A DNA stretch of 64,000 nt, taken from contig JAGBCD010000025.1 of NCBI GenBank assembly GCA_017938155.1, forward strand, positions 62,001-126,000, in the 5' to 3' direction. Of this stretch, positions 1 through 64,000 are shown piece by piece. The first letter of the stretch is position 1; each line of letters starts with the position of its first letter. This stretch comes from Paludibacteraceae bacterium (GTDB lineage: Bacteria; Bacteroidota; Bacteroidia; Bacteroidales; Paludibacteraceae). The notes under the pieces were generated by a model, which had not been told where the DNA came from, searched no databases, and was given only the letters and a program-made list of their open reading frames with translations. A program made the translations under genes and the position numbers.

Positions 1-1027
1 TCGCAACAAGTATTTTGTGGCTACCAAACTGAGCAATTTCTCCCCTGATACATGGAGTCGCGAGGAGTCGATGGCAATGTTTGAGCGTTCGTTGAAGTAC
101 TTACAAACTGATTATGTGGATTATTTGCTGCTCCATAGTGTAGGCGGAACAGCGGCAGGCAAAAACTCCATACAAACATTTGAAGGAAGGTATATAGATA
201 ATGGTATTTTGGATTGGCTGGTAGAACAAAAAGCCAAAGGACGCATCCGTAATCTCGGTTTTTCGTATCATGGCGACGTAAACATCTTTGATATGTTGCT
301 CCGTTGGCATGATGAAGGGAAATACCATTGGGACTTCGTACAAATACAATTGAACTTCTTGGATTGGAACCATGCCAAGGTGCAGAGTGCTGGTAACACC
401 AACGCGTCGTATCTATATGCAGAATTGGAGAAACGTGGTATTCCGAGCATCGTCATGGAACCTCTCTTGGGTGGACGTCTGGCCAAACAGCCTGCACATA
501 TCCTCCGCGAGATGAAACAAAAAGATATTCATGCCACTCCTGCCGAATGGGCATTCCGCTATGCAGGTACCCCTAAAGGCATCCTTACCGTGCTGAGCGG
601 TATGACCTACATGGAACACCTGAAAGAAAACTGTGCAACGTACTCTCCGTTGCGTCCTATCACGCCTGAAGAAGACCGCATGCTCATGCAACTGGCAGAT
701 GCTATATGCAACCTCAAAGCAATCCCTTGCACCGCTTGCAACTATTGCATGCCTTGTCCATACGGAATAGATATACCCGCAGTATTTGGATACTACAACG
801 CATGCCTCACCGAAGGACTATTGCCCGAAGGAGACAAGCATGACACTGCCTATCGCAAAGCAAAAAAAAAATGGCTCGTCGGTTACGACAAGAAAGTGGA
901 ACGTATGCGACAAGCAGACCACTGTATCGGATGTAAACATTGTCTATCTCATTGCCCACAACGCATCAACATTCCTGCACAGATGCAAATGATAGACAAC
1001 ATAGCAGAACAGCTAAAACAATCATAA
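1..1027 (+). CDS. Aldo/keto reductase with C-terminal 4Fe-4S ferredoxin domain (5' partial)
   Basis: The open frame runs in from the left edge (first full codon at base 2), so the N-terminus with the NADPH-binding start of the barrel is missing. The visible part is the second half of an aldo/keto reductase TIM barrel (the stretch YVDYLLLHS is the usual mid-barrel strand), followed by a ferredoxin-like tail. Counting from base 17, four cysteines at residues 238, 241, 244 and 247 (CxxCxxCxxxC) and four more at 303, 306, 309 and 313 would bind two 4Fe-4S clusters. This architecture is common in anaerobes; the substrate is unknown and probably an aldehyde or ketone reduced in the cytoplasm. It ends 19 bases before tatA and may be cotranscribed with it. 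Confidence 0.9.
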
Positions 1028-1046
1028 CTATAAATACAATACAATT

Positions 1047-1235
1047 ATGTTAGGTACTTGGGAAATTATTTTAATCGTACTCGTCGTTTTACTCATCTTT
1101 GGAGGCAAGAAAATTCCCGAATTGATGCGTGGTTTAGGTAAAGGCATACGCTCCTTCAAAGATGGCATGAACGGAAAAGAAGAAAGTACAGCAACACAAG
1201 TAAAAGAAGAGGAAAAGAAAGACGATGTCAAATAA
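1047..1235 (+). CDS. tatA: Sec-independent protein translocase TatA
   Basis: A 62-residue protein with one N-terminal membrane helix (about residues 5-20, [14 protein letters not shown]), then the conserved [21 protein letters not shown] amphipathic helix and a short charged Lys/Glu-rich tail. This is the TatA/E layout. TatA oligomerises in the inner membrane to form the pore for folded twin-arginine substrates. The stop lies inside the start of tatC (11-base overlap), so the two are translationally linked. No tatB is visible; a TatA-TatC minimal system is known in several phyla. The start at 1047 is the only ATG that leaves the helix intact. Confidence 0.95.
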
Positions 1236-1992
1236 CCTCTCATTTTGGGAGCACTTGGATGAGTTACGCAGTGTTTTGTTGAAATCACTGGGGGCATGGT
1301 GTATCGCTACCCTTGTGGCATTCATCTTCAAAGAGCCACTCTTTGCTTTCCTTTTTGCCCCAACACAATCGGACTTTGTGTTGTATCGTTGGTTATGCCA
1401 GTTGGGGCAAGCCGTCGGCTGGGAAGGACTATGCCCAGAAAGTGTGCATATACATTTTATCAACACCGAACTGACGGCACAGTTTATGAGTCACCTACAA
1501 GTGTCTATGTTGGCAGGTCTGGTGCTTGCGTTGCCATTCATTATTTGGTGGGCATACGGTTTTATCTCTCCAGCCTTGTACGAACAAGAACGTCGTTATG
1601 GCATCGTATTATCAATAACATCCTTGTTTCTTTTCGCAGTGGGTGTAGCATTGAGTTATTTGCTTATTTTCCCTCTTTCATTTAGGTTTCTGGGCACCTA
1701 TCAAGTAACCTCTTTGGTGGTTAACCAAATTAGCCTATCGTCGTATATGTCACTTTTTTTGGTGTTGACAATCTTGATGGGATTGCTATGCGAAATACCT
1801 GTATTAACATGGCTTCTCTCGCGGATGGGTATTCTGGAACGAGAGCATCTGCGCCGTTATAGACGTCATGTCTTTGTGGCTATCCTTATTCTTTGCGCTG
1901 TTATTACCCCAACAGGCGACCCGTTTACTTTGCTACTGATTACTCTACCTATCTATCTACTCTACGAACTGAGTATTGTAATTATCAAATAG
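1225..1992 (+). CDS. tatC: Sec-independent protein translocase TatC
   Basis: A 255-residue polytopic protein opening with [17 protein letters not shown], the conserved cytoplasmic N-terminus of TatC that receives the twin-arginine signal peptide. About six hydrophobic segments follow, ending with the family's last loop and helix ([21 protein letters not shown]). Length and topology match the family. With TatA it moves folded, often cofactor-bearing proteins across the inner membrane. It overlaps tatA and is followed by a strong bidirectional terminator at 2051-2115, which closes the operon. Confidence 0.97.
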
Positions 1993-2050
1993 GATACGGA
2001 AAGAGAGGGATTTCTACGTAATCCCTAAAGTCTGCCGACGGCATCCTTAC

Positions 2051-2115
2051 AACACAAAAAAAAGAAATCTGCTTGCTCAAGTAAACTTGGACAGACAGAT
2101 TTCTTTTTTTGTGTT
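2051..2115. terminator. Bidirectional intrinsic terminator between tatC and tRNA-Ser
   Basis: A ~20-bp inverted repeat (arms 2051-2071 and 2096-2115) ends in A/T runs on both sides, and a smaller palindrome (CAAGT-AA-ACTTG) sits in the loop. It lies between convergent units, tatC on the plus strand and tRNA-Ser on the minus strand, and can serve both. Confidence 0.85.
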
Positions 2116-2116
2116 G

Positions 2117-2201
2117 CGGAAAGAGAGGGATTCGAACCCCCGGACCCGTTAAGGTCAACGGTTTTCAAGACCGCCGCGATCGACCACTCCGCCATCTTTC
2201 C
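2117..2201 (-). tRNA. tRNA-Ser (anticodon TGA)
   Basis: Read on the minus strand the gene starts GGAAAGATGGCGGAGTGG and ends with the T-arm GGTTCGAATCC and acceptor TCTTTCC plus discriminator G. A long variable arm (class II tRNA) is present, and the anticodon loop CTTGAAA gives TGA, reading UCA serine codons. No encoded CCA. Confidence 0.95.
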
Positions 2202-2238
2202 TAAGAATGTAAAAACACTCTTTTTTCAAATGCGACTG

Positions 2239-2246
2239 CAAAGATA
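2239..2246 (-). promoter_or_regulatory. Bacteroidetes -7 promoter element for tRNA-Ser(TGA)
   Basis: TATCTTTG on the minus strand, followed by CAGTCG, lies about 38 bases upstream of the tRNA. It matches the TAnnTTTG element of the phylum's primary sigma factor. Confidence 0.75.
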
Positions 2247-2453
2247 GTACTTTTTTTTTATTTGAGCAAACATTTTTTGATTTTATCATATATTTTACAT
2301 ACTTTAATCCTGATTTTTCACTACTGACCACTAAAAACGAGAGAACATTTATAAAAAACAAAAAATAGTCAAAAATAAGACTTATCACTCCCAAATTTAT
2401 AATATTTTTGTTGTAATAAAAGCATATTTATTTGGCATTTTGATTTTATTTAC

Positions 2454-2461
2454 TACCTTTG
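2454..2461 (+). promoter_or_regulatory. -7 promoter element for the lipoprotein/thioredoxin pair
   Basis: TACCTTTG followed by CAAAA gives a leader of about 37 bases before the ATG at 2505. A TTTGG about 20 bases upstream could be the -33 element. The preceding stretch 2202-2450 is AT-rich and shows nothing else. Confidence 0.75.
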
Positions 2462-2504
2462 CAAAAAATTGTCTCACTAAAACATAACTAAATATATTTA
2501 TCTT

Positions 2505-3377
2505 ATGAAAACATCAAAAATTTTAGTTGCATTCTTATGCACACTCTTCGTAGCATTTACCTCATGTAAATCAGAAGAACAAAAATTAGACGAAAAGACA
2601 TTTGACGCAATCGCATTCACCTGCGAAAACTATTTAGCAACAGCAGATGATGTAAAAACGAAACTTACTGCAGAAGGTTTTGTTTATGCAAGTAGTATAG
2701 AAGAAGGAGATATTGAAATCTACACCAAGAATTTCGCTGGCGATCCATTGTTCTTCCAATCAGAGACACCAGAACCACTTGCTGGCATTACCGACTTAAG
2801 TACGATTCTTATGGTAGCTTACAACAAAGAAGGCCTTTTCAACTATATTGAAGCTATGTATATCTTACCTACAGTTGACTTTGTAAAAACCTATAGCAAA
2901 TTGAGCCAAAAGTCTTACACCTACTCAAGCAATCGTTTCCCTTACACATGGAATACTACCACATCAAAATTTGATGGCTATGCACAATGGCAAGCTTATA
3001 TCAATGAAGAGAAGAACCTCTATTCCAATGATATTGACATGATCAATAAAGTTCTTGAAGTGGGCGGTATTAACCAAGAAGGCTACAACACCATGGTTGA
3101 AAGTTTGCAACAAAATGGTGTCAAAGATCGCACTCAATTTGACACAGACTTGACCACCAGCACTCCTACTGCTATTTTGGAAGCACTATATGGTGTAGAG
3201 AAAGATGGCATCAAGATGCAATATATTTATCAATATGCATCAGAGACCAACAAAGAACTTTTTGCAGAAGGAGAAAATGCTACTATCATCATCAGCATGT
3301 GTGAAGTAGCAGGCAAGAAAATAACCAAATTACCTGCTAAGAAACCAAGTATAGCAGAGTCATTCTTGATGAAATAA
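2505..3377 (+). CDS. Hypothetical lipoprotein
   Basis: A 290-residue protein with a lipoprotein signal peptide (MKTSKILVAFLCTLFVAFTSC, lipobox ending at Cys21), so it is lipid-anchored, probably in the outer membrane. The mature part is soluble and acidic with no domain I recognise. It shares one base with the thioredoxin-like lipoprotein downstream (TAATG), so the two are coexpressed from the promoter at 2454. The pairing suggests a small periplasmic or surface system, but the role is unknown. Confidence 0.85.
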   Translation: MKTSKILVAFLCTLFVAFTSCKSEEQKLDEKTFDAIAFTCENYLATADDVKTKLTAEGFVYASSIEEGDIEIYTKNFAGDPLFFQSETPEPLAGITDLSTILMVAYNKEGLFNYIEAMYILPTVDFVKTYSKLSQKSYTYSSNRFPYTWNTTTSKFDGYAQWQAYINEEKNLYSNDIDMINKVLEVGGINQEGYNTMVESLQQNGVKDRTQFDTDLTTSTPTAILEALYGVEKDGIKMQYIYQYASETNKELFAEGENATIIISMCEVAGKKITKLPAKKPSIAESFLMK

Positions 3378-4180
3378 TGAAAAAGTATATCTTACCTTTG
3401 TTAGGAACACTTTGTATCATGTTTATGGGATGCAACAAAGCATCCCAAAGCATGACATCGGATGAAGCATTACAGGCGTTTCAAAATCAAGTCAATTCTT
3501 TCACCGAATTGGTTAAAAGTTATGAGGCTAATCCGAGTGATTCCTTGTTAGCAGTAGTAGAATATGAGTATGAATGTTTCGTAGATTCAGCCTTGTCTAT
3601 TATGGAACAAGTTCCCAATAGCGAAGCCAACTATACCATACTCAAAGAGATATACTACAGCCTAACAACCGAACAAAAAACACGAGCATTTGCTTGTGTA
3701 GATATTGATAAACTGGAAGAAAAGAAACTTCTCAAGTTGTACACCGCTTATACCAACCTACTCAAAACAGACGTCGGACAAACATATATTGATTTTGTAT
3801 CATACACTCCACAAGGAGACTCTGTACACATCTCACAATATATCGGTTTGAGCGACTGGACGTTGATTGATTTCTGGGCAAGTTGGTGCCGTCCTTGTAG
3901 AGAGAGTATGCCTGCTCTCAAGCAGTTGTACACCGAAGCCAATGGCAAACTAACCATCGTTGGCGTTTCCCTCGACAATGACAAAGAGAAATGGTTGGGA
4001 AGTTTCCAAACCCTTGATATGCCTTGGACACATGTTTCTGACCTCAAAGGTTGGGATGCTGAATGTGCTCAATTGTATGGCGTCAACTCTATTCCATGCA
4101 CTGTACTGCTAAACAAAGCAGGTGAGATTGTCGCACGAAGCGCATCCATTGAAGAGATGAAAAAGATCATTCTTCAATAA
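3377..4180 (+). CDS. Thioredoxin-fold lipoprotein (TlpA/ResA-like)
   Basis: A 267-residue protein with a lipobox signal (LCIMFMGC, Cys19), a helical Bacteroidetes-type N-terminal region to about residue 130, and a C-terminal thioredoxin fold with the active site WASWCRPCRESMP. The CRPC dithiol and the later cis-proline region (VNSIPCTVLL) fit TlpA/ResA-type periplasmic thiol-disulfide reductases. Such proteins reduce cysteines in cytochrome c or other exported proteins; the partner here is unknown. The start codon overlaps the upstream stop by one base, and a terminator follows at 4201. Confidence 0.9.
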   Translation: MKKYILPLLGTLCIMFMGCNKASQSMTSDEALQAFQNQVNSFTELVKSYEANPSDSLLAVVEYEYECFVDSALSIMEQVPNSEANYTILKEIYYSLTTEQKTRAFACVDIDKLEEKKLLKLYTAYTNLLKTDVGQTYIDFVSYTPQGDSVHISQYIGLSDWTLIDFWASWCRPCRESMPALKQLYTEANGKLTIVGVSLDNDKEKWLGSFQTLDMPWTHVSDLKGWDAECAQLYGVNSIPCTVLLNKAGEIVARSASIEEMKKIILQ

Positions 4181-4200
4181 GGCAATTGAGGAAGTATATA

Positions 4201-4239
4201 AAATAAGGTATTTGCATTGAGCAAGTACCTTATTTTGTT
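4201..4239. terminator. Intrinsic terminator, probably bidirectional
   Basis: A 10-bp perfect stem (AAATAAGGTA, 4201-4210, with its complement 4226-4235) is followed by TTTTGTTT on the plus strand and lies 20 bases after the thioredoxin gene. The minus-strand reading frame ending at 4230 runs into the same hairpin from the other side. Confidence 0.75.
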
Positions 4240-4397
4240 TCGAAATATACAAACTTGAAGGATGGAATATCAACATCTCTTGGGATTTTCAAATCAAACT
4301 CATAATGCTCTCCTATGTATATATTCTCCATAATTCTCTTTTTCTTCCTTTCGCATGGGTGGCACGCTTTCACCTGCACCACCTCATGCAACTTGGA
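4230..4397 (-). pseudogene. C-terminal remnant of an unidentified minus-strand gene
   Basis: The minus strand is open for 55 codons and reads like real protein, ending GEHYEFDLKIPRDVDIPSFK and then FVYFETK-stop directly at the shared terminator. An internal ATG lies at 4331. No start with a promoter is visible, and stops in this frame lie just upstream, so I read it as the tail of a decayed gene. The family is not recognised. It lies next to the ATPase remnant at 4428-4562 and may have been part of the same unit. Confidence 0.4.
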
Positions 4398-4427
4398 CTA
4401 TTAAACAACCAAAACTACTATGGCTAC

Positions 4428-4562
4428 TTAGCATTTGCTTTTCGCCATTTCTCGTATCTCAACTAAACCTACATCTACAGAATAACCACGTAAACAGGGT
4501 TCGTTGTATAGCACATTTTCCATCATATGGCTGTTTTGTGCCGAAGATTGATAAAATCGCAT
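4428..4562 (-). pseudogene. C-terminal fragment of an AAA+ ATPase (DUF4143 type)
   Basis: The minus strand encodes 44 residues containing MMENVLYNEPCLRGYSVDVG followed by LVEIRE. This closely resembles a conserved stretch near the C-terminus of Bacteroidetes AAA+ ATPases with a DUF4143 domain (typically HxMENxxYNELxxRGYxVDVG), recalled from the family rather than from a search. It stops after about 10 more residues, where the family continues into a nuclease-like fold. The matching N-terminal fragment lies 1.6 kb away at 6122-6259 in the same orientation, with the intact ATPase gene (opposite strand) between them. Confidence 0.6.
4537..4550. repeat. TGTGCCGAAGATTG repeat, copy 1 of 3
   Basis: The 14-mer recurs exactly at 6052-6065, and its first 13 bases recur at 5941-5953. 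Copies 1 and 3 have the same orientation and flank the intact ATPase gene. Confidence 0.7.
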
Positions 4563-4566
4563 GGTC

Positions 4567-4644
4567 AAAAGTGCATCTTTTTAGTAAAATTGCACGATTT
4601 ATAGTGCATTTTTAATGAAAAATTGCACATCTTGTTGTGCAATT
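4567..4644 (+). repeat. TGCA-type palindromic repeats upstream of the AAA+ ATPase
   Basis: Short units built on AAAATTGCAC / GTGCAATTT recur four to five times in 78 bases. They include a perfect 8-bp inverted repeat (AATTGCAC 4621-4628, GTGCAATT 4637-4644) and TGCAC/GTGCA at 4591-4608. They end just before the -7 element, so they probably act as operator or leader sites for the downstream ATPase. The ATPase remnant at 6122-6259 has its own, different, duplicated element upstream. Confidence 0.6.
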
Positions 4645-4657
4645 CGTTTTTTTTATA

Positions 4658-4665
4658 TACCTTTA
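4658..4665 (+). promoter_or_regulatory. -7-like promoter element of the AAA+ ATPase
   Basis: TACCTTTA followed by CAGCAA differs from TAnnTTTG at one base and leaves a ~20-base leader before the ATG at 4690. Its position argues against the longer open frame beginning at 4615. Confidence 0.55.
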
Positions 4666-4689
4666 CAGCAAATTTTAATATTATTGTAT

Positions 4690-5868
4690 ATGGAAACGTT
4701 ATTTGCTACATCTCGAGAATTGATAAACAGGGTGAGTACTGCCTTTGTGCGGGATAAACATGATGAAATAGATTGGAATAGTCGTTTGGTTGCTATCTTG
4801 GGTTCTCGAGGTACAGGTAAAACCACGATGATTCTGCAGCATATTCGTCTGTATGATAATACACCACAAACATTATATGTGATGGCAGATGATTTTTATT
4901 TCACCACTCATCGGTTGGTAGATTTGGCACGTCAATTTATGTTACAAGGTGGCAAACACCTTTACATAGATGAAATACACAAATACCCAGGGTGGTCAAC
5001 GGAGATAAAGAATATCTACGATATGATGCCTGATTTGAAGGTAGTATATAGTGGATCATCCATTCTCGATTTAGAAAAAGGAGGAGCAGATCTAAGTCGT
5101 AGAAAATTAGAATATACATTACCTGGACTGAGTTTTCGGGAATATCTTAATATCTCTCAAGGTTGGAACTTGCCACGTTATACATTAGAAGACATTCTTG
5201 CTGGTTTGGTGGACTTCCCTTACGCAGAGGCTCGACCTTTACAGCTATTTAATCAGTATTTGCGTGAAGGATATTTTCCTTTTTTTCAAGAGGATAACTA
5301 CGCAATGCGTCTAAATGGTATTATCAAGCAAGTAGTAGAAGATGATATACCAAAATTTGCAGAGATGGAGGTTGCTTCTATACAAAAATTAAAGAAATTG
5401 CTTTATGTATTAGCACAAAGTGTACCGTTCAAACCTAATTATGCAAAATTAGAACGTGATTTAGAAATTTCCCGAAATACTTTGCCTAAATACCTTCTCT
5501 TTCTTGAGAAAGCAGGTTTGATAGGGGTACTTCGAGAAAAAGCTAATGGTATCAAACTATTAGAAAAAATAGAAAAGGTATATTTGCATAATCCTAATGA
5601 GGCATATGTATTATCGGATACAACTCCCAATATTGGAACAATACGCGAAACTATATTTTTTGCATGGCTTCGTATTGGACATTTTATTTCCTCTTCATCA
5701 ATTGCAGATTTTGAAGTGGATGGTCTAACTTTTGAGATCGGAGGCAAGAACAAAACAAGAAAGCAGATTGCCACATTACATGCAGACAAGGGATATGTAG
5801 TGAAAGATGACACAGAGTATGTGTATCAAAATTCTATTCCTTTGTGGATGTTTGGTTTTGTGTATTAA
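4690..5868 (+). CDS. AAA+ ATPase of the DUF4143/PD-(D/E)XK type
   Basis: A 392-residue protein with Walker A GSRGTGKTT (about residues 37-45), Walker B LYIDEI (about 93-98) and a C-terminal half typical of Bacteroidetes ATPases annotated AAA_14 plus DUF4143, with a winged-helix-like segment (LERDLEISRNTLPKYLLFLE) and a nuclease-like tail ending IPLWMFGFVY. I chose the ATG at 4690 because the promoter-like TACCTTTA lies at 4658; the upstream extension is cysteine-rich and unlike the family. The role of these abundant proteins is unknown. The gene sits between two minus-strand pieces of another ATPase of a related kind. Confidence 0.85.
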   Translation: METLFATSRELINRVSTAFVRDKHDEIDWNSRLVAILGSRGTGKTTMILQHIRLYDNTPQTLYVMADDFYFTTHRLVDLARQFMLQGGKHLYIDEIHKYPGWSTEIKNIYDMMPDLKVVYSGSSILDLEKGGADLSRRKLEYTLPGLSFREYLNISQGWNLPRYTLEDILAGLVDFPYAEARPLQLFNQYLREGYFPFFQEDNYAMRLNGIIKQVVEDDIPKFAEMEVASIQKLKKLLYVLAQSVPFKPNYAKLERDLEISRNTLPKYLLFLEKAGLIGVLREKANGIKLLEKIEKVYLHNPNEAYVLSDTTPNIGTIRETIFFAWLRIGHFISSSSIADFEVDGLTFEIGGKNKTRKQIATLHADKGYVVKDDTEYVYQNSIPLWMFGFVY

Positions 5869-5910
5869 GAACGTGGGCTAATATTGCTTTGATATCCCTT
5901 TTTCTATAGT

Positions 5911-5953
5911 AATGCCGTATTTTCGGCATTATGCTACTTTTGTGCCGAAGATT
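5911..5953. repeat. Palindrome plus second TGTGCCGAAGATT copy
   Basis: AATGCCG-TATTTT-CGGCATT (5911-5930) is a perfect 7-bp inverted repeat, followed at 5941-5953 by the TGTGCCGAAGATT repeat. It may be part of the ATPase gene's 3' end or an orphan upstream element of a lost gene; no open frame follows it. Confidence 0.5.
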
Positions 5954-5985
5954 TGTAAATTTGTAGGGTAAAGTGGTATATATAA

Positions 5986-6037
5986 CACGCGGGAAGTTTA
6001 GTGTTTACTATGCTTCCCGCGTGAGTGTGTTTTTTTT
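5986..6037 (+). terminator. Intrinsic terminator downstream of the AAA+ ATPase
   Basis: A perfect 11-bp GC-rich stem (CACGCGGGAAG 5986-5996, CTTCCCGCGTG 6013-6023) is followed by AGTGTG and an 8-T run at 6030-6037. It lies ~120 bases after the ATPase stop. Confidence 0.65.
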
Positions 6038-6051
6038 GAAAAAAGTCTTCG

Positions 6052-6065
6052 TGTGCCGAAGATTG
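6052..6065. repeat. TGTGCCGAAGATTG repeat, copy 3 of 3
   Basis: Identical to 4537-4550 over 14 bases and in the same orientation. The pair brackets a ~1.5-kb segment holding the intact ATPase. Confidence 0.7.
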
Positions 6066-6121
6066 TGCAGAAGGCTATGGGGAAGATTTATTCATTCAGG
6101 CATGTTGTATCAAACAAGAAT

Positions 6122-6259
6122 TCAAATATTCCGATTCTTAGACAACTCAAATAATAGGAAAGATTTACCACAACGACGAATACCTGTGATAATTTTTATC
6201 ATTCCATTTCCATCAGCAGAAATGAGTTTCTGCAAGTATAAATTGCGATTAAATACCAT
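6122..6259 (-). pseudogene. N-terminal fragment of an AAA+ ATPase
   Basis: The minus strand encodes MVFNRNLYLQKLISADGNGM followed by IKIITGIRRCGKSFLLFEL, then a stop after 45 residues. The GIRRCGKS Walker A and its context are characteristic of Bacteroidetes AAA_14/DUF4143 ATPases of about 400 residues, so only the first tenth is left. A degenerate promoter-like CACCTTGCAGCG lies upstream near 6290. With the C-terminal fragment at 4428-4562 this looks like one gene whose middle was lost or replaced by the segment carrying the intact ATPase. Confidence 0.7.
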
Positions 6260-6322
6260 TATTACAGAGTTTTTTGGTGATTTCTCACCGATTTACGCTG
6301 CAAGGTGATCATTTTTTCTTTA

Positions 6323-6386
6323 TATTCCAAAATTATGGCAATATTTTCGGATTGTATTCCAAATTTATGGCAATATTTTCGGATTG
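6323..6386. repeat. Two tandem 32-bp repeats
   Basis: The unit (TATTCCAAAATTATGGCAAT followed by ATTTTCGGATTG) occurs at 6323-6354 and 6355-6386 with one difference. It lies upstream of the ATPase remnant, in the place where the intact ATPase has its TGCA repeats, and so may be its ancestral operator. Confidence 0.8.
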
Positions 6387-6396
6387 TATCTATTAT

Positions 6397-6427
6397 AAAC
6401 GCTAAATCCGCAGTGGATTTAGCGTTT
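6397..6427. terminator. Perfect 13-bp hairpin, possible terminator
   Basis: AAACGCTAAATCC (6397-6409) and GGATTTAGCGTTT (6415-6427) form a perfect stem with a 5-base loop. It lies between the Fic gene and the ATPase remnant. There is no long T-run, so it may be a terminator or a palindromic repeat. Confidence 0.5.
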
Positions 6428-6534
6428 GGTTGAAAGAGTTTCACGCCCTTTGAGCTGTTTCACGCTTCGCTGTTTCAAACCCTGAAACTCTGAAACAAGC
6501 GGCAAAGCCGCATGAAACCCTTTCTACTCGATAC

Positions 6535-6566
6535 AAAAAAAGACTGCTTTGATGTTGAAGCAGTCC
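6535..6566 (-). terminator. Intrinsic terminator of the Fic gene
   Basis: On the minus strand the stem GACTGCTT/AAGCAGTC (arms 6558-6566 and 6542-6549) is followed by seven Ts (6541-6535), 10 bases past the Fic stop codon. Confidence 0.85.
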
Positions 6567-6576
6567 TTTTGTCTCT

Positions 6577-7458
6577 TCAGAACTTTATACTAAAGTACTG
6601 CAAGTGTTCTTTGTAATAATCTTGTGCGGTAAGACAGATGTCGGTTAAGAATCCTTTGATATGCTCCCAGTTTTGGATACCTCTATAATAATATAGGCGC
6701 AAGTCCTCTGTGATAATAAATGGTACGATGTTATTCTGCAAACATTGCCAAAACATCAGCAAACGACCGATACGCCCATTCCCATCTTGAAAAGGGTGGA
6801 TGCGCACAAATTGCACATGAAAGTTCAAGACATCATCTAAATTTACTTGTTTCAGCAGATTGTATTCCGCAAGCAATTGCTTCATTTCTTTGTGTACTTC
6901 CTTGGGATCTGTAGTTCCCTCTCCGCCAACTTCGTTAGCGAGTTTCTTGTAATTTCCCACCGCAAACCATTCTTTTTGACTATCTGATGTGTTGGTCTTC
7001 AATAGTTGATGCAGATGTTTGATATGTGTTTCTGTCAGTTTATCAGTGGCATGGTCAATCACATAGTCTATGCAACGAAAGTGGTTGACCGTTTCCATGA
7101 TATCGTCTATGCGGGTATTTTCTGTGGTTACTCCCAGGGTGTTTGTTTCAAAAATATATCGCGTTTGTTCTTTGGTCAATCGACTACCCTCTATATGATT
7201 GGAATTGTAAGTTAGGTCAATTTGTGTGCGATGATAGATGCCACCTTTTAAGTGACTACTCTTTTCTATACGGAGTTGTTGCAGTAGGGGAGAGATTTTT
7301 TGTTTGCCTTTTTTGGGCAATGTGGCATCCGCAGGAATATTCCATGTTTTGCCTACTAATACGGCTCCTTCTATTTTACCAGAGGAGCAATAATTTCGAG
7401 CGGTACGTTCGCTTATGCCATACTGTGCTGCATATTGTGCAACGGATATATAACTCAT
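6577..7458 (-). CDS. Fic family protein with N-terminal helix-turn-helix
   Basis: A 293-residue protein. Residues 1-45 form a MerR/excisionase-like helix-turn-helix (SVAQYAAQYGISERTARNYC), and the Fic core carries the catalytic motif HPFQDGNGRIGR near residue 215. An N-terminal inhibitory motif of the form (S/T)xxxE(G/N) is present as SNHIEG, marking a class II, self-inhibited Fic protein. Fic enzymes transfer AMP or other nucleotides to hydroxyls of target proteins. The start at 7458 follows the TATCTTTG promoter at 7488-7495; the open frame's upstream extension overlaps that promoter. A 16-bp palindrome just upstream suggests that its own HTH represses it. Confidence 0.92.
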   Translation of the reverse strand: MSYISVAQYAAQYGISERTARNYCSSGKIEGAVLVGKTWNIPADATLPKKGKQKISPLLQQLRIEKSSHLKGGIYHRTQIDLTYNSNHIEGSRLTKEQTRYIFETNTLGVTTENTRIDDIMETVNHFRCIDYVIDHATDKLTETHIKHLHQLLKTNTSDSQKEWFAVGNYKKLANEVGGEGTTDPKEVHKEMKQLLAEYNLLKQVNLDDVLNFHVQFVRIHPFQDGNGRIGRLLMFWQCLQNNIVPFIITEDLRLYYYRGIQNWEHIKGFLTDICLTAQDYYKEHLQYFSIKF

Positions 7459-7487
7459 TATCGACAAGTTTTTATTGGATTTCGCTG

Positions 7488-7518
7488 CAAAGATAGTGTT
7501 TTTTGCCGATATCGGCAA
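7488..7518 (-). promoter_or_regulatory. Promoter and palindromic operator of the Fic gene
   Basis: The -7 element TATCTTTG lies at 7495-7488 on the minus strand. The perfect 16-bp palindrome TTGCCGATATCGGCAA (7503-7518) lies directly upstream, where the -33 box should be, so a bound dimer would block RNA polymerase. Confidence 0.75.
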
Positions 7519-7688
7519 GTTTTTGTATAAAAATATCACTCTTGCGGTTAAAAAGATGGATTTTAGCCGCTAATTCTGCGTCTTATTGCCATTCTTAAGC
7601 CGCATAATAGTATTTTGAGGTTGCTATACTGCGTTAAAAACTTCTTCGCGTTAGCGTGATAAATATGCTGCAAGTTAGGCAACCTGAA

Positions 7689-7710
7689 GGAGTGCGACGG
7701 AACGCACTCC
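7689..7710. repeat. Hairpin repeat GGAGTGCG-ACGGAA-CGCACTCC
   Basis: A perfect 8-bp stem with loop ACGGAA. A second copy lies inverted at 14656-14677 (GGAGTGCA-ACGGAA-TGCACTCC) with a compensatory G-C to A-T change, and both share the flank AAGTTAGG. Confidence 0.7.
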
Positions 7711-8111
7711 GAGTATGGAGAAGCCAATTGATTTTTGGCTTCGAAAAGGGAAGGCAGTCGGGGAGACCAAGCCTACCGAGACAAAGAGAAGAGTCCCCAC
7801 TCAGAGGAATTGCATGAGCATAGAACAGATAACAAGGAGATCTGTGGAAGATATGTGGGCTTTCGGTGGCTTTATCGCAAAATCTTTTTCGCTAAAAATG
7901 CGTAAAATCGCAAAATGTCACTCTTTTTACCCTATTTATATCCTAATTTGTGGGCGAAATGTGGTTAGCTGTCAGTTCGCATACCAGTCGGTTAGCATTC
8001 AATTACCACTGCTATGTTCATGGGTGATAGTTCGGCGAAATTATATATTTTCTATTTTGCAGCAAAGGTGCAACAAATATCTCAATTATGCTAGTTTTTG
8101 CGTAAAAAAAA

Positions 8112-8167
8112 CTAACTTATAGGTTAGATTTTATATTTTTGGTACACAAATCCAACTTATAAGTTAG
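8112..8167 (+). promoter_or_regulatory. Orphan promoter flanked by two 16-bp near-palindromes
   Basis: CTAACTTATAGGTTAG (8112-8127) and CCAACTTATAAGTTAG (8152-8167) are each one change from the perfect palindrome CTAACTTATAAGTTAG. Between them lies a -7 element TATTTTTG (8134-8141). This is the layout of an autorepressed regulator or toxin-antitoxin promoter, but no gene of credible length follows on the plus strand before 8588. Confidence 0.55.
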
Positions 8168-8536
8168 TAGAAAGATTGTTTTCCGAAAGGATACCGAACC
8201 CTTGCCGAAGGGATACTTGAATACGAGCATTGATACGTGCACAGAAGAATAACAATATAAAAACTCACCCCGCTACTATCTATAAAGAACAATATAATAG
8301 GAATCCAAAAAGAACAGTTAATAAAAATGATAGATGCCTATCTCTCAAAACCACATACGAAAAGAAGAAAAAATAAAACTTAGTGGGCTGTCAAAATACC
8401 ACTTTTAGGTACTCAAAATGTTACATAAACCCGAACTTGTAGATTCATTTACTGATTCAAGTGCATTTGCAGAAATTGCTTATACTTTTTTCGTTAATTC
8501 TCAGTTAATATATACTAGAAGTGCACAAAACAAAAA

Positions 8537-8558
8537 CGTACCGTAAAGATACGGTACG
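8537..8558 (-). terminator. Intrinsic terminator of the lipocalin-like lipoprotein gene
   Basis: A perfect 9-bp stem (CGTACCGTA 8537-8545, TACGGTACG 8550-8558, 4-base loop). On the minus strand it is followed by TTTTTGTTTTG, 31 bases after the stop codon. Confidence 0.85.
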
Positions 8559-8588
8559 CATATTACATTTGGTCTAAAATGATATATA

Positions 8589-9038
8589 TTATTCTACACG
8601 CTTAAAAGTAAAAACAGATTTTTCCACTTCTTCACCTTCTTCATCAAGATATACCCATTCTACTTCAAGTTTTTTAGAAGTCAAAGATTTGATATTCAAC
8701 TCATCAATCACCTCATAGCCCTCAATCATTTGGAGTTTAGTATTGTTTTTAATAAGTTTGTATTGATATATTTCGTCCTCTCCTCCAGTAGTCCATGTCC
8801 ATCTTCCTTTATTATCAAATTCCCAATACGTATCAGAGATATTAGATTCTCCTAGATATTCTCCATATTCGTAAGAAGATACCATATCACCTTGCCATAC
8901 ACCTACAATAGAAGCCTTTGAAGTAGAAGGGGTTTCATCGGTGTTATCTGGAGTTGGTTGATTTTGTGGCTGACAAGCAACCAATACTGTCATTGCACTT
9001 ACGAGCAATAGACTTGCTAAAAATTTAATTGTTTTCAT
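8589..9038 (-). CDS. Lipocalin-like small lipoprotein
   Basis: A 149-residue protein with a lipoprotein signal (MKTIKFLASLLLVSAMTVLVAC, Cys22), a Pro/Thr/Asp linker, and a beta-rich domain starting IVGVWQGDM and continuing with YWEFDNKGRWTWTTGG. The GVW start and later alternating strands match lipocalin-like domains common in Bacteroidales lipoproteins; ligand and role are unknown. It has its own terminator at 8537. Its start is 73 bases downstream of the end of the candidate RNA gene at 9112-9461, so it may be expressed by readthrough of that RNA's terminator. Confidence 0.85.
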   Translation of the reverse strand: MKTIKFLASLLLVSAMTVLVACQPQNQPTPDNTDETPSTSKASIVGVWQGDMVSSYEYGEYLGESNISDTYWEFDNKGRWTWTTGGEDEIYQYKLIKNNTKLQMIEGYEVIDELNIKSLTSKKLEVEWVYLDEEGEEVEKSVFTFKRVE

Positions 9039-9111
9039 AATTTTCTTTTTTTAAAGTTTTACTTTAGTTTTAGAGTATAAAGACCAAATGTTTTCTGCTT
9101 ACAAAAAAACA

Positions 9112-9461
9112 CAAAAAAAGCGTGAAACTTGCTATTTGCCAGTTCCACGACCAGAGGCCTTCGCATTGCCCAGAATAATAGAACTGACAACGCGAAGCCC
9201 ACGCCGAATATAAATATACTCTCGTGCTATTTTCAAGTTAAGGTACGCGTGTGCGCATATTATATTAAATATGCAAAAGACGTACCAATACGCACAAGAG
9301 GGATAATCTACATCCCGTAGGACATCTATCGTTGCTAAGTCCTGATTATTCTTGAAAGTTGCGAAGTTTCTAGTCGTCAGAACAGAGCGCTAATAAACGC
9401 CTTTTAAATATGTCTGCTACCCTCCGCCAATGATGTACAGACATCCCTCAGCGCAGGTTTA
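9112..9461 (-). ncRNA. Candidate structured noncoding RNA, about 350 nt
   Basis: The minus strand has a -7 element TACATTTG (9474-9467), then ~350 bases without a meaningful reading frame, then an intrinsic terminator (CGTGGAACT pairing with AAGTTTCACG, arms near 9149-9121) and a T-run near 9119-9113. Inside are several strong pairings: GCGCTGAGGG (near 9453) with CCCTCTTGTGC (near 9290); ATGTCTG with CAGACAT; GGGCTTCGCGTTG with CAATGCGAAGGCC; and GGTACG with CGTACC. I checked it for the conserved cores of RNase P RNA, tmRNA and SRP RNA and see none. A 6S-like RNA, or a long leader of the lipoprotein gene downstream, remains possible. Confidence 0.5.
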
Positions 9462-9466
9462 CGATG

Positions 9467-9474
9467 CAAATGTA
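9467..9474 (-). promoter_or_regulatory. -7 promoter element of the candidate RNA
   Basis: TACATTTG on the minus strand, followed by CATCG, predicts transcription starting near 9461. Confidence 0.65.
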
Positions 9475-9699
9475 CAACATTTTTTAGAAGTAAGCAAATT
9501 ATTCTAAAGCAAAATAATAATCTATAAACAAATAAGCCCAATTATATGGATAAGAAATAGAATTGAACAAAGAATAAAAGCCAAAACTAACTATCATTAT
9601 ACAAAACGACGAATGTGGAAAAATGCCACAACAATGCCACATTTAAGTTGGTACCTTTGTACAATAATTGAGACTTTAGAGGGCATAAAATAACATAGG

Positions 9700-9812
9700 C
9701 ATCCTACGGTCACCCTACGGAATCGTCCACGATGCGAACGAGATGCGTATGACATGGTCTGCAAATGGTCTCGAAAATGCCTTGGGATTGCCTCGAAAAC
9801 GACACAGAAATG
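9700..9812. repeat. Degenerate 11-bp phased repeats
   Basis: Successive 11-mers such as CATCCTACGGT, CACCCTACGGA, TGGTCTGCAAA, TGGTCTCGAAA and TTGCCTCGAAA keep one phase for about ten units. A clearer 11-bp array lies at 49550-49637 and is followed by a similar TCTGCAAAT motif. Confidence 0.5.
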
Positions 9813-10078
9813 ATGGTGCATCATGCATTACACATAAACAAGATGGTTGAAAGGGATGAGGACAAACCAAAGTGGTAATCAATCATAAAAATGGAAACAA
9901 ATCATCACAAGAAAAGGAACGGAAACTCATACCAAAGACTAAGCAACGTTTATAACCCAGATTGAATTGATATCGTCTAAACCTACTCCATGTTATGCAA
10001 AAGAAAGATTGAGAAAAGCGGACATATTCCTATTGACGAATTACATGCTTTTTATTTGTATATATCATTTAAAATACG

Positions 10079-10086
10079 TATCTTTG
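10079..10086 (+). promoter_or_regulatory. -7 promoter element of the phosphohexomutase
   Basis: TATCTTTG followed by CGCAG lies 42 bases before the ATG at 10128. Confidence 0.8.
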
Positions 10087-10127
10087 CGCAGAAATGTTTT
10101 CGTACAAATGCTAATACTATATAGATT

Positions 10128-11903
10128 ATGAAAAACGAAGAATTAGAGAAAATCATGAGCGTAGCACAATCATGGATAGATGGTGACTACGATGAGCAAA
10201 CCAAACAACAAGTGAAAGCCATGATGGAAGCAGAGGATAAAACTCCTTTGATTGACAGTTTTTATCGCACACTTGAGTTTGGTACAGGTGGTCTCCGCGG
10301 CATTATGGGGCCAGGAACCAACCGTATGAATCAATATATAGTAGCGCAAGCTACACAAGGCTATGCCAACTACCTTCTCAAAGTGCAAAAAGAAGGCGGT
10401 TTTACTACATTAGTGGGCGACCAAGTGAGCGTGGTGGTAGGGCATGACTGCCGTAATAACGGCCGTATGTTTGCCGAGACTGTAGCAGACGTTTTTGCAT
10501 CCAATGGTATCAAGGTTTACCTCTTTGAGAGCCTTAGACCAACTCCTGAAGTTAGTTTTGCTATTCGTCACCTCCACAGCCAAGGCGGTGTGAACGTGAC
10601 TGCCAGCCACAACCCAAAAGAGTATAATGGTTACAAAGCCTATTGGGAAGATGGTAGTCAAGTGCTTCAACCACACGACCAAGGTATCATCGATGAAGTA
10701 AACAAAGTGACCATGGAAGATGTGAAGCGAGGCGCAAACAAACACCTAATTGAGATAATCGGTGGCGAGATGGACTACGACTATATGCAAGCCGTAAAAA
10801 CCGTTATGATTGACCAAGAGACTATCTTGCGTCAAAAAGATCTCAATATTGTATATACCCCATTGCATGGTGCAGGCAGACAAATCATCCCAATGTGCTT
10901 GCGCTCATGGGGATTTGAGAACATACACGTCGTACCCGAACAAATGGTTATAGATGGTAATTTCTCTACCGTTCAAAGTCCTAACCCTGAAAATGCAGAG
11001 GCAATGAGCATGGGTATGAAATTAGGAACAGAGTTGAATGCTGACCTCGTAATCGCCAGCGACCCAGATGCCGACCGCATCGCTATCGTTTGCCGCAACG
11101 ACAAAGGTGAGTGGACCATCATCAACGGTAACCAAACCTGTATGATGTACTGCTACTACATCATCAACAATATGAAGAAACTGGGCAAGCTCAAACCAGA
11201 ACATTACCTTGTAAAGACCATCGTAACGAGCGAACTTATTCGTAAGATGGCAGACAAACAAGGTGTGACCTTGACCGACGAATATACAGGCTTCAAGTGG
11301 ATTGCCAACCGTATCCGCGAGTGGGAAGGCACACGCAAATATATCGGCGGTGGCGAAGAGAGTTTCGGTTTCTTGCCATATGACGCTGTACGCGATAAAT
11401 GTTCCCCTTCAGCTATCTGCCTCATCTGCGAGATAGCAGCCTATGCAAAGGATAATGGCATGACCCTCTATGACTATCTCCTCAACATGTACATGGAGTA
11501 TGGTTTCCAACGAGAGACTACTATCAATGTGGTTCGCCCTGGTAAGTCGGGTGCCGAGGAGATTCAAGCTATGATGGTGAACTACCGCCAAAACCCACCT
11601 ATGGAGATTGCAGGCGAGAAAGTGATTAAGTCCAAAGACTTTAAGACCCTCGTTCAACGCGAACTCGTGAATGGCGAGTGGGTAGAGACACCTATCGTGA
11701 TGGCACTCAACGCAACCAGCAATGTATTGCAATACTTTACCGAAGGTGGCATGAAAATCTCTGTTCGCCCAAGTGGTACGGAGCCAAAGATTAAGTTCTA
11801 CTTCGAGATCCCTGCTACCATGGCAAGTGTGGCTGACTATGACAAAGCAACTGCTGAAGCAGAAGCTAAAGTGCCTGCCATCAAAGCAAGTTTGGGAATA
11901 TAA
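10128..11903 (+). CDS. Phosphoglucomutase/phosphomannomutase (alpha-D-phosphohexomutase)
   Basis: A 591-residue cytoplasmic enzyme. The phosphoserine loop TASHNP puts the catalytic serine at residue 160, the metal loop DPDADRIA lies near residue 310, the sugar loop GGGEESFGF follows, and the C-terminal phosphate-binding loop is SVRPSGTEPKIKFY. The length and the N-terminal extension fit the PgcA-like branch used by Bacteroidetes. It interconverts hexose 1- and 6-phosphates and feeds glycogen, nucleotide sugars and cell-surface glycans. It has its own promoter at 10079; the nuclease gene begins 22 bases downstream and may be cotranscribed. Confidence 0.95.
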   Translation: MKNEELEKIMSVAQSWIDGDYDEQTKQQVKAMMEAEDKTPLIDSFYRTLEFGTGGLRGIMGPGTNRMNQYIVAQATQGYANYLLKVQKEGGFTTLVGDQVSVVVGHDCRNNGRMFAETVADVFASNGIKVYLFESLRPTPEVSFAIRHLHSQGGVNVTASHNPKEYNGYKAYWEDGSQVLQPHDQGIIDEVNKVTMEDVKRGANKHLIEIIGGEMDYDYMQAVKTVMIDQETILRQKDLNIVYTPLHGAGRQIIPMCLRSWGFENIHVVPEQMVIDGNFSTVQSPNPENAEAMSMGMKLGTELNADLVIASDPDADRIAIVCRNDKGEWTIINGNQTCMMYCYYIINNMKKLGKLKPEHYLVKTIVTSELIRKMADKQGVTLTDEYTGFKWIANRIREWEGTRKYIGGGEESFGFLPYDAVRDKCSPSAICLICEIAAYAKDNGMTLYDYLLNMYMEYGFQRETTINVVRPGKSGAEEIQAMMVNYRQNPPMEIAGEKVIKSKDFKTLVQRELVNGEWVETPIVMALNATSNVLQYFTEGGMKISVRPSGTEPKIKFYFEIPATMASVADYDKATAEAEAKVPAIKASLGI

Positions 11904-11925
11904 TTAGATAACTTGCTTTCGGCTT

Positions 11926-12954
11926 ATGGAGAGTGTTCCAAAATACGACACAACAAATATGTTGGCAGAGCGCATTGAAAAACTAATTGATGACGCTCGT
12001 AAGCGAACCATAGCTGCGGTAAATACTACTATGGTTTATACCTATTATGAGATTGGTCGTATGATTGTGGAAGACGAGCAGCGAGGAGAGCAGCGTGCTG
12101 AATATGGAACAGCATTGCTCAAACATCTGTCTGAACAATTATCCGATAAATTCGGGAAAGGATTTTCAATGCAGAATTTGGCGAATATGCGCCAATTTTA
12201 CATTACTTATTCCGCGGATAAGATTTTCCAGACAGTGTCTAGAGAATCTCAAAACGTATTCACGCTTAGTTGGTCGCATTATCTTAAATTGATGCGAATT
12301 ACTAACCCCGATGAACGTCATTTCTACGAAATAGAGGCTCGAGAAAACAATTGGAGTTTGCGAGAGTTACAGCGACAATTTGATAGTTCATTGTACGAAC
12401 GTTTAGCTTTAAGCCGAGACAAAGCAGGTGTGCAGGCTCTTGCTTACGAAGGACAGGTGATAGATTCTCCAAAAGATATTGTCAAAGATCCATATGTGTT
12501 GGAGTTTATCGGATTGCCAGAACTGCCTCAATACAACGAAAGTGAATTAGAGCAACGATTGATTGATAATCTACAAACCTTTTTGTTGGAATTAGGAAAA
12601 GGATTTACATTTGTAGGGCGACAAGTTCGCTTTACATTTGACGAACAACATTTTCGTGTAGATTTGGTGTTTTATAATCGTTTGCTGCGAGCTTTTGTGT
12701 TGATAGACTTAAAACGTGGAACACTCAAACACCAAGATTTAGGGCAAATGTTGATGTACGTGAACTATTATGATCGCTTTGTCAAAGAGGCGGATGAAAA
12801 TCCTACGATTGGTATTCTGCTTTGTACGGATAAAAGCGATGCGATGGTTGAAATCACTTTGCCTGAAAATAACAATCAAATTTTTGCAAGTAAATATCAA
12901 ACGATATTGCCAAGTAAAGAGGAGTTGAAAAAATTGATAGAAAAAAATATGTGA
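11926..12954 (+). CDS. YhcG/DUF1016 family PD-(D/E)XK nuclease
   Basis: A 342-residue protein. The N-terminal half is the DUF1016 N-terminal domain (TYYEIGRMIVEDEQ and SMQNLANMRQFY are typical), and the C-terminal half is a PD-(D/E)XK fold with FRVDLVFYNRLLRAFVLIDL followed by KRG, giving the D...D-x-K catalytic core. These proteins are widespread, often mobile, and presumed to be DNA nucleases or restriction/defence accessories; the exact activity is not established. It begins 22 bases after the phosphomutase and is followed by the structured leader at 13045. Confidence 0.92.
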   Translation: MESVPKYDTTNMLAERIEKLIDDARKRTIAAVNTTMVYTYYEIGRMIVEDEQRGEQRAEYGTALLKHLSEQLSDKFGKGFSMQNLANMRQFYITYSADKIFQTVSRESQNVFTLSWSHYLKLMRITNPDERHFYEIEARENNWSLRELQRQFDSSLYERLALSRDKAGVQALAYEGQVIDSPKDIVKDPYVLEFIGLPELPQYNESELEQRLIDNLQTFLLELGKGFTFVGRQVRFTFDEQHFRVDLVFYNRLLRAFVLIDLKRGTLKHQDLGQMLMYVNYYDRFVKEADENPTIGILLCTDKSDAMVEITLPENNNQIFASKYQTILPSKEELKKLIEKNM

Positions 12955-13044
12955 TATTAAAATAATTTGCCTATGAAACATTAATGTGTAGTTAATACGC
13001 ACATCGTGAAATATTGGAAAAGCGTTTTAGTTTAGCATTATTCT

Positions 13045-13263
13045 CATCTCTAACAAAAGTTTGGCGACTGGAAGAAAGAGAACGATAAGAATAATACCTA
13101 AAATGTCTGCGTATTGCGTGGACTTTTTGGTATTTTCGTGTTCTCAGGTTACGCCAAACACCTTGTTAGAGCGAGATACTAAAAAAGTACCGCGCTTTTT
13201 TATGTGCGTATATCTCAAAACAAAAGGTACAACGGAGTAACCGAAAAGCCGAAAGTGAGTAGG
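13045..13263 (+). promoter_or_regulatory. Structured leader RNA A: long hairpin, terminator, shared box
   Basis: An irregular hairpin spans 13045-13177: CTCTAACAA pairs with TTGTTAGAG, TTTGGCG with CGCCAAA, AGAAC-like with GTTCT, AATACC with GGTATT, and ATCTC with GAGAT. A weak intrinsic terminator follows (AGCG/CGCT and TACT/AGTA arms, T6 at 13196-13201). Next come GTGCGTAT (13204) and the box ACGGAGTAACCGAAAAGCCG plus AAAGTGAGTAGG (13232-13263), 29 bases before the ATG of the secreted protein at 13292. The order hairpin, T-run, GTGCGTAT, box, exported protein is repeated at 49281-49059 on the minus strand. No canonical promoter is obvious upstream. Confidence 0.6.
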
Positions 13264-13291
13264 GGATAAATATAAAAAAAAATAGAAAAAT

Positions 13292-13618
13292 ATGAAAAAA
13301 GTTTTAGTTGCGTTGAGCGCATTTATGATTATGGCATTAGGATTTCAGCCTTCTGTTTCTGCTCAAACAGTCTTAGGTGTAGTGATAAAATCTAACCGAG
13401 TAAATGGTTCTCTTAGCATGAATGGAAACGGCACACAAGTTTTTGCAGAATTTAGCAATTTTACAAGTGAAACAGTAACTGTTAGTTGGACAATAACAGT
13501 TAATGGTAAGAAATTGGCTAGTGGAACTTGTACTGTAGAACCACAGGACAAATGTACTACACCTCGTTATGCAAAAACAGAGAATTTTTCTTGTTATGAT
13601 CTTGATTGGAGTTATTAA
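13292..13618 (+). CDS. Small secreted protein, unknown function
   Basis: A 108-residue protein with a Sec signal peptide (MKKVLVALSAFMIMALGFQP, cleavage probably after SVSAQ near residue 25). The mature ~83 residues are beta-rich with many Thr/Ser and three cysteines, and resemble a single beta-sandwich (FAEFSNFTSETVTVSWTITV). No family recognised. It lies directly downstream of leader RNA A and 69 bases before another small exported protein. Both mature proteins look like short beta domains with paired cysteines. Confidence 0.75.
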   Translation: MKKVLVALSAFMIMALGFQPSVSAQTVLGVVIKSNRVNGSLSMNGNGTQVFAEFSNFTSETVTVSWTITVNGKKLASGTCTVEPQDKCTTPRYAKTENFSCYDLDWSY

Positions 13619-13687
13619 AAATAAAGAATTGAATAAGTAAATTAATAAAACCCGATGCTCAATGGGATATAAGTGAGCGACAAAATA

Positions 13688-14041
13688 ATGAAAAAAATTC
13701 TTGTGATTTTAGTTTCTATCTTTATGGTTTCTTCATTAGCTTATGCTGATGGTCAAACTTGTCGTGTTGATAATACTGGAGATGTAAAGTTGGAGTATAG
13801 TAGTAATCAATCAGATTCTGAGGGGTGTGTTCCTGTTCAGCTTACCAACGAAAGTACCTCATCTGTTCAAGTATTGGTGAAGGTGTATGATGCTGATACC
13901 AATAAATTCGTTACGTCTAAATCTATACATGTTGATGGAACTTATACAGTAGGATCCATGACGAATCTGGGAGCAGCTGTTGAGTATATATGCGGCTTAA
14001 AAAAGGATCACGCTTATTATTTTAAGATATCTCTTTGCTAA
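13688..14041 (+). CDS. Small secreted cysteine-containing protein, unknown function
   Basis: A 117-residue protein with a Sec signal peptide (MKKILVILVSIFMVSSLAYA) and a mature domain with four cysteines, beta-rich (VPVQLTNESTSSVQVLVKVY). I take the ATG at 13688 because the signal peptide begins there; an in-frame start at 13673 adds five residues. It resembles its upstream neighbour in size and layout, and both probably share the structured leader at 13045. A strong terminator follows at 14161. Function unknown. Confidence 0.72.
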   Translation: MKKILVILVSIFMVSSLAYADGQTCRVDNTGDVKLEYSSNQSDSEGCVPVQLTNESTSSVQVLVKVYDADTNKFVTSKSIHVDGTYTVGSMTNLGAAVEYICGLKKDHAYYFKISLC

Positions 14042-14160
14042 ATTATCAACAGCGGAAAATTGAATTTATAGCTCTTGTTATTTGTATTGAACAAGACAAT
14101 AAAATGTGAGGTGCCCTAAGAAGTTAGACGGATTATCAAATCTATTTGACTTAATTCTAT

Positions 14161-14195
14161 AAAAAAATCGTTCTCCTTTCTGGAACGATTTTTTT
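14161..14195 (+). terminator. Intrinsic terminator after the secreted protein pair
   Basis: AAAAAAATCGTTC (14161-14173) pairs with GAACGATTTTTTT (14183-14195), giving a stem ending in T7; the A-rich left arm makes it bidirectional. Confidence 0.88.
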
Positions 14196-14249
14196 GTTTA
14201 TGTGTGAAATCTCAGTCTCGAACTTATATGTAAATAGCAAGGGTATAGG

Positions 14250-14338
14250 GGCGCGTTCGGTAACGAGGTTGCATGGACCGATGACGTCGCGTTCGGTAAC
14301 GTCGCGTTCGACAATAAGGTCGTAAAGACCGATGACGG
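14250..14338. repeat. GC-richer degenerate direct repeats
   Basis: Units beginning GCGCGTTCGGTAAC / GTCGCGTTCGGTAAC / GTCGCGTTCGACAA recur, two of them continuing AAGGTCG...GACCGATGAC. They read open on the minus strand, but only because they repeat; no start or signal supports a gene. Confidence 0.6.
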
Positions 14339-14426
14339 CGTCATCGTTGAGACGACTTATGTCTCCGCTCTCCCAAAAGCAAACAGACATAGTCTTGGTT
14401 TACTTTTGGGTACCCGATGGGGGGGG

Positions 14427-15040
14427 AGGAGTTGAAGAACTGATCTATGAGACAATGAAAAAGTGCCCGAATAACATTCGGGATAATAAACATAGAAAAG
14501 AGATTGACTCGCGGGGAAATCCGCGAGCACTAAACTGCCAATAGGGAGCAAGAAGGGACGATATTAACAGAATTAACAGACCCCTACCCCCTACGGACAA
14601 TGGTTCTATGTTTGCGCTATTTCCTTAGAGTGGGAACTCTTCGGGCGCTGCACTCGGAGTGCATTCCGTTGCACTCCTTCACCCCTAACTTAGAGGAGCA
14701 ATTGAAAAACTGACCTATGAGACAATGAAAAAGAGAGCGAATAACATTCGCTGTAATGAACATAGAAAAGAGATTGACTCTCGAAGTAGGAACCACGAGC
14801 ACTAAACTGCTAATAGGGAGCAAGAAGAATAGAATACGATTCTGGGATAATGAGCATAGAAGAGATAAACCGAGCCCGAATAACATTCGGGATAATAAAC
14901 ATAGAAAAGAGGAACCGAGTTGAATAACATCTGGGATAATGAGCATAGAATAGAAAAACCGAAGCGAATGACATTGAGATAATGAACATAGAAAAGAGGA
15001 AGCGAGTGGAATAATAGGCATTCCACTAACTTAGGGAGGA
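14427..15040. repeat. Array of degenerate hairpin-bearing repeats
   Basis: A ~130-bp unit occurs at 14427-14556 and again at 14693-14826 (share CTATGAGACAATGAAAAAG and GAGCACTAAACTG). Its core, CGAATAACATTCGGGATAAT followed by AAACATAGAAAAGAG, recurs in shorter form near 14845, 14878, 14922 and 14962, six copies in all. Each long unit contains a small hairpin (CCCGAATAACATTCGGG in one, AGCGAATAACATTCGCT in the other) with compensatory changes at two stem pairs. A second hairpin, CTCGCGG...CCGCGAG, follows in copy 1. No protein is supported in either direction. Confidence 0.7.
14656..14677. repeat. Hairpin repeat GGAGTGCA-ACGGAA-TGCACTCC (inverted copy)
   Basis: Second copy of the hairpin at 7689-7710, in the opposite orientation, with a compensatory change in the stem and the same loop. 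The flank CTAACTTAGAGGAG recurs beside another small hairpin at about 15006-15040. Confidence 0.7.
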
Positions 15041-15162
15041 GAAAAGAAGGCGACTATGCTTTTACTGGAAGACAAAATATGTAAATATAACCCTATGAAA
15101 GGCTAAAATAGCAGTAATGAGAGATATTTTTTATTTTTCTTGCATAAATGGTATATTTTTTG

Positions 15163-15170
15163 TATCTTTG
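15163..15170 (+). promoter_or_regulatory. -7 promoter element of the dnaN operon
   Basis: TATCTTTG followed by CCGTCG, with CTTGCAT about 22 bases upstream as a possible -33 box; the leader to dnaN is about 65 bases. Confidence 0.82.
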
Positions 15171-15240
15171 CCGTCGAAATACAAGCACATATTAAATGCT
15201 TATAAAACAAATCGTTAACCAATATAACACACTATAGAGT

Positions 15241-16365
15241 ATGAAATTTAATGTATCAAGTACCAAGTTGTTCGCGCAGTTGCAAGCTGTAAGCAGAGTT
15301 ATCGCAGCAAAGAATAGTCTTCAAATTCTCGAAACTGTTCTTTTTGAACTCAAAGATAATACGTTGACCCTAACTGCATCAGACGGGGAGACGACCATTA
15401 GAACTTCCCTTGAAGTGGAAAATGCTCAAGGCGGAGGAAAAGTAGCAAGCGGAGCTAAGTTGCTGCTTGATACGCTCAAAGAGTTTCCAGAACAACCATT
15501 GACTTTCTCAATCGATGATGAGAACTTTGGAATGAAGATTAATAGCATCAATGGTACATATAGTTTCGTTGGTGCCAATGGCAATGAATATCCTGAAATG
15601 CCTATTGAGAATGATGTAAACAAAACCTTCTCAATGCCAGCTAACGAGATGCTTGATGCCATCAACAAAACCATCTTCTGCACCGCAGATGATGAATTGA
15701 GACCAGTAATGAATGGTATATTCTTTGATTTGAAAGAAGATGGTATCTCATTGGTTGCAACAGATGCTCATAGATTGGTTAGATATCGCAATATCAACAT
15801 CAAAACAGAGAACCCTATCAGTTTTATCCTTCCAAAGAAACCTGCTACCTTACTCAAGAGCGTTTTAGGCAAGGAGAGTGATGAGGTTATCGTAAGTTTT
15901 GGCGAGAAGAATGCAACCTTTACCTTTGGCAACACACGTATTGTATGCCGTCAAATAGAAGGTCGTTTCCCTAACTACAATGCCGTAATACCTCAAAACA
16001 ATCAAAACATCGTAGTTGTAGATAGACAAACGATTATTAACGCCTGCAAGCGTGTTGCAATCTTTGCAAACACAGGCACCAGTTTGCTTAAGTTGGCCCT
16101 TTCACAAGATACCTTGTCTATCTCAGCACAAGATATTGACTTCTCAACCAACGCAGAAGAGACACTTGTATGCTCCTATTCAGGCGCACCTATGGCCATT
16201 GGTTTCAAAGCACCATTCTTGATTGAGATCCTTAATAGCATCACTTCCAGCGACGTTATGTTTAAATTGGCAGACCCAGGAAGAGCAGGTCTTATCCTTC
16301 CAACAGAGGATGAACCAAATCAAGAATTGCTAATGTTATTAATGCCAATGTTGCTCAACGACTAA
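15241..16365 (+). CDS. dnaN: DNA polymerase III sliding clamp (beta subunit)
   Basis: A 374-residue protein with the three-fold repeated beta-clamp domain: N-terminal MKFNVSSTKLFAQLQAVSRV, central MNGIFFDLKEDGISLVATDA HRL, and C-terminal SSDVMFKLADPGRAGLILPT. It encircles DNA and tethers the replicative polymerase. Length matches the family. It leads an operon with an exonuclease, RNase Z and RadA, and overlaps the exonuclease start by one base. In this phylum dnaN is commonly followed by a DnaQ-like exonuclease, so the pairing with a proofreading-type enzyme is expected. Confidence 0.98.
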   Translation: MKFNVSSTKLFAQLQAVSRVIAAKNSLQILETVLFELKDNTLTLTASDGETTIRTSLEVENAQGGGKVASGAKLLLDTLKEFPEQPLTFSIDDENFGMKINSINGTYSFVGANGNEYPEMPIENDVNKTFSMPANEMLDAINKTIFCTADDELRPVMNGIFFDLKEDGISLVATDAHRLVRYRNINIKTENPISFILPKKPATLLKSVLGKESDEVIVSFGEKNATFTFGNTRIVCRQIEGRFPNYNAVIPQNNQNIVVVDRQTIINACKRVAIFANTGTSLLKLALSQDTLSISAQDIDFSTNAEETLVCSYSGAPMAIGFKAPFLIEILNSITSSDVMFKLADPGRAGLILPTEDEPNQELLMLLMPMLLND

Positions 16366-17177
16366 TGAAACTACAACTTAACCGACCTTTAGTATTTTTT
16401 GATCTCGAGACAACGGGACTCAATATCGCAACTGATAGAATAGTAGAAATCAGTTATTATAAATTGTTCCCTGATGGTTCCTCTCAGTGCAAGACCTACC
16501 GCGTCAAACCTACTGAATTGAAAGCAGACCCAAGTGCGATAGGTTCTACTATAGAGGTTCAAATGCATATCTCTGAGGGTGCCAGTGCGGTACATGGTAT
16601 ATATGACCAAGATTTGGTAGATTGTCCAACCTTCAAAGAGATTGCGCCCGAGATAGCAGAGGTGTTGGAAGATGCTGATATTGCTGGTTATAATAGCAAT
16701 CATTTTGACATACCTCTCTTGGCAGAGGAGTTTCTTCGCATAGGAATAAACATTGACATCAAAAACAAAAAGATGATCGATGTGTTTACTATTTTCCAAC
16801 GTAATGAGCCCAGAAACTTATCCGCCGCTTATCGTTTCTATTGCAACAAGAATCTTGAAGATGCCCATTCTGCAGAAGCAGACACGAAAGCAACCTTTGA
16901 GATTTTGATGGCCCAACTGGATCGTTACAACGACTTGCCTGTTAGCGTTGAGGCGTTGGCAGAGTACACACAAGGTCCTAATAGATTTGCTGATTTTGCA
17001 GGTCGCGTTGCTTATGATAGCATGGGTAAGGAAATTTTCAATTTTGGCAAATACAAAGGACAGAGAGTAGAGGACGTATTTAGACGCGACAAAGGTTATT
17101 ATGGTTGGTTAATGGGTGGCGATTTTCCTCAATATACAAAAAACGTTTTCCTAAGAATATTCCTAAACATTCGATAA
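16365..17177 (+). CDS. DnaQ-like 3'-5' exonuclease with DUF3820 tail
   Basis: A 270-residue protein. Exo I is FFDLETTGL (Asp-x-Glu), exo II lies around YNSNHFDIPLL, and exo III is HSAEADTKATFEIL, so the DEDDh catalytic residues are present. The C-terminal FNFGKYKGQRVEDVFRRDKG is the DUF3820-type domain common in Bacteroidetes homologues. It probably proofreads with or repairs behind the DNA polymerase; whether it is the epsilon subunit cannot be decided here. The start shares one base with the dnaN stop, and RNase Z follows after 4 bases. Confidence 0.93.
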   Translation: MKLQLNRPLVFFDLETTGLNIATDRIVEISYYKLFPDGSSQCKTYRVKPTELKADPSAIGSTIEVQMHISEGASAVHGIYDQDLVDCPTFKEIAPEIAEVLEDADIAGYNSNHFDIPLLAEEFLRIGINIDIKNKKMIDVFTIFQRNEPRNLSAAYRFYCNKNLEDAHSAEADTKATFEILMAQLDRYNDLPVSVEALAEYTQGPNRFADFAGRVAYDSMGKEIFNFGKYKGQRVEDVFRRDKGYYGWLMGGDFPQYTKNVFLRIFLNIR

Positions 17178-17181
17178 TACT

Positions 17182-17964
17182 ATGAGTGCACGTGTGACCA
17201 TACTCGGGTGTGGTAGTGCTATGCCTACATTTCAAAATTCGCCGTCATCTCAAATCGTTGAGTTGTGTGATAAGTCCTTCCTTATTGATTGCGGAGAGGG
17301 AACTCAATTGGCTATTCGCAAATTAGGCTTGCATACCTCCAGATTGTACACCGTATTTATAAGTCACCTTCATGGAGACCATTGTTTTGGCCTTATAGGT
17401 TTGATTTCCACTTTATCCATGATGGGGCGTACGCAACCCCTGCATATATATGCTCACGGAGACTTAGAGAAATTGCTTCGTCCCTTGCTGGATTACCATT
17501 GCGAGGGTATGAGTTATGAATTGGTATTTCATCATATCAACCCAAGAAAACAAGAGGTGATTTTTGAAGATCGAACGATAACGGTGGAGACTATCCCACT
17601 CAAACATTCTGTTCCGACTTGTGGATTCCTGTTCACAGAAAGACATCGTCATCAACTCCCCAGAAAGCGATATGCCTATTGTTCAGACACGATGTTTAAC
17701 CCTAAGATGGTACAACAGATTTATGCGGTTGACACTCTGTACCATGAGTCCACATACACAGAAGAAAACAATTTCCGTTGCACCAAGACAATGCACTCAA
17801 CAGCAAAGCAAGCAGCAACCATAGCACAGCAGGCTAAAGTTAAGCAACTTATTATTGGCCATTTCTCAGCAAGGGAAGAAAACCATAGCACGTTCCTAAA
17901 AGAAGCCAAGCAAGTGTTTGCAAATACAATATTAGCGAAAGAAAAAACATCGTTTGATATATAA
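17182..17964 (+). CDS. rnz: Ribonuclease Z
   Basis: A 260-residue metallo-beta-lactamase-fold enzyme. It opens with VTILGCGSAMPT and SFLIDCGEGTQ, then the zinc motif SHLHGDH (HxHxDH) and later the RNase Z signatures LKHSVPTCGF and HSTAKQAA. It trims tRNA 3' trailers, which matters because the tRNAs in this window do not encode CCA. It is shorter than the ~305 residues usual in the phylum because of shorter loops, but the metal ligands are intact. It lies 4 bases after the exonuclease and 12 before radA. Confidence 0.93.
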   Translation: MSARVTILGCGSAMPTFQNSPSSQIVELCDKSFLIDCGEGTQLAIRKLGLHTSRLYTVFISHLHGDHCFGLIGLISTLSMMGRTQPLHIYAHGDLEKLLRPLLDYHCEGMSYELVFHHINPRKQEVIFEDRTITVETIPLKHSVPTCGFLFTERHRHQLPRKRYAYCSDTMFNPKMVQQIYAVDTLYHESTYTEENNFRCTKTMHSTAKQAATIAQQAKVKQLIIGHFSAREENHSTFLKEAKQVFANTILAKEKTSFDI

Positions 17965-17976
17965 TTATTTCCTCCT

Positions 17977-19329
17977 ATGGCTAAATCTTCTATTCAATAT
18001 GTATGTTCTTCATGTGGAGCGAAATCTCCACAACTGTTAGGTAGATGTCCTGTTTGTGGTGAATGGGGAACATACGTAGAAGAAATGACGTCAACAAAAG
18101 CGAATCATAAATATATATCACAAACCAAATCGCCCCAACTATTATCGCAAATATCCTATCAAGAGGATGCTCGCATCAATATGCATTGTGCAGAACTCAA
18201 TCGAGTACTTGGGGGAGGTTTGGTTCCCGGGAGTCTTGTCTTGTTGGGTGGTGAACCTGGCATTGGTAAATCGACGCTTGCTCTTCAAGTTCTCATGCTC
18301 ATGAGCGAACGCAAGACGCTATACGCAAGTGGCGAGGAGAGCGAAAAGCAACTCAAGATGCGTGCAGAAAGGTTGGAAGGAGACCCTAAAAACTTGTATA
18401 TATTATCCGAGACGTCGCTCGAAAACATTCTTGAACAAACGACCCAAATAAAACCTGAAATCGTTGTTATAGACTCCATACAAACCATCAGTACAGAAGG
18501 AGTAGATTCGACGATAGGTAGCCTAAGTCAAGTGCGTGAGTGTGCGGCTAAGATAATGCAATATGCTAAAGAAACCAATATTCCTTTTATCATTATTGGT
18601 CACATCAATAAAGATGGAGCGTTGGCTGGTCCTAAAGTGCTGGAGCACGTAGTAGATACTGTTCTACAATTTGAAGGAGACCAGCACTACATGTATAGAA
18701 TCGTTCGTGCACAAAAGAATCGTTTTGGCTCAACCTCTGAGATTGGAATATTTGAGATGCGTCAAAATGGATTGCGTGAGGTGAGTAATCCAAGTGAACT
18801 ATTACTGTCACAAAATCATGAAGGACTTAGCGGTATAGCAATAGCCTCAGCAATAGAAGGTATCAGACCATTTCTGATAGAAGTACAAGCACTCGTAAGT
18901 AGTGCAGCCTATGGTACTCCTCAACGTTCCTCTACGGGGTTTGATGGAAGACGTTTGAATATGTTGTTGGCAGTTCTGGAGAAAAGAGTAGGTTTTAAGT
19001 TGCTACAAAAAGATGTCTTTATCAATATTGCGGGTGGATTGCGCGTTAATGACCCTGCTATTGATTTGGCAGTGATGGCTGCCGTTCTGAGTAGCAATAT
19101 GGACATTGCCTTGGATGGAGAAACATGTCTGGCTGGTGAAGTAGGCTTGGCTGGCGAGATAAGGCCTATAAACCGTATTGACCAACGCATTGGGGAAGCT
19201 CAAAAATTAGGTTTCAAGCGTATAATCATCCCCGCAGGACAGGTTTATAATAAACAAAATCTATCTATTGAGGTTAAACCCGTTAAGAAAGTGGCAGACG
19301 CCTTTCGAATTCTCTTCAGCAAGGAGTAA
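17977..19329 (+). CDS. radA: DNA repair protein RadA
   Basis: A 450-residue protein with an N-terminal C4 zinc finger (CSSCGAKSPQLLGRCPVCG), a RecA-like ATPase with Walker A GGEPGIGKST, the RadA-specific KNRFGSTSEIG motif, and a C-terminal Lon-protease-like domain (GGLRVNDPAIDLAVMAAVLS). It promotes branch migration and processing of recombination intermediates. Last gene of the dnaN operon. Its last 69 bases overlap the 3' end of a convergent NadR-like gene on the minus strand, with no room for a terminator between them. Confidence 0.97.
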   Translation: MAKSSIQYVCSSCGAKSPQLLGRCPVCGEWGTYVEEMTSTKANHKYISQTKSPQLLSQISYQEDARINMHCAELNRVLGGGLVPGSLVLLGGEPGIGKSTLALQVLMLMSERKTLYASGEESEKQLKMRAERLEGDPKNLYILSETSLENILEQTTQIKPEIVVIDSIQTISTEGVDSTIGSLSQVRECAAKIMQYAKETNIPFIIIGHINKDGALAGPKVLEHVVDTVLQFEGDQHYMYRIVRAQKNRFGSTSEIGIFEMRQNGLREVSNPSELLLSQNHEGLSGIAIASAIEGIRPFLIEVQALVSSAAYGTPQRSSTGFDGRRLNMLLAVLEKRVGFKLLQKDVFINIAGGLRVNDPAIDLAVMAAVLSSNMDIALDGETCLAGEVGLAGEIRPINRIDQRIGEAQKLGFKRIIIPAGQVYNKQNLSIEVKPVKKVADAFRILFSKE

Positions 19330-19833
19330 TGGGGATGGAGACTGTAAGAGGTCCGCAATATAGTCTCGATCTAACTTCTTTATTATATAATAAGGTGTAC
19401 CCAGTTTTTTCACTTCATCAAGGTAGGTGAGAAATAGTTCTTCCCTGATATGCGGATTCTCGCGCACAGGGTCTGGGACAAAAGCGATATCTGGATAACA
19501 AAGAAGGTAAGCATCCATTCGGTACGATAGTAATCCATTCTTTAACCAATCAGGACACTGACCATACTTATAGATAAACCAAACGTACGTGATAATAAGT
19601 TCGGTATCGAAAAACACGTATTTTGTATGGTAGGTAGAAGTTATTTCCTCTATCTGTTTTTTAGCTATATTACATACGTCATCGTAAGTATATTGCGTAT
19701 GCAATTGCTCGACGTAAGTGCGAGCATATTCGGGCACCGCAGTGCCCGAATATATTGCTGCTAATTGATTGGTCAAAGTGGTTTTTCCCGTTGATTCAGG
19801 ACCAATAATCCCTATGCGAATATTGTTTTCCAT
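19261..19833 (-). CDS. NadR-like ATPase / nicotinamide riboside kinase domain protein
   Basis: A 190-residue P-loop protein starting MENNIRIGIIGPESTGKTTL; the GPESTGKTT Walker A with following PEYARTY is the signature of the ribosylnicotinamide kinase domain of NadR. Later DTELIITYVWF and the PDIAFVPDPVREN loop also fit. In Bacteroidetes it occurs as a stand-alone kinase and would phosphorylate nicotinamide riboside for NAD salvage. I use the ATG at 19833; an in-frame TTG lies two codons earlier. It is 28 bases downstream of sprA, and its 3' end overlaps radA by 69 bases. Confidence 0.85.
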   Translation of the reverse strand: MENNIRIGIIGPESTGKTTLTNQLAAIYSGTAVPEYARTYVEQLHTQYTYDDVCNIAKKQIEEITSTYHTKYVFFDTELIITYVWFIYKYGQCPDWLKNGLLSYRMDAYLLCYPDIAFVPDPVRENPHIREELFLTYLDEVKKLGTPYYIIKKLDRDYIADLLQSPSPLLLAEENSKGVCHFLNGFNLNR

Positions 19834-19861
19834 TGTCAAACGAAGAAGTCTAATAAGAAGA

Positions 19862-22800
19862 TTAACGTGTTAACATTAATTTGACATTGATTCCAACATT
19901 ATCCGATTTGATAGGATAACTGGAGGATATCAAAGGTGTTGTACCCTCGTGGTCGTAATAGAGTTGCAAGCTAACCTTTTGGGAGAGCACATAGTCAGCA
20001 CTTAATTTGATACCGAAGACTTTGTTGCCACTACTTGCTTGCGTAATATTCTCTTCGACTTTTCGCAAGAGTGTCATGATGTTCTTATAACTCAAGTCAA
20101 TATTGAGTTTCAGATCGTTGCTTACTTTCTTTTGTTTGCCTCCTTTAGACTTCGCTACAAAACTCAAATCCTTGACTGTATATCCAGCACCAATAACAAA
20201 CTCGTTGGTATGACCTTCAGTAATTTGAATAGAGGTCACGTTCAAAGCCAGGGTGCGTTGTTTGCGGTATTCAGCCTTAATAGCCAATGAATTTTTCATC
20301 GTCATATTCAACCCAATCAATGGAGAGAAAGATTCTGTCAAATTGACTGAAGATATATCATAAGCAGTGGATGGAACAGGATTTCCAGTCACAACATCAC
20401 GCGTAAAGCCTATTGTTTTATCGTCGCCTGCTGCGCCTACCCATGTTGAATAGGAACTATACGAACCTATAGCATATTTACAGGTATAGGCATGAGTTAA
20501 TGTGATGGATTTGAATCGTTCACGCAACCAAGGAATACGTCCCAATCCGTCAAAGGTAACGCTCCAGTTGGGCAAAATGTTTAATATTGACAGGAATGGG
20601 TTAAAGTTCACATTGTGTATATCACGTCCTGTATATGCAGCAAAGAAAGCAGGTACAAGAACATCCGCAGAGTTTTTGTTTACTCCTCCGTTGGATGCAT
20701 CATATGTTTGTCCACGCAGTGCAGCATAGTCTCCCCCAGTCATAAAACCATTGGATGGATATAAGATGTTGGCATAGCGTTGTTGGATACGGTTGGCCAT
20801 TATATTACGGTTGGCTAAGAATTGCGTAAAGACATCCGAAGAGAAATTATCTTCAGCAGCACCAATCTTGGCAAATGCTGTACCAATAGCCACTTGGGTA
20901 ATATTATATGAGCCAGTCATGTTGTCTTGCAGCGCATACACACCCATGCTATCTACGCTATACAAGAGCGAAGATGACTGTGCATTATACCGTTTGCCAT
21001 TGACTTGCACCTTAAAGCCTGGGAATGGTTCGAGAACCAATTTTAAGTCAAAATCAGAAGTATTGGCTTTCAGCGCAGGCTGGCTTAACTCGTTGCTCAC
21101 ATACAACCATCCACGATCCTTTGCTTTTTGCACATAGTCATCTGAAATAAAACCAAAAGCAAAGTCCCAACCTGGAGCATACATGTTATCCATGTGACTT
21201 TGCCCCATGAAACCCACTTGAGGTGAGAACCCGAGCATGGTCAATGAATTGGTGTGTCGATAAGTGACTTGTACACGCCTAACCATCGTTCCAAAGTATG
21301 CCATGAAATCCCCTGCTAATTGGGATGCAGTACGTTGGTTTGGATTGCGAGTACTGATTTTGACCGAGACATTATTTATAGACTTTTTGCTTGTTATCTG
21401 TATCTTACTTGTACCATCAGTGGTTACTTTGACATTCACTTTCCTTCCTTTTGAATCCATTGCAATCACATCCAATGATTCGGAATTTAGGCGGTGTACA
21501 ATTTCTACTGGGACATTTGCTTCCAGATTGACTGTTTCGCTATAGTTCTTTGGTCTAAATGCTTTTCGTTGTCCTCGAGATGAGAAACGTTGGTTGAGTT
21601 GTTTCCAATATTTAGATTTGCCATACAATGTTTCAAAATTGATTTGTCCATCCGCTTGCCATGCAGCAGTACTTGCAATGGTATTTCCAGGATTGACCTC
21701 TTGTGCAAGGTGTTGGGCGGTACGATTCCATGTATAGGTAGCATTGTAAGATGCGCTTGCTGTTAATGCCTCTAAATATGGTATTCGATTGAAAGGCACA
21801 TTCCATGAAGCCGTAAATACCTGTTGATAGTTGTACGGCCTTCCCCATGTTCCCATGTTACGCTGAATGGTATCTTTCCATCCTTCGTATAGGTCGTTGG
21901 AGAAAGCATAATCTTTGATAATCTCTGGTGTATAGTATCCCTCATCCACCGTAGAGTTCATTGCTGTATGGAATGTGAACTTGAGATTCTTTGTCAAATC
22001 ATACTTGAAATCGAAGTTGCGGTCCCAAGTAAAGTCCTTTGAGAAGGTCAACTCTTCTAACGTAGCAGAAACAGGGTTGGAAGAGGCAACTTCTTGATTG
22101 AAGTTACGCATCTTGAGATGTGCAAAGGTACGTAACATGTTGGTTGAGAATGCCCATGATTGTGGTAAGTAATACAGATTAAACTCGCTCAAGAGTTTAA
22201 CCTTTTTTACTTTCTCTACTTTCTTGAAAGGTTCCCAAGGTTTAGGATTGAATGAATAAGCATAATTGAAAGACCCTTTCTGCTCACTTGTAACATCAGA
22301 TTCTAACTCTGGTGATTTTTGTGTCTGCTTGTTGTAGGAAGCAGAGATTGTGAAGTTGGCAGGGTCATAGAACATATCCTTTTTCTTGGAATGAACATTT
22401 ACCTTCATGTTACTCATACTGAAGCTGATGGCTTCTTTGGAAGTATTTGCTCGCTGGCGTATGGAGTCTTTCTCTTCTTTCGTTTCGTACGTGTCTAATG
22501 TTTCTTCTAATTTAATATCTGTATCCAATGGATCATATTTAGGCGAAGTAACGTCTTTGGTATAAGACACGTACAATGGTATTTGTAGTTTGGCTTGTTC
22601 TGGGAACAATCGTCCAGCTTCCAGTGCCGCGCTCACGGATATTTGATATACATTATCCATGTTTCTATTCAGCACATTGCTCTCAATGCTACCATAGCCG
22701 GCAGTCTCCAATCTACCCGCAACATTTACTTGTCCTATATCACTCAAGCCAAGAGACATATTAGCCATAGCGGCTACGCCTCCTTCTTCGTTGAATTCGG

Positions 22801-25800
22801 ACATACGCAACTCATTGATCCAAACTTCACCATTCACACCTCCTGTCCTATGGTTGTTTCGATTTCTCACACCAATCATGACATGCTCAATGTTCTCAAG
22901 TGTAGGATTACCCATAACGGTAATTTTATTCTCTGGCTTGTCATTATCCGTATCATATATGACATAAGGGATGGTATTTCCAACCGTTGAGCTACCAGCA
23001 CGTTTGGCTCTATTACGCTCTGATTTAGCTTTGGTAAACACCTCAAAAGGCACATCTAATTGATTTTCCTTTGGCCATACAGTAGCACGTTGGTTTTGGT
23101 CATCATTATTGTACACACCAGGAGGTGTCACTTTTAATGGTATTTCGTACTCGTAGTAATTATTTGTCATATCACTACCTAATCGAATAAAGCATGCCAA
23201 ATCGCCATCTTTGATTTTTTGTTCCTCAAAATCGGTTTCCAAAGCCTCAGCATGGATGAACATGAGCAAGCGTTTATAGTTACGCAAGTCATATATGATA
23301 TTTTTATATACCGCTTTGGCATCATTATACTCCAGATTATGTACACGCAATACCATAGCTTGTTCATTTTGAGCAATTAGTTGTGCTTGTCCAGGGTCTG
23401 TTTGGCGAGATATGCCAGGAGGCAAGACATAATTGACAGGAGTACGATTGCTATTTTCCTCGATATTAACTGCCTGAACATCTACAAAGGTAGATAAATT
23501 GGGTGATTCAGCATTTTGTCTTCCAGTAGTAGCATCTTTGTAAAGTCCTTTGGTGTATGTACGCCATTCGCCACGAACCAAGCTGAGGGTTGCAAATCGC
23601 AAGTGTGTTTCTTCTTCAAACCCCGTCATATACATACGCATGAACCTTATGGATTTGAAATTGCGTATGCCTCCCACTTGCTGCATAGATTGGCCTCTCA
23701 ATGGAATCTTGAACTGATACCATGCAACATCAGCATACTCTCCATTTTTGAGTTTCACTCGAGCTATTTTTTTCTCTGCAATGTGCTGTTTGCCTACTTC
23801 CAGATCTCCTGGTCGTAACGAAATGCGGTATTCAAAATATTTCTCATACTCATTCATGGTATTATCCGCATTTACGTCCTCAATGTCGGGTTGAAGTGTA
23901 GATGCAGAACCGTAGCTGGCATTTGTTGCAGGTTCGGGTGAGTTTCCTTCCGTACCATTGAAACGTTTGTATCGCTCCAAAATAGGTACTTGACGTTCGT
24001 CCAAATCATTTCCACGATAATAGTGATAGTTGTCACCCGCAGGGTCATTGAATGGAGAATAAGGGTCTGAATTCCATTCTGCCACTTTGGTAGGATTGGT
24101 CACTTTGCTGCGCAAGGCAGTAACAAAATCTGCATAAGGTTTGATACCATTGTATTCGAACAAGAATTCTTCTTCAGTAGTCAGGCCATTGAGACCAATA
24201 TCTTGTTTTTCACGTGCGCCATCCTCGTTGGAGAATGCAACCGTAGTACTTGTCGTTTTGGGTATTCGTCCCCATATTGTACTCTCGGTCAGATTAGCAT
24301 CTCCGTTGAGAGGTAGTCCATGTTCAAATGATTTCTTTCCATCGCGTAGAATATCCTCGCTCACATCACCCAAGTCAATATATAAGTCTCCCCCTGTAAA
24401 TCCTTGTTGGTTGGTCAACAGTGGGTCCATCAACCAAAACTCAATGTATTCTATGTTTGAGGTCTCGAAGTCGGTATTATCCAATCTTCGCATCATTCCA
24501 CCCCAACGACTGCTGGGGTCAGTGAGTTCACCATTGGAGTTGAACTCCTCTGCAGAGATATTGTAAGGGCCACGTTCTTTGGGATAGAAACTCAAGTTCA
24601 GGATGCTCATTCGCGTATCTTCGTTAGGAAGAATACCTTTGTTGGGATAGATCTCTTTCTCGTAAACGATACGGGTACGATGGTCTGACATTGCATTGAC
24701 ATCATTCTTGATGTGCTGAGGTGTGTTGGTCTGAGGGTGTCCGAAGATTGGGTCAACTACATACCATGTCAATAACGCTCTATCGCGGTTGTAGTCGATT
24801 GAGTTGCTCTTTTTGGCATCCATATGGAAGCGTTTGTTACCATTAACATTGTATGGAGTGGATGCTAAGAACCAATAGTTGGGATAGTGTAAATCTATGG
24901 ATGTTTTGGTTGACTCAAAATCATCCATATACGCTGTACCTGCTGAGCCCACATCGTTTGTGTGCCCTGGTATGAGATGAGCAAACTCTGCATTGATTTG
25001 GAACATACTCGGTTGTGTCGCTTGTATCCATGGAATCTTATCAAGCAGGGCTGTTAATCCCATCAGTTCGGTACGATAATTGAGATTGAGTCCCCAAATA
25101 GTATTCGCCAAAGGTTCATTTCCAGTATTTACTTTGGTAGTTAATGGTCGTTCACGCAAGTGCATGATCGTACCTCCAATCAAGAAGTCCTTGTTGAATT
25201 CGTATTCAAGATGCGCCCCATAGAGGCTCTTACGTTGTATGGAGAACATGGATTGATTTTCCAATCTAACCTCAACATTGGTTCCAGACTCTAAAATTGA
25301 TTGGTTTAATATGGTAACTGTACCCATAGTATAATCTACGGTATAATCAACATTCTCCACTAAGGTTGCTCCACCAGCAGTTACCACTACACTTCCACGT
25401 GGTACATTCATCGCATTTAAGCGAATCTCACTTCCATTACTTCCTTTGTATTTACCCTGCAAAGTAAACTTATTCTTTTCACTCATCTCTTGTGCCATCA
25501 CCAAAGTTGAGTCATACAATTCTGCAAAGCAGTACTTTGCTACTAAAGCGGGGTCATTGTTTAATACTTTGCTCAGATGCGCACCAAAAGGTTCAAGAAC
25601 GGGGAAGATAATACGTCCCGAAGAAGATAGTGCTGTGTATCCTTCCACATAATCAAAACGTCCATCTGGGTAGGGGTTGTTTTTCGTATCCAGTTTATCA
25701 AGGTTCATTACTCTAAGCAATTGTTTTCCCTTGATAGGTCCTTCTGGTAAGTATTGCAGTTCCGTACCAATAGAGTCGTTTCGATACATGATGTAGAGTT

Positions 25801-27424
25801 CGAACTTTTCGCTGGACATTTGTGATGCTCCCAACGCATAGACATTCTTGAGCATCAAGTCCCATGTGCCATACTCCGTTTCCCCTTTCGCTTCGCGTTC
25901 TGCATTACGAGGATGGGGAGCATTATTGCTTGCTTTCAGCATCTTGAGGATTAGGTTCGGTGCTTTGGTTTGCGTTGTATCCACCAAATCAGTAGAAAAC
26001 TCACCTACTTGATAGACTTGTCCTGCATAAGTGTATTCATATGCTACGGCCAACACCTCATCTTGATTTAATGCAGTCCTAAGTGATATGAATCCTAATG
26101 CAGCATTGAGGGTATATTCGTTGCTTGACAACAAGCGTGCGGACTCTATCTTCTCATAATCCTCTCCTCCAGTGATCCCCCATACTGTTGATTGAGTTTG
26201 CAAATACGAGTTTACTTGTTGTATATCACGTATCTGAGGTTGGTCCTTGACGAATGCATATAGTTTGTTGGCTCGGTTATCAGGCATTGCATGCGAAGAA
26301 AATCCAGGAGTAGCAGGAAAATGTTCAGGATTACTAATATGTTTATTCTCACTCTCACCCAAGTCCGAGAATGCGACAATGTTTCTTGCTTGATCGTAGT
26401 TACCACGTTTGTTGGTCACCCAAACTTCAATACGATTGATGGTGACGCCGCTGGCTATATATGGCAGTGCCGCCATTGCATCCTCGTAGTGATCACGAAA
26501 ATAATAGTTCAAGAAAAAGTGTTTATTCTCATCATAATCATCCGCTGAAATCTCAAATTTTGTCATTTGAGCTCCTCCTTGCGAATTTACAGACTGCGAC
26601 TCACTATTTTGCTGACTCATCAATGCTTGAATACGTAACTTACCAAACTTGAGTTCGGTTTTCACACCAAACAAAGCTTGACTACCCCGTATGAGATTGG
26701 AGTTTAGATTTAACGATACATTACCTGCTTCTATAGACTGAATGATATCATCTTCTTGACCTTTGAAAGCCAATTTTAAGTTTTGTTGGTCAAAACTAAA
26801 ACTAGCCTCTGTATTGTAATTCATATTAAAATTCAAGCGTTCACCAACTTTACCGTTTACATTAACTTGAATTTTTTGGTCGAAATCAAAGATGTTATTA
26901 TTTCTTGCACGGAGAGTCAATGCAGGGTTGTTGACATACTGGTGTTTGAAACCGAATAACAATTCTGCACTTCCTTGTAGTTTGAGTTGCACTCCTCCAG
27001 GACCAAATATCTTATCCGCAGGACCGATATTAAATTTCATATCGGTGATATCGAACTTGGATTCATTGTTATGTTCGACCTCCGCAATTTTGCTTTGCCA
27101 ATAGTTTTGGATGAATTGGCGTTCAGAATAGTCTCTATATTCTTCTGGAGTCATTAAGTAGGGTGTCGCCACATCTATATCCCCCATTCGCGTTCTAATC
27201 ACATACCCCCCTGAGACAGGATCATAATCAACGGTTGTAACAATATTATCTGGTTGTTCCAGCGTCATACTTGTAGTAGGTTTGATAAGGTCCTCGTAAG
27301 TTTCTTTCTCAAACGAGCGTGCTGGTATAGAATCCTGAGCTATCATTGGAAATGACAGCACAAAGAGCATTAGTATAGCAATATGATTTTTCAACAGAAT
27401 ATGCAATTTATCCCTTAATCTCAT
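19862..27424 (-). CDS. sprA: Type IX secretion translocon SprA/Sov
   Basis: A 2520-residue outer membrane protein with a signal peptide (LLMFVLSF-like core, cleavage after PMIAQ near residue 30). The N-terminal part (DYDPVSGGYVIRTRMGDIDV, FDITDMKFNIGPADKIFGPG, NYNTEASFSFDQQNLKLAFK) and the long run of barrel strands up to the terminal VGINVKLMLTR are characteristic of SprA/Sov, the 36-strand barrel through which the type IX system exports proteins. Length fits the family (about 2300-2500). It shares 4 bases with ruvA upstream, a classic Bacteroidetes arrangement. Other T9SS genes are not in this window. Confidence 0.97.
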   Translation of the reverse strand: MRLRDKLHILLKNHIAILMLFVLSFPMIAQDSIPARSFEKETYEDLIKPTTSMTLEQPDNIVTTVDYDPVSGGYVIRTRMGDIDVATPYLMTPEEYRDYSERQFIQNYWQSKIAEVEHNNESKFDITDMKFNIGPADKIFGPGGVQLKLQGSAELLFGFKHQYVNNPALTLRARNNNIFDFDQKIQVNVNGKVGERLNFNMNYNTEASFSFDQQNLKLAFKGQEDDIIQSIEAGNVSLNLNSNLIRGSQALFGVKTELKFGKLRIQALMSQQNSESQSVNSQGGAQMTKFEISADDYDENKHFFLNYYFRDHYEDAMAALPYIASGVTINRIEVWVTNKRGNYDQARNIVAFSDLGESENKHISNPEHFPATPGFSSHAMPDNRANKLYAFVKDQPQIRDIQQVNSYLQTQSTVWGITGGEDYEKIESARLLSSNEYTLNAALGFISLRTALNQDEVLAVAYEYTYAGQVYQVGEFSTDLVDTTQTKAPNLILKMLKASNNAPHPRNAEREAKGETEYGTWDLMLKNVYALGASQMSSEKFELYIMYRNDSIGTELQYLPEGPIKGKQLLRVMNLDKLDTKNNPYPDGRFDYVEGYTALSSSGRIIFPVLEPFGAHLSKVLNNDPALVAKYCFAELYDSTLVMAQEMSEKNKFTLQGKYKGSNGSEIRLNAMNVPRGSVVVTAGGATLVENVDYTVDYTMGTVTILNQSILESGTNVEVRLENQSMFSIQRKSLYGAHLEYEFNKDFLIGGTIMHLRERPLTTKVNTGNEPLANTIWGLNLNYRTELMGLTALLDKIPWIQATQPSMFQINAEFAHLIPGHTNDVGSAGTAYMDDFESTKTSIDLHYPNYWFLASTPYNVNGNKRFHMDAKKSNSIDYNRDRALLTWYVVDPIFGHPQTNTPQHIKNDVNAMSDHRTRIVYEKEIYPNKGILPNEDTRMSILNLSFYPKERGPYNISAEEFNSNGELTDPSSRWGGMMRRLDNTDFETSNIEYIEFWLMDPLLTNQQGFTGGDLYIDLGDVSEDILRDGKKSFEHGLPLNGDANLTESTIWGRIPKTTSTTVAFSNEDGAREKQDIGLNGLTTEEEFLFEYNGIKPYADFVTALRSKVTNPTKVAEWNSDPYSPFNDPAGDNYHYYRGNDLDERQVPILERYKRFNGTEGNSPEPATNASYGSASTLQPDIEDVNADNTMNEYEKYFEYRISLRPGDLEVGKQHIAEKKIARVKLKNGEYADVAWYQFKIPLRGQSMQQVGGIRNFKSIRFMRMYMTGFEEETHLRFATLSLVRGEWRTYTKGLYKDATTGRQNAESPNLSTFVDVQAVNIEENSNRTPVNYVLPPGISRQTDPGQAQLIAQNEQAMVLRVHNLEYNDAKAVYKNIIYDLRNYKRLLMFIHAEALETDFEEQKIKDGDLACFIRLGSDMTNNYYEYEIPLKVTPPGVYNNDDQNQRATVWPKENQLDVPFEVFTKAKSERNRAKRAGSSTVGNTIPYVIYDTDNDKPENKITVMGNPTLENIEHVMIGVRNRNNHRTGGVNGEVWINELRMSEFNEEGGVAAMANMSLGLSDIGQVNVAGRLETAGYGSIESNVLNRNMDNVYQISVSAALEAGRLFPEQAKLQIPLYVSYTKDVTSPKYDPLDTDIKLEETLDTYETKEEKDSIRQRANTSKEAISFSMSNMKVNVHSKKKDMFYDPANFTISASYNKQTQKSPELESDVTSEQKGSFNYAYSFNPKPWEPFKKVEKVKKVKLLSEFNLYYLPQSWAFSTNMLRTFAHLKMRNFNQEVASSNPVSATLEELTFSKDFTWDRNFDFKYDLTKNLKFTFHTAMNSTVDEGYYTPEIIKDYAFSNDLYEGWKDTIQRNMGTWGRPYNYQQVFTASWNVPFNRIPYLEALTASASYNATYTWNRTAQHLAQEVNPGNTIASTAAWQADGQINFETLYGKSKYWKQLNQRFSSRGQRKAFRPKNYSETVNLEANVPVEIVHRLNSESLDVIAMDSKGRKVNVKVTTDGTSKIQITSKKSINNVSVKISTRNPNQRTASQLAGDFMAYFGTMVRRVQVTYRHTNSLTMLGFSPQVGFMGQSHMDNMYAPGWDFAFGFISDDYVQKAKDRGWLYVSNELSQPALKANTSDFDLKLVLEPFPGFKVQVNGKRYNAQSSSLLYSVDSMGVYALQDNMTGSYNITQVAIGTAFAKIGAAEDNFSSDVFTQFLANRNIMANRIQQRYANILYPSNGFMTGGDYAALRGQTYDASNGGVNKNSADVLVPAFFAAYTGRDIHNVNFNPFLSILNILPNWSVTFDGLGRIPWLRERFKSITLTHAYTCKYAIGSYSSYSTWVGAAGDDKTIGFTRDVVTGNPVPSTAYDISSVNLTESFSPLIGLNMTMKNSLAIKAEYRKQRTLALNVTSIQITEGHTNEFVIGAGYTVKDLSFVAKSKGGKQKKVSNDLKLNIDLSYKNIMTLLRKVEENITQASSGNKVFGIKLSADYVLSQKVSLQLYYDHEGTTPLISSSYPIKSDNVGINVKLMLTR

Positions 27425-28035
27425 AACATTTTTAGTGCAAGTTTGATAACTTGTTCTACATGGATATCAGGGTTATCTTTTAAAATCTTGTCCACCACTT
27501 TTCCGCTCGCAGCCGCAGCAAATCCTAACATCGTCAAAGCGCTAACTGCTTCTGAATGCGTTTCGTTGTGTGATGGTGTCTGAACATCTAAGATTAGTTC
27601 TCCTGGTGCATCCTCCCCTAAATCAATTTTGAGGATTTTATCTTTTAGATCCACGATGATACGTTGAGCCGTCTTAGGCCCTAATCCTTTTATTTGACTG
27701 AGTGCTTTGGCATTACCAAGGGCAATGATTTGACGAATCTCAGCAGCGCTATAGGCCGACATTATCATACGCGCAGTATTCGCACCAATGCCACTGACTG
27801 TCATTAACATCACAAATAGTTCGCGTTCCCCTTTCGTTGAGAAGCCAAATAACAAATGAGCATCTTCGCGAATAATCTCTGATGTAAATAATTTGACCCC
27901 ATCCTTCCCCGTCTTGTCTATCAACGCCGAATAGGTTGGCAATGCAATATTTATCTCATACCCCACCCCAGCTGCTTCGATAACAGCAAAGGTAGGAGTG
28001 AGTTCTGTCAATTGTCCTTTAACGTAGTCTATCAT
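27421..28035 (-). CDS. ruvA: Holliday junction branch migration protein RuvA
   Basis: A 204-residue protein: N-terminal OB fold (MIDYVKGQLTELTPTFAVIE), central helix-hairpin-helix domain (VSGIGANTARMIMSAY and IKGLGPKTAQRIIVDLKDKI), and a C-terminal RuvB-binding domain. It binds Holliday junctions and loads RuvB. Its last bases overlap the sprA start; the SGNH hydrolase stop lies 5 bases upstream, so all three share a transcript. Confidence 0.97.
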   Translation of the reverse strand: MIDYVKGQLTELTPTFAVIEAAGVGYEINIALPTYSALIDKTGKDGVKLFTSEIIREDAHLLFGFSTKGERELFVMLMTVSGIGANTARMIMSAYSAAEIRQIIALGNAKALSQIKGLGPKTAQRIIVDLKDKILKIDLGEDAPGELILDVQTPSHNETHSEAVSALTMLGFAAAASGKVVDKILKDNPDIHVEQVIKLALKML

Positions 28036-28040
28036 GTAAA

Positions 28041-29156
28041 CTATTTTTTTAGTGTAACGTTTTGTTTACGTAGCACTTTACGTAACAATGGTTCAATTCG
28101 ATTAGCGTATTCCACGAAACCTAAATCAGTCAAGTGGTCACCATCAACGGTTCCATCGCTATCAGGTCCTGTATAATTGCCATCGTTCATAAAATAAAGA
28201 TTTTTTATGCCCGACTTTTTGAGTTTTTTGTAGCAATCTTCCCAATATTTGTTTCTCTCTGGGTTATAGACACGCAGGTGAGTATCAAACTCTTGATGCG
28301 GTTGTATCTCCCCCTCTACCATGATGATTGGAATATCTGGATGAGCTTCGTGCAAAATTCTAACGAACTGTTCGGATAAGGTATCAACCATCTCTTTTGT
28401 ATTATTCATTAGAGGGTCTAAAACATAGCAAACAATGTTGTCATCAGCATCTGCTAACATCTTCGCATTTTCAGGCCAGAGTTTAGCCTCGCCTGAGAAT
28501 CCCAGATTGACACATTCGACTCCCAAACGGCGTTGTAGTATAGTTGTTTGTGTCATTCCTACTCGACATGCACATCCTCCTTGCATCACACTGGTTCCAT
28601 AGAAAAGCACTTTGGCACCTGTTTTGGGATTATCCACTTGGGGATATTCAATGATGGCTGTAGAGTCAACCCCTATTTCGAACCAATTGATTCCATCATA
28701 CAAGGGCAAATATATGAGATATTCACGCATCTCTCCATCTAAGGTCTTGATGTAAATTTTATCTTGTATTGAATCTTTGACAGGTCGCGCTGTAGCGATG
28801 TAATTCCATTCATCTCCATTGAGCATATACAAATCTGAACCCTTGATGCCTGTATATGCCATCCATGTTATCCCAAAATCATATTTCAAGTTGTAGCGTG
28901 CACCTATTGTTTTGGAATTGGTACGAAATCGAATACCTATACCTGTAGAAGATTGTGAACCATATTTGAGTTCCGGTCTTAAGAGATGGAGTCGAGCATC
29001 TGGAACACGCGTATAAGCAGGCACTTGGTCTTTCCAACCACGATTGACAATGCGAAAGTTTTGTGCATCTACATATTTAAGCGATGTGTTTTTAGCCTGT
29101 ACTGGAACACAAAATATCAGCAGCAACAAGAAGAGAATGGAATGTATTTTTTTCAT
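28041..29156 (-). CDS. SGNH/GDSL-family hydrolase with N-terminal GxDLY domain
   Basis: A 371-residue exported protein: signal peptide (MKKIHSILFLLLLIFCVPVQ, ending near QAK), an N-terminal beta-sandwich containing GSDLYMLNGDEW (GxDLY motif), and an SGNH hydrolase domain with block I YGTSVMQGG (catalytic Ser) and block V DGDHLTDLG (Asp-x-x-His type). Such enzymes deacetylate or de-esterify glycans. I place the start at 29156 because it begins a normal signal peptide; a second in-frame ATG is at 29165. The promoter TATCTTTG lies at 29203-29196. First gene of the ruvA-sprA operon. Confidence 0.88.
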   Translation of the reverse strand: MKKIHSILFLLLLIFCVPVQAKNTSLKYVDAQNFRIVNRGWKDQVPAYTRVPDARLHLLRPELKYGSQSSTGIGIRFRTNSKTIGARYNLKYDFGITWMAYTGIKGSDLYMLNGDEWNYIATARPVKDSIQDKIYIKTLDGEMREYLIYLPLYDGINWFEIGVDSTAIIEYPQVDNPKTGAKVLFYGTSVMQGGCACRVGMTQTTILQRRLGVECVNLGFSGEAKLWPENAKMLADADDNIVCYVLDPLMNNTKEMVDTLSEQFVRILHEAHPDIPIIMVEGEIQPHQEFDTHLRVYNPERNKYWEDCYKKLKKSGIKNLYFMNDGNYTGPDSDGTVDGDHLTDLGFVEYANRIEPLLRKVLRKQNVTLKK

Positions 29157-29195
29157 ATCCGTCATTAATTAGAAAACATAGGCACAATATCGCTA

Positions 29196-29203
29196 CAAAG
29201 ATA
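29196..29203 (-). promoter_or_regulatory. -7 promoter element of the SGNH hydrolase-ruvA-sprA operon
   Basis: TATCTTTG followed by TAGCG on the minus strand, about 40 bases before the ATG. Confidence 0.78.
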
Positions 29204-29287
29204 CTCTATTTTTTTTGAACTACCAAGAAAAAAGCATCGTTATGCACTTTTTTTGAACAAAAATTTGGTCATATAAAAAAAAAGCAG

Positions 29288-29295
29288 TACTTTTG
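29288..29295 (+). promoter_or_regulatory. -7 promoter element of tRNA-Leu
   Basis: TACTTTTG followed by CAGTCGC, 45 bases upstream of the mature tRNA. Confidence 0.75.
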
Positions 29296-29339
29296 CAGTC
29301 GCTTTGGAAGAAATTTGTATGGTGTTACATTTTTCGAAG

Positions 29340-29421
29340 GCCCAGATGGCGGAATCGGTAGACGCGCTGGTCTCAAACACCAGTGGAGCAATCCGTGCCG
29401 GTTCGACCCCGGCTCTGGGTA
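29340..29421 (+). tRNA. tRNA-Leu (anticodon CAA)
   Basis: Starts GCCCAGATGGCGGAATCGG and ends GGTTCGACCCCGGCTCTGGGT plus A. The anticodon stem-loop CTGGTCTCAAACACCAG gives anticodon CAA (reads UUG), and a class II variable arm is present. The CCA is not encoded. An intrinsic terminator follows at once. Confidence 0.95.
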
Positions 29422-29424
29422 CAG

Positions 29425-29455
29425 AGAGAAACCTTGAATGGTTTCTCTTTTTTTT
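29425..29455 (+). terminator. Intrinsic terminator of tRNA-Leu
   Basis: AGAGAAACC (29425-29433) pairs with GGTTTCTCT (29440-29448), followed by a run of eight or more Ts. Confidence 0.92.
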
Positions 29456-29535
29456 TGGTTTTATGTATAGAAAACCTAATCTATTCTTTTTATGTTTTTT
29501 ACTCAAGTAAACTTGTATGTTCATATTTTTTGTTG

Positions 29536-29543
29536 TATCTTTG
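29536..29543 (+). promoter_or_regulatory. -7 promoter element of the glycan gene trio
   Basis: TATCTTTG followed by CAACG, 22 bases before the ATG at 29566. It rules out the longer open frame that begins inside tRNA-Leu. Confidence 0.82.
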
Positions 29544-29565
29544 CAACGAATTCATTGCTAATATC

Positions 29566-30597
29566 ATGACGAACAAGGAACTCTATCTTCAATTCTGCCA
29601 AAAACATTCCTCCATGCCTATTTTTATGCAACCGTGGTGGTTGGATGCGGTTGGTGCAGGCAAGGCATGGGACGTGATCATTGTTACTTCTGAGAATATC
29701 CAACTATCCACGCCCGACTCTACTGAATCAGAGGACATTTTGAACGACGACATTGTATTTACAGAAGACAACAAGATCGTTGTTGCTGTCATGCCTTATC
29801 TGATACGTAAAAAGTGGTGGATGACATATATTCTAATGCCACAAGAAACACAGTTAGGCGGTGTATGGATAAGTCCTTCTTTTTCTTCTTATGCAGAGCA
29901 AATCTCTCAATATGTTGCACAAGAGTTGCAAGCAATGAAATTGCATTACTATTACCAACATTATTGTATTGACAATCCATGCCCATCTTATTTAGAATCG
30001 TTGGGATTCAAAATCAAAAAGCACACAACATATCGCATAGAGGAGTTGGAAGACTTAGACTCGGTCATCAAACGATTTTCTAAGAATCAGAAACGCAATC
30101 TACAAAAAGCATTATCGTTGCATGCTGAGCACGACAGCCTTAGTGCAGAGCAATTCTATCGTTTTCATACCGATTGTCTTAAAGCAAGAAGACGAAACAT
30201 TAGTTATACACGAGAATTTCTTTTGGTGCTGTATATCAAGGCACAGCGTCTCAATCAATGTCAGGTATTGTCCATACACAATGCAGATGGTGAAGTGTAT
30301 GCTGCAGCATTTTTGGTATGGGATAGCCAATGTATGTACTACCTAATACCCTGTTTTGCTTTTGAGCATAAAGACTCGGGGGCATCTTCATTGCTGGTGC
30401 TGGAAGCAATTAAATTGGCAAGGGAAAAAGGTGTTGCTTTTGATTTTGAAGGAAGTAATAAACGCAATATTGCTAAGTTCTATAAACAATTTGGTAGCAA
30501 ACCCAAAACTTATTTCAGTGTTAAGAAGTACTATCGTCCATTATTTGTTTTCGCCATGCTTTATAACCGAATCAAGAACCTTGCATACAAGCTATGA
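29566..30597 (+). CDS. GNAT/FemAB-like acyltransferase
   Basis: A 343-residue cytoplasmic protein. The C-terminal half has the GNAT-like fold of the PF13480/FemAB group: KNQKRNLQKAL, then VLSIHNADGEVYAAAFLVWD, and the ending DFEGSNKRNIAKFYKQFGSK, which is typical. Members add acyl or aminoacyl groups to cell-wall or surface-glycan precursors. The start at 29566 follows the TATCTTTG at 29536. It overlaps the GT4 gene by 4 bases (ATGA), so a role in modifying the glycan made by the neighbours is likely. Substrate unknown. Confidence 0.85.
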   Translation: MTNKELYLQFCQKHSSMPIFMQPWWLDAVGAGKAWDVIIVTSENIQLSTPDSTESEDILNDDIVFTEDNKIVVAVMPYLIRKKWWMTYILMPQETQLGGVWISPSFSSYAEQISQYVAQELQAMKLHYYYQHYCIDNPCPSYLESLGFKIKKHTTYRIEELEDLDSVIKRFSKNQKRNLQKALSLHAEHDSLSAEQFYRFHTDCLKARRRNISYTREFLLVLYIKAQRLNQCQVLSIHNADGEVYAAAFLVWDSQCMYYLIPCFAFEHKDSGASSLLVLEAIKLAREKGVAFDFEGSNKRNIAKFYKQFGSKPKTYFSVKKYYRPLFVFAMLYNRIKNLAYKL

Positions 30598-31718
30598 AAG
30601 TACTATATGTCAGTGAGTGGTACCCTCATCGATATGACGCGATGTCGGGACTATTTGTTCGCAAGCATGCACAAGCTGTCGCATTTCAGGAAGTGGATGT
30701 GTGTGTGTTGTATGTATATCCCACACAGAATCAATCATTCACAGGATGGCATGAAATAGTTGATCAGCACACCTCATTGGTTAGGGAAGTTTACGTTTAC
30801 TATAGAGGAAGTAGGATGTCTGCTTTGATTGCAGGTTGGAAGTACATTAAGCGTACTTGGGGTATGCCTGACGTGACACAAGTGAACGTAATTACAAAAA
30901 ATGCTCTTTTGCCTATTTGGCTCAGATACAAATATGACATTCCGTATGTAGTAGTGGAGCATTGGACAGGTTATTTACCTGAAAATCCTGATTACAAAGG
31001 ATTTTTTCATAAGTTTTTAACTCAATACGTAGCAAAAAATGCTCATTGCGTTATGCCTGTATCTACAACACTACAAAATGCTATGATTGGGCATAATATT
31101 CAAGCTAATTATCAACCGATCAACAACGTTGTAGATGATTTTTTCTACTTAACAGAAAGTCATCAAACTTCTGACACAGGTAAGAAGATATTACTTCATA
31201 TCAGTTGTTTTGATGATGGTCATAAGAACATCTCTGGGATACTATATGCAACAGAACAACTACTCAAGCAGCGTAATGACTTTCAAATTGTAATAGTAGG
31301 AATAGGTCCTGATTTTGATCGTATAAAACAATTGAGTAATGATTTATCTATCCATCATGTTGTAAAATTTGTTGGAGAACAAACTCCCGAACAAGTGCAA
31401 CAATGGTTTCAGCAATGCGAAGCATTTGTTTTCTTCTCAAATTATGAAACGGCAGGTGTTGTACTTTCTGAAAGTTTAGCCTGCGGTAAACCTATTATAT
31501 CAACTCCTGTGGGTATTGCCCCCGATATTATACATTCCGACACAGGTATTCTTGTTGAAAAAAATGACATCGAAAGCCTAAGCAATGCTATGGCATACAT
31601 GTTGGATCATGCTCATGAGTATGATCCTTTGATAATTCGATCCTACGCAGATACTTATAGTTATGAAATAGTAGGTAAGCATTTGAAGCACGCATATAAA
31701 CAATCTCTGGGGTTATGA
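30594..31718 (+). CDS. Glycosyltransferase family 4 (GT-B)
   Basis: A 374-residue GT-B enzyme. The N-terminal Rossmann half starts MKVLYVSEWYPHRYDAMSGL, a typical GT4 opening; the C-terminal half holds VIVGIGPDFDRIKQL, FVFFSNYETAGVVLSESLAC and GKPIISTPVGIAPD, with the conserved E of the nucleotide-sugar site in E-x-x-G-V-V-L-S-E. It transfers a sugar from a nucleotide or lipid donor to the growing surface glycan on the inner face of the membrane. Overlaps both neighbours by 4 bases, so the three genes form one translationally coupled unit. Confidence 0.93.
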   Translation: MKVLYVSEWYPHRYDAMSGLFVRKHAQAVAFQEVDVCVLYVYPTQNQSFTGWHEIVDQHTSLVREVYVYYRGSRMSALIAGWKYIKRTWGMPDVTQVNVITKNALLPIWLRYKYDIPYVVVEHWTGYLPENPDYKGFFHKFLTQYVAKNAHCVMPVSTTLQNAMIGHNIQANYQPINNVVDDFFYLTESHQTSDTGKKILLHISCFDDGHKNISGILYATEQLLKQRNDFQIVIVGIGPDFDRIKQLSNDLSIHHVVKFVGEQTPEQVQQWFQQCEAFVFFSNYETAGVVLSESLACGKPIISTPVGIAPDIIHSDTGILVEKNDIESLSNAMAYMLDHAHEYDPLIIRSYADTYSYEIVGKHLKHAYKQSLGL

Positions 31719-32677
31719 TAAAAAGCGAGACACTATATCGTTTCCTATTGCAGGGATTGCCTATTGAGTGGAAAGAATTTTTGGGTAAATTGCGCCGATA
31801 TGATCTAAGGCCCGATAATAGCACCCACCCTCATTGTGTTATCGCCCGTGTGGATGGTTCCACTTTTCATGGAGGGCTTTGTGACCGTTGGAAGGGTATT
31901 GTTTCTCTATATGCTTTCTGCAAAGTAAATCAGCTTCAGTATTATATTGATTACACCTTCCCATTTGATTTGAAGAAATTGACTATTCCTAATCAATACA
32001 ATTGGATAATTGCCCCTACCGACATTTGTCACAACATACGCAATGTACACATGATGAGATTGGCGGGTGACTCCACCTTAAAACGCATGCAGAAGTTGCC
32101 ACCAACGAAACAAATACATTGTTATGCCAATCGCGATTGGTTACCAATCATCAATCAAACCTATCACACACAATTGGATTGGGGAGAACTATTTAATGAA
32201 CTTTTCAAGCCATCCCCATATTTGGAACAATGTCTCAAAGAAAAACGTGTCTCACTACCTTCCGTTTACATCGCAGTCGCTTTTCGTATGCAGAATCTTT
32301 TGGGAGATTATCCTGAATATCAATATACTCCCGCATCTCCCAATCGACAAAAGGAGATATTGGACGCATGTAAAACTTATATACTTCACCTACAGAAAAG
32401 AACTCAAAAAAATATTCTTATCACCTCCGATAGTGAACGACTTACAAAAGAGTTTGAAAACTTAACTGGCATTTATATCAACACTGGTTCAGCAGCTCAT
32501 GTTGATACCAACTCAAATGCCCCATTGGAACAATATTGTAAATCTTTTATCGATTTCTATTTACTCAGTAAGGCCGAAGAAATCTACAGTGTCGGGACAA
32601 AAGAGATGTATGATTCTGATTTTCCTCGTTACGCTGCCAAACTGAATAATCGTCCCTTTGAGCGTATAGTCTTATAG
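31715..32677 (+). CDS. Putative glycosyltransferase (fucosyltransferase-like fold)
   Basis: A 320-residue protein without a signal peptide. The early RVDGSTFHGGLCDRWKGIVS looks like the phosphate-binding loop of fucosyltransferase-like (GT-B) enzymes; AVAFRMQNLLGDYPE and ILITSDSERLTKEFENL fit the sugar-nucleotide half, and the end (KSFIDFYLLSKAEEIYSVGT) recalls enzymes of the O-fucosyltransferase/NodZ type. The exact family is uncertain, and I give this as inference from motif shape. It starts within the GT4 stop codon and ends the operon, converging on the flippase gene. Confidence 0.6.
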   Translation: MIKSETLYRFLLQGLPIEWKEFLGKLRRYDLRPDNSTHPHCVIARVDGSTFHGGLCDRWKGIVSLYAFCKVNQLQYYIDYTFPFDLKKLTIPNQYNWIIAPTDICHNIRNVHMMRLAGDSTLKRMQKLPPTKQIHCYANRDWLPIINQTYHTQLDWGELFNELFKPSPYLEQCLKEKRVSLPSVYIAVAFRMQNLLGDYPEYQYTPASPNRQKEILDACKTYILHLQKRTQKNILITSDSERLTKEFENLTGIYINTGSAAHVDTNSNAPLEQYCKSFIDFYLLSKAEEIYSVGTKEMYDSDFPRYAAKLNNRPFERIVL

Positions 32678-32701
32678 ACAAAATATCTTACATTTTCGCT
32701 A

Positions 32702-33982
32702 TCACCCTATACGTTTTTTTTCGTAGCGAAGTACTAACCAAATGAACCACAGCCATTGTATAAACAAGATGACTGCACTCATTAGGCAATATCCCATTAC
32801 GGCATTCATAAAAGAATTTGTCAAAATTCCTGTCATTATGCCTAACAATCGCATTAGGACTATTAGCATTTCAAACACAAAACCGACTTTTTGTTGCATA
32901 AAAACGTCAGAAACGAAGCAAATAGGGCTTGAAAGACATGTAATACATAGCCATGGCAACATCCATCGGATGCATGTTGCAGTCATTTCCCACCCCTCCC
33001 CCAAGAGCCATATTACAAGGGTAGGCATAAGGATATACAAAACAACGAAAATAGGGATAATCAATAGTATCGTATATAAACTATAACGCTTGAATAATCC
33101 TATGATGGACTGTTGAAGATTCACTTGCTCAACTACCCGCTGAAATAAGACTTGATGTATTGAATTACAAATCATTGCTATCGGACGAAAAGCCAGTGTA
33201 ACAGCCATACTAAAATACCCCACTAAACTTAATCCAAAGAACGGAGTAAGCAACAAGGTTGGCAGCGTGTTGCTCAAATTATTAGCAAAAGCTCGAGGTA
33301 AAGAGAAAAATGGAAATTTTCGATACTCTATTAATGCTGTTTTGAATGCCAATTTATCGAAACTGAGTAGTTCCTTTAACTGCCCTTTTAGATGCCTTGA
33401 TATAGTTGCGATACAAGCACCCAGAGATGCAATTACAGTAGCATACAATAGTCCTCCCATCTGCAAGGGGGTGTAAAAGAGGGCAATCTTGGCGCCAGAG
33501 GATAGTATGCTTTGGGATAATTGATATGCACTGACTGCATTAAAGAGTTTCTTCCTTGTATAATACATATTGAGTACATTCCAAAGGCCTCCCAATAATA
33601 CAAAGATAGGTAATAAGAAATAATAATCTACCAATCGTTCCGCCTTGAAGCAAAGTGCAATACTCTCCCTAAAAGGCATTGTAAGTACCAATAAAAGAGT
33701 AGTTGATAATAATAATACCATACATACTTGGAATGCTCCCTTTGATTTTCTTTCTTCTCTCGGAAGAAGTATTGCATACTGGTATTCAGCAGTAGAAAGA
33801 AGGACTAACAGACCACCTAATCCTAAAAAAAGATTCAATAACCCGAAGTCTTCTGGGGTATATAGACGGGACAAGATTGGATATACTAATAGGCCTATTG
33901 CTTGTGCAATAGCATTAGCAGAAAGCAACTTAGCGCTATTTCTTATCAACTTGGATTGTGTAATATTTTTCAGTGAAAGCAT
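32702..33982 (-). CDS. Polysaccharide flippase (Wzx-like)
   Basis: A 426-residue membrane protein with about 12 hydrophobic segments. The start LIRNSAKLLSANAIAQAIGL followed by LVYPILSRLYTPEDFGLLNL is the PF01943/PF13440 hallmark, with an Arg-Leu-Tyr-Thr-Pro-Glu-Asp-Phe-Gly loop. It would move lipid-linked oligosaccharide across the inner membrane. It lies 8 bases downstream of the LtaS-like gene and convergent with the glycosyltransferase trio, so both groups probably serve one surface glycan. Confidence 0.92.
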   Translation of the reverse strand: MLSLKNITQSKLIRNSAKLLSANAIAQAIGLLVYPILSRLYTPEDFGLLNLFLGLGGLLVLLSTAEYQYAILLPREERKSKGAFQVCMVLLLSTTLLLVLTMPFRESIALCFKAERLVDYYFLLPIFVLLGGLWNVLNMYYTRKKLFNAVSAYQLSQSILSSGAKIALFYTPLQMGGLLYATVIASLGACIATISRHLKGQLKELLSFDKLAFKTALIEYRKFPFFSLPRAFANNLSNTLPTLLLTPFFGLSLVGYFSMAVTLAFRPIAMICNSIHQVLFQRVVEQVNLQQSIIGLFKRYSLYTILLIIPIFVVLYILMPTLVIWLLGEGWEMTATCIRWMLPWLCITCLSSPICFVSDVFMQQKVGFVFEMLIVLMRLLGIMTGILTNSFMNAVMGYCLMSAVILFIQWLWFIWLVLRYEKKRIG

Positions 33983-33990
33983 TCGTTCTT

Positions 33991-35580
33991 CTATTGATTA
34001 AAAAAGTTTGTCATAATTAAATGATTGGAAACCTCTCTTTCATTCGTAAGTCGTTCTTTGTTTTGTTCTAACCAACTCACGCCTATTCCTTGCCAATAAT
34101 AGTCTTGACATTGCATCACTTTCAAAAGTGTAGGGTAAATATCTACTTGATAAGCTTTTTCAACCTTCGTATGCAACATTTTTTTTGGAGCATATATTAT
34201 ACAAGGTACACTCTTGGAGAGTGTATCAGACAAGGTGGTATGATCACCCGTAATAACAAGTAACGTAGGTTCTTGTGATGAAGAACGGCAATAGTCTATC
34301 AATGGTTTTAAGCACTGGTCCGTATAATGTACCGTTCGTAGATAGTCTGCATACTTGATATGTGAAGGTAAAGATAATGTAGAACTATCTGCATATTCCT
34401 TGAAAGGAACATGGGACGCCATCGTTGTCATCAGAACAAAGAAAGATTCTTGTTTTTTAATATCGTTCAGCACTTGATTCACGAGCATACGATCCGATAT
34501 TGTCTTTGCATATAGGCTATCAAATCCATATGCGAGCGTCATTGCTTCTTGGTTCCATGCAGAAGCGGGAGTCGGCACATACACTTTTTTGTATTCCGCA
34601 CCTGATGCCAAGGCCAATGAAGGAAAAACATTATGCATATATCGCATAGCTGTAACCCCCTGATTGACAGGGAGCAAACCTGTCAATACAATCAACTGAG
34701 CATCCGATGATTTTCCCATGCTTACTTGTGGGATTATGTGCTTGACAAAAGAGGTGTTGGAGTCGTTAATCAATGCGTCTAAATTAGGAGTAATCGCTTG
34801 CCCCTCTATTTCCTTATTTATTACCCAACTCTCCAAGCTCTCAAACAATACAATAATCACATTGGCATGAGCATGAGTCGCTTGCTTTTGTTGTAATCTA
34901 CCATATAACTCTATTGGGATATCTGGTAAAGTATGTGCGTTATTTCTCATCCCCATCCCCAATAGTTCGTTCATTCCGTGAGCAATGGGAGAGAATGTTG
35001 TAGCATACCATATTCTCCCCATGCTTACTTCACGGTAATAAGCATCAAACGGATTGACCTTGTAACCTGCCCTTGCTCCTGCAATGCACCATGGCGCGAA
35101 TAATAATATTGTCATGGTTAGAGTACATATACAAAATTTACCCTCCGTTCTTTGGTATTTAGGAAAAATAGGTCGTGTACTTGATATAATCCAAATCAAA
35201 GACAAGATGAGCAGGCATACATCTCCCCAATGTAAATAAGGGAGCACGATGCCATCATATAACTGTAACTCCCCAGCGGCATCCAAACTCCACACGCTAA
35301 GCAAATCATGGAAACTTCTATAATACAATAGGTTTGCGACCAACCATAGGTCTATAAGCACTTGTACCACTGCGGCTACGACTTGATGGTAATAAAGAAA
35401 ACATAGCCATGCGAGCAAAGAAGCAAAGGCGGCATAGGTAGTCAATAATCGAATCAAAGAAGCGAGAGAAAGCTCCTCAAAACAAAAAGTTGCGTCCGAG
35501 ATATTCAATGCAAAGTAAATACACTTAATCCAAACGATCAACGCAAAAAGAATATATAAACCTCTTGTATTCTTATTCAT
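33991..35580 (-). CDS. LTA synthase/sulfatase-family membrane enzyme
   Basis: A 529-residue protein: about five N-terminal transmembrane segments (from LYILFALIVWIKCIYFAL), then a periplasmic alkaline-phosphatase-fold domain with VIIVLFESLESW, HIIPQVSMGKSSDAQLIVLT, YGFDSLY and ITGDHTTLS. The metal and nucleophile positions match the LtaS/OpgB group; the nucleophile is Ser in GKSSD where staphylococcal LtaS has Thr. It probably transfers a phospho-alcohol headgroup to a glycan. The start at 35580 is only 6 bases from the promoter TTTG, so the mRNA may be leaderless. Upstream of the flippase, same strand. Confidence 0.85.
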   Translation of the reverse strand: MNKNTRGLYILFALIVWIKCIYFALNISDATFCFEELSLASLIRLLTTYAAFASLLAWLCFLYYHQVVAAVVQVLIDLWLVANLLYYRSFHDLLSVWSLDAAGELQLYDGIVLPYLHWGDVCLLILSLIWIISSTRPIFPKYQRTEGKFCICTLTMTILLFAPWCIAGARAGYKVNPFDAYYREVSMGRIWYATTFSPIAHGMNELLGMGMRNNAHTLPDIPIELYGRLQQKQATHAHANVIIVLFESLESWVINKEIEGQAITPNLDALINDSNTSFVKHIIPQVSMGKSSDAQLIVLTGLLPVNQGVTAMRYMHNVFPSLALASGAEYKKVYVPTPASAWNQEAMTLAYGFDSLYAKTISDRMLVNQVLNDIKKQESFFVLMTTMASHVPFKEYADSSTLSLPSHIKYADYLRTVHYTDQCLKPLIDYCRSSSQEPTLLVITGDHTTLSDTLSKSVPCIIYAPKKMLHTKVEKAYQVDIYPTLLKVMQCQDYYWQGIGVSWLEQNKERLTNEREVSNHLIMTNFFNQ

Positions 35581-35586
35581 CGATTG

Positions 35587-35594
35587 CAAAAGTA
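35587..35594 (-). promoter_or_regulatory. -7 promoter element almost abutting the LtaS-like start codon
   Basis: TACTTTTG on the minus strand is followed by CAATCG and then the ATG at 35580, leaving essentially no 5' untranslated region. Confidence 0.65.
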
Positions 35595-35680
35595 CTACTT
35601 TTAAATGGGAAATACAACGTTTACGTAGGTTTTTTATCAAAAAAAGAATAAATAAATTTGCAGCATTTAGAAAAAAGTAC

Positions 35681-35688
35681 TACCTTTG
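35681..35688 (+). promoter_or_regulatory. -7 promoter element of tonB
   Basis: TACCTTTG followed by TTGCCTGAAAGGCA (a small palindrome at the start of the ~75-base leader) before the ATG at 35770. Confidence 0.8.
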
Positions 35689-35769
35689 TTGCCTGAAAGG
35701 CAGATATTGGGGACGAGTAATCATTTACTCTAAAACAACATCAAGGATAATAACATAAAATCTAATCAT

Positions 35770-36450
35770 ATGCAACTGAAAAAATCACCTAAAGCAAGCT
35801 TAGAAGACAAAAAATTCACCTATGTCTTGGTAGGATTTGTTTTTGTCTTAAGCGTATGCTATGTCGCACTTGAATGGACTAAGGAAGTGAAGACATACGA
35901 GATTCAAGACACCGAATTCCTATTTGAGGAAGAGATTGACATTCAACAAACTACCCAAGAGACTCCTCCCCCTCCTCCACCACCAGAGGTAAAGACTGTT
36001 GAAGAATTGGTAGTTGTAGATGATGAAGAAGAAGTAGAATCAGTTGAGATTGAGACCGAAGACAAAGAGGATGTTGCCGTTGTTATTGCTCCTCCAGTAG
36101 AAGTAGAGGAAGTAGAGGAAGAAGAAGAGGTTATCTTTGTTGTGGTTGAGACCATGCCAGAGTTCCCTGATGGTGGTATTCAAGGTTTGATGAAATATTT
36201 AAGTGAAAACATCAAGTACCCAGTTATTGCTCAAGAGAATGGTATTCAAGGTCGTGTAACTTGCCAGTTCGTTGTGAACAAAGACGGTTCTATCGTAGAT
36301 GTCGTTGTAGTACGTTCCGGTGGTGATCCATCTTTGGATAAGGAAGCTGTACGCGTTCTCAAGACCATGCCTAAATGGAAACCTGGTAAACAACGTGGTA
36401 AACCAGTACGCGTGAAGTACACAGTTCCTGTTAACTTCCGTTTGCAATAA
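35770..36450 (+). CDS. tonB: TonB family energy-transducing protein
   Basis: A 226-residue protein with one N-terminal membrane anchor (about residues 18-34), a proline run (seven Pro near residues 66-72), a Glu/Val-rich periplasmic spacer, and a C-terminal TonB domain beginning MPEFPDGGIQGLMKYLSENI KYP and ending VRVKYTVPVNFRLQ. It transmits proton-motive energy from ExbB/ExbD to TonB-dependent outer membrane receptors such as SusC homologues. The ExbB-ExbD operon lies 3.4 kb away on the other strand. recG starts 28 bases downstream. Confidence 0.95.
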   Translation: MQLKKSPKASLEDKKFTYVLVGFVFVLSVCYVALEWTKEVKTYEIQDTEFLFEEEIDIQQTTQETPPPPPPPEVKTVEELVVVDDEEEVESVEIETEDKEDVAVVIAPPVEVEEVEEEEEVIFVVVETMPEFPDGGIQGLMKYLSENIKYPVIAQENGIQGRVTCQFVVNKDGSIVDVVVVRSGGDPSLDKEAVRVLKTMPKWKPGKQRGKPVRVKYTVPVNFRLQ

Positions 36451-36478
36451 TAACATAGTAAGCCTCGAAGACAGATTA

Positions 36479-38569
36479 ATGGATTTGTCTGTACGAGATA
36501 TAATGTATTGTAAGGGTGTCGGCACTAAACGTGCCGACATTCTTCGTAAGGAGTTGGGCATACGTACGGCATTGGATATGCTGCATCAATATCCTTATAA
36601 ATATATTGATAGAAGTAAATTCTATAAGATAAAGGATATCGAAAACGAGGACACTTATGTTCAAATCATTGGGCAAATTATAAGTCACAAAACGATAGGT
36701 ATAGGTAAGGCCCAGCGATTGACTGCCATATTTACCGATGGAGAGAGTGAAATAGAACTGGTTTGGTTTAAGGGTGTTTCTTATATTTGTTTGAATGAAG
36801 GAGTTAAGTACTTATTGTTTGGCAAACCAAGCAAGTTTAATCATCAATTCAACATTGTTCACCCCGAATTAACGCCTTGGGACAAAGTCAAGCCCGAATT
36901 GACACAAGGTTTGGAGCCTTATTACAACACTTCTGAAAAGATGAAAACGCATGGTCTAAATTCCAAAGCAATGCGTACCATCATTCAGCAACTTCTTCCT
37001 GACTTAAAGGCAGAAGGAATAAGGGAAACCATTGGTATGGACATCATTCACAAGTACCGGTTGATGGGATTGAAAGATGCTATTTATAATATTCATTCTC
37101 CCGAAAACCACTCTCAAATGCTTAGGGCTCGAGAACGTCTCAAGTTTGAAGAATTGTTTTTCATTCAACTTCAAATTTTGCGTCGTATGAAGCGTCGCGA
37201 GCAAAATAAAGGTTTTGTATTACCTATCGTAGGAAAACACTTCAACCATTTTTACCATCATTGTCTCCCCTTCCCTCTTACCAATGCCCAAAAGCGTGTA
37301 ATGAAAGAGATACAGAGCGATCTCAAGTCAGGAAGGCAAATGAATCGTTTGTTACAAGGAGACGTTGGTAGTGGTAAAACCTTGGTTGCACTTATGAGTG
37401 CGTTGCTTGCCGTGGACAATGGATACCAAGCATGCATTATGGCTCCAACTGAGATTTTAGCTATTCAGCATGCCAAGACAATCAGTCAGCTTTTGGAAAC
37501 TTCACAAGTACGTGTTGCATTGTTAACAGGTACTACTACACGCAAACAGCGTGAAACACTGCATGCTGATTTGCGTGCTGGAGAAATACATATTTTGGTG
37601 GGTACTCATGCTTTGATTGAAGAAGAGGTACAATTTGCCAATTTAGGATTATGTATCATTGATGAGCAACATCGCTTCGGCGTTGCTCAACGAGCAAAAT
37701 TATGGAATAAGAACATCCAGCCGCCTCATATATTGGTAATGACCGCTACTCCTATTCCCCGCACGTTAGCTATGACTTTGTATGGTGACTTGCATGTAAG
37801 TATCATTGACGAACTACCTCCAGGTAGAAAACCCGTTCAAACGATACATTATTCGAACCAGCGAAGACAAGCCATCAATCAGTTTATACGTCAGCAAATA
37901 GAAGCTGGACGACAAGTTTACGTGGTCTATCCTTTGATAAAAGAAAATGAAAAGTTGGACTTAGCTGACCTTCAAAATGGATACACTGCGCTATGCGAAA
38001 CATTTCCTCAATATCGCATCTCCATGGTTCATGGGCAAATGAAAGCAAGCGATAAAGATGAGCAGATGCGTAGATTTGCATGTGGTGAGACACAATTATT
38101 GGTTGCTACGACGGTAATAGAAGTGGGTGTCAATGTTCCTAATGCGAGTGTAATGATTATAGAAAATGCAGAACGTTTTGGCTTGAGTCAATTGCATCAG
38201 TTGAGGGGTCGTGTAGGTCGTGGCGCAGAACAAAGTTACTGCATTCTTCTTACGCGTATAGAGTTGAGTAAAGAGACCCGTAAGCGCATGGAAATAATGG
38301 TAGCTACGAATGATGGTTTTCGGATTGCAGAGACAGACTTACAGTTACGTGGTCCTGGGGATTTAGAGGGATTACAACAATCGGGTTTACCTTTTGAACT
38401 TAAGATTGCCAGTCTAACATCGGATGGACAGATGTTGGATCTTGCTCGTAGAGCTGCAAGTGAAATTTTGGAAACAGACCCATTGTTATCTTCCGAATAT
38501 AATCGTATATACAAAGAGCGTTTGGATATTTTGCGTCAGAGCATGACCAATTGGGGAGACATTTCTTAG
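36479..38569 (+). CDS. recG: ATP-dependent DNA helicase RecG
   Basis: A 696-residue SF2 helicase. The N-terminal wedge domain contains an OB fold (YVQIIGQIISHKTIGIGKAQ), followed by helicase motif I GDVGSGKT, the DEQH box (IIDEQHRFG), motif III TATPIPRTLA and motif VI QLRGRVGRG. The C-terminal part LTSDGQMLDLARRAASEIL is typical. It reverses stalled forks and processes branched DNA. It follows tonB closely and ends 23 bases from the convergent serpin gene. Confidence 0.98.
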   Translation: MDLSVRDIMYCKGVGTKRADILRKELGIRTALDMLHQYPYKYIDRSKFYKIKDIENEDTYVQIIGQIISHKTIGIGKAQRLTAIFTDGESEIELVWFKGVSYICLNEGVKYLLFGKPSKFNHQFNIVHPELTPWDKVKPELTQGLEPYYNTSEKMKTHGLNSKAMRTIIQQLLPDLKAEGIRETIGMDIIHKYRLMGLKDAIYNIHSPENHSQMLRARERLKFEELFFIQLQILRRMKRREQNKGFVLPIVGKHFNHFYHHCLPFPLTNAQKRVMKEIQSDLKSGRQMNRLLQGDVGSGKTLVALMSALLAVDNGYQACIMAPTEILAIQHAKTISQLLETSQVRVALLTGTTTRKQRETLHADLRAGEIHILVGTHALIEEEVQFANLGLCIIDEQHRFGVAQRAKLWNKNIQPPHILVMTATPIPRTLAMTLYGDLHVSIIDELPPGRKPVQTIHYSNQRRQAINQFIRQQIEAGRQVYVVYPLIKENEKLDLADLQNGYTALCETFPQYRISMVHGQMKASDKDEQMRRFACGETQLLVATTVIEVGVNVPNASVMIIENAERFGLSQLHQLRGRVGRGAEQSYCILLTRIELSKETRKRMEIMVATNDGFRIAETDLQLRGPGDLEGLQQSGLPFELKIASLTSDGQMLDLARRAASEILETDPLLSSEYNRIYKERLDILRQSMTNWGDIS

Positions 38570-38592
38570 TTCCAATATATTTACTAATACAT

Positions 38593-39750
38593 TTATTCTT
38601 GTGGGGAATAAACCTGTCCAACAAAGAGAATTAGGTTGGTTTGCATATCGCGGATAATCATCACGAAAGGTCTATCTGCATTGAATTCCATGATTGTTTC
38701 TTGTTTAGGTGCAGCACTCATAGCAAGTACTGCCACCACAGAAACAGCAGCTGCTTCCGTTCCCACTTCATCCACCTTGACATAAGCATTTTGCTTGACT
38801 ATGCTTACTACGAGGGGTACATTGCACATAGAGGAAAAGTTTGCTTTGTCGGCATCAAAAATAGTGTTTAATCCCATCCCTTGTAGGTCTTCATTAAGAA
38901 TCCTTTCATATTCCATTTCAAACTTAGGCATGGTTAGATGGACTTTCATGGGTGATAGGCTGTCTATCCAAGATTGATAGATAGAGTCATTTATCCGTTG
39001 CAATAACTGATTAGAAGTGAAAGATTTAGATGGTAATATAAGATCCATGCAATAGCGTTGATTACCGTTTGTTTTATAGGGAAGTTCTACTATTTGCATG
39101 AGATGATTCTCATAGTAACGTAGGCGGGCTACCTGTTCCATAAAAGAAACGTTAGTAGTAGTATGTTGATTTATATAAAATGGTGCTTTATGGGTATTAT
39201 AATCAGGAAATTGTTTTTCCCATTCAGCTTTAAAATAGATTGCATTCGCCAATATCAATGCCAGATTTGGTGGCAAAGGATCGGAGATTACTTGCGAGAT
39301 TTTTCCGTTGGTTTGTTCACTTGCCCAATTATTGATATCGGAGGCATTAAAAGCAAAATTGAATATTTGAGCAGAAGAGGATAGTGTATTGAGATAGGAT
39401 TTTTTGATTGGATAAGCTGGAGATGCCCAACAACTATTCGCAATTTTGAGGTTGTGATTGGTATCAACCACACATTGAGTAACAATATTATCAAGTTCAT
39501 TCTTTGTATCGCCATTAGCACCTGGGAGTAACATACTAAGTGCCATATTGGCGCTTATAGGAGAAAGAAAGAAATTTTCGTTATCTATGCCAGCACTTCT
39601 TACCAAATCAAACGAGAAGTTGTTTATCTTGTGTAGGTTGTCGGTTTGAATATCATCCTTTTGTGCATTGTTCACTACATGTTTATGTGAAGTACACGCG
39701 GTAAAGATGAAAAGAAAAAATAGAATACCAATATGTTTTATATTACTCAT
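38593..39750 (-). CDS. Serpin-family protease inhibitor lipoprotein
   Basis: A 385-residue protein. The signal (MSNIKHIGILFFLFIFTAC) has a lipobox at Cys19, so it is lipid-anchored and probably surface-exposed. The serpin fold is clear: NFSFDLVRSAG, NFFLSPISANMALSMLLPGA NG, and the C-terminal NADRPFVMIIRDMQTNLILF with GQVYSP. The reactive loop hinge EVGTEAAAVSVVAVLAM-S has 17 residues from Glu to Met, so by analogy with alpha-1-antitrypsin P1-P1' would be Met-Ser. The ATG at 39750 is chosen for the signal peptide; the longer open frame overlaps the terminator upstream. Confidence 0.9.
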   Translation of the reverse strand: MSNIKHIGILFFLFIFTACTSHKHVVNNAQKDDIQTDNLHKINNFSFDLVRSAGIDNENFFLSPISANMALSMLLPGANGDTKNELDNIVTQCVVDTNHNLKIANSCWASPAYPIKKSYLNTLSSSAQIFNFAFNASDINNWASEQTNGKISQVISDPLPPNLALILANAIYFKAEWEKQFPDYNTHKAPFYINQHTTTNVSFMEQVARLRYYENHLMQIVELPYKTNGNQRYCMDLILPSKSFTSNQLLQRINDSIYQSWIDSLSPMKVHLTMPKFEMEYERILNEDLQGMGLNTIFDADKANFSSMCNVPLVVSIVKQNAYVKVDEVGTEAAAVSVVAVLAMSAAPKQETIMEFNADRPFVMIIRDMQTNLILFVGQVYSPQE

Positions 39751-39788
39751 AAATCTTAGAATGATTAGTTTTTGTGAAGTTCTATAAA

Positions 39789-39827
39789 TACAAACGAAGG
39801 GCAATCCGATAGGCGCCCTTCGTTTGT
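39789..39827 (-). terminator. Terminator hairpin of the exbB operon
   Basis: A 13-bp stem (ACAAACGAAGGGC-type arms near 39790-39802 and 39815-39827) just past the last exbD stop. The T-tract on the minus strand is weak (TTTGTATTTATAG). Confidence 0.65.
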
Positions 39828-39841
39828 ATAATAATAACAAA

Positions 39842-40312
39842 TTAGTAACTTGTACGTTGTGTAGCAGCGTAACTAATTTTGAGAGCATACGCACGGCGCA
39901 ATTCTTGCTTGATATCAGCGATAACGCCCATACGGGTCTCTTTGTCTGCTTTGATACTAACTTGCATCAAACCTTGGTCTTGTTCCAACATAGCAGAACG
40001 TTCGTTTACGATATAGTCACCGATCTCTGATTTATCTGCGAATGCATCGTCCAATTGGATACGTGTCTCAGCACCATATTGTTTACGGAACTCAGAAGTA
40101 GGGGTACCTACGTAAATATATCTAACCAAAGTCTTTTTCTCTAATTTAGTCAACTCAGTTGCCTGTGGTGTAGTAAACTGCACCTTGTAAGAAACTTCTT
40201 TCATAGAAGTTACAGACATGAAGAAGAACAAAAGCATGAAGATAATGTCAGGCAATGAAGATGTATTCAATGCAGGCATTTCTCTTTTATCATTACGACG
40301 AATTTTAGCCAT
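39842..40312 (-). CDS. exbD: Biopolymer transporter ExbD (second copy)
   Basis: A 156-residue protein with one N-terminal membrane helix (about residues 20-38, LPDIIFMLLFFFMSVTSM; the conserved Asp is in LPDIIF) and a periplasmic domain. ExbD forms the proton-channel stator with ExbB and hands energy to TonB. Two bases separate it from the first exbD, last gene of the operon. Bacteroidetes often carry two ExbD paralogues together; this one is the shorter. Confidence 0.93.
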   Translation of the reverse strand: MAKIRRNDKREMPALNTSSLPDIIFMLLFFFMSVTSMKEVSYKVQFTTPQATELTKLEKKTLVRYIYVGTPTSEFRKQYGAETRIQLDDAFADKSEIGDYIVNERSAMLEQDQGLMQVSIKADKETRMGVIADIKQELRRAYALKISYAATQRTSY

Positions 40313-40314
40313 AC

Positions 40315-40896
40315 TTAATTTCCTCCATAATTTTTAGGTTCAGCTTCAGAAATCTTTTGAGGATAAATTTTTTGAATTTTCTTCTGAAGATCTTCGTCTA
40401 AATCCTTGTAACTTTTATGAAAATATTTCTTTGCGCACTCTTCACGCAACTCGTTATAAGCCGCAACAAGTTCGTTCTGTACATCCAAATATGCTTGATA
40501 CTGTGTATCAACGTCATTTTGTACAGAGATGACATGTTCTTTTGTGTATCTGAGAACTCCGAAAGGTGCTCCGAAGTCTTCCTCAAACAACTTAGGTAAA
40601 GAAGCATCATCGTCTGCATTAAGAATGAACTTTTTGGCTTCCTCTTTCAACTGTTTCACATCCATCAATTGTCCTTGTACCATCAATTGATTCATTGAGT
40701 TGATTTTTACGATTAACAAGTTTCGTTTGTTAATCTTTGTATCATCAACCTTTTGATCTGGTGGTACAGGTGCAGGCAAACGACGTGCCAAACCTTGATT
40801 CACATCCATAGAGGTTGTCACCAAGAAGAATATGAGCAGCAAGAAAGAGATGTCGGCCATGGAACTGGCGTTAATCTGCGGAATTTTCTTTGCCAT
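40315..40896 (-). CDS. exbD: Biopolymer transporter ExbD (first copy)
   Basis: A 193-residue protein with an N-terminal helix containing the conserved Asp (SSMADISFLLLIFFLVTTSM), a MDVNQGLARRLPAPVPPDQ stretch typical of Bacteroidetes ExbD, and a longer periplasmic domain with a charged, helical insertion. Works with ExbB and the second ExbD. Lies between the small membrane protein gene (18 bases upstream) and the second exbD. Confidence 0.93.
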   Translation of the reverse strand: MAKKIPQINASSMADISFLLLIFFLVTTSMDVNQGLARRLPAPVPPDQKVDDTKINKRNLLIVKINSMNQLMVQGQLMDVKQLKEEAKKFILNADDDASLPKLFEEDFGAPFGVLRYTKEHVISVQNDVDTQYQAYLDVQNELVAAYNELREECAKKYFHKSYKDLDEDLQKKIQKIYPQKISEAEPKNYGGN

Positions 40897-40914
40897 AATG
40901 TTCTCTTAATTGGA

Positions 40915-41391
40915 TTACTTTTTAATTTTAGTATAAATAACACCCCAAACTAATGCTGCAACAGTAGAGATAGTAAGGATGTAAACAAGGTACATGATAG
41001 CGTCACTCATACGTGCCATGTTACCCACATTGTCTGTACCCTCGTAACCGAGAATATCAACTTTCTCAGGGCTACCCAAGAACCAGCAGAGAGCGCAGAG
41101 ACCTACAGCAGCTACTACTACAAGTACAGATGTGATGCCACGTTTTGGGTCAACCTTGAAGGTTTCAACCAATTTAGCGAGCACAAATCCGAAGGTAGCA
41201 AGAATAACGAGTGCTACAAGTGCGTAGATCCAATAGAGGAGCACGTCGGTAAACTTAGGAATATCCAAGAAGTCACCAGCCACCTCCAACGAACCTTCAG
41301 AGCCTCCAAAGAAGAACATTGCGGTTGCAATGATACCTACGATCATGAGGACCCAGATGGTTACTTTTGGGAATAATTTATAATTTTTCAT
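40915..41391 (-). CDS. Small membrane protein of the exbB-exbD operon
   Basis: A 158-residue protein with four hydrophobic segments (about residues 10-28, 50-72, 85-105 and 132-153) and a short periplasmic loop with GGSEGSLEVAGDFL. It is found in many Bacteroidales between exbB and exbD, so it probably belongs to the proton-channel complex, but its function is not established. Sits 56 bases after exbB and 18 before exbD. Confidence 0.8.
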   Translation of the reverse strand: MKNYKLFPKVTIWVLMIVGIIATAMFFFGGSEGSLEVAGDFLDIPKFTDVLLYWIYALVALVILATFGFVLAKLVETFKVDPKRGITSVLVVVAAVGLCALCWFLGSPEKVDILGYEGTDNVGNMARMSDAIMYLVYILTISTVAALVWGVIYTKIKK

Positions 41392-41447
41392 AATAATCTA
41401 AAATTTTGCAAGTTTAACAATAAAAGTTCTGCACAATGCAAAATAGA

Positions 41448-42293
41448 TTATTTCTTTTGTGCTGCGTCGTATTCAACCACGAGGTCAAGTAAGCTAATAG
41501 AGCTGTCTTCCATTTCGTTAACAAGACCCTCGATCAAGCTAAGGATGTAGTTGTAGAATACTTGAAGGATAATAGCGATAATCAAACCGAGGAGGGTTGT
41601 CAAAAGAGCCACCTTGATACCACCAGCCACAACGGTAGCAGAGATATCACCTACTTGTTGAATCTTATCAAATGCTTGGATCATACCGATGATGGTACCC
41701 AAGAATCCTAAAGATGGAGCGATAGAGATGAAGAGAGAAATCCATGAGAGGTTCTTCTCAAGAAGACCGAGTTGAACACCACCGTAGCTAGCTACAGTTT
41801 TCTCAACAACTTCTACACCTTCTTCATAACGGCTCAAACCTTGATAGAAGATACTTGCAACAGGACCACGAGTATTGCGGCATACTTCTAATGCAGCATT
41901 AATTCCACCTTTCTTAAGAGCAGCCTCAACGTTTTTCAACAACTCTTTTGTGTTAGTTTTGCTCAAGCTAAGATAAATAATACGTTCGATACAGAGAGCC
42001 AAACCGAAAACCAAGCAAAGCAAAGTTGCAGCCATAAAGCCTGCACCACCTTCAATAAATTTAGTTTTCAATGTTTTGTGTAAAGCCTTGAGACCGCCTT
42101 CTTCAGCAGCTACTTCTTCAACTACAGTTTCAGCTGGTTCAGCTACTTCTTCAGCTACAGCCTCATCAGCTACAGTTTCAGCTACTTGTTCAGTTGTTTC
42201 AGGAGTAGCAGCAGCTTCTTCCTGAGCCATAACAGCAACACTACCTACTGATAGCATTGCAAGCACCATCATGGTTGCGAATACTTTTTTCAT
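41448..42293 (-). CDS. exbB: MotA/TolQ/ExbB proton channel family protein
   Basis: A 281-residue protein with a signal-like N-terminus (MKKVFATMMVLAMLSVGSVA), an Ala/Glu/Val-rich periplasmic stretch to about residue 70, then three membrane helices of the ExbB core including GFLGTIIGMIQAFDKI and VALLTTLLGLIIAIILQVFY. The conserved Thr/Pro region (IAPSLGFLGTIIGM) lines the proton path. The N-terminal signal plus acidic region is a Bacteroidetes extension of ExbB. No TAnnTTTG lies between it and tRNA-Ser(GGA) upstream, so the operon may be read from the tRNA promoter. Confidence 0.94.
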   Translation of the reverse strand: MKKVFATMMVLAMLSVGSVAVMAQEEAAATPETTEQVAETVADEAVAEEVAEPAETVVEEVAAEEGGLKALHKTLKTKFIEGGAGFMAATLLCLVFGLALCIERIIYLSLSKTNTKELLKNVEAALKKGGINAALEVCRNTRGPVASIFYQGLSRYEEGVEVVEKTVASYGGVQLGLLEKNLSWISLFISIAPSLGFLGTIIGMIQAFDKIQQVGDISATVVAGGIKVALLTTLLGLIIAIILQVFYNYILSLIEGLVNEMEDSSISLLDLVVEYDAAQKK

Positions 42294-42336
42294 TGTTATT
42301 GGATTTTTTGATTGAATAATAATTAATTTATTTGTG

Positions 42337-42424
42337 CGGAAAGACGGGGATTCGAACCCCGGAAACCCTTTTGGAGTTTACACGCTTTCCAGGCGTGCCT
42401 CTTCAACCACTCGAGCATCTTTCC
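42337..42424 (-). tRNA. tRNA-Ser (anticodon GGA)
   Basis: On the minus strand GGAAAGATGCTCGAGTGG starts the gene; CGCCTGGAAAGCG holds anticodon GGA (reads UCC/UCU), a class II variable arm follows, and GGTTCGAATCC with acceptor TCTTTCC and discriminator G ends it. No encoded CCA. No terminator separates it from exbB 43 bases downstream. Confidence 0.95.
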
Positions 42425-42437
42425 AATAAACCGACTG

Positions 42438-42445
42438 CAAAGTTA
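42438..42445 (-). promoter_or_regulatory. -7 promoter element of tRNA-Ser(GGA) (and probably exbB)
   Basis: TAACTTTG followed by CAGTCGG on the minus strand, 13 bases before the tRNA; the only sigma-ABfr-like element upstream of the exbB operon. Confidence 0.7.
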
Positions 42446-42493
42446 CAAAAAAAACTTGATATACAAAGAATTTTTCACATTTTTTCTTCTTTT

Positions 42494-43273
42494 TTATATT
42501 TTCAGTCCAAAAAGTTGTATGCTATTATTTTCTGTATGCATAAATATTTCCTCTATTGACACATTGTAGATGGTTGCTAAAGCTTCTGCTACGTAATACA
42601 TCCATCTACTTTCATTTCGCTTGCCTCTATGTGGGACGGGTGCCATGTATGGAGCATCTGTTTCCAGAAGTATTCTATCCAGAGGAATATTCTCCAGTAC
42701 TTGTTTTAGTTTACAATTTTTGAACGTTAACACGCCTCCTATACCCAAATAAAGTCCCATATCCAAATATTGTTTTGCCACTTCATAACTTCCGGTAAAA
42801 CAATGCATTACTCCTTGGACGTTAGGATTTTGTTTCAAAATATTTATCATATCCTCCGTCGCTTCTCTGGAATGAATCATTACGGGGAGTTTCCATTGGG
42901 TAGCCCAATTCAATTGTTCTTGAAATGCAAGTTGTTGTTGTTCTCTATAGGTCTTGTCCCAATAATAGTCCAAACCTATCTCACCGATAGCCACTAATTT
43001 TCCATTCGGAGAATGGTATAAACCTTCTGCTGCATGATGAATGGTTTGCAGGTCTTCTTGCCAATTCTCTTTCACATCTTCTGGATGCAACCCTAAAGCT
43101 GGGAACAAAAAATCGGGGTATTGTTTGCACACCTTCACAACGGATTGAATAGAGTCGGTATTGACTCCAGGAACCAAAATAGCTTTGACTCCACATTCTT
43201 TTTGCAATTGCACAAAAGAGTGAAAATCTTCACTATATTGCGCATCATCTATATGACAGTGTGTATCAATCAT
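42494..43273 (-). CDS. tatD: TatD family metal-dependent hydrolase
   Basis: A 259-residue TIM-barrel hydrolase. Metal ligands appear as MIDTHCHIDD (HxH), IGEIGLDYYWD (Glu), MIHSREA (His), MHCFTG (His) and LETDAPYM (Asp). Family members are DNases of the amidohydrolase superfamily; despite the name they are not needed for Tat export. It follows queA by 72 bases on the same strand, and its 3' end lies ~50 bases from the tRNA-Ser promoter. Confidence 0.95.
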   Translation of the reverse strand: MIDTHCHIDDAQYSEDFHSFVQLQKECGVKAILVPGVNTDSIQSVVKVCKQYPDFLFPALGLHPEDVKENWQEDLQTIHHAAEGLYHSPNGKLVAIGEIGLDYYWDKTYREQQQLAFQEQLNWATQWKLPVMIHSREATEDMINILKQNPNVQGVMHCFTGSYEVAKQYLDMGLYLGIGGVLTFKNCKLKQVLENIPLDRILLETDAPYMAPVPHRGKRNESRWMYYVAEALATIYNVSIEEIFMHTENNSIQLFGLKI

Positions 43274-43345
43274 ATCACTATATGTATCGTATCTCGTAAT
43301 GGGTTCTCATGTATGGTATTGAGCACATAGGGTAAGGGCAAATCA

Positions 43346-44584
43346 CTAACTATTTCGAATAAGGATGCTACTGTCGCCATAACTGAGGAAACGAAAATCA
43401 TGCGTGAGAGCATAGTCATAAATCTTGCGCCAATCTTCGCCCACAAAAGCACTTACCAATAACAATAACGTAGATTTAGGTTGATGGAAATTGGTTATCA
43501 GCATATCTACGAGATGAAACTCATATCCAGGCTTAATCATAATCCGTGTTTCCGCATGCAATACATCTTGTTTAGTCAGATTGAGATAGTCGATTATCTT
43601 TTCTAATGATTGGTGGGTTGTCAGTGTCTGTTCGGATGTGTAAGGTTCGAATTGTTGTACTTGAATTGTTTGTAAATTTTGTTGTTGTTCTTGGGACAAC
43701 TTATCCAATTGACATCCAATAAAGTATAAACTTTCTAATGTCCGCATGCTGGTTGTACCTACTGCTACTACTTGGCCAAGATGTTCTATAAGGTTAGCAA
43801 TTGTTTGTCTGCTAACGGCTATAATCTCGGCATGCATGGTGTGCTCATTAGCGTCTTCAGTCTTCACAGGTTGAAAAGTCCCTGCTCCCACGTGTAGTGT
43901 CAACTCATCCGTATGTACCCCTTTAGTTCTTAGGTTTTGTAGCACATCATGTGTAAAATGTAGTCCTGCAGTAGGTGCAGCAACACTACCTTTGATATGG
44001 GAATAGACTGTTTGATAGGTTTGTTTATCTTGTTCCTCAGAGGGTCTATTCAAGTATGGTGGAATAGGCAACTCCCCCACCAATTCCAACAATTCTGCAA
44101 AAGAGATGGAAGAATCATCCCAAGTAAACTGCACTTCATGGGTATTTCCTGTGGTAGCGATGCGTTCTGCACGTAATATTATTGTTTTAGGGGTTGGTAT
44201 CGTGGTGTTGATTGAGATTTTGAGGGATAATGCTCCACCTTTCCATTTTTTGAGATTGCCTATCATACATTTCCATGTACATTGGCTATTCGCAGCCAAA
44301 GCACTCTCATAGTCATGCGGAATGAGAGGTTCTAAACAAAAAATCTCGACTCTTGCTCCTGATTCTTTATGAAACACCAATCGCGCATGGATTACGCGGG
44401 TATTATTATATATAAGGAGACTTTGAGAAGGTATATATTCCCCTATGTTGTAGAAAATGTTTTCAGAAATTTGACTTTGCTTATACACCAAGAGTTTACT
44501 ATGGTCTCGTTGTGGGAGGGGGTATTTAGCAATTCGATTCTCTGGGAGAGGATAGTTGTATTCTTCTATTTTGATTGGTGTCAT
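43346..44584 (-). CDS. queA: S-adenosylmethionine:tRNA ribosyltransferase-isomerase
   Basis: A 412-residue enzyme of queuosine synthesis: it adds the ribosyl group of S-adenosylmethionine to preQ1 in tRNA, forming epoxyqueuosine. Motifs are YNYPLPENRIAKYPLPQRDH at the start, GSVAAPTAGLHFTHDVL, LHVGAGTFQPVKTED and MLITNFHQPKSTLLLLVSAF. It is longer than the ~350 residues of many QueA proteins because of insertions usual in this phylum. Its promoter lies at 44615-44608, divergent from the uridine kinase gene. Confidence 0.95.
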   Translation of the reverse strand: MTPIKIEEYNYPLPENRIAKYPLPQRDHSKLLVYKQSQISENIFYNIGEYIPSQSLLIYNNTRVIHARLVFHKESGARVEIFCLEPLIPHDYESALAANSQCTWKCMIGNLKKWKGGALSLKISINTTIPTPKTIILRAERIATTGNTHEVQFTWDDSSISFAELLELVGELPIPPYLNRPSEEQDKQTYQTVYSHIKGSVAAPTAGLHFTHDVLQNLRTKGVHTDELTLHVGAGTFQPVKTEDANEHTMHAEIIAVSRQTIANLIEHLGQVVAVGTTSMRTLESLYFIGCQLDKLSQEQQQNLQTIQVQQFEPYTSEQTLTTHQSLEKIIDYLNLTKQDVLHAETRIMIKPGYEFHLVDMLITNFHQPKSTLLLLVSAFVGEDWRKIYDYALTHDFRFLSYGDSSILIRNS

Positions 44585-44607
44585 ATTGAAATCGTATTAT
44601 CTTAGTG

Positions 44608-44615
44608 CAAAGGTA
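44608..44615 (-). promoter_or_regulatory. -7 promoter element of queA
   Basis: TACCTTTG followed by CACTAAG on the minus strand, 24 bases before the ATG. Confidence 0.8.
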
Positions 44616-44699
44616 CATCTTTTTTCAGTTTGTGCCAAAAAAAAATCCTTTTTCTATCATATTTTCATTCGCACTCTTGTTTTTGTTACAAAAAAACTA

Positions 44700-44707
44700 T
44701 ACCTTTG
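44700..44707 (+). promoter_or_regulatory. -7 promoter element of udk
   Basis: TACCTTTG followed by CAATCC, 28 bases before the ATG at 44736; it fixes the start downstream of the longer open frame. Confidence 0.82.
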
Positions 44708-44735
44708 CAATCCGAAAATAACTCATCTTTATCTC

Positions 44736-45359
44736 ATGTTTATTATCGGAATAGCGGGCGGAACCGGCTCGGGTAAAACAACGGTTGTCAAGAAGTTAAT
44801 TGAGCGCTTGCCTAAGGGCGAAGTTGTAGTCATTCCTCAAGATTCTTATTATAAGGACAGCAGTCACGTTCCAGTAGAGGAACGCCAGTTCATCAACTTT
44901 GATCATCCAGATGCTTTTGAGTGGCCATTATTGGCGCAACATATTGCGATGCTTCGCAATGGTGAATGCGTAGAACAACCTATCTATTCCTATATTACAT
45001 GTACTCGTCAAGAAGAGACTGTTCATATTGAACCACGCGACATTATTATAGTAGAAGGTATTATGGCATTGAACGATGAAGCATTGCGTGATCAGATGGA
45101 TTTGAAGATTTTCGTTGATGCAGATGCAGATGATCGTTTGATTCGTGTATCGCAACGTGATATTGTAGAGCGTGGTCGTACAGTAGAATCGGTTATGGAG
45201 CGTTATCAACGCGTTTTGAAACCCATGCATGAGCAATTTATTGAACCATGCAAACGATATGCTGACGTTATCATCCCTCAAGGAGGGCACAACAATGCTG
45301 CCATCAATATGCTTGTTAAGTTTATCAAGCAGCAAATGAAGGAGCAAGTTACCGATTAA
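44736..45359 (+). CDS. udk: Uridine kinase
   Basis: A 207-residue P-loop kinase: Walker A GIAGGTGSGKTTV at residues 4-16, then PQDSYYKDSSHVPVEERQFI NFDHPDAFEW, the uridine-kinase signature, and VEGIMALND. It phosphorylates uridine and cytidine in pyrimidine salvage. The ATG at 44736 matches the family's length; upstream in-frame codons precede the promoter. The chromate transporter pair begins 39 bases downstream, possibly cotranscribed. Confidence 0.95.
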   Translation: MFIIGIAGGTGSGKTTVVKKLIERLPKGEVVVIPQDSYYKDSSHVPVEERQFINFDHPDAFEWPLLAQHIAMLRNGECVEQPIYSYITCTRQEETVHIEPRDIIIVEGIMALNDEALRDQMDLKIFVDADADDRLIRVSQRDIVERGRTVESVMERYQRVLKPMHEQFIEPCKRYADVIIPQGGHNNAAINMLVKFIKQQMKEQVTD

Positions 45360-45398
45360 TAAATTCCCAAGATAGACATTCCATTGGGTGATTTCATC

Positions 45399-45971
45399 AT
45401 GTTGTTTCAACTGTTTTGGACATATCTAAAAGTAGGCACCTTTACATTGGGTGGTGGTTACGCAATGTTACCAATGATTCAGCATGAGGTTGTTAATCGC
45501 CGTAAGTGGATAGACGAAGAAGAGTTTTTGAATATGATTGCCTTGGCTCAAGCAGCTCCTGGACTTATTGCAGTCAATTCTGCCTTTTTTATTGGTTGGC
45601 GTGTAGGGCAAAACAGTCCGCACTCTCAATCCAAGTTGTTTCGTATTCTATGCGTCTTGAGCACCATTTTGGGAGCCATCCTACCCTCTTTTGTTATCAT
45701 CTTGGCTATTGCCATTTTATTTAGCGACTACAAGTCACTTCCTGCGGTAGAAGCTATTTTTAAAGGTGTTCGACCAGCAGTGGTTGCTTTGATAGCTTCT
45801 CCTCTATTCCGCATGGCTAAAGTAGCAGGATTGTCTTATTTATCGGCATTGATTCCTATTGCTGGTGCATTAGCTATTTGGCTGTTGGGTTGGTCTCCTG
45901 TATGGTTGATATTATTATTGATTGTTTCTGTGATAGGCTACACTTGGTTGGCAGAGAGGAGGCATAAATGA
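45399..45971 (+). CDS. Chromate transporter half-protein, first
   Basis: A 190-residue membrane protein with the CHR domain start LFWTYLKVGTFTLGGGYAML and PMIQHEVVNRRKWIDEEEFL, then GLIAVNSAFFIGW and several helices. It is a short-chain member of the CHR family, which works as a pair of half proteins; in well-studied bacteria such pairs export or take up chromate/sulfate-like anions, but the substrate here is unproven. The ATG at 45399 is preferred over an in-frame TTG at 45384. Overlaps the second half by 4 bases (ATGA). Confidence 0.9.
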   Translation: MLFQLFWTYLKVGTFTLGGGYAMLPMIQHEVVNRRKWIDEEEFLNMIALAQAAPGLIAVNSAFFIGWRVGQNSPHSQSKLFRILCVLSTILGAILPSFVIILAIAILFSDYKSLPAVEAIFKGVRPAVVALIASPLFRMAKVAGLSYLSALIPIAGALAIWLLGWSPVWLILLLIVSVIGYTWLAERRHK

Positions 45972-46549
45972 TATACGTGCAATTGTTTTTGAGTTTCTTC
46001 AAGATAGGATTGTTTGGTTTTGGAGGGGGATTAGCTATTTTGTCCTTGATTCAGCATGAAGTAGAGCGATACGGTTGGATGACTCAAAAAGAGTTTGTTG
46101 ATATTGTAGCAATCAGCCAAGTCACACCGGGTCCTATCGGTATGAATTGTGCCACTTATGTAGGTTATACTGCAACTAATAGCATTCTTGGCAGTGTTAT
46201 CTCCTCTATAGCTGTTGTTTTGCCGAGTTTAATCATCATGTTTGTATTGTGCCGATTGTATTTCTTGATGCAAAAACGTTATCAGAACAACGTTTACTAC
46301 GTGAACACCTTGCGTGGTATTCGTTTTTTGGTATTAGGGTTGATTGGTGCTGCAGCTTTATCTCTGATGACCAAAGAAAGTTTCTTTGATTGGAGTAGTT
46401 GGGTCATCTTTGGTATTGTATTTGTGCTAGGCATTCTCCCGCAATTGGTTTCTAAAAATTGTGTTCGCACTCACAAGTTCATTACTTGGCTTTCTAATCC
46501 TATCTTGCTGATTCTAATGGCAGGAGTAGCTGGGTATTTGTTGTACTGA
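45968..46549 (+). CDS. Chromate transporter half-protein, second
   Basis: A 193-residue CHR domain protein: LFLSFFKIGLFGFGGGLAIL and EVERYGWMTQKEFVDIVAIS, QVTPGPIGMNCATYVGY, then several helices. Together with the upstream half it forms the two-subunit short-chain transporter. The start lies within the stop of the first half, so expression is coupled; a terminator follows at 46563. Confidence 0.9.
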   Translation: MIYVQLFLSFFKIGLFGFGGGLAILSLIQHEVERYGWMTQKEFVDIVAISQVTPGPIGMNCATYVGYTATNSILGSVISSIAVVLPSLIIMFVLCRLYFLMQKRYQNNVYYVNTLRGIRFLVLGLIGAAALSLMTKESFFDWSSWVIFGIVFVLGILPQLVSKNCVRTHKFITWLSNPILLILMAGVAGYLLY

Positions 46550-46562
46550 TTCATAGTATAAA

Positions 46563-46594
46563 AACACTCCCTTAAGCTAACTCAAGGGAGTGTT
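46563..46594. terminator. Bidirectional terminator between chromate transporter and envelope operon
   Basis: Perfect 11-bp stem: AACACTCCCTT (46563-46573) and AAGGGAGTGTT (46584-46594), between convergent genes. Confidence 0.78.
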
Positions 46595-46613
46595 GAAGTG
46601 TTCAATAAGAATC

Positions 46614-47519
46614 TTATAAACCTAGTGTTGAAAGAAAATGATTAAGAACCTTTTCTTTTTCTATAGTTGCACCTTCCTCTGCTTGTGTCTTTGCATCTTC
46701 TTGACTAAGACCTTCTTCTATATATTTTGTGAAGAGTTCTGTGCGTTTCGCCCTATATGCAAAGTCTGAAACTTTCTTACATTCTTTTAACAAGGCTCTA
46801 TCATACAAGCAAGCACCCAACGTCTTATTATGTTGAATTTCTGCTTTTTGTTGAGCCAACTTATCAATATTCTTATAACCAGAATAACCAGCATTATACA
46901 ATTGCTTTATTTCCTCTAATAAATTCTCATAATACAAAATTATTGCATCATCATTACAAGAGTGTTTGTTTTTTTTAAGTTTCTCGGATTGTTTTGCTAA
47001 TTCTTCTTGGCATAAACATGTGTTTAGAGTCTCTTCTTGTTCTATTTGCGCTTTCTTTATATATAATCGTTGTATTTGATACCAGACAAATCCAGCAGCA
47101 CGTAATCGTTGTATTTCTTCAATACAACTCTCATAGTATCGTATTTGCGCCTTCGTTTTACAAGTTTCTTTCTCTTGTTTAAGTTGCTGTAATTGATTTT
47201 TATACTTTTCAATTATAATATCTTCTTGAGCCATCTTTGACGATAATGATACTATTGTCCCTGTATTTTCTTCTATCAATTGACCCGAATAAGACTCACT
47301 TGTAAACTCTTTATATGTTCCATTATCAAACAAGACTCCTATTACTTGCTCAATGGCGATAGATTTCTCTTCGCCATCTTGCAAGTAAATAATTGCAGAA
47401 TCCGTTTCGTTTTGAATACTCACATCTTCTATTCTTTCATTATCTGCAGTCATAATAACCCCCGCAAATGAGAAAGTTGAAAATACTGTAAGCATCACTA
47501 TATACAAAATCTTCTTCAT
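46614..47519 (-). CDS. Exported coiled-coil protein, unknown function
   Basis: A 301-residue protein with a signal peptide (MKKILYIVMLTVFSTFSFAG), a short beta-rich domain of about 60 residues (VIMTADNERIEDVSIQNETD, like a small SH3-type domain seen in other Bacteroidales exported proteins), then long charged helices rich in Lys, Glu and Gln with irregular repeats (YESCIEEIQRLRAAGFVWYQ / YENLLEEIKQLYNAGYSGYK). The repeats predict coiled coil. No known family. Last gene of a three-gene envelope operon, one base after the lipoprotein upstream. Confidence 0.75.
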   Translation of the reverse strand: MKKILYIVMLTVFSTFSFAGVIMTADNERIEDVSIQNETDSAIIYLQDGEEKSIAIEQVIGVLFDNGTYKEFTSESYSGQLIEENTGTIVSLSSKMAQEDIIIEKYKNQLQQLKQEKETCKTKAQIRYYESCIEEIQRLRAAGFVWYQIQRLYIKKAQIEQEETLNTCLCQEELAKQSEKLKKNKHSCNDDAIILYYENLLEEIKQLYNAGYSGYKNIDKLAQQKAEIQHNKTLGACLYDRALLKECKKVSDFAYRAKRTELFTKYIEEGLSQEDAKTQAEEGATIEKEKVLNHFLSTLGL

Positions 47520-47520
47520 A

Positions 47521-48486
47521 TTATTCCTCCTCTGCTACTAAACGGAAGAAAGCACTAATCTCTTTCTCCTCAATAATAGAACTTACATTAAATTTCTTGG
47601 ATTGTGTATAATAACCAGTCTTCTCGCATTTGATTTCAATTTGCACATTACCTGCGTTATTATAGGTTAATCCTTTAATATCAAATACTTCCGTTGTTTC
47701 GTATGGAGTTGTTTGTAAGTACTTATAGTTCTGGTTCTTTACCTCTGGAGTAGAAGAAATAACTCGCCAGAAAATGTCTGCACCTTGTGGACGAGAGTTT
47801 ACATCCCAGTGAATAGTCAAATGCTCTAATGCGGTATTTCCTTCTCCTGTTACCTGCTTGTTTGGCTCTTGTTTAGGAGAACTTGCGCGGTGCAAGAAGA
47901 ATGCGATACGATCCCAATCAATATCTTTCAAAGCTTCCGTGTATGCCTGATTTAGAACACGGTTTGCAATATCCTTGGAATATGCACTACCAGTCATGTT
48001 ATAGCGCCCAGCCACCTCTACCGTTGGATAAACCAAAGTGCGATTGTGGTCAAGTACCTTTACGCTCATCATCACGGTTGCACTCCAGCCAATACCAGAC
48101 AAGTAATCTACATGGAACTCTGTAAGAGAAACTTCCATCCAATAATCAGTAGAAGGGTCCGCATCCAGATTGAAGCCCATAGTGCGCATATAACGGCGCA
48201 TACTCTCTGATACAAATGAGTTTACAGATGGGTTAGCAGTGAATTGTGGCACAGAGATAGTACTTGCATCATATACATGAACTAATGCCATTTTTGCACG
48301 AGCATCAACTACATTCAAACGAATACCGTAATCCATGTTCGCATACTTGTCCGCAATAGGATTTTCGGTAATAGCCAAATTAAGCAAACCGTTTGGGAGA
48401 GTAAGAGTAACATTTCTGCTTGAGCCACAAGAAGACATTACTGTCAAGGCAACTATTAATGTTGCAATAGTTAAAATCTTTTTCAT
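47521..48486 (-). CDS. Lipoprotein, YajG-like, unknown function
   Basis: A 321-residue protein with a lipobox signal (MKKILTIATLIVALTVMSSC, Cys20). The N-terminal half (YGIRLNVVDARAKMALVHVY, then RRYMRTMGFNLDADPSTDYW, a strand-rich region) resembles the YajG/DUF family of periplasmic lipoproteins, in which a predicted outer-membrane lipoprotein senses or binds a partner; this is a weak similarity. The C-terminal ~110 residues form a beta-sandwich (IFWRVISSTPEVKNQNY, later GYYTQSKKFNVSS). It lies 8 bases from the first gene and 1 base before the last in the operon. Confidence 0.75.
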   Translation of the reverse strand: MKKILTIATLIVALTVMSSCGSSRNVTLTLPNGLLNLAITENPIADKYANMDYGIRLNVVDARAKMALVHVYDASTISVPQFTANPSVNSFVSESMRRYMRTMGFNLDADPSTDYWMEVSLTEFHVDYLSGIGWSATVMMSVKVLDHNRTLVYPTVEVAGRYNMTGSAYSKDIANRVLNQAYTEALKDIDWDRIAFFLHRASSPKQEPNKQVTGEGNTALEHLTIHWDVNSRPQGADIFWRVISSTPEVKNQNYKYLQTTPYETTEVFDIKGLTYNNAGNVQIEIKCEKTGYYTQSKKFNVSSIIEEKEISAFFRLVAEEE

Positions 48487-48494
48487 GACTTGTA

Positions 48495-49031
48495 TTATTT
48501 ATCAGTATTCAACTTGATAATTTTAGCAGATACAGTTGTTTTGAAAACGATATTGAGTCCATCTTGTCCCACATTGGTTGATACAATAGGTTCAATAACG
48601 CCATCACCTCCTGCTACTTTGCAGGCATTAATAAGGCGATAAATAGCAATGTTACGAGCTATTTGCTCTGGAGTAATGTCCGAATAATCTCCTATTTTTC
48701 CGTAATCATTTGCCAGAAAACCATATCGAGCCACTCCTTTGAAAGATTTATATTCCCAAGTATATCCTATTCCAAAATTGAATCTTCGTTTAAAGGTAAG
48801 TGAAAAGTCTCCATTTGCATCAGTAATAGTAATTTTATTACCAAATTGTTTATAAATAACCGAAGATTCAGCTGTTATGGTATTTAATACTTTGTAATCT
48901 TTACGTTCCAAATTCAATTCTTCCAAACCGACAGAATTGATTGTATTAATTGCTTTAGGAACAATTGCTAATTTACAAGAAGATAAAAAGACTGTTACAA
49001 ACAAAGTTGCAAAAATAAGATTTTTTTTCAT
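48495..49031 (-). CDS. Lipoprotein, unknown function, behind leader RNA B
   Basis: A 178-residue protein with a lipoprotein signal (MKKNLIFATLFVTVFLSSC, Cys19) and a mature domain with GDGVIEPIVSTNVGQDGLNI, which recalls small Bacteroidales lipoproteins of the trimeric/ring type but is not assigned. I use the ATG at 49031, where the signal peptide starts; the longer frame runs back through the leader RNA. First gene of the operon. The transcript begins near 49268 and carries a long hairpin, an intrinsic terminator and a 33-base box before this start, so expression is probably controlled by attenuation. Confidence 0.8.
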   Translation of the reverse strand: MKKNLIFATLFVTVFLSSCKLAIVPKAINTINSVGLEELNLERKDYKVLNTITAESSVIYKQFGNKITITDANGDFSLTFKRRFNFGIGYTWEYKSFKGVARYGFLANDYGKIGDYSDITPEQIARNIAIYRLINACKVAGGDGVIEPIVSTNVGQDGLNIVFKTTVSAKIIKLNTDK

Positions 49032-49058
49032 GGAAATAAACGTATTTTTATTATTTTT

Positions 49059-49281
49059 CCTACTCACTTCTCGGCATTTCGGATACTCCGTAGCCCATTT
49101 AATCATAAATACGCACAAAAAAAGTGGACTAAACTTTTCAAATCCACTTTCTAAGGTATCGGCAAACACCATGGTGATGAATCTTACAAAGTAAAGCCCA
49201 CATCGAACGATGTAGGCGTTAACTTTACTTCTCATCACCTCATTAAATTTTGCCGATTTTTAGAAAGTGAGAACAAAGATA
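49059..49281 (-). promoter_or_regulatory. Structured leader RNA B: promoter, long hairpin, terminator, shared box
   Basis: Minus strand. Promoter TATCTTTG at 49281-49274. The predicted RNA starts with CACTTTCTAA (49269-49260), which pairs perfectly with TTAGAAAGTG (49154-49145) and closes a ~125-nt irregular hairpin (ATCGGCAAA/TTTGCCGAT, GGTGATGA/TCATCACC, AGTAAAG/CTTTACT, ACATCG/CGATGT). The GAAAGTG arm can instead join AAAGTGGA (49150-49143) with TCCACTTTTTTT (49128-49117), an intrinsic terminator, so the two folds exclude each other. Next come GTGCGTAT (49116-49109) and a 33-base box ACGGAGTATCCGAAATGCCG plus AGAAGTGAGTAGG (49091-49059) shared with leader A. Confidence 0.65.
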
Positions 49282-49880
49282 ACGCTATCTTTAATATGTA
49301 GTACGTAACTTAACTATTATAAGCAATGTTTCATAGGCATAATCATATTTAATTTTACGGACTGCAAAGTTACATATTTTTTTTTACATATACAATTATT
49401 AACTTGTTGGCGGAATTAAAAAATTAAATCCGTTCGGTCAAATTTTCTATAAATCAAAGAATAAGTTATGATTTTTTAGTGGACAATAGAGAATCTACAT
49501 ATGAAAAGTAGGGTTAGTAAGCCATACCTATAACATAGTTGTAATCTAACGTATATCTATCGTATATGTTTCGTATATCTATCGTATATCTATCGTCTTT
49601 GTATCGTCTTTGTATCGTCTTTGTATCGTCTTTGTCTGCAAATAATCTGCACGAAGTTACGATATATTTACGGAATGTTTTTACATCTAAGAACACATTT
49701 TTTAATTCCGTCATCGAGTAATTACTATTTATTTTAGCACTTATCAATCCGTGTTTATACGGACCTACAAACATAAAGCAAGTTATAAGGACGAGAAAAG
49801 GATATTGAAATAATCTTTATCACTCTAATCATATATTAACGTAAAACGAATTTTATATTTGTACATTAAGAAAAATTCCT
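49282..49880. other. Intergenic stretch, repeats only
   Basis: About 600 bases between the divergent lipoprotein operon and the MATE gene. Apart from the 11-bp repeats (49550-49637) it is AT-rich with no convincing gene; an 86-codon minus-strand frame crosses the repeats without a signal or promoter. Confidence 0.6.
49550..49637. repeat. Eight tandem 11-bp repeats
   Basis: Units CGTATATCTAT, CGTATATGTTT, CGTATATCTAT, CGTATATCTAT, then CGTCTTTGTAT three times and CGTCTTTGTCT, in strict 11-bp phase. TCTGCAAATAATCTGCACGA follows. The open frame across them on the minus strand follows from the repetition. Confidence 0.9.
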
Positions 49881-49888
49881 TATCTTTG
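49881..49888 (+). promoter_or_regulatory. -7 promoter element of the MATE transporter gene
   Basis: TATCTTTG followed by CATGTTG, 38 bases before the GTG start at 49927. Confidence 0.82.
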
Positions 49889-49926
49889 CATGTTGTTTGA
49901 ATAGACTATTTATTTAAGGTACTAAC

Positions 49927-51321
49927 GTGTATAAGAGATTCAAGGAATATTTACCTTTCTATAAACGTAATTTAAAGGTAGCTTTGCCTGTGATGCTAAC
50001 CCAATTGGGTGCGTCATTGGTTGGTTTGTTTGACTCTATGATGGTGGGGCATTATGGGACCGTTGAATTGGCAGCAGTTAGTTTTTCGAATGCTATATTT
50101 TTCACGGTAATGGTTTTTGCCATGGGAGCGTTAATGGGAATAACGCCACTGATTGGCATCCATATGGGCGAAATGAGTGAAGCAACTGAAAGAAGGGATG
50201 AACTTTATGCAAAAATATCTTCTCTTTTGCAGAATGGTGTATTGTTCACTATACTTTTGAGTGTATTGATGCTATTACTATTGGGAGGTTGTATTCCTTT
50301 TTTGGACAAGTTTGGTCAAGACCCTGTAGTGATAGAAGCGGCAAGACCTTATTATATATTGATCGTTGTTTCTATCATTCCATTTTTGTTCTTCACTCTT
50401 TTCAAGCAATTTTTAGAAGGGATAGGTAATACATTTGTGGCGATGATTATCACAATGCTTATGAATGGGTTGAATATATTCCTTAACTGGGTATTCATTT
50501 TTGGGCATTTTGGTTTTCCCGCTATGGGTGCTACGGGAGCTGGCATTGCCACATTGATTTCGCGTATCGGAATGCCTATATGTTTTTTCTTTGTGATTTT
50601 CTTTCATCGTGAGTGGAAGTATTATATTCGTTTCTTCTCATGGGAGGTGTTCAACTGGCAAGAGATTAAGCATCTTTTCAAGATTGGGCTCCCTATAGGG
50701 GGACAGACTTTGTTGGAGACGCTCAATTTCACTTTATCCTTTATCTTTATTGGCTGGTTGAGTAAGGAAGCTTTGGCTGCCCATCAGGTAGCCAACCAAA
50801 TGGCCGATCTCACGTTTATGGTAGCTTTAGGAGTGGGCGCCGCAACGACGATACGTGTATCACATCAGTTAGGTGCCAACAACCTTCATGGTGTGAGGAT
50901 GGCAAGTAATGCAAGTATTCATTTGGTGCTTCTCATCAATACGATTGGAGCGGCATTGATGATAGGTTTGCGTAATTATATCCCTTTGATGTTTACCAAT
51001 GACCCTAAAGTGATTGCTATTGCATCACAATTGGTTGTTTATGCAGGATTATTTCAGTACGCTGATGGAATGCAAGCAGTGGGAGCTTCCATGTTGCGGG
51101 GACTGACAGATGTAAAAGTACCTGTAATTATAGCATTTGTTTCCTATATTGTCATTGGATTATCTGTAGGTTTACTATGTGCATTCCCTCTTCAGATGGG
51201 AGCATCAGGAATATGGATTGGTTTTATCTTTGGTCTCACAACGGCAGCGTTTTGTTTTCACATCCGTTTCAGAAAACTATACAAGCGAATGCTGAATAAA
51301 CAGGTCAACATGAGTAAATGA
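49927..51321 (+). CDS. MATE family multidrug/Na+ antiporter
   Basis: A 464-residue polytopic protein with 12 hydrophobic segments. The MATE start NLKVALPVMLTQLGASLVGL FDSMMVGHYG and the mid-protein LFKIGLPIGGQTLLETLNFT pair (one per half) fit the DinF/NorM-type transporters, which export organic cations in exchange for Na+ or H+. A GTG start codon is used; no upstream ATG is in frame. Its promoter lies at 49881. The substrate cannot be told from sequence. Confidence 0.93.
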   Translation: MYKRFKEYLPFYKRNLKVALPVMLTQLGASLVGLFDSMMVGHYGTVELAAVSFSNAIFFTVMVFAMGALMGITPLIGIHMGEMSEATERRDELYAKISSLLQNGVLFTILLSVLMLLLLGGCIPFLDKFGQDPVVIEAARPYYILIVVSIIPFLFFTLFKQFLEGIGNTFVAMIITMLMNGLNIFLNWVFIFGHFGFPAMGATGAGIATLISRIGMPICFFFVIFFHREWKYYIRFFSWEVFNWQEIKHLFKIGLPIGGQTLLETLNFTLSFIFIGWLSKEALAAHQVANQMADLTFMVALGVGAATTIRVSHQLGANNLHGVRMASNASIHLVLLINTIGAALMIGLRNYIPLMFTNDPKVIAIASQLVVYAGLFQYADGMQAVGASMLRGLTDVKVPVIIAFVSYIVIGLSVGLLCAFPLQMGASGIWIGFIFGLTTAAFCFHIRFRKLYKRMLNKQVNMSK

Positions 51322-51376
51322 TAGGACAAAGAGTAACTTTTTTGGTTAAAAATTTGCCCAATCAAAAAAAAAGAAG

Positions 51377-51384
51377 TACCTTTG
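51377..51384 (+). promoter_or_regulatory. -7 promoter element of rpmH
   Basis: TACCTTTG followed by CACGC, with a ~122-base leader holding a small palindrome (TTCGCT...AGCGAA near 51426-51447). Confidence 0.8.
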
Positions 51385-51505
51385 CACGCTTTTTCGACGA
51401 TTTGTCAAGAAAAAAAATGTAAAGTTCGCTAAACGGCTACAGCGAAAAGATATAATTTTTATTACGAGATAATAAATTGCCTTTACGGCACAAAACATTA
51501 GAACA

Positions 51506-51664
51506 ATGAAACGTACATTTCAACCATCACAACGCAAAAGACGTAACAAACATGGTTTCTTAGAGAGAATGGCTACCGCTAATGGTCGTCGTGTATTAGC
51601 TGCTCGTCGCGCTAAAGGACGTAAGAAACTTACAGTAGCAGACGAAGGACGTCATAAATATTAA
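51506..51664 (+). CDS. rpmH: 50S ribosomal protein L34
   Basis: A 52-residue basic protein, [40 protein letters not shown] ending [13 protein letters not shown]. The MKRTFQPS...KRRNKHGF...RM signature and small size are those of L34. It belongs to the large ribosomal subunit. Own promoter at 51377, terminator at 51692; rbfA begins 115 bases downstream. Confidence 0.97.
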
Positions 51665-51691
51665 TCGTAAGTTACAATTTAATACATAATT

Positions 51692-51728
51692 AAGGGAAAA
51701 GAGATTTGTTCTCCTTTCCCTTGTTTTG
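51692..51728 (+). terminator. Intrinsic terminator after rpmH
   Basis: AAGGGAAAAGAG (51692-51703) pairs with CTCCTTTCCCTT (51711-51722), one bulge, followed by GTTTTG. Confidence 0.75.
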
Positions 51729-51778
51729 CAACCTATGGATATGTTTGTTGCATATTCATAAAAAAGTAAGTTGTTTAT

Positions 51779-52114
51779 ATGGAGAGTACACGTCAACACA
51801 AAGTGTCTCGTTTGATCCAAAAGGATTTGAGCGACATTCTCTTGCGTTATGCAAGATCCTTGTCTGGTACTTTAATCTCTGTAAGTGAAGTTCGAGTGAG
51901 TCCAGATTTAGCAATTGCTCACGTTTATTTGAGCATTTTCCCTCAAGATCGCATGGATAGCACCTTGTCCAAGGTAAATGAAGACAAAGGTAAGATTCGT
52001 GGCGAGATGGGGCGTTTGGAACGTCATCAGTTGCGTATTATCCCTGAATTGCATTTTCATTTAGACGACACGATTAATCGTATGGAGCGTATTGATACGT
52101 TGCTACAATCATAA
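51779..52114 (+). CDS. rbfA: Ribosome-binding factor A
   Basis: A 111-residue protein with the RbfA KH-like fold: RQHKVSRLIQKDLSDILLRY, then VSEVRVSPDLAIAHVYLSIF and the final RIIPELHFHLDDTINRMERI. It matures the 30S subunit by acting on the 16S 5' region. Follows rpmH and precedes the FtsX-like permease by 9 bases. Confidence 0.95.
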   Translation: MESTRQHKVSRLIQKDLSDILLRYARSLSGTLISVSEVRVSPDLAIAHVYLSIFPQDRMDSTLSKVNEDKGKIRGEMGRLERHQLRIIPELHFHLDDTINRMERIDTLLQS

Positions 52115-52123
52115 GTCTTTCCA

Positions 52124-53338
52124 TTGAAGTTTGAATTCAAAATAGCCTTGCGTTATCTCTTTGCCAAGAAGAGTTATAATGCTATCAACATTGTCAGCGG
52201 CGTTAGTTCTGCCGCTGTAGGAGTAGTAACGGCTGCCATGGTTTGTGTGCTGAGCGTTATGAATGGTTTTGGTGGTTTGATTGAGGAGATGTTTTCCGCT
52301 TTTGATCCAGACCTTCGCATCGTGGCCACGAATGGTAAATATTTTTCGTGTGATTCCTCTTCTTTTGATGCCGTGCGATGTATGGAGGATGTAGAAGTGT
52401 TTGCACGCACCATAGAAGAAACGGCACTTATTGAATTCTCAGACAAACAAATACCTGTAAAACTCAAGGGGGTTGATTCCACTTACCATCTGCTCAACCA
52501 GATTGATTCCATCCTCGTAGATGGTAAGTTTGTAGTGTATGATGGTGCTTTTGAGCGTTGTGTCATGGGGCAAGGGGTGGCTTCACAATTGAGTATTGGT
52601 GCTCATTTTGTGAAGGGAGTCCATTTGTATGCCCCCCGAAGAAATCATAAAGTTAATCTCTTACGTCCCGAAGATAGTTTCAAAGAGGCGGTATGTTTTA
52701 TCTCTGGTATTTTTGCTGTCCATCAAGTGAAATACGACAATCAGTTGTCGCTCATCTCGCTACCTTTGGCACGTTATTTATTTGAATACGAAGAAGATGA
52801 AGTAACTGCCATTGAGATCAAGTTGAAAGAAGGATGTTCTGTAAAGAAAGTGAAACGTGAGATACAACATGTATTGGGGGAAGAGTTTTTGGTTTTGGAT
52901 AAGTATGAGCAACAAGCGGACTTTTTCCGTATTATGCGTATTGAAAAAGTTCTAACGTACATCCTTTTAAGTTTCATTTTACTGATTGCCACTTTTAATA
53001 TTATTGGTAGTTTGACCATGCTAATTTTGGATAAGCAGGAAGACATCAAAATTTTGCATGGTATGGGGGCTAACAAACAAATGATTCGCCGCATTTTCCT
53101 CTTTGAAGGATGGTTAATCAGTAGTTTAGGCGCATGTATTGGTTTGATAGTTGGGGTATTGGTTTGCTTGAGTCAAGAATATTTTGGGTGGCTTAAGTTG
53201 GGTAATGGTTCGGAGTTTATTATCTCAGCCTACCCGATTGATTTGCAAGCTTTTGATCTTTTGTCAATAGCTTTGATTGTGCTCACGATAGGTTGGATAG
53301 CCGCATGGTATCCAACACATAAAATGAATATTAAATAA
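52124..53338 (+). CDS. FtsX/LolE-like ABC transporter permease
   Basis: A 404-residue inner membrane protein with the LolC/E-type layout: N-terminal helix (NAINIVSGVSSAAVGVVTAAM), a large periplasmic MacB-like domain, then three C-terminal helices (YILLSFILLIATFNIIGSLT with MLILDKQEDIKILHGMGANK). A TTG start is used, since the family begins KFEFKIALRYLFAKKSYNAI and no ATG is in frame upstream. It may extract lipoproteins for the outer membrane, but the ATPase partner is not adjacent. Two bases after its stop comes a lipoprotein gene. Confidence 0.88.
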   Translation: MKFEFKIALRYLFAKKSYNAINIVSGVSSAAVGVVTAAMVCVLSVMNGFGGLIEEMFSAFDPDLRIVATNGKYFSCDSSSFDAVRCMEDVEVFARTIEETALIEFSDKQIPVKLKGVDSTYHLLNQIDSILVDGKFVVYDGAFERCVMGQGVASQLSIGAHFVKGVHLYAPRRNHKVNLLRPEDSFKEAVCFISGIFAVHQVKYDNQLSLISLPLARYLFEYEEDEVTAIEIKLKEGCSVKKVKREIQHVLGEEFLVLDKYEQQADFFRIMRIEKVLTYILLSFILLIATFNIIGSLTMLILDKQEDIKILHGMGANKQMIRRIFLFEGWLISSLGACIGLIVGVLVCLSQEYFGWLKLGNGSEFIISAYPIDLQAFDLLSIALIVLTIGWIAAWYPTHKMNIK

Positions 53339-53339
53339 G

Positions 53340-53879
53340 ATGCGTATTCGACAATTACATATTCCTTTACTACTTATCCTACTATGGGTTGTCAGTAGTT
53401 GTGATAATCATGTCCCTAACAAGCAGACCACTTTAACCAATGTGGATTCGGTTTTTACGGTAGCAGAATTGCTATATCATGGTAATTTTTACCCTGGTAT
53501 AGAGAGTCATGTTTTGTCTTTGGACCTTTATAGTGATGGATTGTACATTGATTCATTGGGTTATATGCAAGGTAGTGGAACAAACATCTATTTCAGTGAT
53601 ATTTTCATCTCTCAGGCGGACACATGCCTTGTACAAGGGCTTTATAGTATTGATTCTACAGCGCTTCCTATGACTATTTTGCCTGGTCAAACGATAGAGG
53701 GGAATATCACGGGGGCGTATCTTTTGCTCGTTCAAGAAGGGCAAGTCAAACGCATTGAACTTTTTGAGTCTGGTTCTATTGATGTGATACAAGATGCTGA
53801 TTCATGTTGGATAACCATGCAATTGGTGACCACTAATCACAAAACATACAACGCTACATATATTGGTTTAGTCCCTTGA
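53340..53879 (+). CDS. Lipoprotein, DUF4738-like
   Basis: A 179-residue protein with signal and lipobox (LLILLWVVSSC, Cys21) and a beta-rich mature domain with no catalytic motif. Similar small lipoproteins follow FtsX-type permeases in Bacteroidales; DUF4738 is my tentative family. Its last 4 bases overlap the TTG start of xerD. Confidence 0.7.
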   Translation: MRIRQLHIPLLLILLWVVSSCDNHVPNKQTTLTNVDSVFTVAELLYHGNFYPGIESHVLSLDLYSDGLYIDSLGYMQGSGTNIYFSDIFISQADTCLVQGLYSIDSTALPMTILPGQTIEGNITGAYLLLVQEGQVKRIELFESGSIDVIQDADSCWITMQLVTTNHKTYNATYIGLVP

Positions 53880-54769
53880 TACGCAAGCAATACCATATCT
53901 ATTTGAAACTGGAGCGTGGGTTAAGTGAGAATACTATCTTAGCCTACGAGCAAGATTTGGATAAGTTGTATGCACATTTTCAGGAGCGTGAGAAAAAGCC
54001 AGAAGAAGCCACGCTTGATGATTTGCAAGATTTTATTTACACGCAGTTTGATTCGGCGAGCAATTCACGTTCCCAATCTCGCATTATTAGTGGCATTCAT
54101 TCTTTCTATCGTTTCTTACTTTACGAACATTATCGTGATGATGACCCTTCCGAATTGATTGAGATGCCTCGCAAGGAGAAGCATCTTCCAGAGGTATTGT
54201 CTCTTGAAGAGATTGATGCATTGGTTCAATCCGTTGACCTTAGTAAGGCAGAGGGGCATCGTAATCGTGCGATAATAGAGATGTTGTATGGTAGTGGTTT
54301 GCGTGTGAGTGAATTGGTAGAGCTTAAGTTGAGTGATATGTATCGTGAGGAAGGTTATATGCTTATCCATGGCAAAGGTAGCAAAGAACGTTTGGTTCCT
54401 ATTTCTCCTGAGGCAGAGAAATGGTTTCAATATTGGATGCAAGAGCGGTGCCATTGGTCCATCAAGCCTGAGTATGCTGATTATGCTTTTCTTAATCGCA
54501 GGGGAACTGCTTTGACACGAGCAATGATTTTTACTATTATCCGTCAATTGGCGTCAGTTGCAGGAATCAGGAAAACCATCTCCCCGCACACATTAAGGCA
54601 TTCTTTCGCCACTCATCTATTGCAAAATGGAGCCGATTTACTCATTATACAGCAGTTATTAGGGCATGAGTCGGTGACTACCACAGAGATATATACTCAT
54701 GTGGACATACAAGATTTGAGAAAAGCCATCCTGTTGCACCACCCTTCGAATCAACTTTCTTCTAAATGA
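53876..54769 (+). CDS. xerD: Tyrosine recombinase XerD
   Basis: A 297-residue recombinase: N-terminal SAM-like domain (YLKLERGLSENTILAYEQDL) and C-terminal catalytic domain with YGSGLRVSEL (Arg), GKGSKER (Lys), HTLRHSFATHLL (His-x-x-Arg), LGHESVTTTEIYTH (His and the Tyr nucleophile). It resolves chromosome dimers at dif with its partner. It starts at TTG (TTGA overlap with the upstream stop). The full catalytic set and length argue for XerD rather than an integrative-element integrase. Confidence 0.93.
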   Translation: MIRKQYHIYLKLERGLSENTILAYEQDLDKLYAHFQEREKKPEEATLDDLQDFIYTQFDSASNSRSQSRIISGIHSFYRFLLYEHYRDDDPSELIEMPRKEKHLPEVLSLEEIDALVQSVDLSKAEGHRNRAIIEMLYGSGLRVSELVELKLSDMYREEGYMLIHGKGSKERLVPISPEAEKWFQYWMQERCHWSIKPEYADYAFLNRRGTALTRAMIFTIIRQLASVAGIRKTISPHTLRHSFATHLLQNGADLLIIQQLLGHESVTTTEIYTHVDIQDLRKAILLHHPSNQLSSK

Positions 54770-57162
54770 AACGTTTGTGGCTCATATGGTTGTGTATAGG
54801 TGTGTCAGGATACATTGTGGCACAATCGCTGATGACAACTGTCGTAGGTGAAGTGTATGATGAACGCACGTTGATGCCTATTCCGAATGTAAATGTATAT
54901 ATCAAACATACTGAAATAGGTACCACAACAACCAACGAAGGTATATTTCTTCTTCGTGCTCCTATCAAACGCACAGCCCAGTTGGTAGTGTCTGCTATTG
55001 GATATAAGAAGCAGACGTTCAGGATTGAACCTGGGCAGGATGTGGGAATAGACATTGCATTGCAAGAACAGACTACTCAGTTAGCGGATATATTTATCGT
55101 TCCTGGGACAAATCCCGCCTTGGCTCTCATGCAGCGTGTTCGGGAGCACAAGAGGCAGAACACCTACCTTGTAGTAGAAGAGGATTACGATCATGATTTT
55201 GCAATGTATCTTAGTCACATTCATGCCAAGCATCTACGCAGACGTTTCTGGCAGCAGTTGTCTGATGGCATGATTGAGCAGGCAGACTCCACTTTTGCAA
55301 TGCCATTGTACGTGAGTCAAAGGCAGAATGGTCAAGTCAAAACCTATGCCACTATTATGACTGAGACAGACTATGATGCATTGTTGGCGGATGTTGATCG
55401 GTCGGTAAATTTTTACAGCAATACTTTTTCTCTATACGGCACCTCTTTTCTCAGTCCATTAGCGTCAAATGGTAATACGTATTATCACTACTATTTGGTG
55501 GACTCTTTCTATACCAATCAGGGCAAAGCCTATCTACTCCATTTCAAGGCTAAAAACCTCTACTACCCAACGTTCAATGGTCAGATGACGATAGATTCGG
55601 CCAGTTGTGCATTGTTGGATATTCGCGTGGAGTTACCGGAGCAAAGTAATGTAAATTTTCTGCGCGGCCTGAGCATTGAGCAACATTTTGATACACTTAC
55701 TCACGAGTTGCACCGCGAGCACACACACATCCTTTTGGATGTTGCTATCAAAGCAGACACATCTCGTACGTTCCCCACTGTACTTATGGAGCGCACGTTG
55801 CAAAAGTCCCATTCTCCCTTATTGCCTATCTCTACAGAACAGACTGCATGGGAACAAGTTCAATCCGTAGATACGTCACAAATACATGAGAGTATCATAC
55901 AACTAAACAATACCCCTATTTTTCGTATTGCTAAGTTCATCGCATACCTTGCACAACGTGCCAGTATTCCTACAGGAACGAAAGTAGATATAGGCAATGT
56001 GACTGAGATTATACATTTCAACCCTATAGAGAAAGTACGATTAGGTCTTCCTCTCAAGACCAACGAAAAACTTTGGAAGAACGTATGCTTGGAAGCGTAT
56101 GCTGCATATGGTTGGGGTGATCAAGCATGGAAAGGGATGGGTAAGATAGCCTTTAATCTTCCTACTCAAAGACGGAATATTCTCTCCTTATCATATTCGG
56201 ATGACTATGAGTTCACTGACTATTCTTCTTTCTCTGCAAATGTTCGGGAGAATGCCACATGGCTGAAGGATAGAAGTTTGACGAGTCTTATTTTCCGTCC
56301 CGTTTATTTGCACAACAAGCATCAGTATAATCTGGATATGCTTCGTGTGCGGCAGTTGGCATGCGAATTAGAGAGCGACTGGACGGAAAATCTTGAGTCG
56401 CAACTACATTTCTCTTTGGGCCGAATGGGTTATGGTCTGCCCACATCTAATTATGCGGCACAACCCTCGTTCCGCTATGCTCGTATAGGGGCAACATTCC
56501 GTTTGGGTTGGGGAGAAAAGAAAGTAGATTCCTATTTCCACCGCATACATGTCTATAGTCATTTGCCTATAGTTTTTATTAATGGAGAGGTAGGAAGTTT
56601 CCAATTGGAAGGAAGATCCAGTTATGAACTATTCAGTAGATTACGTCTAATGGTCAAACAGAATGTACCATTGGGAGTTGCAGGAGAGTTGAATTACCTT
56701 TTGGAGGGGGGTATCCTTTTTGGAAAGGTTCCTTATCCTTTACTTACCCATTTTGGTTCGAATGCATCCTATGCTTATCAGCAGGAGCATTTTGCTATGA
56801 TGCAATCCAATGTATATGCTGCTGATAATTACCTTACCTTGCATGCACAATGGAATGGTAAGGGTTGTTTGTTTGATTTGATTCCAGGTATTCAGCGACT
56901 CAACCTAAGAGAATTGGTTATGGTAAAGATGTTATGGGGAGGATTGCGTGAGCAGCATGATGCTGTTATTCCTATGCCTTTGGATGCAATGGGCAATCGA
57001 CTATACAATCAAGCCAATGTTCCTTATGTGGAAGTAGGCGTAGGTTTGGGAAATATTTTTCGTTTGATAGATATCTATTCTATTTGGCGTGTCACTCATA
57101 TGCACCAGCCTATCCATGAGCCCAAATGGAGTGTACGTTTTTGCTTCAATATTGACAAATAA
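54766..57162 (+). CDS. DUF5686-type outer membrane protein with carboxypeptidase-regulatory-like domain
   Basis: A 798-residue protein: signal peptide (MKRLWLIWLCIGVSGYIVAQ), a CarboxypepD_reg-like beta-sandwich (TTVVGEVYDERTLMPIPNVN to about residue 105), then a large beta-barrel of DUF5686 type ending MHQPIHEPKWSVRFCFNIDK. The N-terminal domain also occurs in SusC-like receptors; this protein lacks a TonB plug. Role unknown, probably outer membrane transport or assembly. It starts within the xerD stop (ATGA) so is coupled to it. Confidence 0.83.
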   Translation: MKRLWLIWLCIGVSGYIVAQSLMTTVVGEVYDERTLMPIPNVNVYIKHTEIGTTTTNEGIFLLRAPIKRTAQLVVSAIGYKKQTFRIEPGQDVGIDIALQEQTTQLADIFIVPGTNPALALMQRVREHKRQNTYLVVEEDYDHDFAMYLSHIHAKHLRRRFWQQLSDGMIEQADSTFAMPLYVSQRQNGQVKTYATIMTETDYDALLADVDRSVNFYSNTFSLYGTSFLSPLASNGNTYYHYYLVDSFYTNQGKAYLLHFKAKNLYYPTFNGQMTIDSASCALLDIRVELPEQSNVNFLRGLSIEQHFDTLTHELHREHTHILLDVAIKADTSRTFPTVLMERTLQKSHSPLLPISTEQTAWEQVQSVDTSQIHESIIQLNNTPIFRIAKFIAYLAQRASIPTGTKVDIGNVTEIIHFNPIEKVRLGLPLKTNEKLWKNVCLEAYAAYGWGDQAWKGMGKIAFNLPTQRRNILSLSYSDDYEFTDYSSFSANVRENATWLKDRSLTSLIFRPVYLHNKHQYNLDMLRVRQLACELESDWTENLESQLHFSLGRMGYGLPTSNYAAQPSFRYARIGATFRLGWGEKKVDSYFHRIHVYSHLPIVFINGEVGSFQLEGRSSYELFSRLRLMVKQNVPLGVAGELNYLLEGGILFGKVPYPLLTHFGSNASYAYQQEHFAMMQSNVYAADNYLTLHAQWNGKGCLFDLIPGIQRLNLRELVMVKMLWGGLREQHDAVIPMPLDAMGNRLYNQANVPYVEVGVGLGNIFRLIDIYSIWRVTHMHQPIHEPKWSVRFCFNIDK

Positions 57163-57185
57163 TTTGCACACTCAAAAAAATATAC

Positions 57186-57193
57186 TACCTTTG
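57186..57193 (+). promoter_or_regulatory. -7 promoter element of the DUF1294 gene
   Basis: TACCTTTG followed by CATAAAA, 17 bases before the ATG at 57211. Confidence 0.8.
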
Positions 57194-57210
57194 CATAAAA
57201 TTTAACGATT

Positions 57211-57528
57211 ATGCCTAACGAAATATTATATCCCCTTATTTTTATCGCTTTTACCAATTTATTAGCTTTTGTAGGAATGGGTGTTGACAAGTACAATGCC
57301 AAGCATCGTCATTTCCGTATTGAAGAACATACTTTGTTGTGTCTTGCTGTATTGGGAGGAGCTATTGGTATTTTGTTGGGCATGCTTATTTTTAGGCATA
57401 AAACAAAGAAAAAACGGTTCACAATTATGGTACCGCTTTTTCTTTTGATCGAAGCACTATTATGTGCTTGGTATATCCTTGATTTCTTGTATGGTCACGT
57501 TGACCTAAGTACGCTTCCCGCAGCTTAA
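57211..57528 (+). CDS. DUF1294 membrane protein
   Basis: A 105-residue protein with three or four hydrophobic helices. The motif [20 protein letters not shown] followed by [19 protein letters not shown] matches DUF1294, a small inner membrane family of unknown function. Its last 4 bases overlap the end of metG on the opposite strand. Separate promoter at 57186. Confidence 0.88.
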
Positions 57529-59600
57529 CCCACTTGGCTACCGTTCTTAACAGGTGCGGTAACGGTTGTTACCACCAGTTTGCCGTCTGCATCTACAGCC
57601 GACAACACCATTCCTTGTGATTCGATGCCCATCATTTTGCGTGGTGGGAAGTTGGCGATGAATAGTATTTGTTTGCCAACCAATTCTTCTGGGTTAGGAT
57701 AGCTGGTAGCTATTCCGCTCAAGATAGTGCGCACGCCTTTTCCGTCATCGATGCGTAATTGCAGCAGTCGTTCGCTTTTCTTCACGCGTGTGCATTCCAA
57801 TACTGTTCCTACGCGGATATCCGTTTTAGCAAACTCGTCTATATTGGTATCGGCTTTATATTCGGCTGGTACCCAATGTTTCAAAGCTTCCTCTTGCGCT
57901 TTCTTTTCGTTCTCTGCTTTGATACGAGCCAAGCGATCCAATTGGTATTGGATAGTCTCGTCTTCTATTTTCTCGAACAGCAGACTCACTTCGCCCAACG
58001 CATGACCTTCAGGTAATATTTGCATGTTTCCTAAATCCTCCCAAGTGGTTTGAGGCATATTGAGCATTGTATGTAGTTTTTGGCTTGAGAACGGCAAGAA
58101 TGGTTCAAAAGCGATGCTTAGGTTAGCTGCTATTTGTAATGAGATATTGAGGATAGTACCTGTACGTTGCAAGTCTTCTTTGGCCACTTTCCATGGTTCG
58201 GTATCTGCCAAGTACTTGTTGCCTATACGTGCCATATTCATAGCCACTTTCTGTGCATCTCTAAAGCGGAAATGGTCCAATAGTTCTTGCAATTGTCCTT
58301 TGATCTCTTCGCACTCTTGCAAGGTTTGTTGGTCATATTCGGTCAAGGCACCCAAAGCAGGTACAGCTCCGTTGAAGTATTTCTTGGTCAAGACCAATGC
58401 GCGGTTGACGAAGTTTCCGTAGATAGCGACCAGTTCGTTATTGTTGCGTGCTTGGAAGTCAGCCCAAGTGAAGTCATTATCTTTAGTCTCGGGTGCGTTG
58501 GCTGTCAGTACATAGCGCAAGACGTCTTGTTTGTTAGGGAAATCAACGAGGTACTCGTTCAGCCATACAGCCCAATTGCGTGAAGTACTTATTTTGTCTC
58601 CTTCTAAGTTGAGGAACTCGTTGCTTGGTACGTTATCTGGTAGGATGTATGATCCGTCGGCTTTAAGCATGGATGGGAAAACGATGCAGTGGAAAACGAT
58701 ATTATCTTTTCCGATGAAGTGAATCAATCGTGTTTCTTCATCTTTCCACCATTTCTCCCATGTGCCATATTTCTCTGGTTGTGCGTCACACAGTTCTTTG
58801 GTATTGCTGATATAGCCTATTGGTGCATCGAACCAAACGTATAGTACTTTGCCTTCAGCATTTTCTACGGGTACGGGTATACCCCAATTGAGGTCACGTG
58901 TCACGGCGCGAGGTTTGAGTCCTCCGTCCAGCCAAGACTTGCATTGTCCATACACATTGGTACGCCACTCTTTGTGGTTTTGGAGTATCCATTCTTCGAG
59001 CCATGATTGGTATTGGTCCAAAGGCAAGTACCAGTGAGTTGTTTCTTTTTTGGTCAATGGGTTACCATTGATAGCGTTATAAGGGTTGATGAGTTCATCT
59101 GGTGATAGCGTTGCACCACATTTCTCACATTGGTCGCCATAGGCTCCCATAACGTGGCAGCGAGGGCATTCGCCACGGATGTTTCTGTCGGTGAGAAACT
59201 CGTTTGTTTCTGGATCGTAGAATTGTTCGGTCGTTTGCTCGATGAACTTGCCCGTGTCGTATAGTTTACGGAAATAGTCAGCGGCAAAGCTATGATGAAT
59301 CTTGCTGGTAGTACGTGAATACACGTCGTAAGATATTCCGAATTCATCAAACGATCTTTGGATGATATTATGGTATCTATCCACCACTTCTTGTGTGGTT
59401 ATACCTTCTTCTCTTGCTCGAATTGTTACGGGTACGCCATGCTCATCACTACCTCCCACGAACAATACTTCTTCACCTTTGAGTCTAAGGTAACGAACAT
59501 AAATATCTGCGGGCACGTATACACCCGCCAAGTGGCCGATATGTACAGGGCCATTGGCATAAGGTAGAGCAGAAGTTACCAGCGTGCGTTTGAAAGTCAT
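57525..59600 (-). CDS. metG: Methionyl-tRNA synthetase
   Basis: A 691-residue class I synthetase. HIGH motif as [10 protein letters not shown], zinc knuckle [23 protein letters not shown] counterpart [10 protein letters not shown], and a C-terminal Trbp111-like tRNA-binding OB domain ([20 protein letters not shown]). It charges tRNA-Met. Gene order phoH-metG with 6 bases between; its 3' end meets the DUF1294 gene tail to tail. Confidence 0.97.
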
Positions 59601-59606
59601 AATAGA

Positions 59607-60563
59607 TCAATTTGTAGGGTTATTATTATTTTCTTTATGTTTGTTGTATGCATCGACGATATGTTTGACCAGAGGGTGTCTGACGATGTCTTTTTGTGAG
59701 AATTCGACTACGCGAATACCTTTGATATCTTGGAGTCGGTTGATGGCATCAAAGAGGCCAGATTTTTGGTTGGATGGCAAGTCTATTTGTGTCATATCTC
59801 CCGTCACAATCATTTTGCCATTCATTCCCAATCGTGTTAGGAACATTTTCAGCTGGGCAGCAGTGGCATTTTGTGCTTCATCTAATATCACGACTGCATC
59901 TGCCAATGTTCTTCCTCTCATGAAAGCCAGTGGAGCAATGCGAATTAGGCCGCGTTCCATGTATTCGTTTAGTTTGGCAGCGGGTATCATATCTTGCAAT
60001 GCGTCGTATAGTGGTTGCAAGTAAGGGTCTATTTTCTCCTTCATGTCTCCTGGCAAGAATCCTAATTTCTCGCCGGCTTCCACTGCAGGTCTTGACAAGA
60101 TGATGCGTTTGACTTCCCTATTCTTGAGCGCGCGCACAGCCAATGCGATGGCAGTATATGTTTTTCCACTGCCGGCAGGTCCTGTAGCGAATAGTAAATC
60201 GTTGTGGTTGTATGCTTCGACCAGTTTCTTTTGATTTTGGCTACGTGCTAAGATGGGTTTGCCATTTACGCCGTGTAGGATAAGATTTTCGTGTGCAAAG
60301 GCTTGTGGAGTCTCTCCGTGAATGAGTTGAAGGATATACTCCTCGGTAAGGGTGTTGCTTTGTATGCAAAACGACTCACACGAACGAACAGACTTCTCAA
60401 ACTTATTGATGGCAGTCTCCGAACCGCTGACCTTGATACGATAGCCTCTTGCCACCACCCTAACGTCGGGGTGTTGGTTGGCCAGGCAGGTCATATTCTT
60501 GTTGTTGAAGCCATAGAAGATGGCTGTATCTAAAGACTCTTTTAGTTCTATGATTTGTTCCAT
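59607..60563 (-). CDS. phoH: PhoH-like ATPase
   Basis: A 318-residue P-loop protein: N-terminal KH-like segment, then Walker A ATGPAGSGKTYTAIALAVRA, Walker B VVILDEAQNA and the C-terminal DIVRHPLVKHIVDAYNKH typical of PhoH/YbeZ. It belongs to a family of predicted RNA helicases linked to RNA decay and ribosome maturation. 3 bases after the HsdR_N-like gene. Confidence 0.95.
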   Translation of the reverse strand: MEQIIELKESLDTAIFYGFNNKNMTCLANQHPDVRVVARGYRIKVSGSETAINKFEKSVRSCESFCIQSNTLTEEYILQLIHGETPQAFAHENLILHGVNGKPILARSQNQKKLVEAYNHNDLLFATGPAGSGKTYTAIALAVRALKNREVKRIILSRPAVEAGEKLGFLPGDMKEKIDPYLQPLYDALQDMIPAAKLNEYMERGLIRIAPLAFMRGRTLADAVVILDEAQNATAAQLKMFLTRLGMNGKMIVTGDMTQIDLPSNQKSGLFDAINRLQDIKGIRVVEFSQKDIVRHPLVKHIVDAYNKHKENNNNPTN

Positions 60564-60566
60564 GCG

Positions 60567-61007
60567 TCAATCGTTTGCTAAATTTCCACTCATGTTCAAG
60601 GCTTGAAACGGCGGTATTTGTTTCAAAAAACGGCACTCATTCGGTAGCACTTGTGCAACAATGGTTTCGTTTCCATTGCTCAACATCAGGTAAGCAACAT
60701 TCAGGTGTCGGTTGTATATAGCCGCTTGGTCGAGCACATGTTGTGTGAGTGCGACTGTGGGGGCTTTGAACTCAATGAGCATCAGTGCTTGCATTTGTTG
60801 GTTATAGACGATAGCGTCGCATCGTTTTTGCAGGCCAGCCACCTCAATTGGCACTTCCACACCTATTAGGTTGTGGGGATAGTGGAAGTTCTTTTCCAGC
60901 GCGTGCAGCACTTGTTGTCGAACATTCTCCTCTGGCGTGAAGCGAACGTATCGTTTTCTCCACGCACAGAGGATATATTGTTTGCCATTTTGAGTTCGTA
61001 TGTTCAT
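60567..61007 (-). CDS. Type I restriction R-subunit N-terminal-domain-like protein (PF13588 type)
   Basis: A 146-residue protein: RTQNGKQYILCAWRKRYVRF TPEENVRQQVLHAL then VEVPIEVAGLQKRCDAIVYN and MLIEFKAP, a PD-(D/E)XK core (Asp...Glu-x-Lys). It is the stand-alone HSDR_N_2 domain that many Bacteroidetes keep near housekeeping genes; a nuclease activity is inferred. I take the ATG at 61007; an upstream GTG at 61046 would add 13 residues. It lies between glnS and phoH in the operon. Confidence 0.85.
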   Translation of the reverse strand: MNIRTQNGKQYILCAWRKRYVRFTPEENVRQQVLHALEKNFHYPHNLIGVEVPIEVAGLQKRCDAIVYNQQMQALMLIEFKAPTVALTQHVLDQAAIYNRHLNVAYLMLSNGNETIVAQVLPNECRFLKQIPPFQALNMSGNLAND

Positions 61008-61064
61008 TGCCTCTAAACGATAACCCAGAGGGCGTCCTATAGACACGTCGTGACGTTCTCTAAA

Positions 61065-62759
61065 CTACTTCTGCCAATTATCTTTGAGTGATGCTGTTCT
61101 ATTGAATACCAGATGATTGTCAGTAGTATCTGGGTCCACCACGAAGTAACCATGTTTGAGGAACTGGTAGTTTTTGCATTGTGCGATGCCGTTGACAATC
61201 TGAGGTGCATGCATTTCGTTCTTGAGTGATCCTTCCACTTTGCATGTAACAACTTGTAGGCTATCGGGGTTGAGTAGGTCACGGAAGTCACCTTCTTCTG
61301 CAGATGGGTTCTCGCAAGCGAAGAGTCTATCATACAGACGAGCCTCAGCATCAACACATGTTTCGCATTCCACCCAGTTGATAGTTGATTTGGTTTTTCT
61401 ATTACCCCCTTCTGTACCCGATTTGGATGTTGGGTCATAGGTGGCATAGACGGTGGTTATATTGCCTTCTGCATCTTTCTCGCATCCAGTAGCTTGGATG
61501 ATGTAGGCTGCTTTGAGTCGTACTTCACGTCCGCCAGGGCTGAGTCGGAAGAATTTCTTGTCGCCTTCTTCTTGGAAGTCTTGACGTTCGATATAGAGCT
61601 CTTTGGCAAACTTCATTGTGCGGCTGCCTAATTCGGGCTTGCCATCAATATATTCGGCTTCTATCATTTCTCCTTCGCCTTCATAGTTGGTGATAACAAG
61701 TTTGATAGGGTCAAAGATAGCGCACACGCGTGGTGCTGTCTCTTTGAGTGTCTCGCGAACGGTGTGTTCTAATAGTCCGAGGTCAATCATTCCTTCCACT
61801 TTGGTGTATCCAATCTTGTCGATAAAGGCGCGTATCGCTTCTGGCGTATATCCACGGCGACGCAAACCACAAACAGTGGGCATACGAGGGTCGTCCCAAC
61901 CGCTCACAAGTCCTTCTTTGACGAGTTGTAACATCTTACGTTTGGACATCACGGTATAAGTGATATTGAGTCGGTTGAACTCGTATTGACGGGGGCGGTA
62001 GTCGCCTTGTACGAACTGGTCGATGTAGTAGTCGTATAATGGACGGTGAACCACAAACTCCAAGGTACAAATACTATGTGTTACTCCTTCGAAATAGTCG
62101 CTTTGTCCATGTGCAAAATCGTACATTGGATAGACATTCCATTGGCGTCCTGTGCGGTGGTGTGGATGGGTAGTAATGATGCGATACATGATAGGATCGC
62201 GGAAGTGCATGTTAGGATTGGCCATATCAATCTTGGCACGCAGTACCATCTTACCATCGGCTATCTCTCCTCGTTGCATAGCTTCGAAGAGACGTAGGTT
62301 TTCTTCGATAGGACGATCGCGATAAGGTGATGCTACCCCTGCTTCGGTTGGGGTGCCTTTTTGTTCGGCTATTTGCTCAGCTGTTTGTTCATCCACATAG
62401 GCTTTGCCTTGTTTGATGAATTCGATAGCCAAGTCATAGAGTTGTTGAAAATAGTCGCTGGCATAGTATATGTTTCCCCAATGAAATCCTAACCATGCGA
62501 TATCTTGTTGAATGGAGTCAACATATTCAACATCCTCTTTCACAGGATTGGTATCATCAAAACGGAGGTTACATATGCCATTGTATTTCTCTGCTATACC
62601 AAAATCCATACAGATCGCCTTGACGTGTCCGATGTGCAGGTAGCCGTTTGGCTCTGGCGGGAAACGTGTTTGAATACGGCCATCATTCTTACCTTCTTGT
62701 AAATCTTTTTCTACAATTTGTTCGATAAAGTTGAGACTTTTCTCTTGTACTTCTTGCAT
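61065..62759 (-). CDS. glnS: Glutaminyl-tRNA synthetase
   Basis: A 564-residue class I synthetase. HIGH motif PEPNGYLHIGHVKAIC, KMSKS counterpart VMSKRKM, and the GlnRS anticodon-binding beta-barrels. It charges tRNA-Gln directly, so this organism need not use the GatCAB amidation route for glutamine. 33 bases downstream of lpxA. Confidence 0.97.
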   Translation of the reverse strand: MQEVQEKSLNFIEQIVEKDLQEGKNDGRIQTRFPPEPNGYLHIGHVKAICMDFGIAEKYNGICNLRFDDTNPVKEDVEYVDSIQQDIAWLGFHWGNIYYASDYFQQLYDLAIEFIKQGKAYVDEQTAEQIAEQKGTPTEAGVASPYRDRPIEENLRLFEAMQRGEIADGKMVLRAKIDMANPNMHFRDPIMYRIITTHPHHRTGRQWNVYPMYDFAHGQSDYFEGVTHSICTLEFVVHRPLYDYYIDQFVQGDYRPRQYEFNRLNITYTVMSKRKMLQLVKEGLVSGWDDPRMPTVCGLRRRGYTPEAIRAFIDKIGYTKVEGMIDLGLLEHTVRETLKETAPRVCAIFDPIKLVITNYEGEGEMIEAEYIDGKPELGSRTMKFAKELYIERQDFQEEGDKKFFRLSPGGREVRLKAAYIIQATGCEKDAEGNITTVYATYDPTSKSGTEGGNRKTKSTINWVECETCVDAEARLYDRLFACENPSAEEGDFRDLLNPDSLQVVTCKVEGSLKNEMHAPQIVNGIAQCKNYQFLKHGYFVVDPDTTDNHLVFNRTASLKDNWQK

Positions 62760-62792
62760 TGTGTTATTGGGATTTATAGTATCTATATTTAG

Positions 62793-63572
62793 TTATTTAC
62801 CTTTTCCGACCACGCCACGTGGTGATTCTTGTATAAAGGATACGATATAATTTTTCTCCACCGAATCGGGCATTGTTTGTTGGATATGTTCGAGTGCTTG
62901 TTTGACGTTCATATCCGACATATAGATGGTTCGGTACACTTGTTGTATGGTAGCTACTTGTTCATCGGTAAATCCTCTACGTTTGAGTCCAACACTATTG
63001 ATGCCGCAGTAGCATATTGGTTCGCGTGCAATCATAGTGTATGGTGGTATATCCTTATTGATTTTGCTACCTCCTTGTATCATGACATGTCCTCCGATGT
63101 GTGTGAACTGGTGTACCAATGAGCCACCTCCGATGATGGCGTAGTCGTCCACTACCACTTCACCTGCCAGTTGTGTAGCATTGGACATGATGATATGGTT
63201 GCCTAATGCGCAGTCGTGTGCTACGTGGCAATATGCCATGATGAGGCATGAGTTGCCTACGACTGTTTGTTTTTTGCTGGCGGTGCCACGATGCACGGTA
63301 ACGAACTCACGTAAGACGGTGTTATCTCCGATGATGGTGTAGGTTTCTTCGCCTTGATATTTCAAGTCTTGTGGTAGTCCGCCTATCACTGCTCCTTGGA
63401 AGACGTGGCAGTTTTTGCCTATTTTGGTATTGGAGCATATGGTAGCGTTGTTTTCTATAATGGTACCTTCGCCTATCTCAACATTTTCCTCGATGCACAC
63501 AAAGGGTCCAATGTTGGCGGAAGGATGAATTTTTGCGTTGGGGTGCACAATGGCTGATGGATGAATATTCAT
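62793..63572 (-). CDS. lpxA: Acyl-ACP--UDP-N-acetylglucosamine O-acyltransferase
   Basis: A 259-residue left-handed parallel beta-helix enzyme with hexapeptide repeats (HPSAIVHPNAKIHPSANIGP), the catalytic region CHVAHDCALGNHIIM and the C-terminal helical domain. It adds a hydroxyacyl chain to UDP-GlcNAc, the first step of lipid A synthesis. Located 73 bases after lpxC, the next enzyme in the pathway. Confidence 0.97.
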   Translation of the reverse strand: MNIHPSAIVHPNAKIHPSANIGPFVCIEENVEIGEGTIIENNATICSNTKIGKNCHVFQGAVIGGLPQDLKYQGEETYTIIGDNTVLREFVTVHRGTASKKQTVVGNSCLIMAYCHVAHDCALGNHIIMSNATQLAGEVVVDDYAIIGGGSLVHQFTHIGGHVMIQGGSKINKDIPPYTMIAREPICYCGINSVGLKRRGFTDEQVATIQQVYRTIYMSDMNVKQALEHIQQTMPDSVEKNYIVSFIQESPRGVVGKGK

Positions 63573-63645
63573 AATTTGTAAAAGTTGTTTTATTTAGTAA
63601 ATTATTTGCGTCAAGTAGTTTTCTATATTCAGTAACGTAGTGCCA

Positions 63646-64000
63646 CTAAACAGTAGTGCCACATTCGCTAATCACCCTATTTCTCAATTGTCGGCAGCAT
63701 TGTGTATTGAAGGTATGTCCTGGTTTGGTAGCGACAATGCGTCCTTGTATGCGGCAGCCTACGAGTGACAGGTCACCTATGATGTCGAGCAGTTTGTGTC
63801 GAGCGGGTTCGTTTTGGTAATTCAATGGACTGAGGTATCCTAATTTGGTTGCGTCCAATCGTGGTTGTCCCAGTTTGTCTGCCATGAAGTCCAATCCTTC
63901 TTGTGACATAGGTGTTTCATAAATAACCAATGCGTTTTGCAAGTCACCTCCCTTGATGAGTCCTAAACGGAGTAGCGGTTCTATCTCTCGTAAGAAGCAG
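63646..64000 (-). CDS. lpxC: UDP-3-O-acyl-N-acetylglucosamine deacetylase LpxC, C-terminal part (partial)
   Basis: The open frame runs from the right edge to a stop at 63646. The end of LpxC is clear: FLREIEPLLRLGLIKGGDLQ, LDATKLGYLSPLNYQNEPAR and HKLLDIIGDLSLVG, with the conserved His of NEPARHKLLD, then GRIVATKPGHTFNTQ. In many Bacteroidetes LpxC continues into a fused FabZ dehydratase; here the protein stops about 17 residues after the PGHTFNT segment. LpxC deacetylates UDP-acyl-GlcNAc, the committed step of lipid A synthesis. lpxA follows. Confidence 0.93.
   Translation of the reverse strand, partial: CFLREIEPLLRLGLIKGGDLQNALVIYETPMSQEGLDFMADKLGQPRLDATKLGYLSPLNYQNEPARHKLLDIIGDLSLVGCRIQGRIVATKPGHTFNTQCCRQLRNRVISECGTTV

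Follow-up and report, generated by a model that had tools for sequence, protein, structure and literature searches.

Two leader regions, designated A and B, were analyzed within the window, the whole 64,000-nt stretch of contig JAGBCD010000025.1 from a Paludibacteraceae bacterium. Leader B lies on the minus strand upstream of two predicted lipoprotein genes, and leader A precedes two small exported-protein genes (12969-14041 with the leader; Table 1). Upstream of leader B, at 49544-49631, the window also carries six overlapping copies of a 33-nt unit with 11-bp spacing (ATCTATCGTAT-like). Judged by sequence comparison, leader B is one member of a new multi-copy family of structured leader RNAs that is predicted across the Bacteroidota.

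Table 1. Features of leader B and its downstream genes, and of leader A, in window coordinates.
Feature	Position	Strand	Partner, basis or comment
Likely promoter	49365..49395	−	TTG 49395-49393 (−33) and TAACTTTG 49372-49365 (−7), spacing N20; letters and family statistic
Expected transcript start of leader B	~49356-49360	−	Inferred from the predicted promoter
Mini-ORF-like ATGAAACATTGCTTATAA (MKHCL*)	49317..49334	−	Starts within GCCTATG box 49338-49332; putative role
P0 5′ strand TACGTAC	49301..49307	−	GTGCGTA 49116-49110; family test
Strand 1 AGCGTTATCTTTGTTCTCAC	49267..49286	−	Strand 2 in nascent RNA; nascent fold of B and family tests
P1 5′ strand CACTTTCTAA	49260..49269	−	TTAGAAAGTG 49154-49145
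S1-side loop strand TCGGCAAA (P2)	49249..49256	−	Complementary to 49166-49159
P3 5′ strand GGTGATGA	49232..49239	−	Covariation and leader B fold
Strand 2 (GAGAAGTAAAGTTAACGCC and P5 arm)	49208..49233	−	P4 5′ 49229-49223; P5 5′ 49217-49208
Strand 3	49190..49205	−	CGATGTGGGC = P5 3′ 49205-49196; CTTTACT = P4 3′ 49196-49190
P3 3′ strand TCATCACC	49173..49180	−	Covariation and leader B fold
S2 hairpin GGT-loop-ACC	49155..49170	−	Loop strand TTTGCCGA 49166-49159 pairs with the S1 side
P1 3′ strand TTAGAAAGTG	49145..49154	−	Last bases double as part of the subgroup's local terminator
Local terminator hairpin, B subgroup	49121..49150	−	AAAGTGGA 49150-49143 with TCCACTTT 49128-49121
Strand 4 AGTCCAC	49130-49124	−	Alternative partner: strand 3
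T7 run	49117..49123	−	Letters
P0 3′ strand GTGCGTA	49110..49116	−	Family test and leader B fold
DUF805b-like box	49057..49092	−	RF02914, 19.2 bits, below gathering (35.6)
Downstream gene, 178-aa predicted lipoprotein	48495..49031	−	Weak DUF6567 match, 15.8 of 27 bits (below cut-off)
Second predicted lipoprotein gene, 321 aa	47521..48486	−	ORF; probable operon
Leader A	12969..13278	+	Model match 13034-13199; DUF805b-like box 13232-13265; in no training alignment

The 225-nt leader B folds far better than its shuffled versions (z = −6.91; 0 of 200 shuffles as good). Of the two pairings proposed in a first-pass annotation of this DNA, the perfect 10-bp match of CACTTTCTAA with TTAGAAAGTG was confirmed in the letters, and a terminator pairing of AAAGTGGA with TCCACTTT is possible; the seven T's placed after that terminator do form a run, but three of them are already used in the arm pairing. 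The box behind the T-run is indeed common to leaders A and B, and resembles DUF805b RNA (RF02914) in both. The B subgroup has a local terminator, with the sequence GTGGATTAAAAAGTTTAGTCCAC in most of B's relatives there, and its left arm overlaps the last bases of P1. Forcing it in B gave −55.6 kcal/mol vs −58.2 kcal/mol for full P1, a cost of 2.6 kcal/mol, with four of the ten P1 pairs and two outer pairs opened. Since the exchange concerns four of ten pairs, the overlap between the two folds is real but secondary, and describing them as mutually exclusive was an overstatement.

A DNA search of 101 genomes, comprising the window's own and its relatives, gave matches in 13, the better of which share one anatomy before different genes. 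The covariance model R1, built from 11 copies, matched at E 0.1 in 88 of 101 genus genomes and 102 of 295 order genomes, counts that include weak matches taken by E-value alone, without inspection; stricter filters were used and few candidates were scored per genome in these scans, so that the copy numbers are lower bounds. A text pattern for the apical hairpin returned at least 120 stretches, 80 of which (L111-L190) were used. Among these 80 matches listed, 77 belong to Bacteroidota by record title, the rest being from Acidobacteriaceae, Actinobacillus and Limnohabitans, and the carriers include Alistipes, Rikenella, Odoribacter, Prevotellaceae, Paludibacteraceae, Barnesiella and two Chryseobacterium. 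At E 0.01, R1 matched 78 of the 80 listed loci, L176 only partly, with the Acidobacteriaceae and Actinobacillus loci as the exceptions. In the non-Bacteroidota control genomes, the best match in Actinobacillus had an E-value of 0.07 and Acidobacteriaceae gave none at E 1; the Limnohabitans MAG had one strong match (E 1.9e-19), which we take for mis-binned DNA. A phage origin was rejected: two IMG/VR contigs fit the text pattern, and the best model score was 19.3 bits (E 0.0049) in one (L231), with no match in the other (L232).

The second model, R2, has neither A nor B among its 99 rows; it gave B a score of 131.7 bits and leader A one of 56.3 bits (E 1.8e-8). Among 395 genomes sampled over the phylum, R2 matched in 54; at E 0.001 it gave nine matches in the window's genome, and 29 were found in an Alistipes senegalensis MAG, six in Alistipes sp. 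dk3624, five in A. muris and four in Chryseobacterium defluvii. Eight of the nine own-genome matches (A, B and six others, C43:19697 excepted) were read by eye, and all eight have the family anatomy. In leader A, the S1/S2 loop strands are swapped between sides relative to B, and four other own-genome copies (L251, L253, L257 and L260) have a longer, structured apical loop, a whole match of 213-241 nt and a strand 1 that starts with AGCGTTTATTAGCGCT or a close variant. Elsewhere, two family members stand in tandem before one gene (L183), and one element lies ~190 nt behind an RNase P RNA gene (L168). The family tests used 116 loci, obtained from 121 gathered after removing three duplicates and, for parsing, L184 and L146. 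From the 80 listed rows (A2), the partial L176 and the opposite-strand L123 were removed, and from the genus and order loci (L052-L110) 43 of 59 were used, leaving out copies already in set A1, a repeat and some weaker genus ones; the 116 thus lack B and most of its subgroup.

A common order of elements was found. It begins with a promoter, a GCCTATG-like box (present, with its very short ORF, in roughly one locus in three), the P0 5′ strand, strand 1 (AGCGUUAGCUUUUAUUCUUG-like) and P1, and continues with hairpin S1 (approximately GAAA-loop-UUUC), P3, strand 2 (..AGUAAAG..ACGCUCACG), a loop and strand 3 (CGUGGGCUUUACU). These are followed by P3′, hairpin S2 (GGU-loop-ACC), P1′, a spacer, strand 4 (GUCCACG-like) and the U-run, behind which stand the P0 3′ strand, strand 5 (UGGACU-like) and the start codon. 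The core thus described consists of the arms P1 and P3, with two small hairpins between them whose loops pair, beneath the P4/P5 hairpin; in leader B, strand 1 overlaps the first 3 nt of P1. A subfamily (L112, L122, L138, L153 and L186) has a possible AGCGTTTTCGCT hairpin in strand 1 and stands before related genes, of which the single one scanned (L186) is an MmeI_Mtase.

Comparison of the loci shows a predicted rod state, formed by P1, the S1/S2 loop pairing, P3 and the apical P4/P5, in which strand 2 pairs with strand 3. P1 was paired in 78.9% of cells in 11 sequences and in 96.1% in 99 sequences, where all seven pairs have two-sided changes. In the 99-row alignment, which was fitted to the structure and includes the B-subgroup local terminator as two helices (64.9% and 76.0% paired), the rod helices had 1081 doubly changed cells vs 318 in shuffles and 89.8% of cells paired vs 36.6-42.0% when slid; the near invariance of P5 is partly due to the text pattern that found most rows. 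In 112 of 116 loci, the S1 and S2 loops can pair over 5 nt or more, the 104 distinct rows showing 46 different pairing sequences, and the S1 stem is supported as well (z −7.8 vs −2.0 for the reversed control).

The same comparison shows 1:2 and 3:4 as putative alternative covarying helices, the latter ending at the U-run. We used an alignment-free test, in which the duplex energy with a strand's own partner was compared with that of foreign-locus partners in 86 non-redundant loci of the 116, B not among them. The z-scores, which overstate independence because of the shared ancestry of the loci, were −12.0 for 1:2, −12.6 for 2:3, −8.4 for 3:4, −7.0 for 4:5 and −43.4 for the P1/P2/P3 block, and the control pairings not predicted, which share the same ancestry, were null in these loci (1:3 −0.3, 1:4 +1.8, 2:4 −0.4). 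P0 was weakly supported (−3.5; its own control −1.0), and a strand 1:4 pairing of AGCG with CGCU was rejected at +1.8. At the end of the strand 3/strand 4 helix, the base before CGTG and the base after CACG or its variant pair in 90 of 100 cases (61.0 expected), and all four Watson-Crick types occur, with G-U in 9 of the 90.

Thus strand pairing has the options 1:2, 2:3 or 3:4, and since these share strands, neighboring pairings are mutually exclusive; the predicted competition common to the family is that among strands 1, 2, 3 and 4. The predicted 3:4 arm adjoins the T-run (gap 0) in 105 of 116 loci, with a T-run of 4-8, though at least four consecutive T's were required when the loci were parsed. 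On average, 1:2 and 2:3 differ little in energy (−15.8 and −16.0 kcal/mol; SD of the difference 2.7 across loci). As long as strand 3 has not been transcribed, the minimum-energy fold contains 1:2 in 114 of 116 loci vs 48 of 116 when strand 1 was shuffled once per locus, and nascent leader B likewise folds with 1:2 paired. At equilibrium, the 3:4 state lies a median of 13.4 kcal/mol above the rod, and 3:4 appears in none of the 116 minimum-energy folds. These equilibrium energies count against a simple thermodynamic switch, and termination must therefore be kinetic or factor-assisted.

The family also bears on the 5′ end, for which a promoter had been annotated at TATCTTTG (49281-49274), with the RNA starting from it. 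These letters lie inside strand 1, which is conserved and is the partner of strand 2, and as this pairing is supported, they are very probably transcribed. In 83 of the 114 loci with sufficient flank, TAnnTTTG boxes lie between 40 and 220 nt upstream of strand 1 (12.4 expected by shuffling; 9 in reversed text), at a median distance of 72 nt. The TTG and TAACTTTG of leader B were read as its likely promoter by the Bacteroidetes −33/−7 consensus. The promoter of leader B thus likely lies about 90 nt upstream of TATCTTTG, and the promoter and 5′ end proposed earlier are very probably wrong.

At the gathering thresholds of Rfam 15, the whole window gave only two tRNAs and nothing on leader B, 20 loci (mostly family members) gave only DUF805b boxes, and 20 order loci gave no match. 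Below these thresholds, leader B matched L20_leader and DUF805b, among others. At E up to 10 in eight loci, the sole overlap with the element was L20_leader (23.3 bits, L190), which is the best named leader over the core with sub-threshold scores of 18.8 (B) and 23.3 of 58.7 bits. Known riboswitch, T-box, 6S and leader families gave no match at gathering in these scans, and the earlier remark that no known riboswitch core is recognizable holds against Rfam 15. For 6S, the window and the two 20-locus sets had no match at gathering, and leader B and eight loci had none at E up to 10. The family is without an Rfam 15 counterpart over its core. We found no description of it in the openly licensed PMC literature; PMC8040213 reports thousands of candidate RNAs, and a partial overlap of the family with its unnamed candidates is possible.

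The DUF805b-like boxes of B and A (28.6 bits) both score below gathering, and those in two relatives pass it (42.7 bits in L032 and 39.4 bits in L033). DUF805b RNA, reportedly described in a 2017 paper, is met here as a box that follows the U-run in A, in B and in several relatives within the genus, and by eye it is common in the B subgroup. However, it is a separate 35-nt element that occurs without the attenuator too: in L003, in the window's own genome, it scores over gathering between two genes with no attenuator before it, and the gene after it encodes, by eye, a small membrane protein. As a fixed partner of the family it was rejected, a simple text pattern finding it after only 5 of 116 loci.

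The nearest mechanistic likeness is to trp-type four-strand attenuators and to riboswitches that switch by 1:2 / 2:3 / 3:4 pairing. The overlapping strands, the antiterminator opposed to a terminator and the U-run before the gene are shared with them, but here the whole P3′-S2-P1′ block separates strand 3 from the terminator right arm, the core is a two-hairpin loop-loop contact, many copies stand before unrelated exported-protein genes, and the short ORF, where present, is too short for an amino-acid leader peptide. Purine-type riboswitches likewise have a loop-loop contact between two hairpins of one RNA; in them, the contacting hairpins are side arms of a three-way junction, whereas in the family the two lie between P1 and P3, one on each strand, and no purine-type match was found at gathering in the window or the two 20-locus sets. 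Integron attC sites occur in arrays, where each is found at the 3′ end of a cassette gene; the family element was not assigned to them, as it immediately precedes a gene in 85 of 106 loci. Flavo-1 RNA (RF01705) is, in PMC9723704, also a Bacteroidota motif of several 5′ regions, but it is reported there to match in both sense and antisense, whereas the strand of the family is fixed; at E up to 10 it had no match in eight loci, including two from Chryseobacterium.

Of the 106 loci with enough sequence, 85 have a same-strand ORF of 100 aa or more that begins no further than 150 nt downstream (median 58 nt), compared with 4 of 104 divergent controls. A crude signal-peptide rule classes 80 of 108 genes behind the element as exported-like, and among those of at least 150 aa the fraction is 63 of 76 vs 136 of 412 other ORFs of that size, the latter including some shadow ORFs. 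From 71 complete downstream proteins of 100-600 aa (70 distinct), 30 were scanned against Pfam and gave BACON, OMP barrel, PEGA, VWA, T9SS tail and other matches, some of them below Pfam's own cut-off; at E 0.01, 10 of the 30 had nothing, and these 30 proteins have no theme narrower than 'exported'. Non-exported genes (XRE-type, LytTR and methyltransferase) also occur downstream, assigned by eye except for MmeI_Mtase. In the Alistipes senegalensis MAG, 20 of the 29 copies were viewed, and 10 precede, by eye, the start of an exported-like gene. Six near-identical copies in this MAG (L282-L287) have strand 1 GCGCATCGGCTTTTCTTC and strand 4 GAGTGATTTGCCCGC, and five of them lie 304-1069 nt from the next ORF; they are possibly a stand-alone or repeat-like subfamily. 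The gene downstream of another Alistipes copy (L275) resembles, by eye, the second operon gene of leader B, so that RNA and gene type may travel together.

Leader B is likely a cis-acting 5′ leader of this Bacteroidota-wide family that would act as a transcription attenuator. Helices share strands at the family level (in B alone, this concerns 4 of 10 P1 pairs), and a predicted intrinsic terminator lies before the gene. The first-pass annotation had also read the leader as an attenuator, and its competing folds and terminator before a gene stand, but the competition it singled out is minor and specific to the subgroup; since the architecture covaries in 116 loci, an attenuator-type reading is now more strongly supported than that annotation could know. 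As RNA polymerase advances, strand 1 would capture strand 2 first, after which P1, the loop pairing and P3 would zip up and pass strand 2 to strand 3, forming an antiterminator. The polymerase would then read through into the gene for the exported protein, after which 4:5 and P0 would close. Should the zippering fail or be blocked, the free strand 3 would pair with strand 4 and transcription would terminate. In the B subgroup, a local hairpin may have replaced the left arm of the terminator. Candidate signals are a ligand, a protein, a ribosome at the mini-ORF, or ions and temperature, and we think that the sensed signal acts on the S1/S2 junction. Against attenuation, the local terminator of B is nearly compatible with the rod, and several copies in Chryseobacterium and relatives lie ~225-380 nt from the next ORF.

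The pairings across the U-run can be read in another way. P0 and 4:5 reach partly beyond it, which a pure terminator would not need and which counts for a role after read-through, and many loci have, by eye, an A-rich stretch just upstream of strand 1. A leader switch acting after transcription, on translation start or mRNA stability, could use the U-run as a structural element paired with this stretch, with no terminator; we regard this as unlikely, because a G+C-rich arm followed by U4-8 with gap 0 is the usual design of an intrinsic terminator, and 3:4 covaries while 1:4 is unsupported. An independent, 6S-like small RNA with its own terminator, merely placed before genes, would account for the rod shape, the predicted promoter and terminator of its own, the 5 of 20 viewed Alistipes copies at 304-1069 nt and the several Chryseobacterium-type copies at 226-378 nt from the next ORF. 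The close same-strand gene starts, nearly lacking in the divergent control, together with up to 29 matches per genome and the lack of a 6S match at gathering in the Rfam scans, make it very improbable.

Ribosome-mediated attenuation, in which translation of the short ORF at the GCCTATG box would set the choice between 1:2 and 2:3, draws on the enrichment of this box. GC[CT][TAC]ATG occurs in 40 of 114 loci vs 2.8 expected by shuffling, and with a slightly wider pattern the box ORF has at most four codons in 33 of 41 cases vs 70 of 370 for other ATGs; moreover, the P0 5′ strand is within reach of the ribosome (in B, 9 nt past the stop). However, even with the wider pattern no box was found in 73 of 114 loci, by which the mini-ORF was rejected as a universal part, its ATG is a median of 49 nt from strand 1, and the +1 frame control also gave short ORFs in 24 of 41 cases, because ATGA contains TGA. 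We therefore consider this model improbable, more so than the post-transcriptional switch and less so than the small RNA.

The family is, as judged from its predicted architecture and placement, a structured leader RNA that usually stands just before exported-protein genes and looks built for a choice between stopping and continuing transcription. Bacteroidota are a dominant phylum of gut and environmental bacteria, in which, to our knowledge, few general RNA regulators have been described. Orphan RNA classes of this size have led to new ligands in the past. Tentatively, and with more doubt than confidence, the family may be an orphan class of riboswitch-like RNAs, spread across the phylum and reaching dozens of copies in a genome, through which one common signal, for example a second messenger or an envelope-related metabolite, would act via the loop-loop core to regulate termination before much of the variable exported proteome. 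A covarying leader present in many copies in some genomes, before genes for envelope and secreted proteins, would be a new layer of cell-surface regulation, and the family offers testable strands and a likely sensing core.
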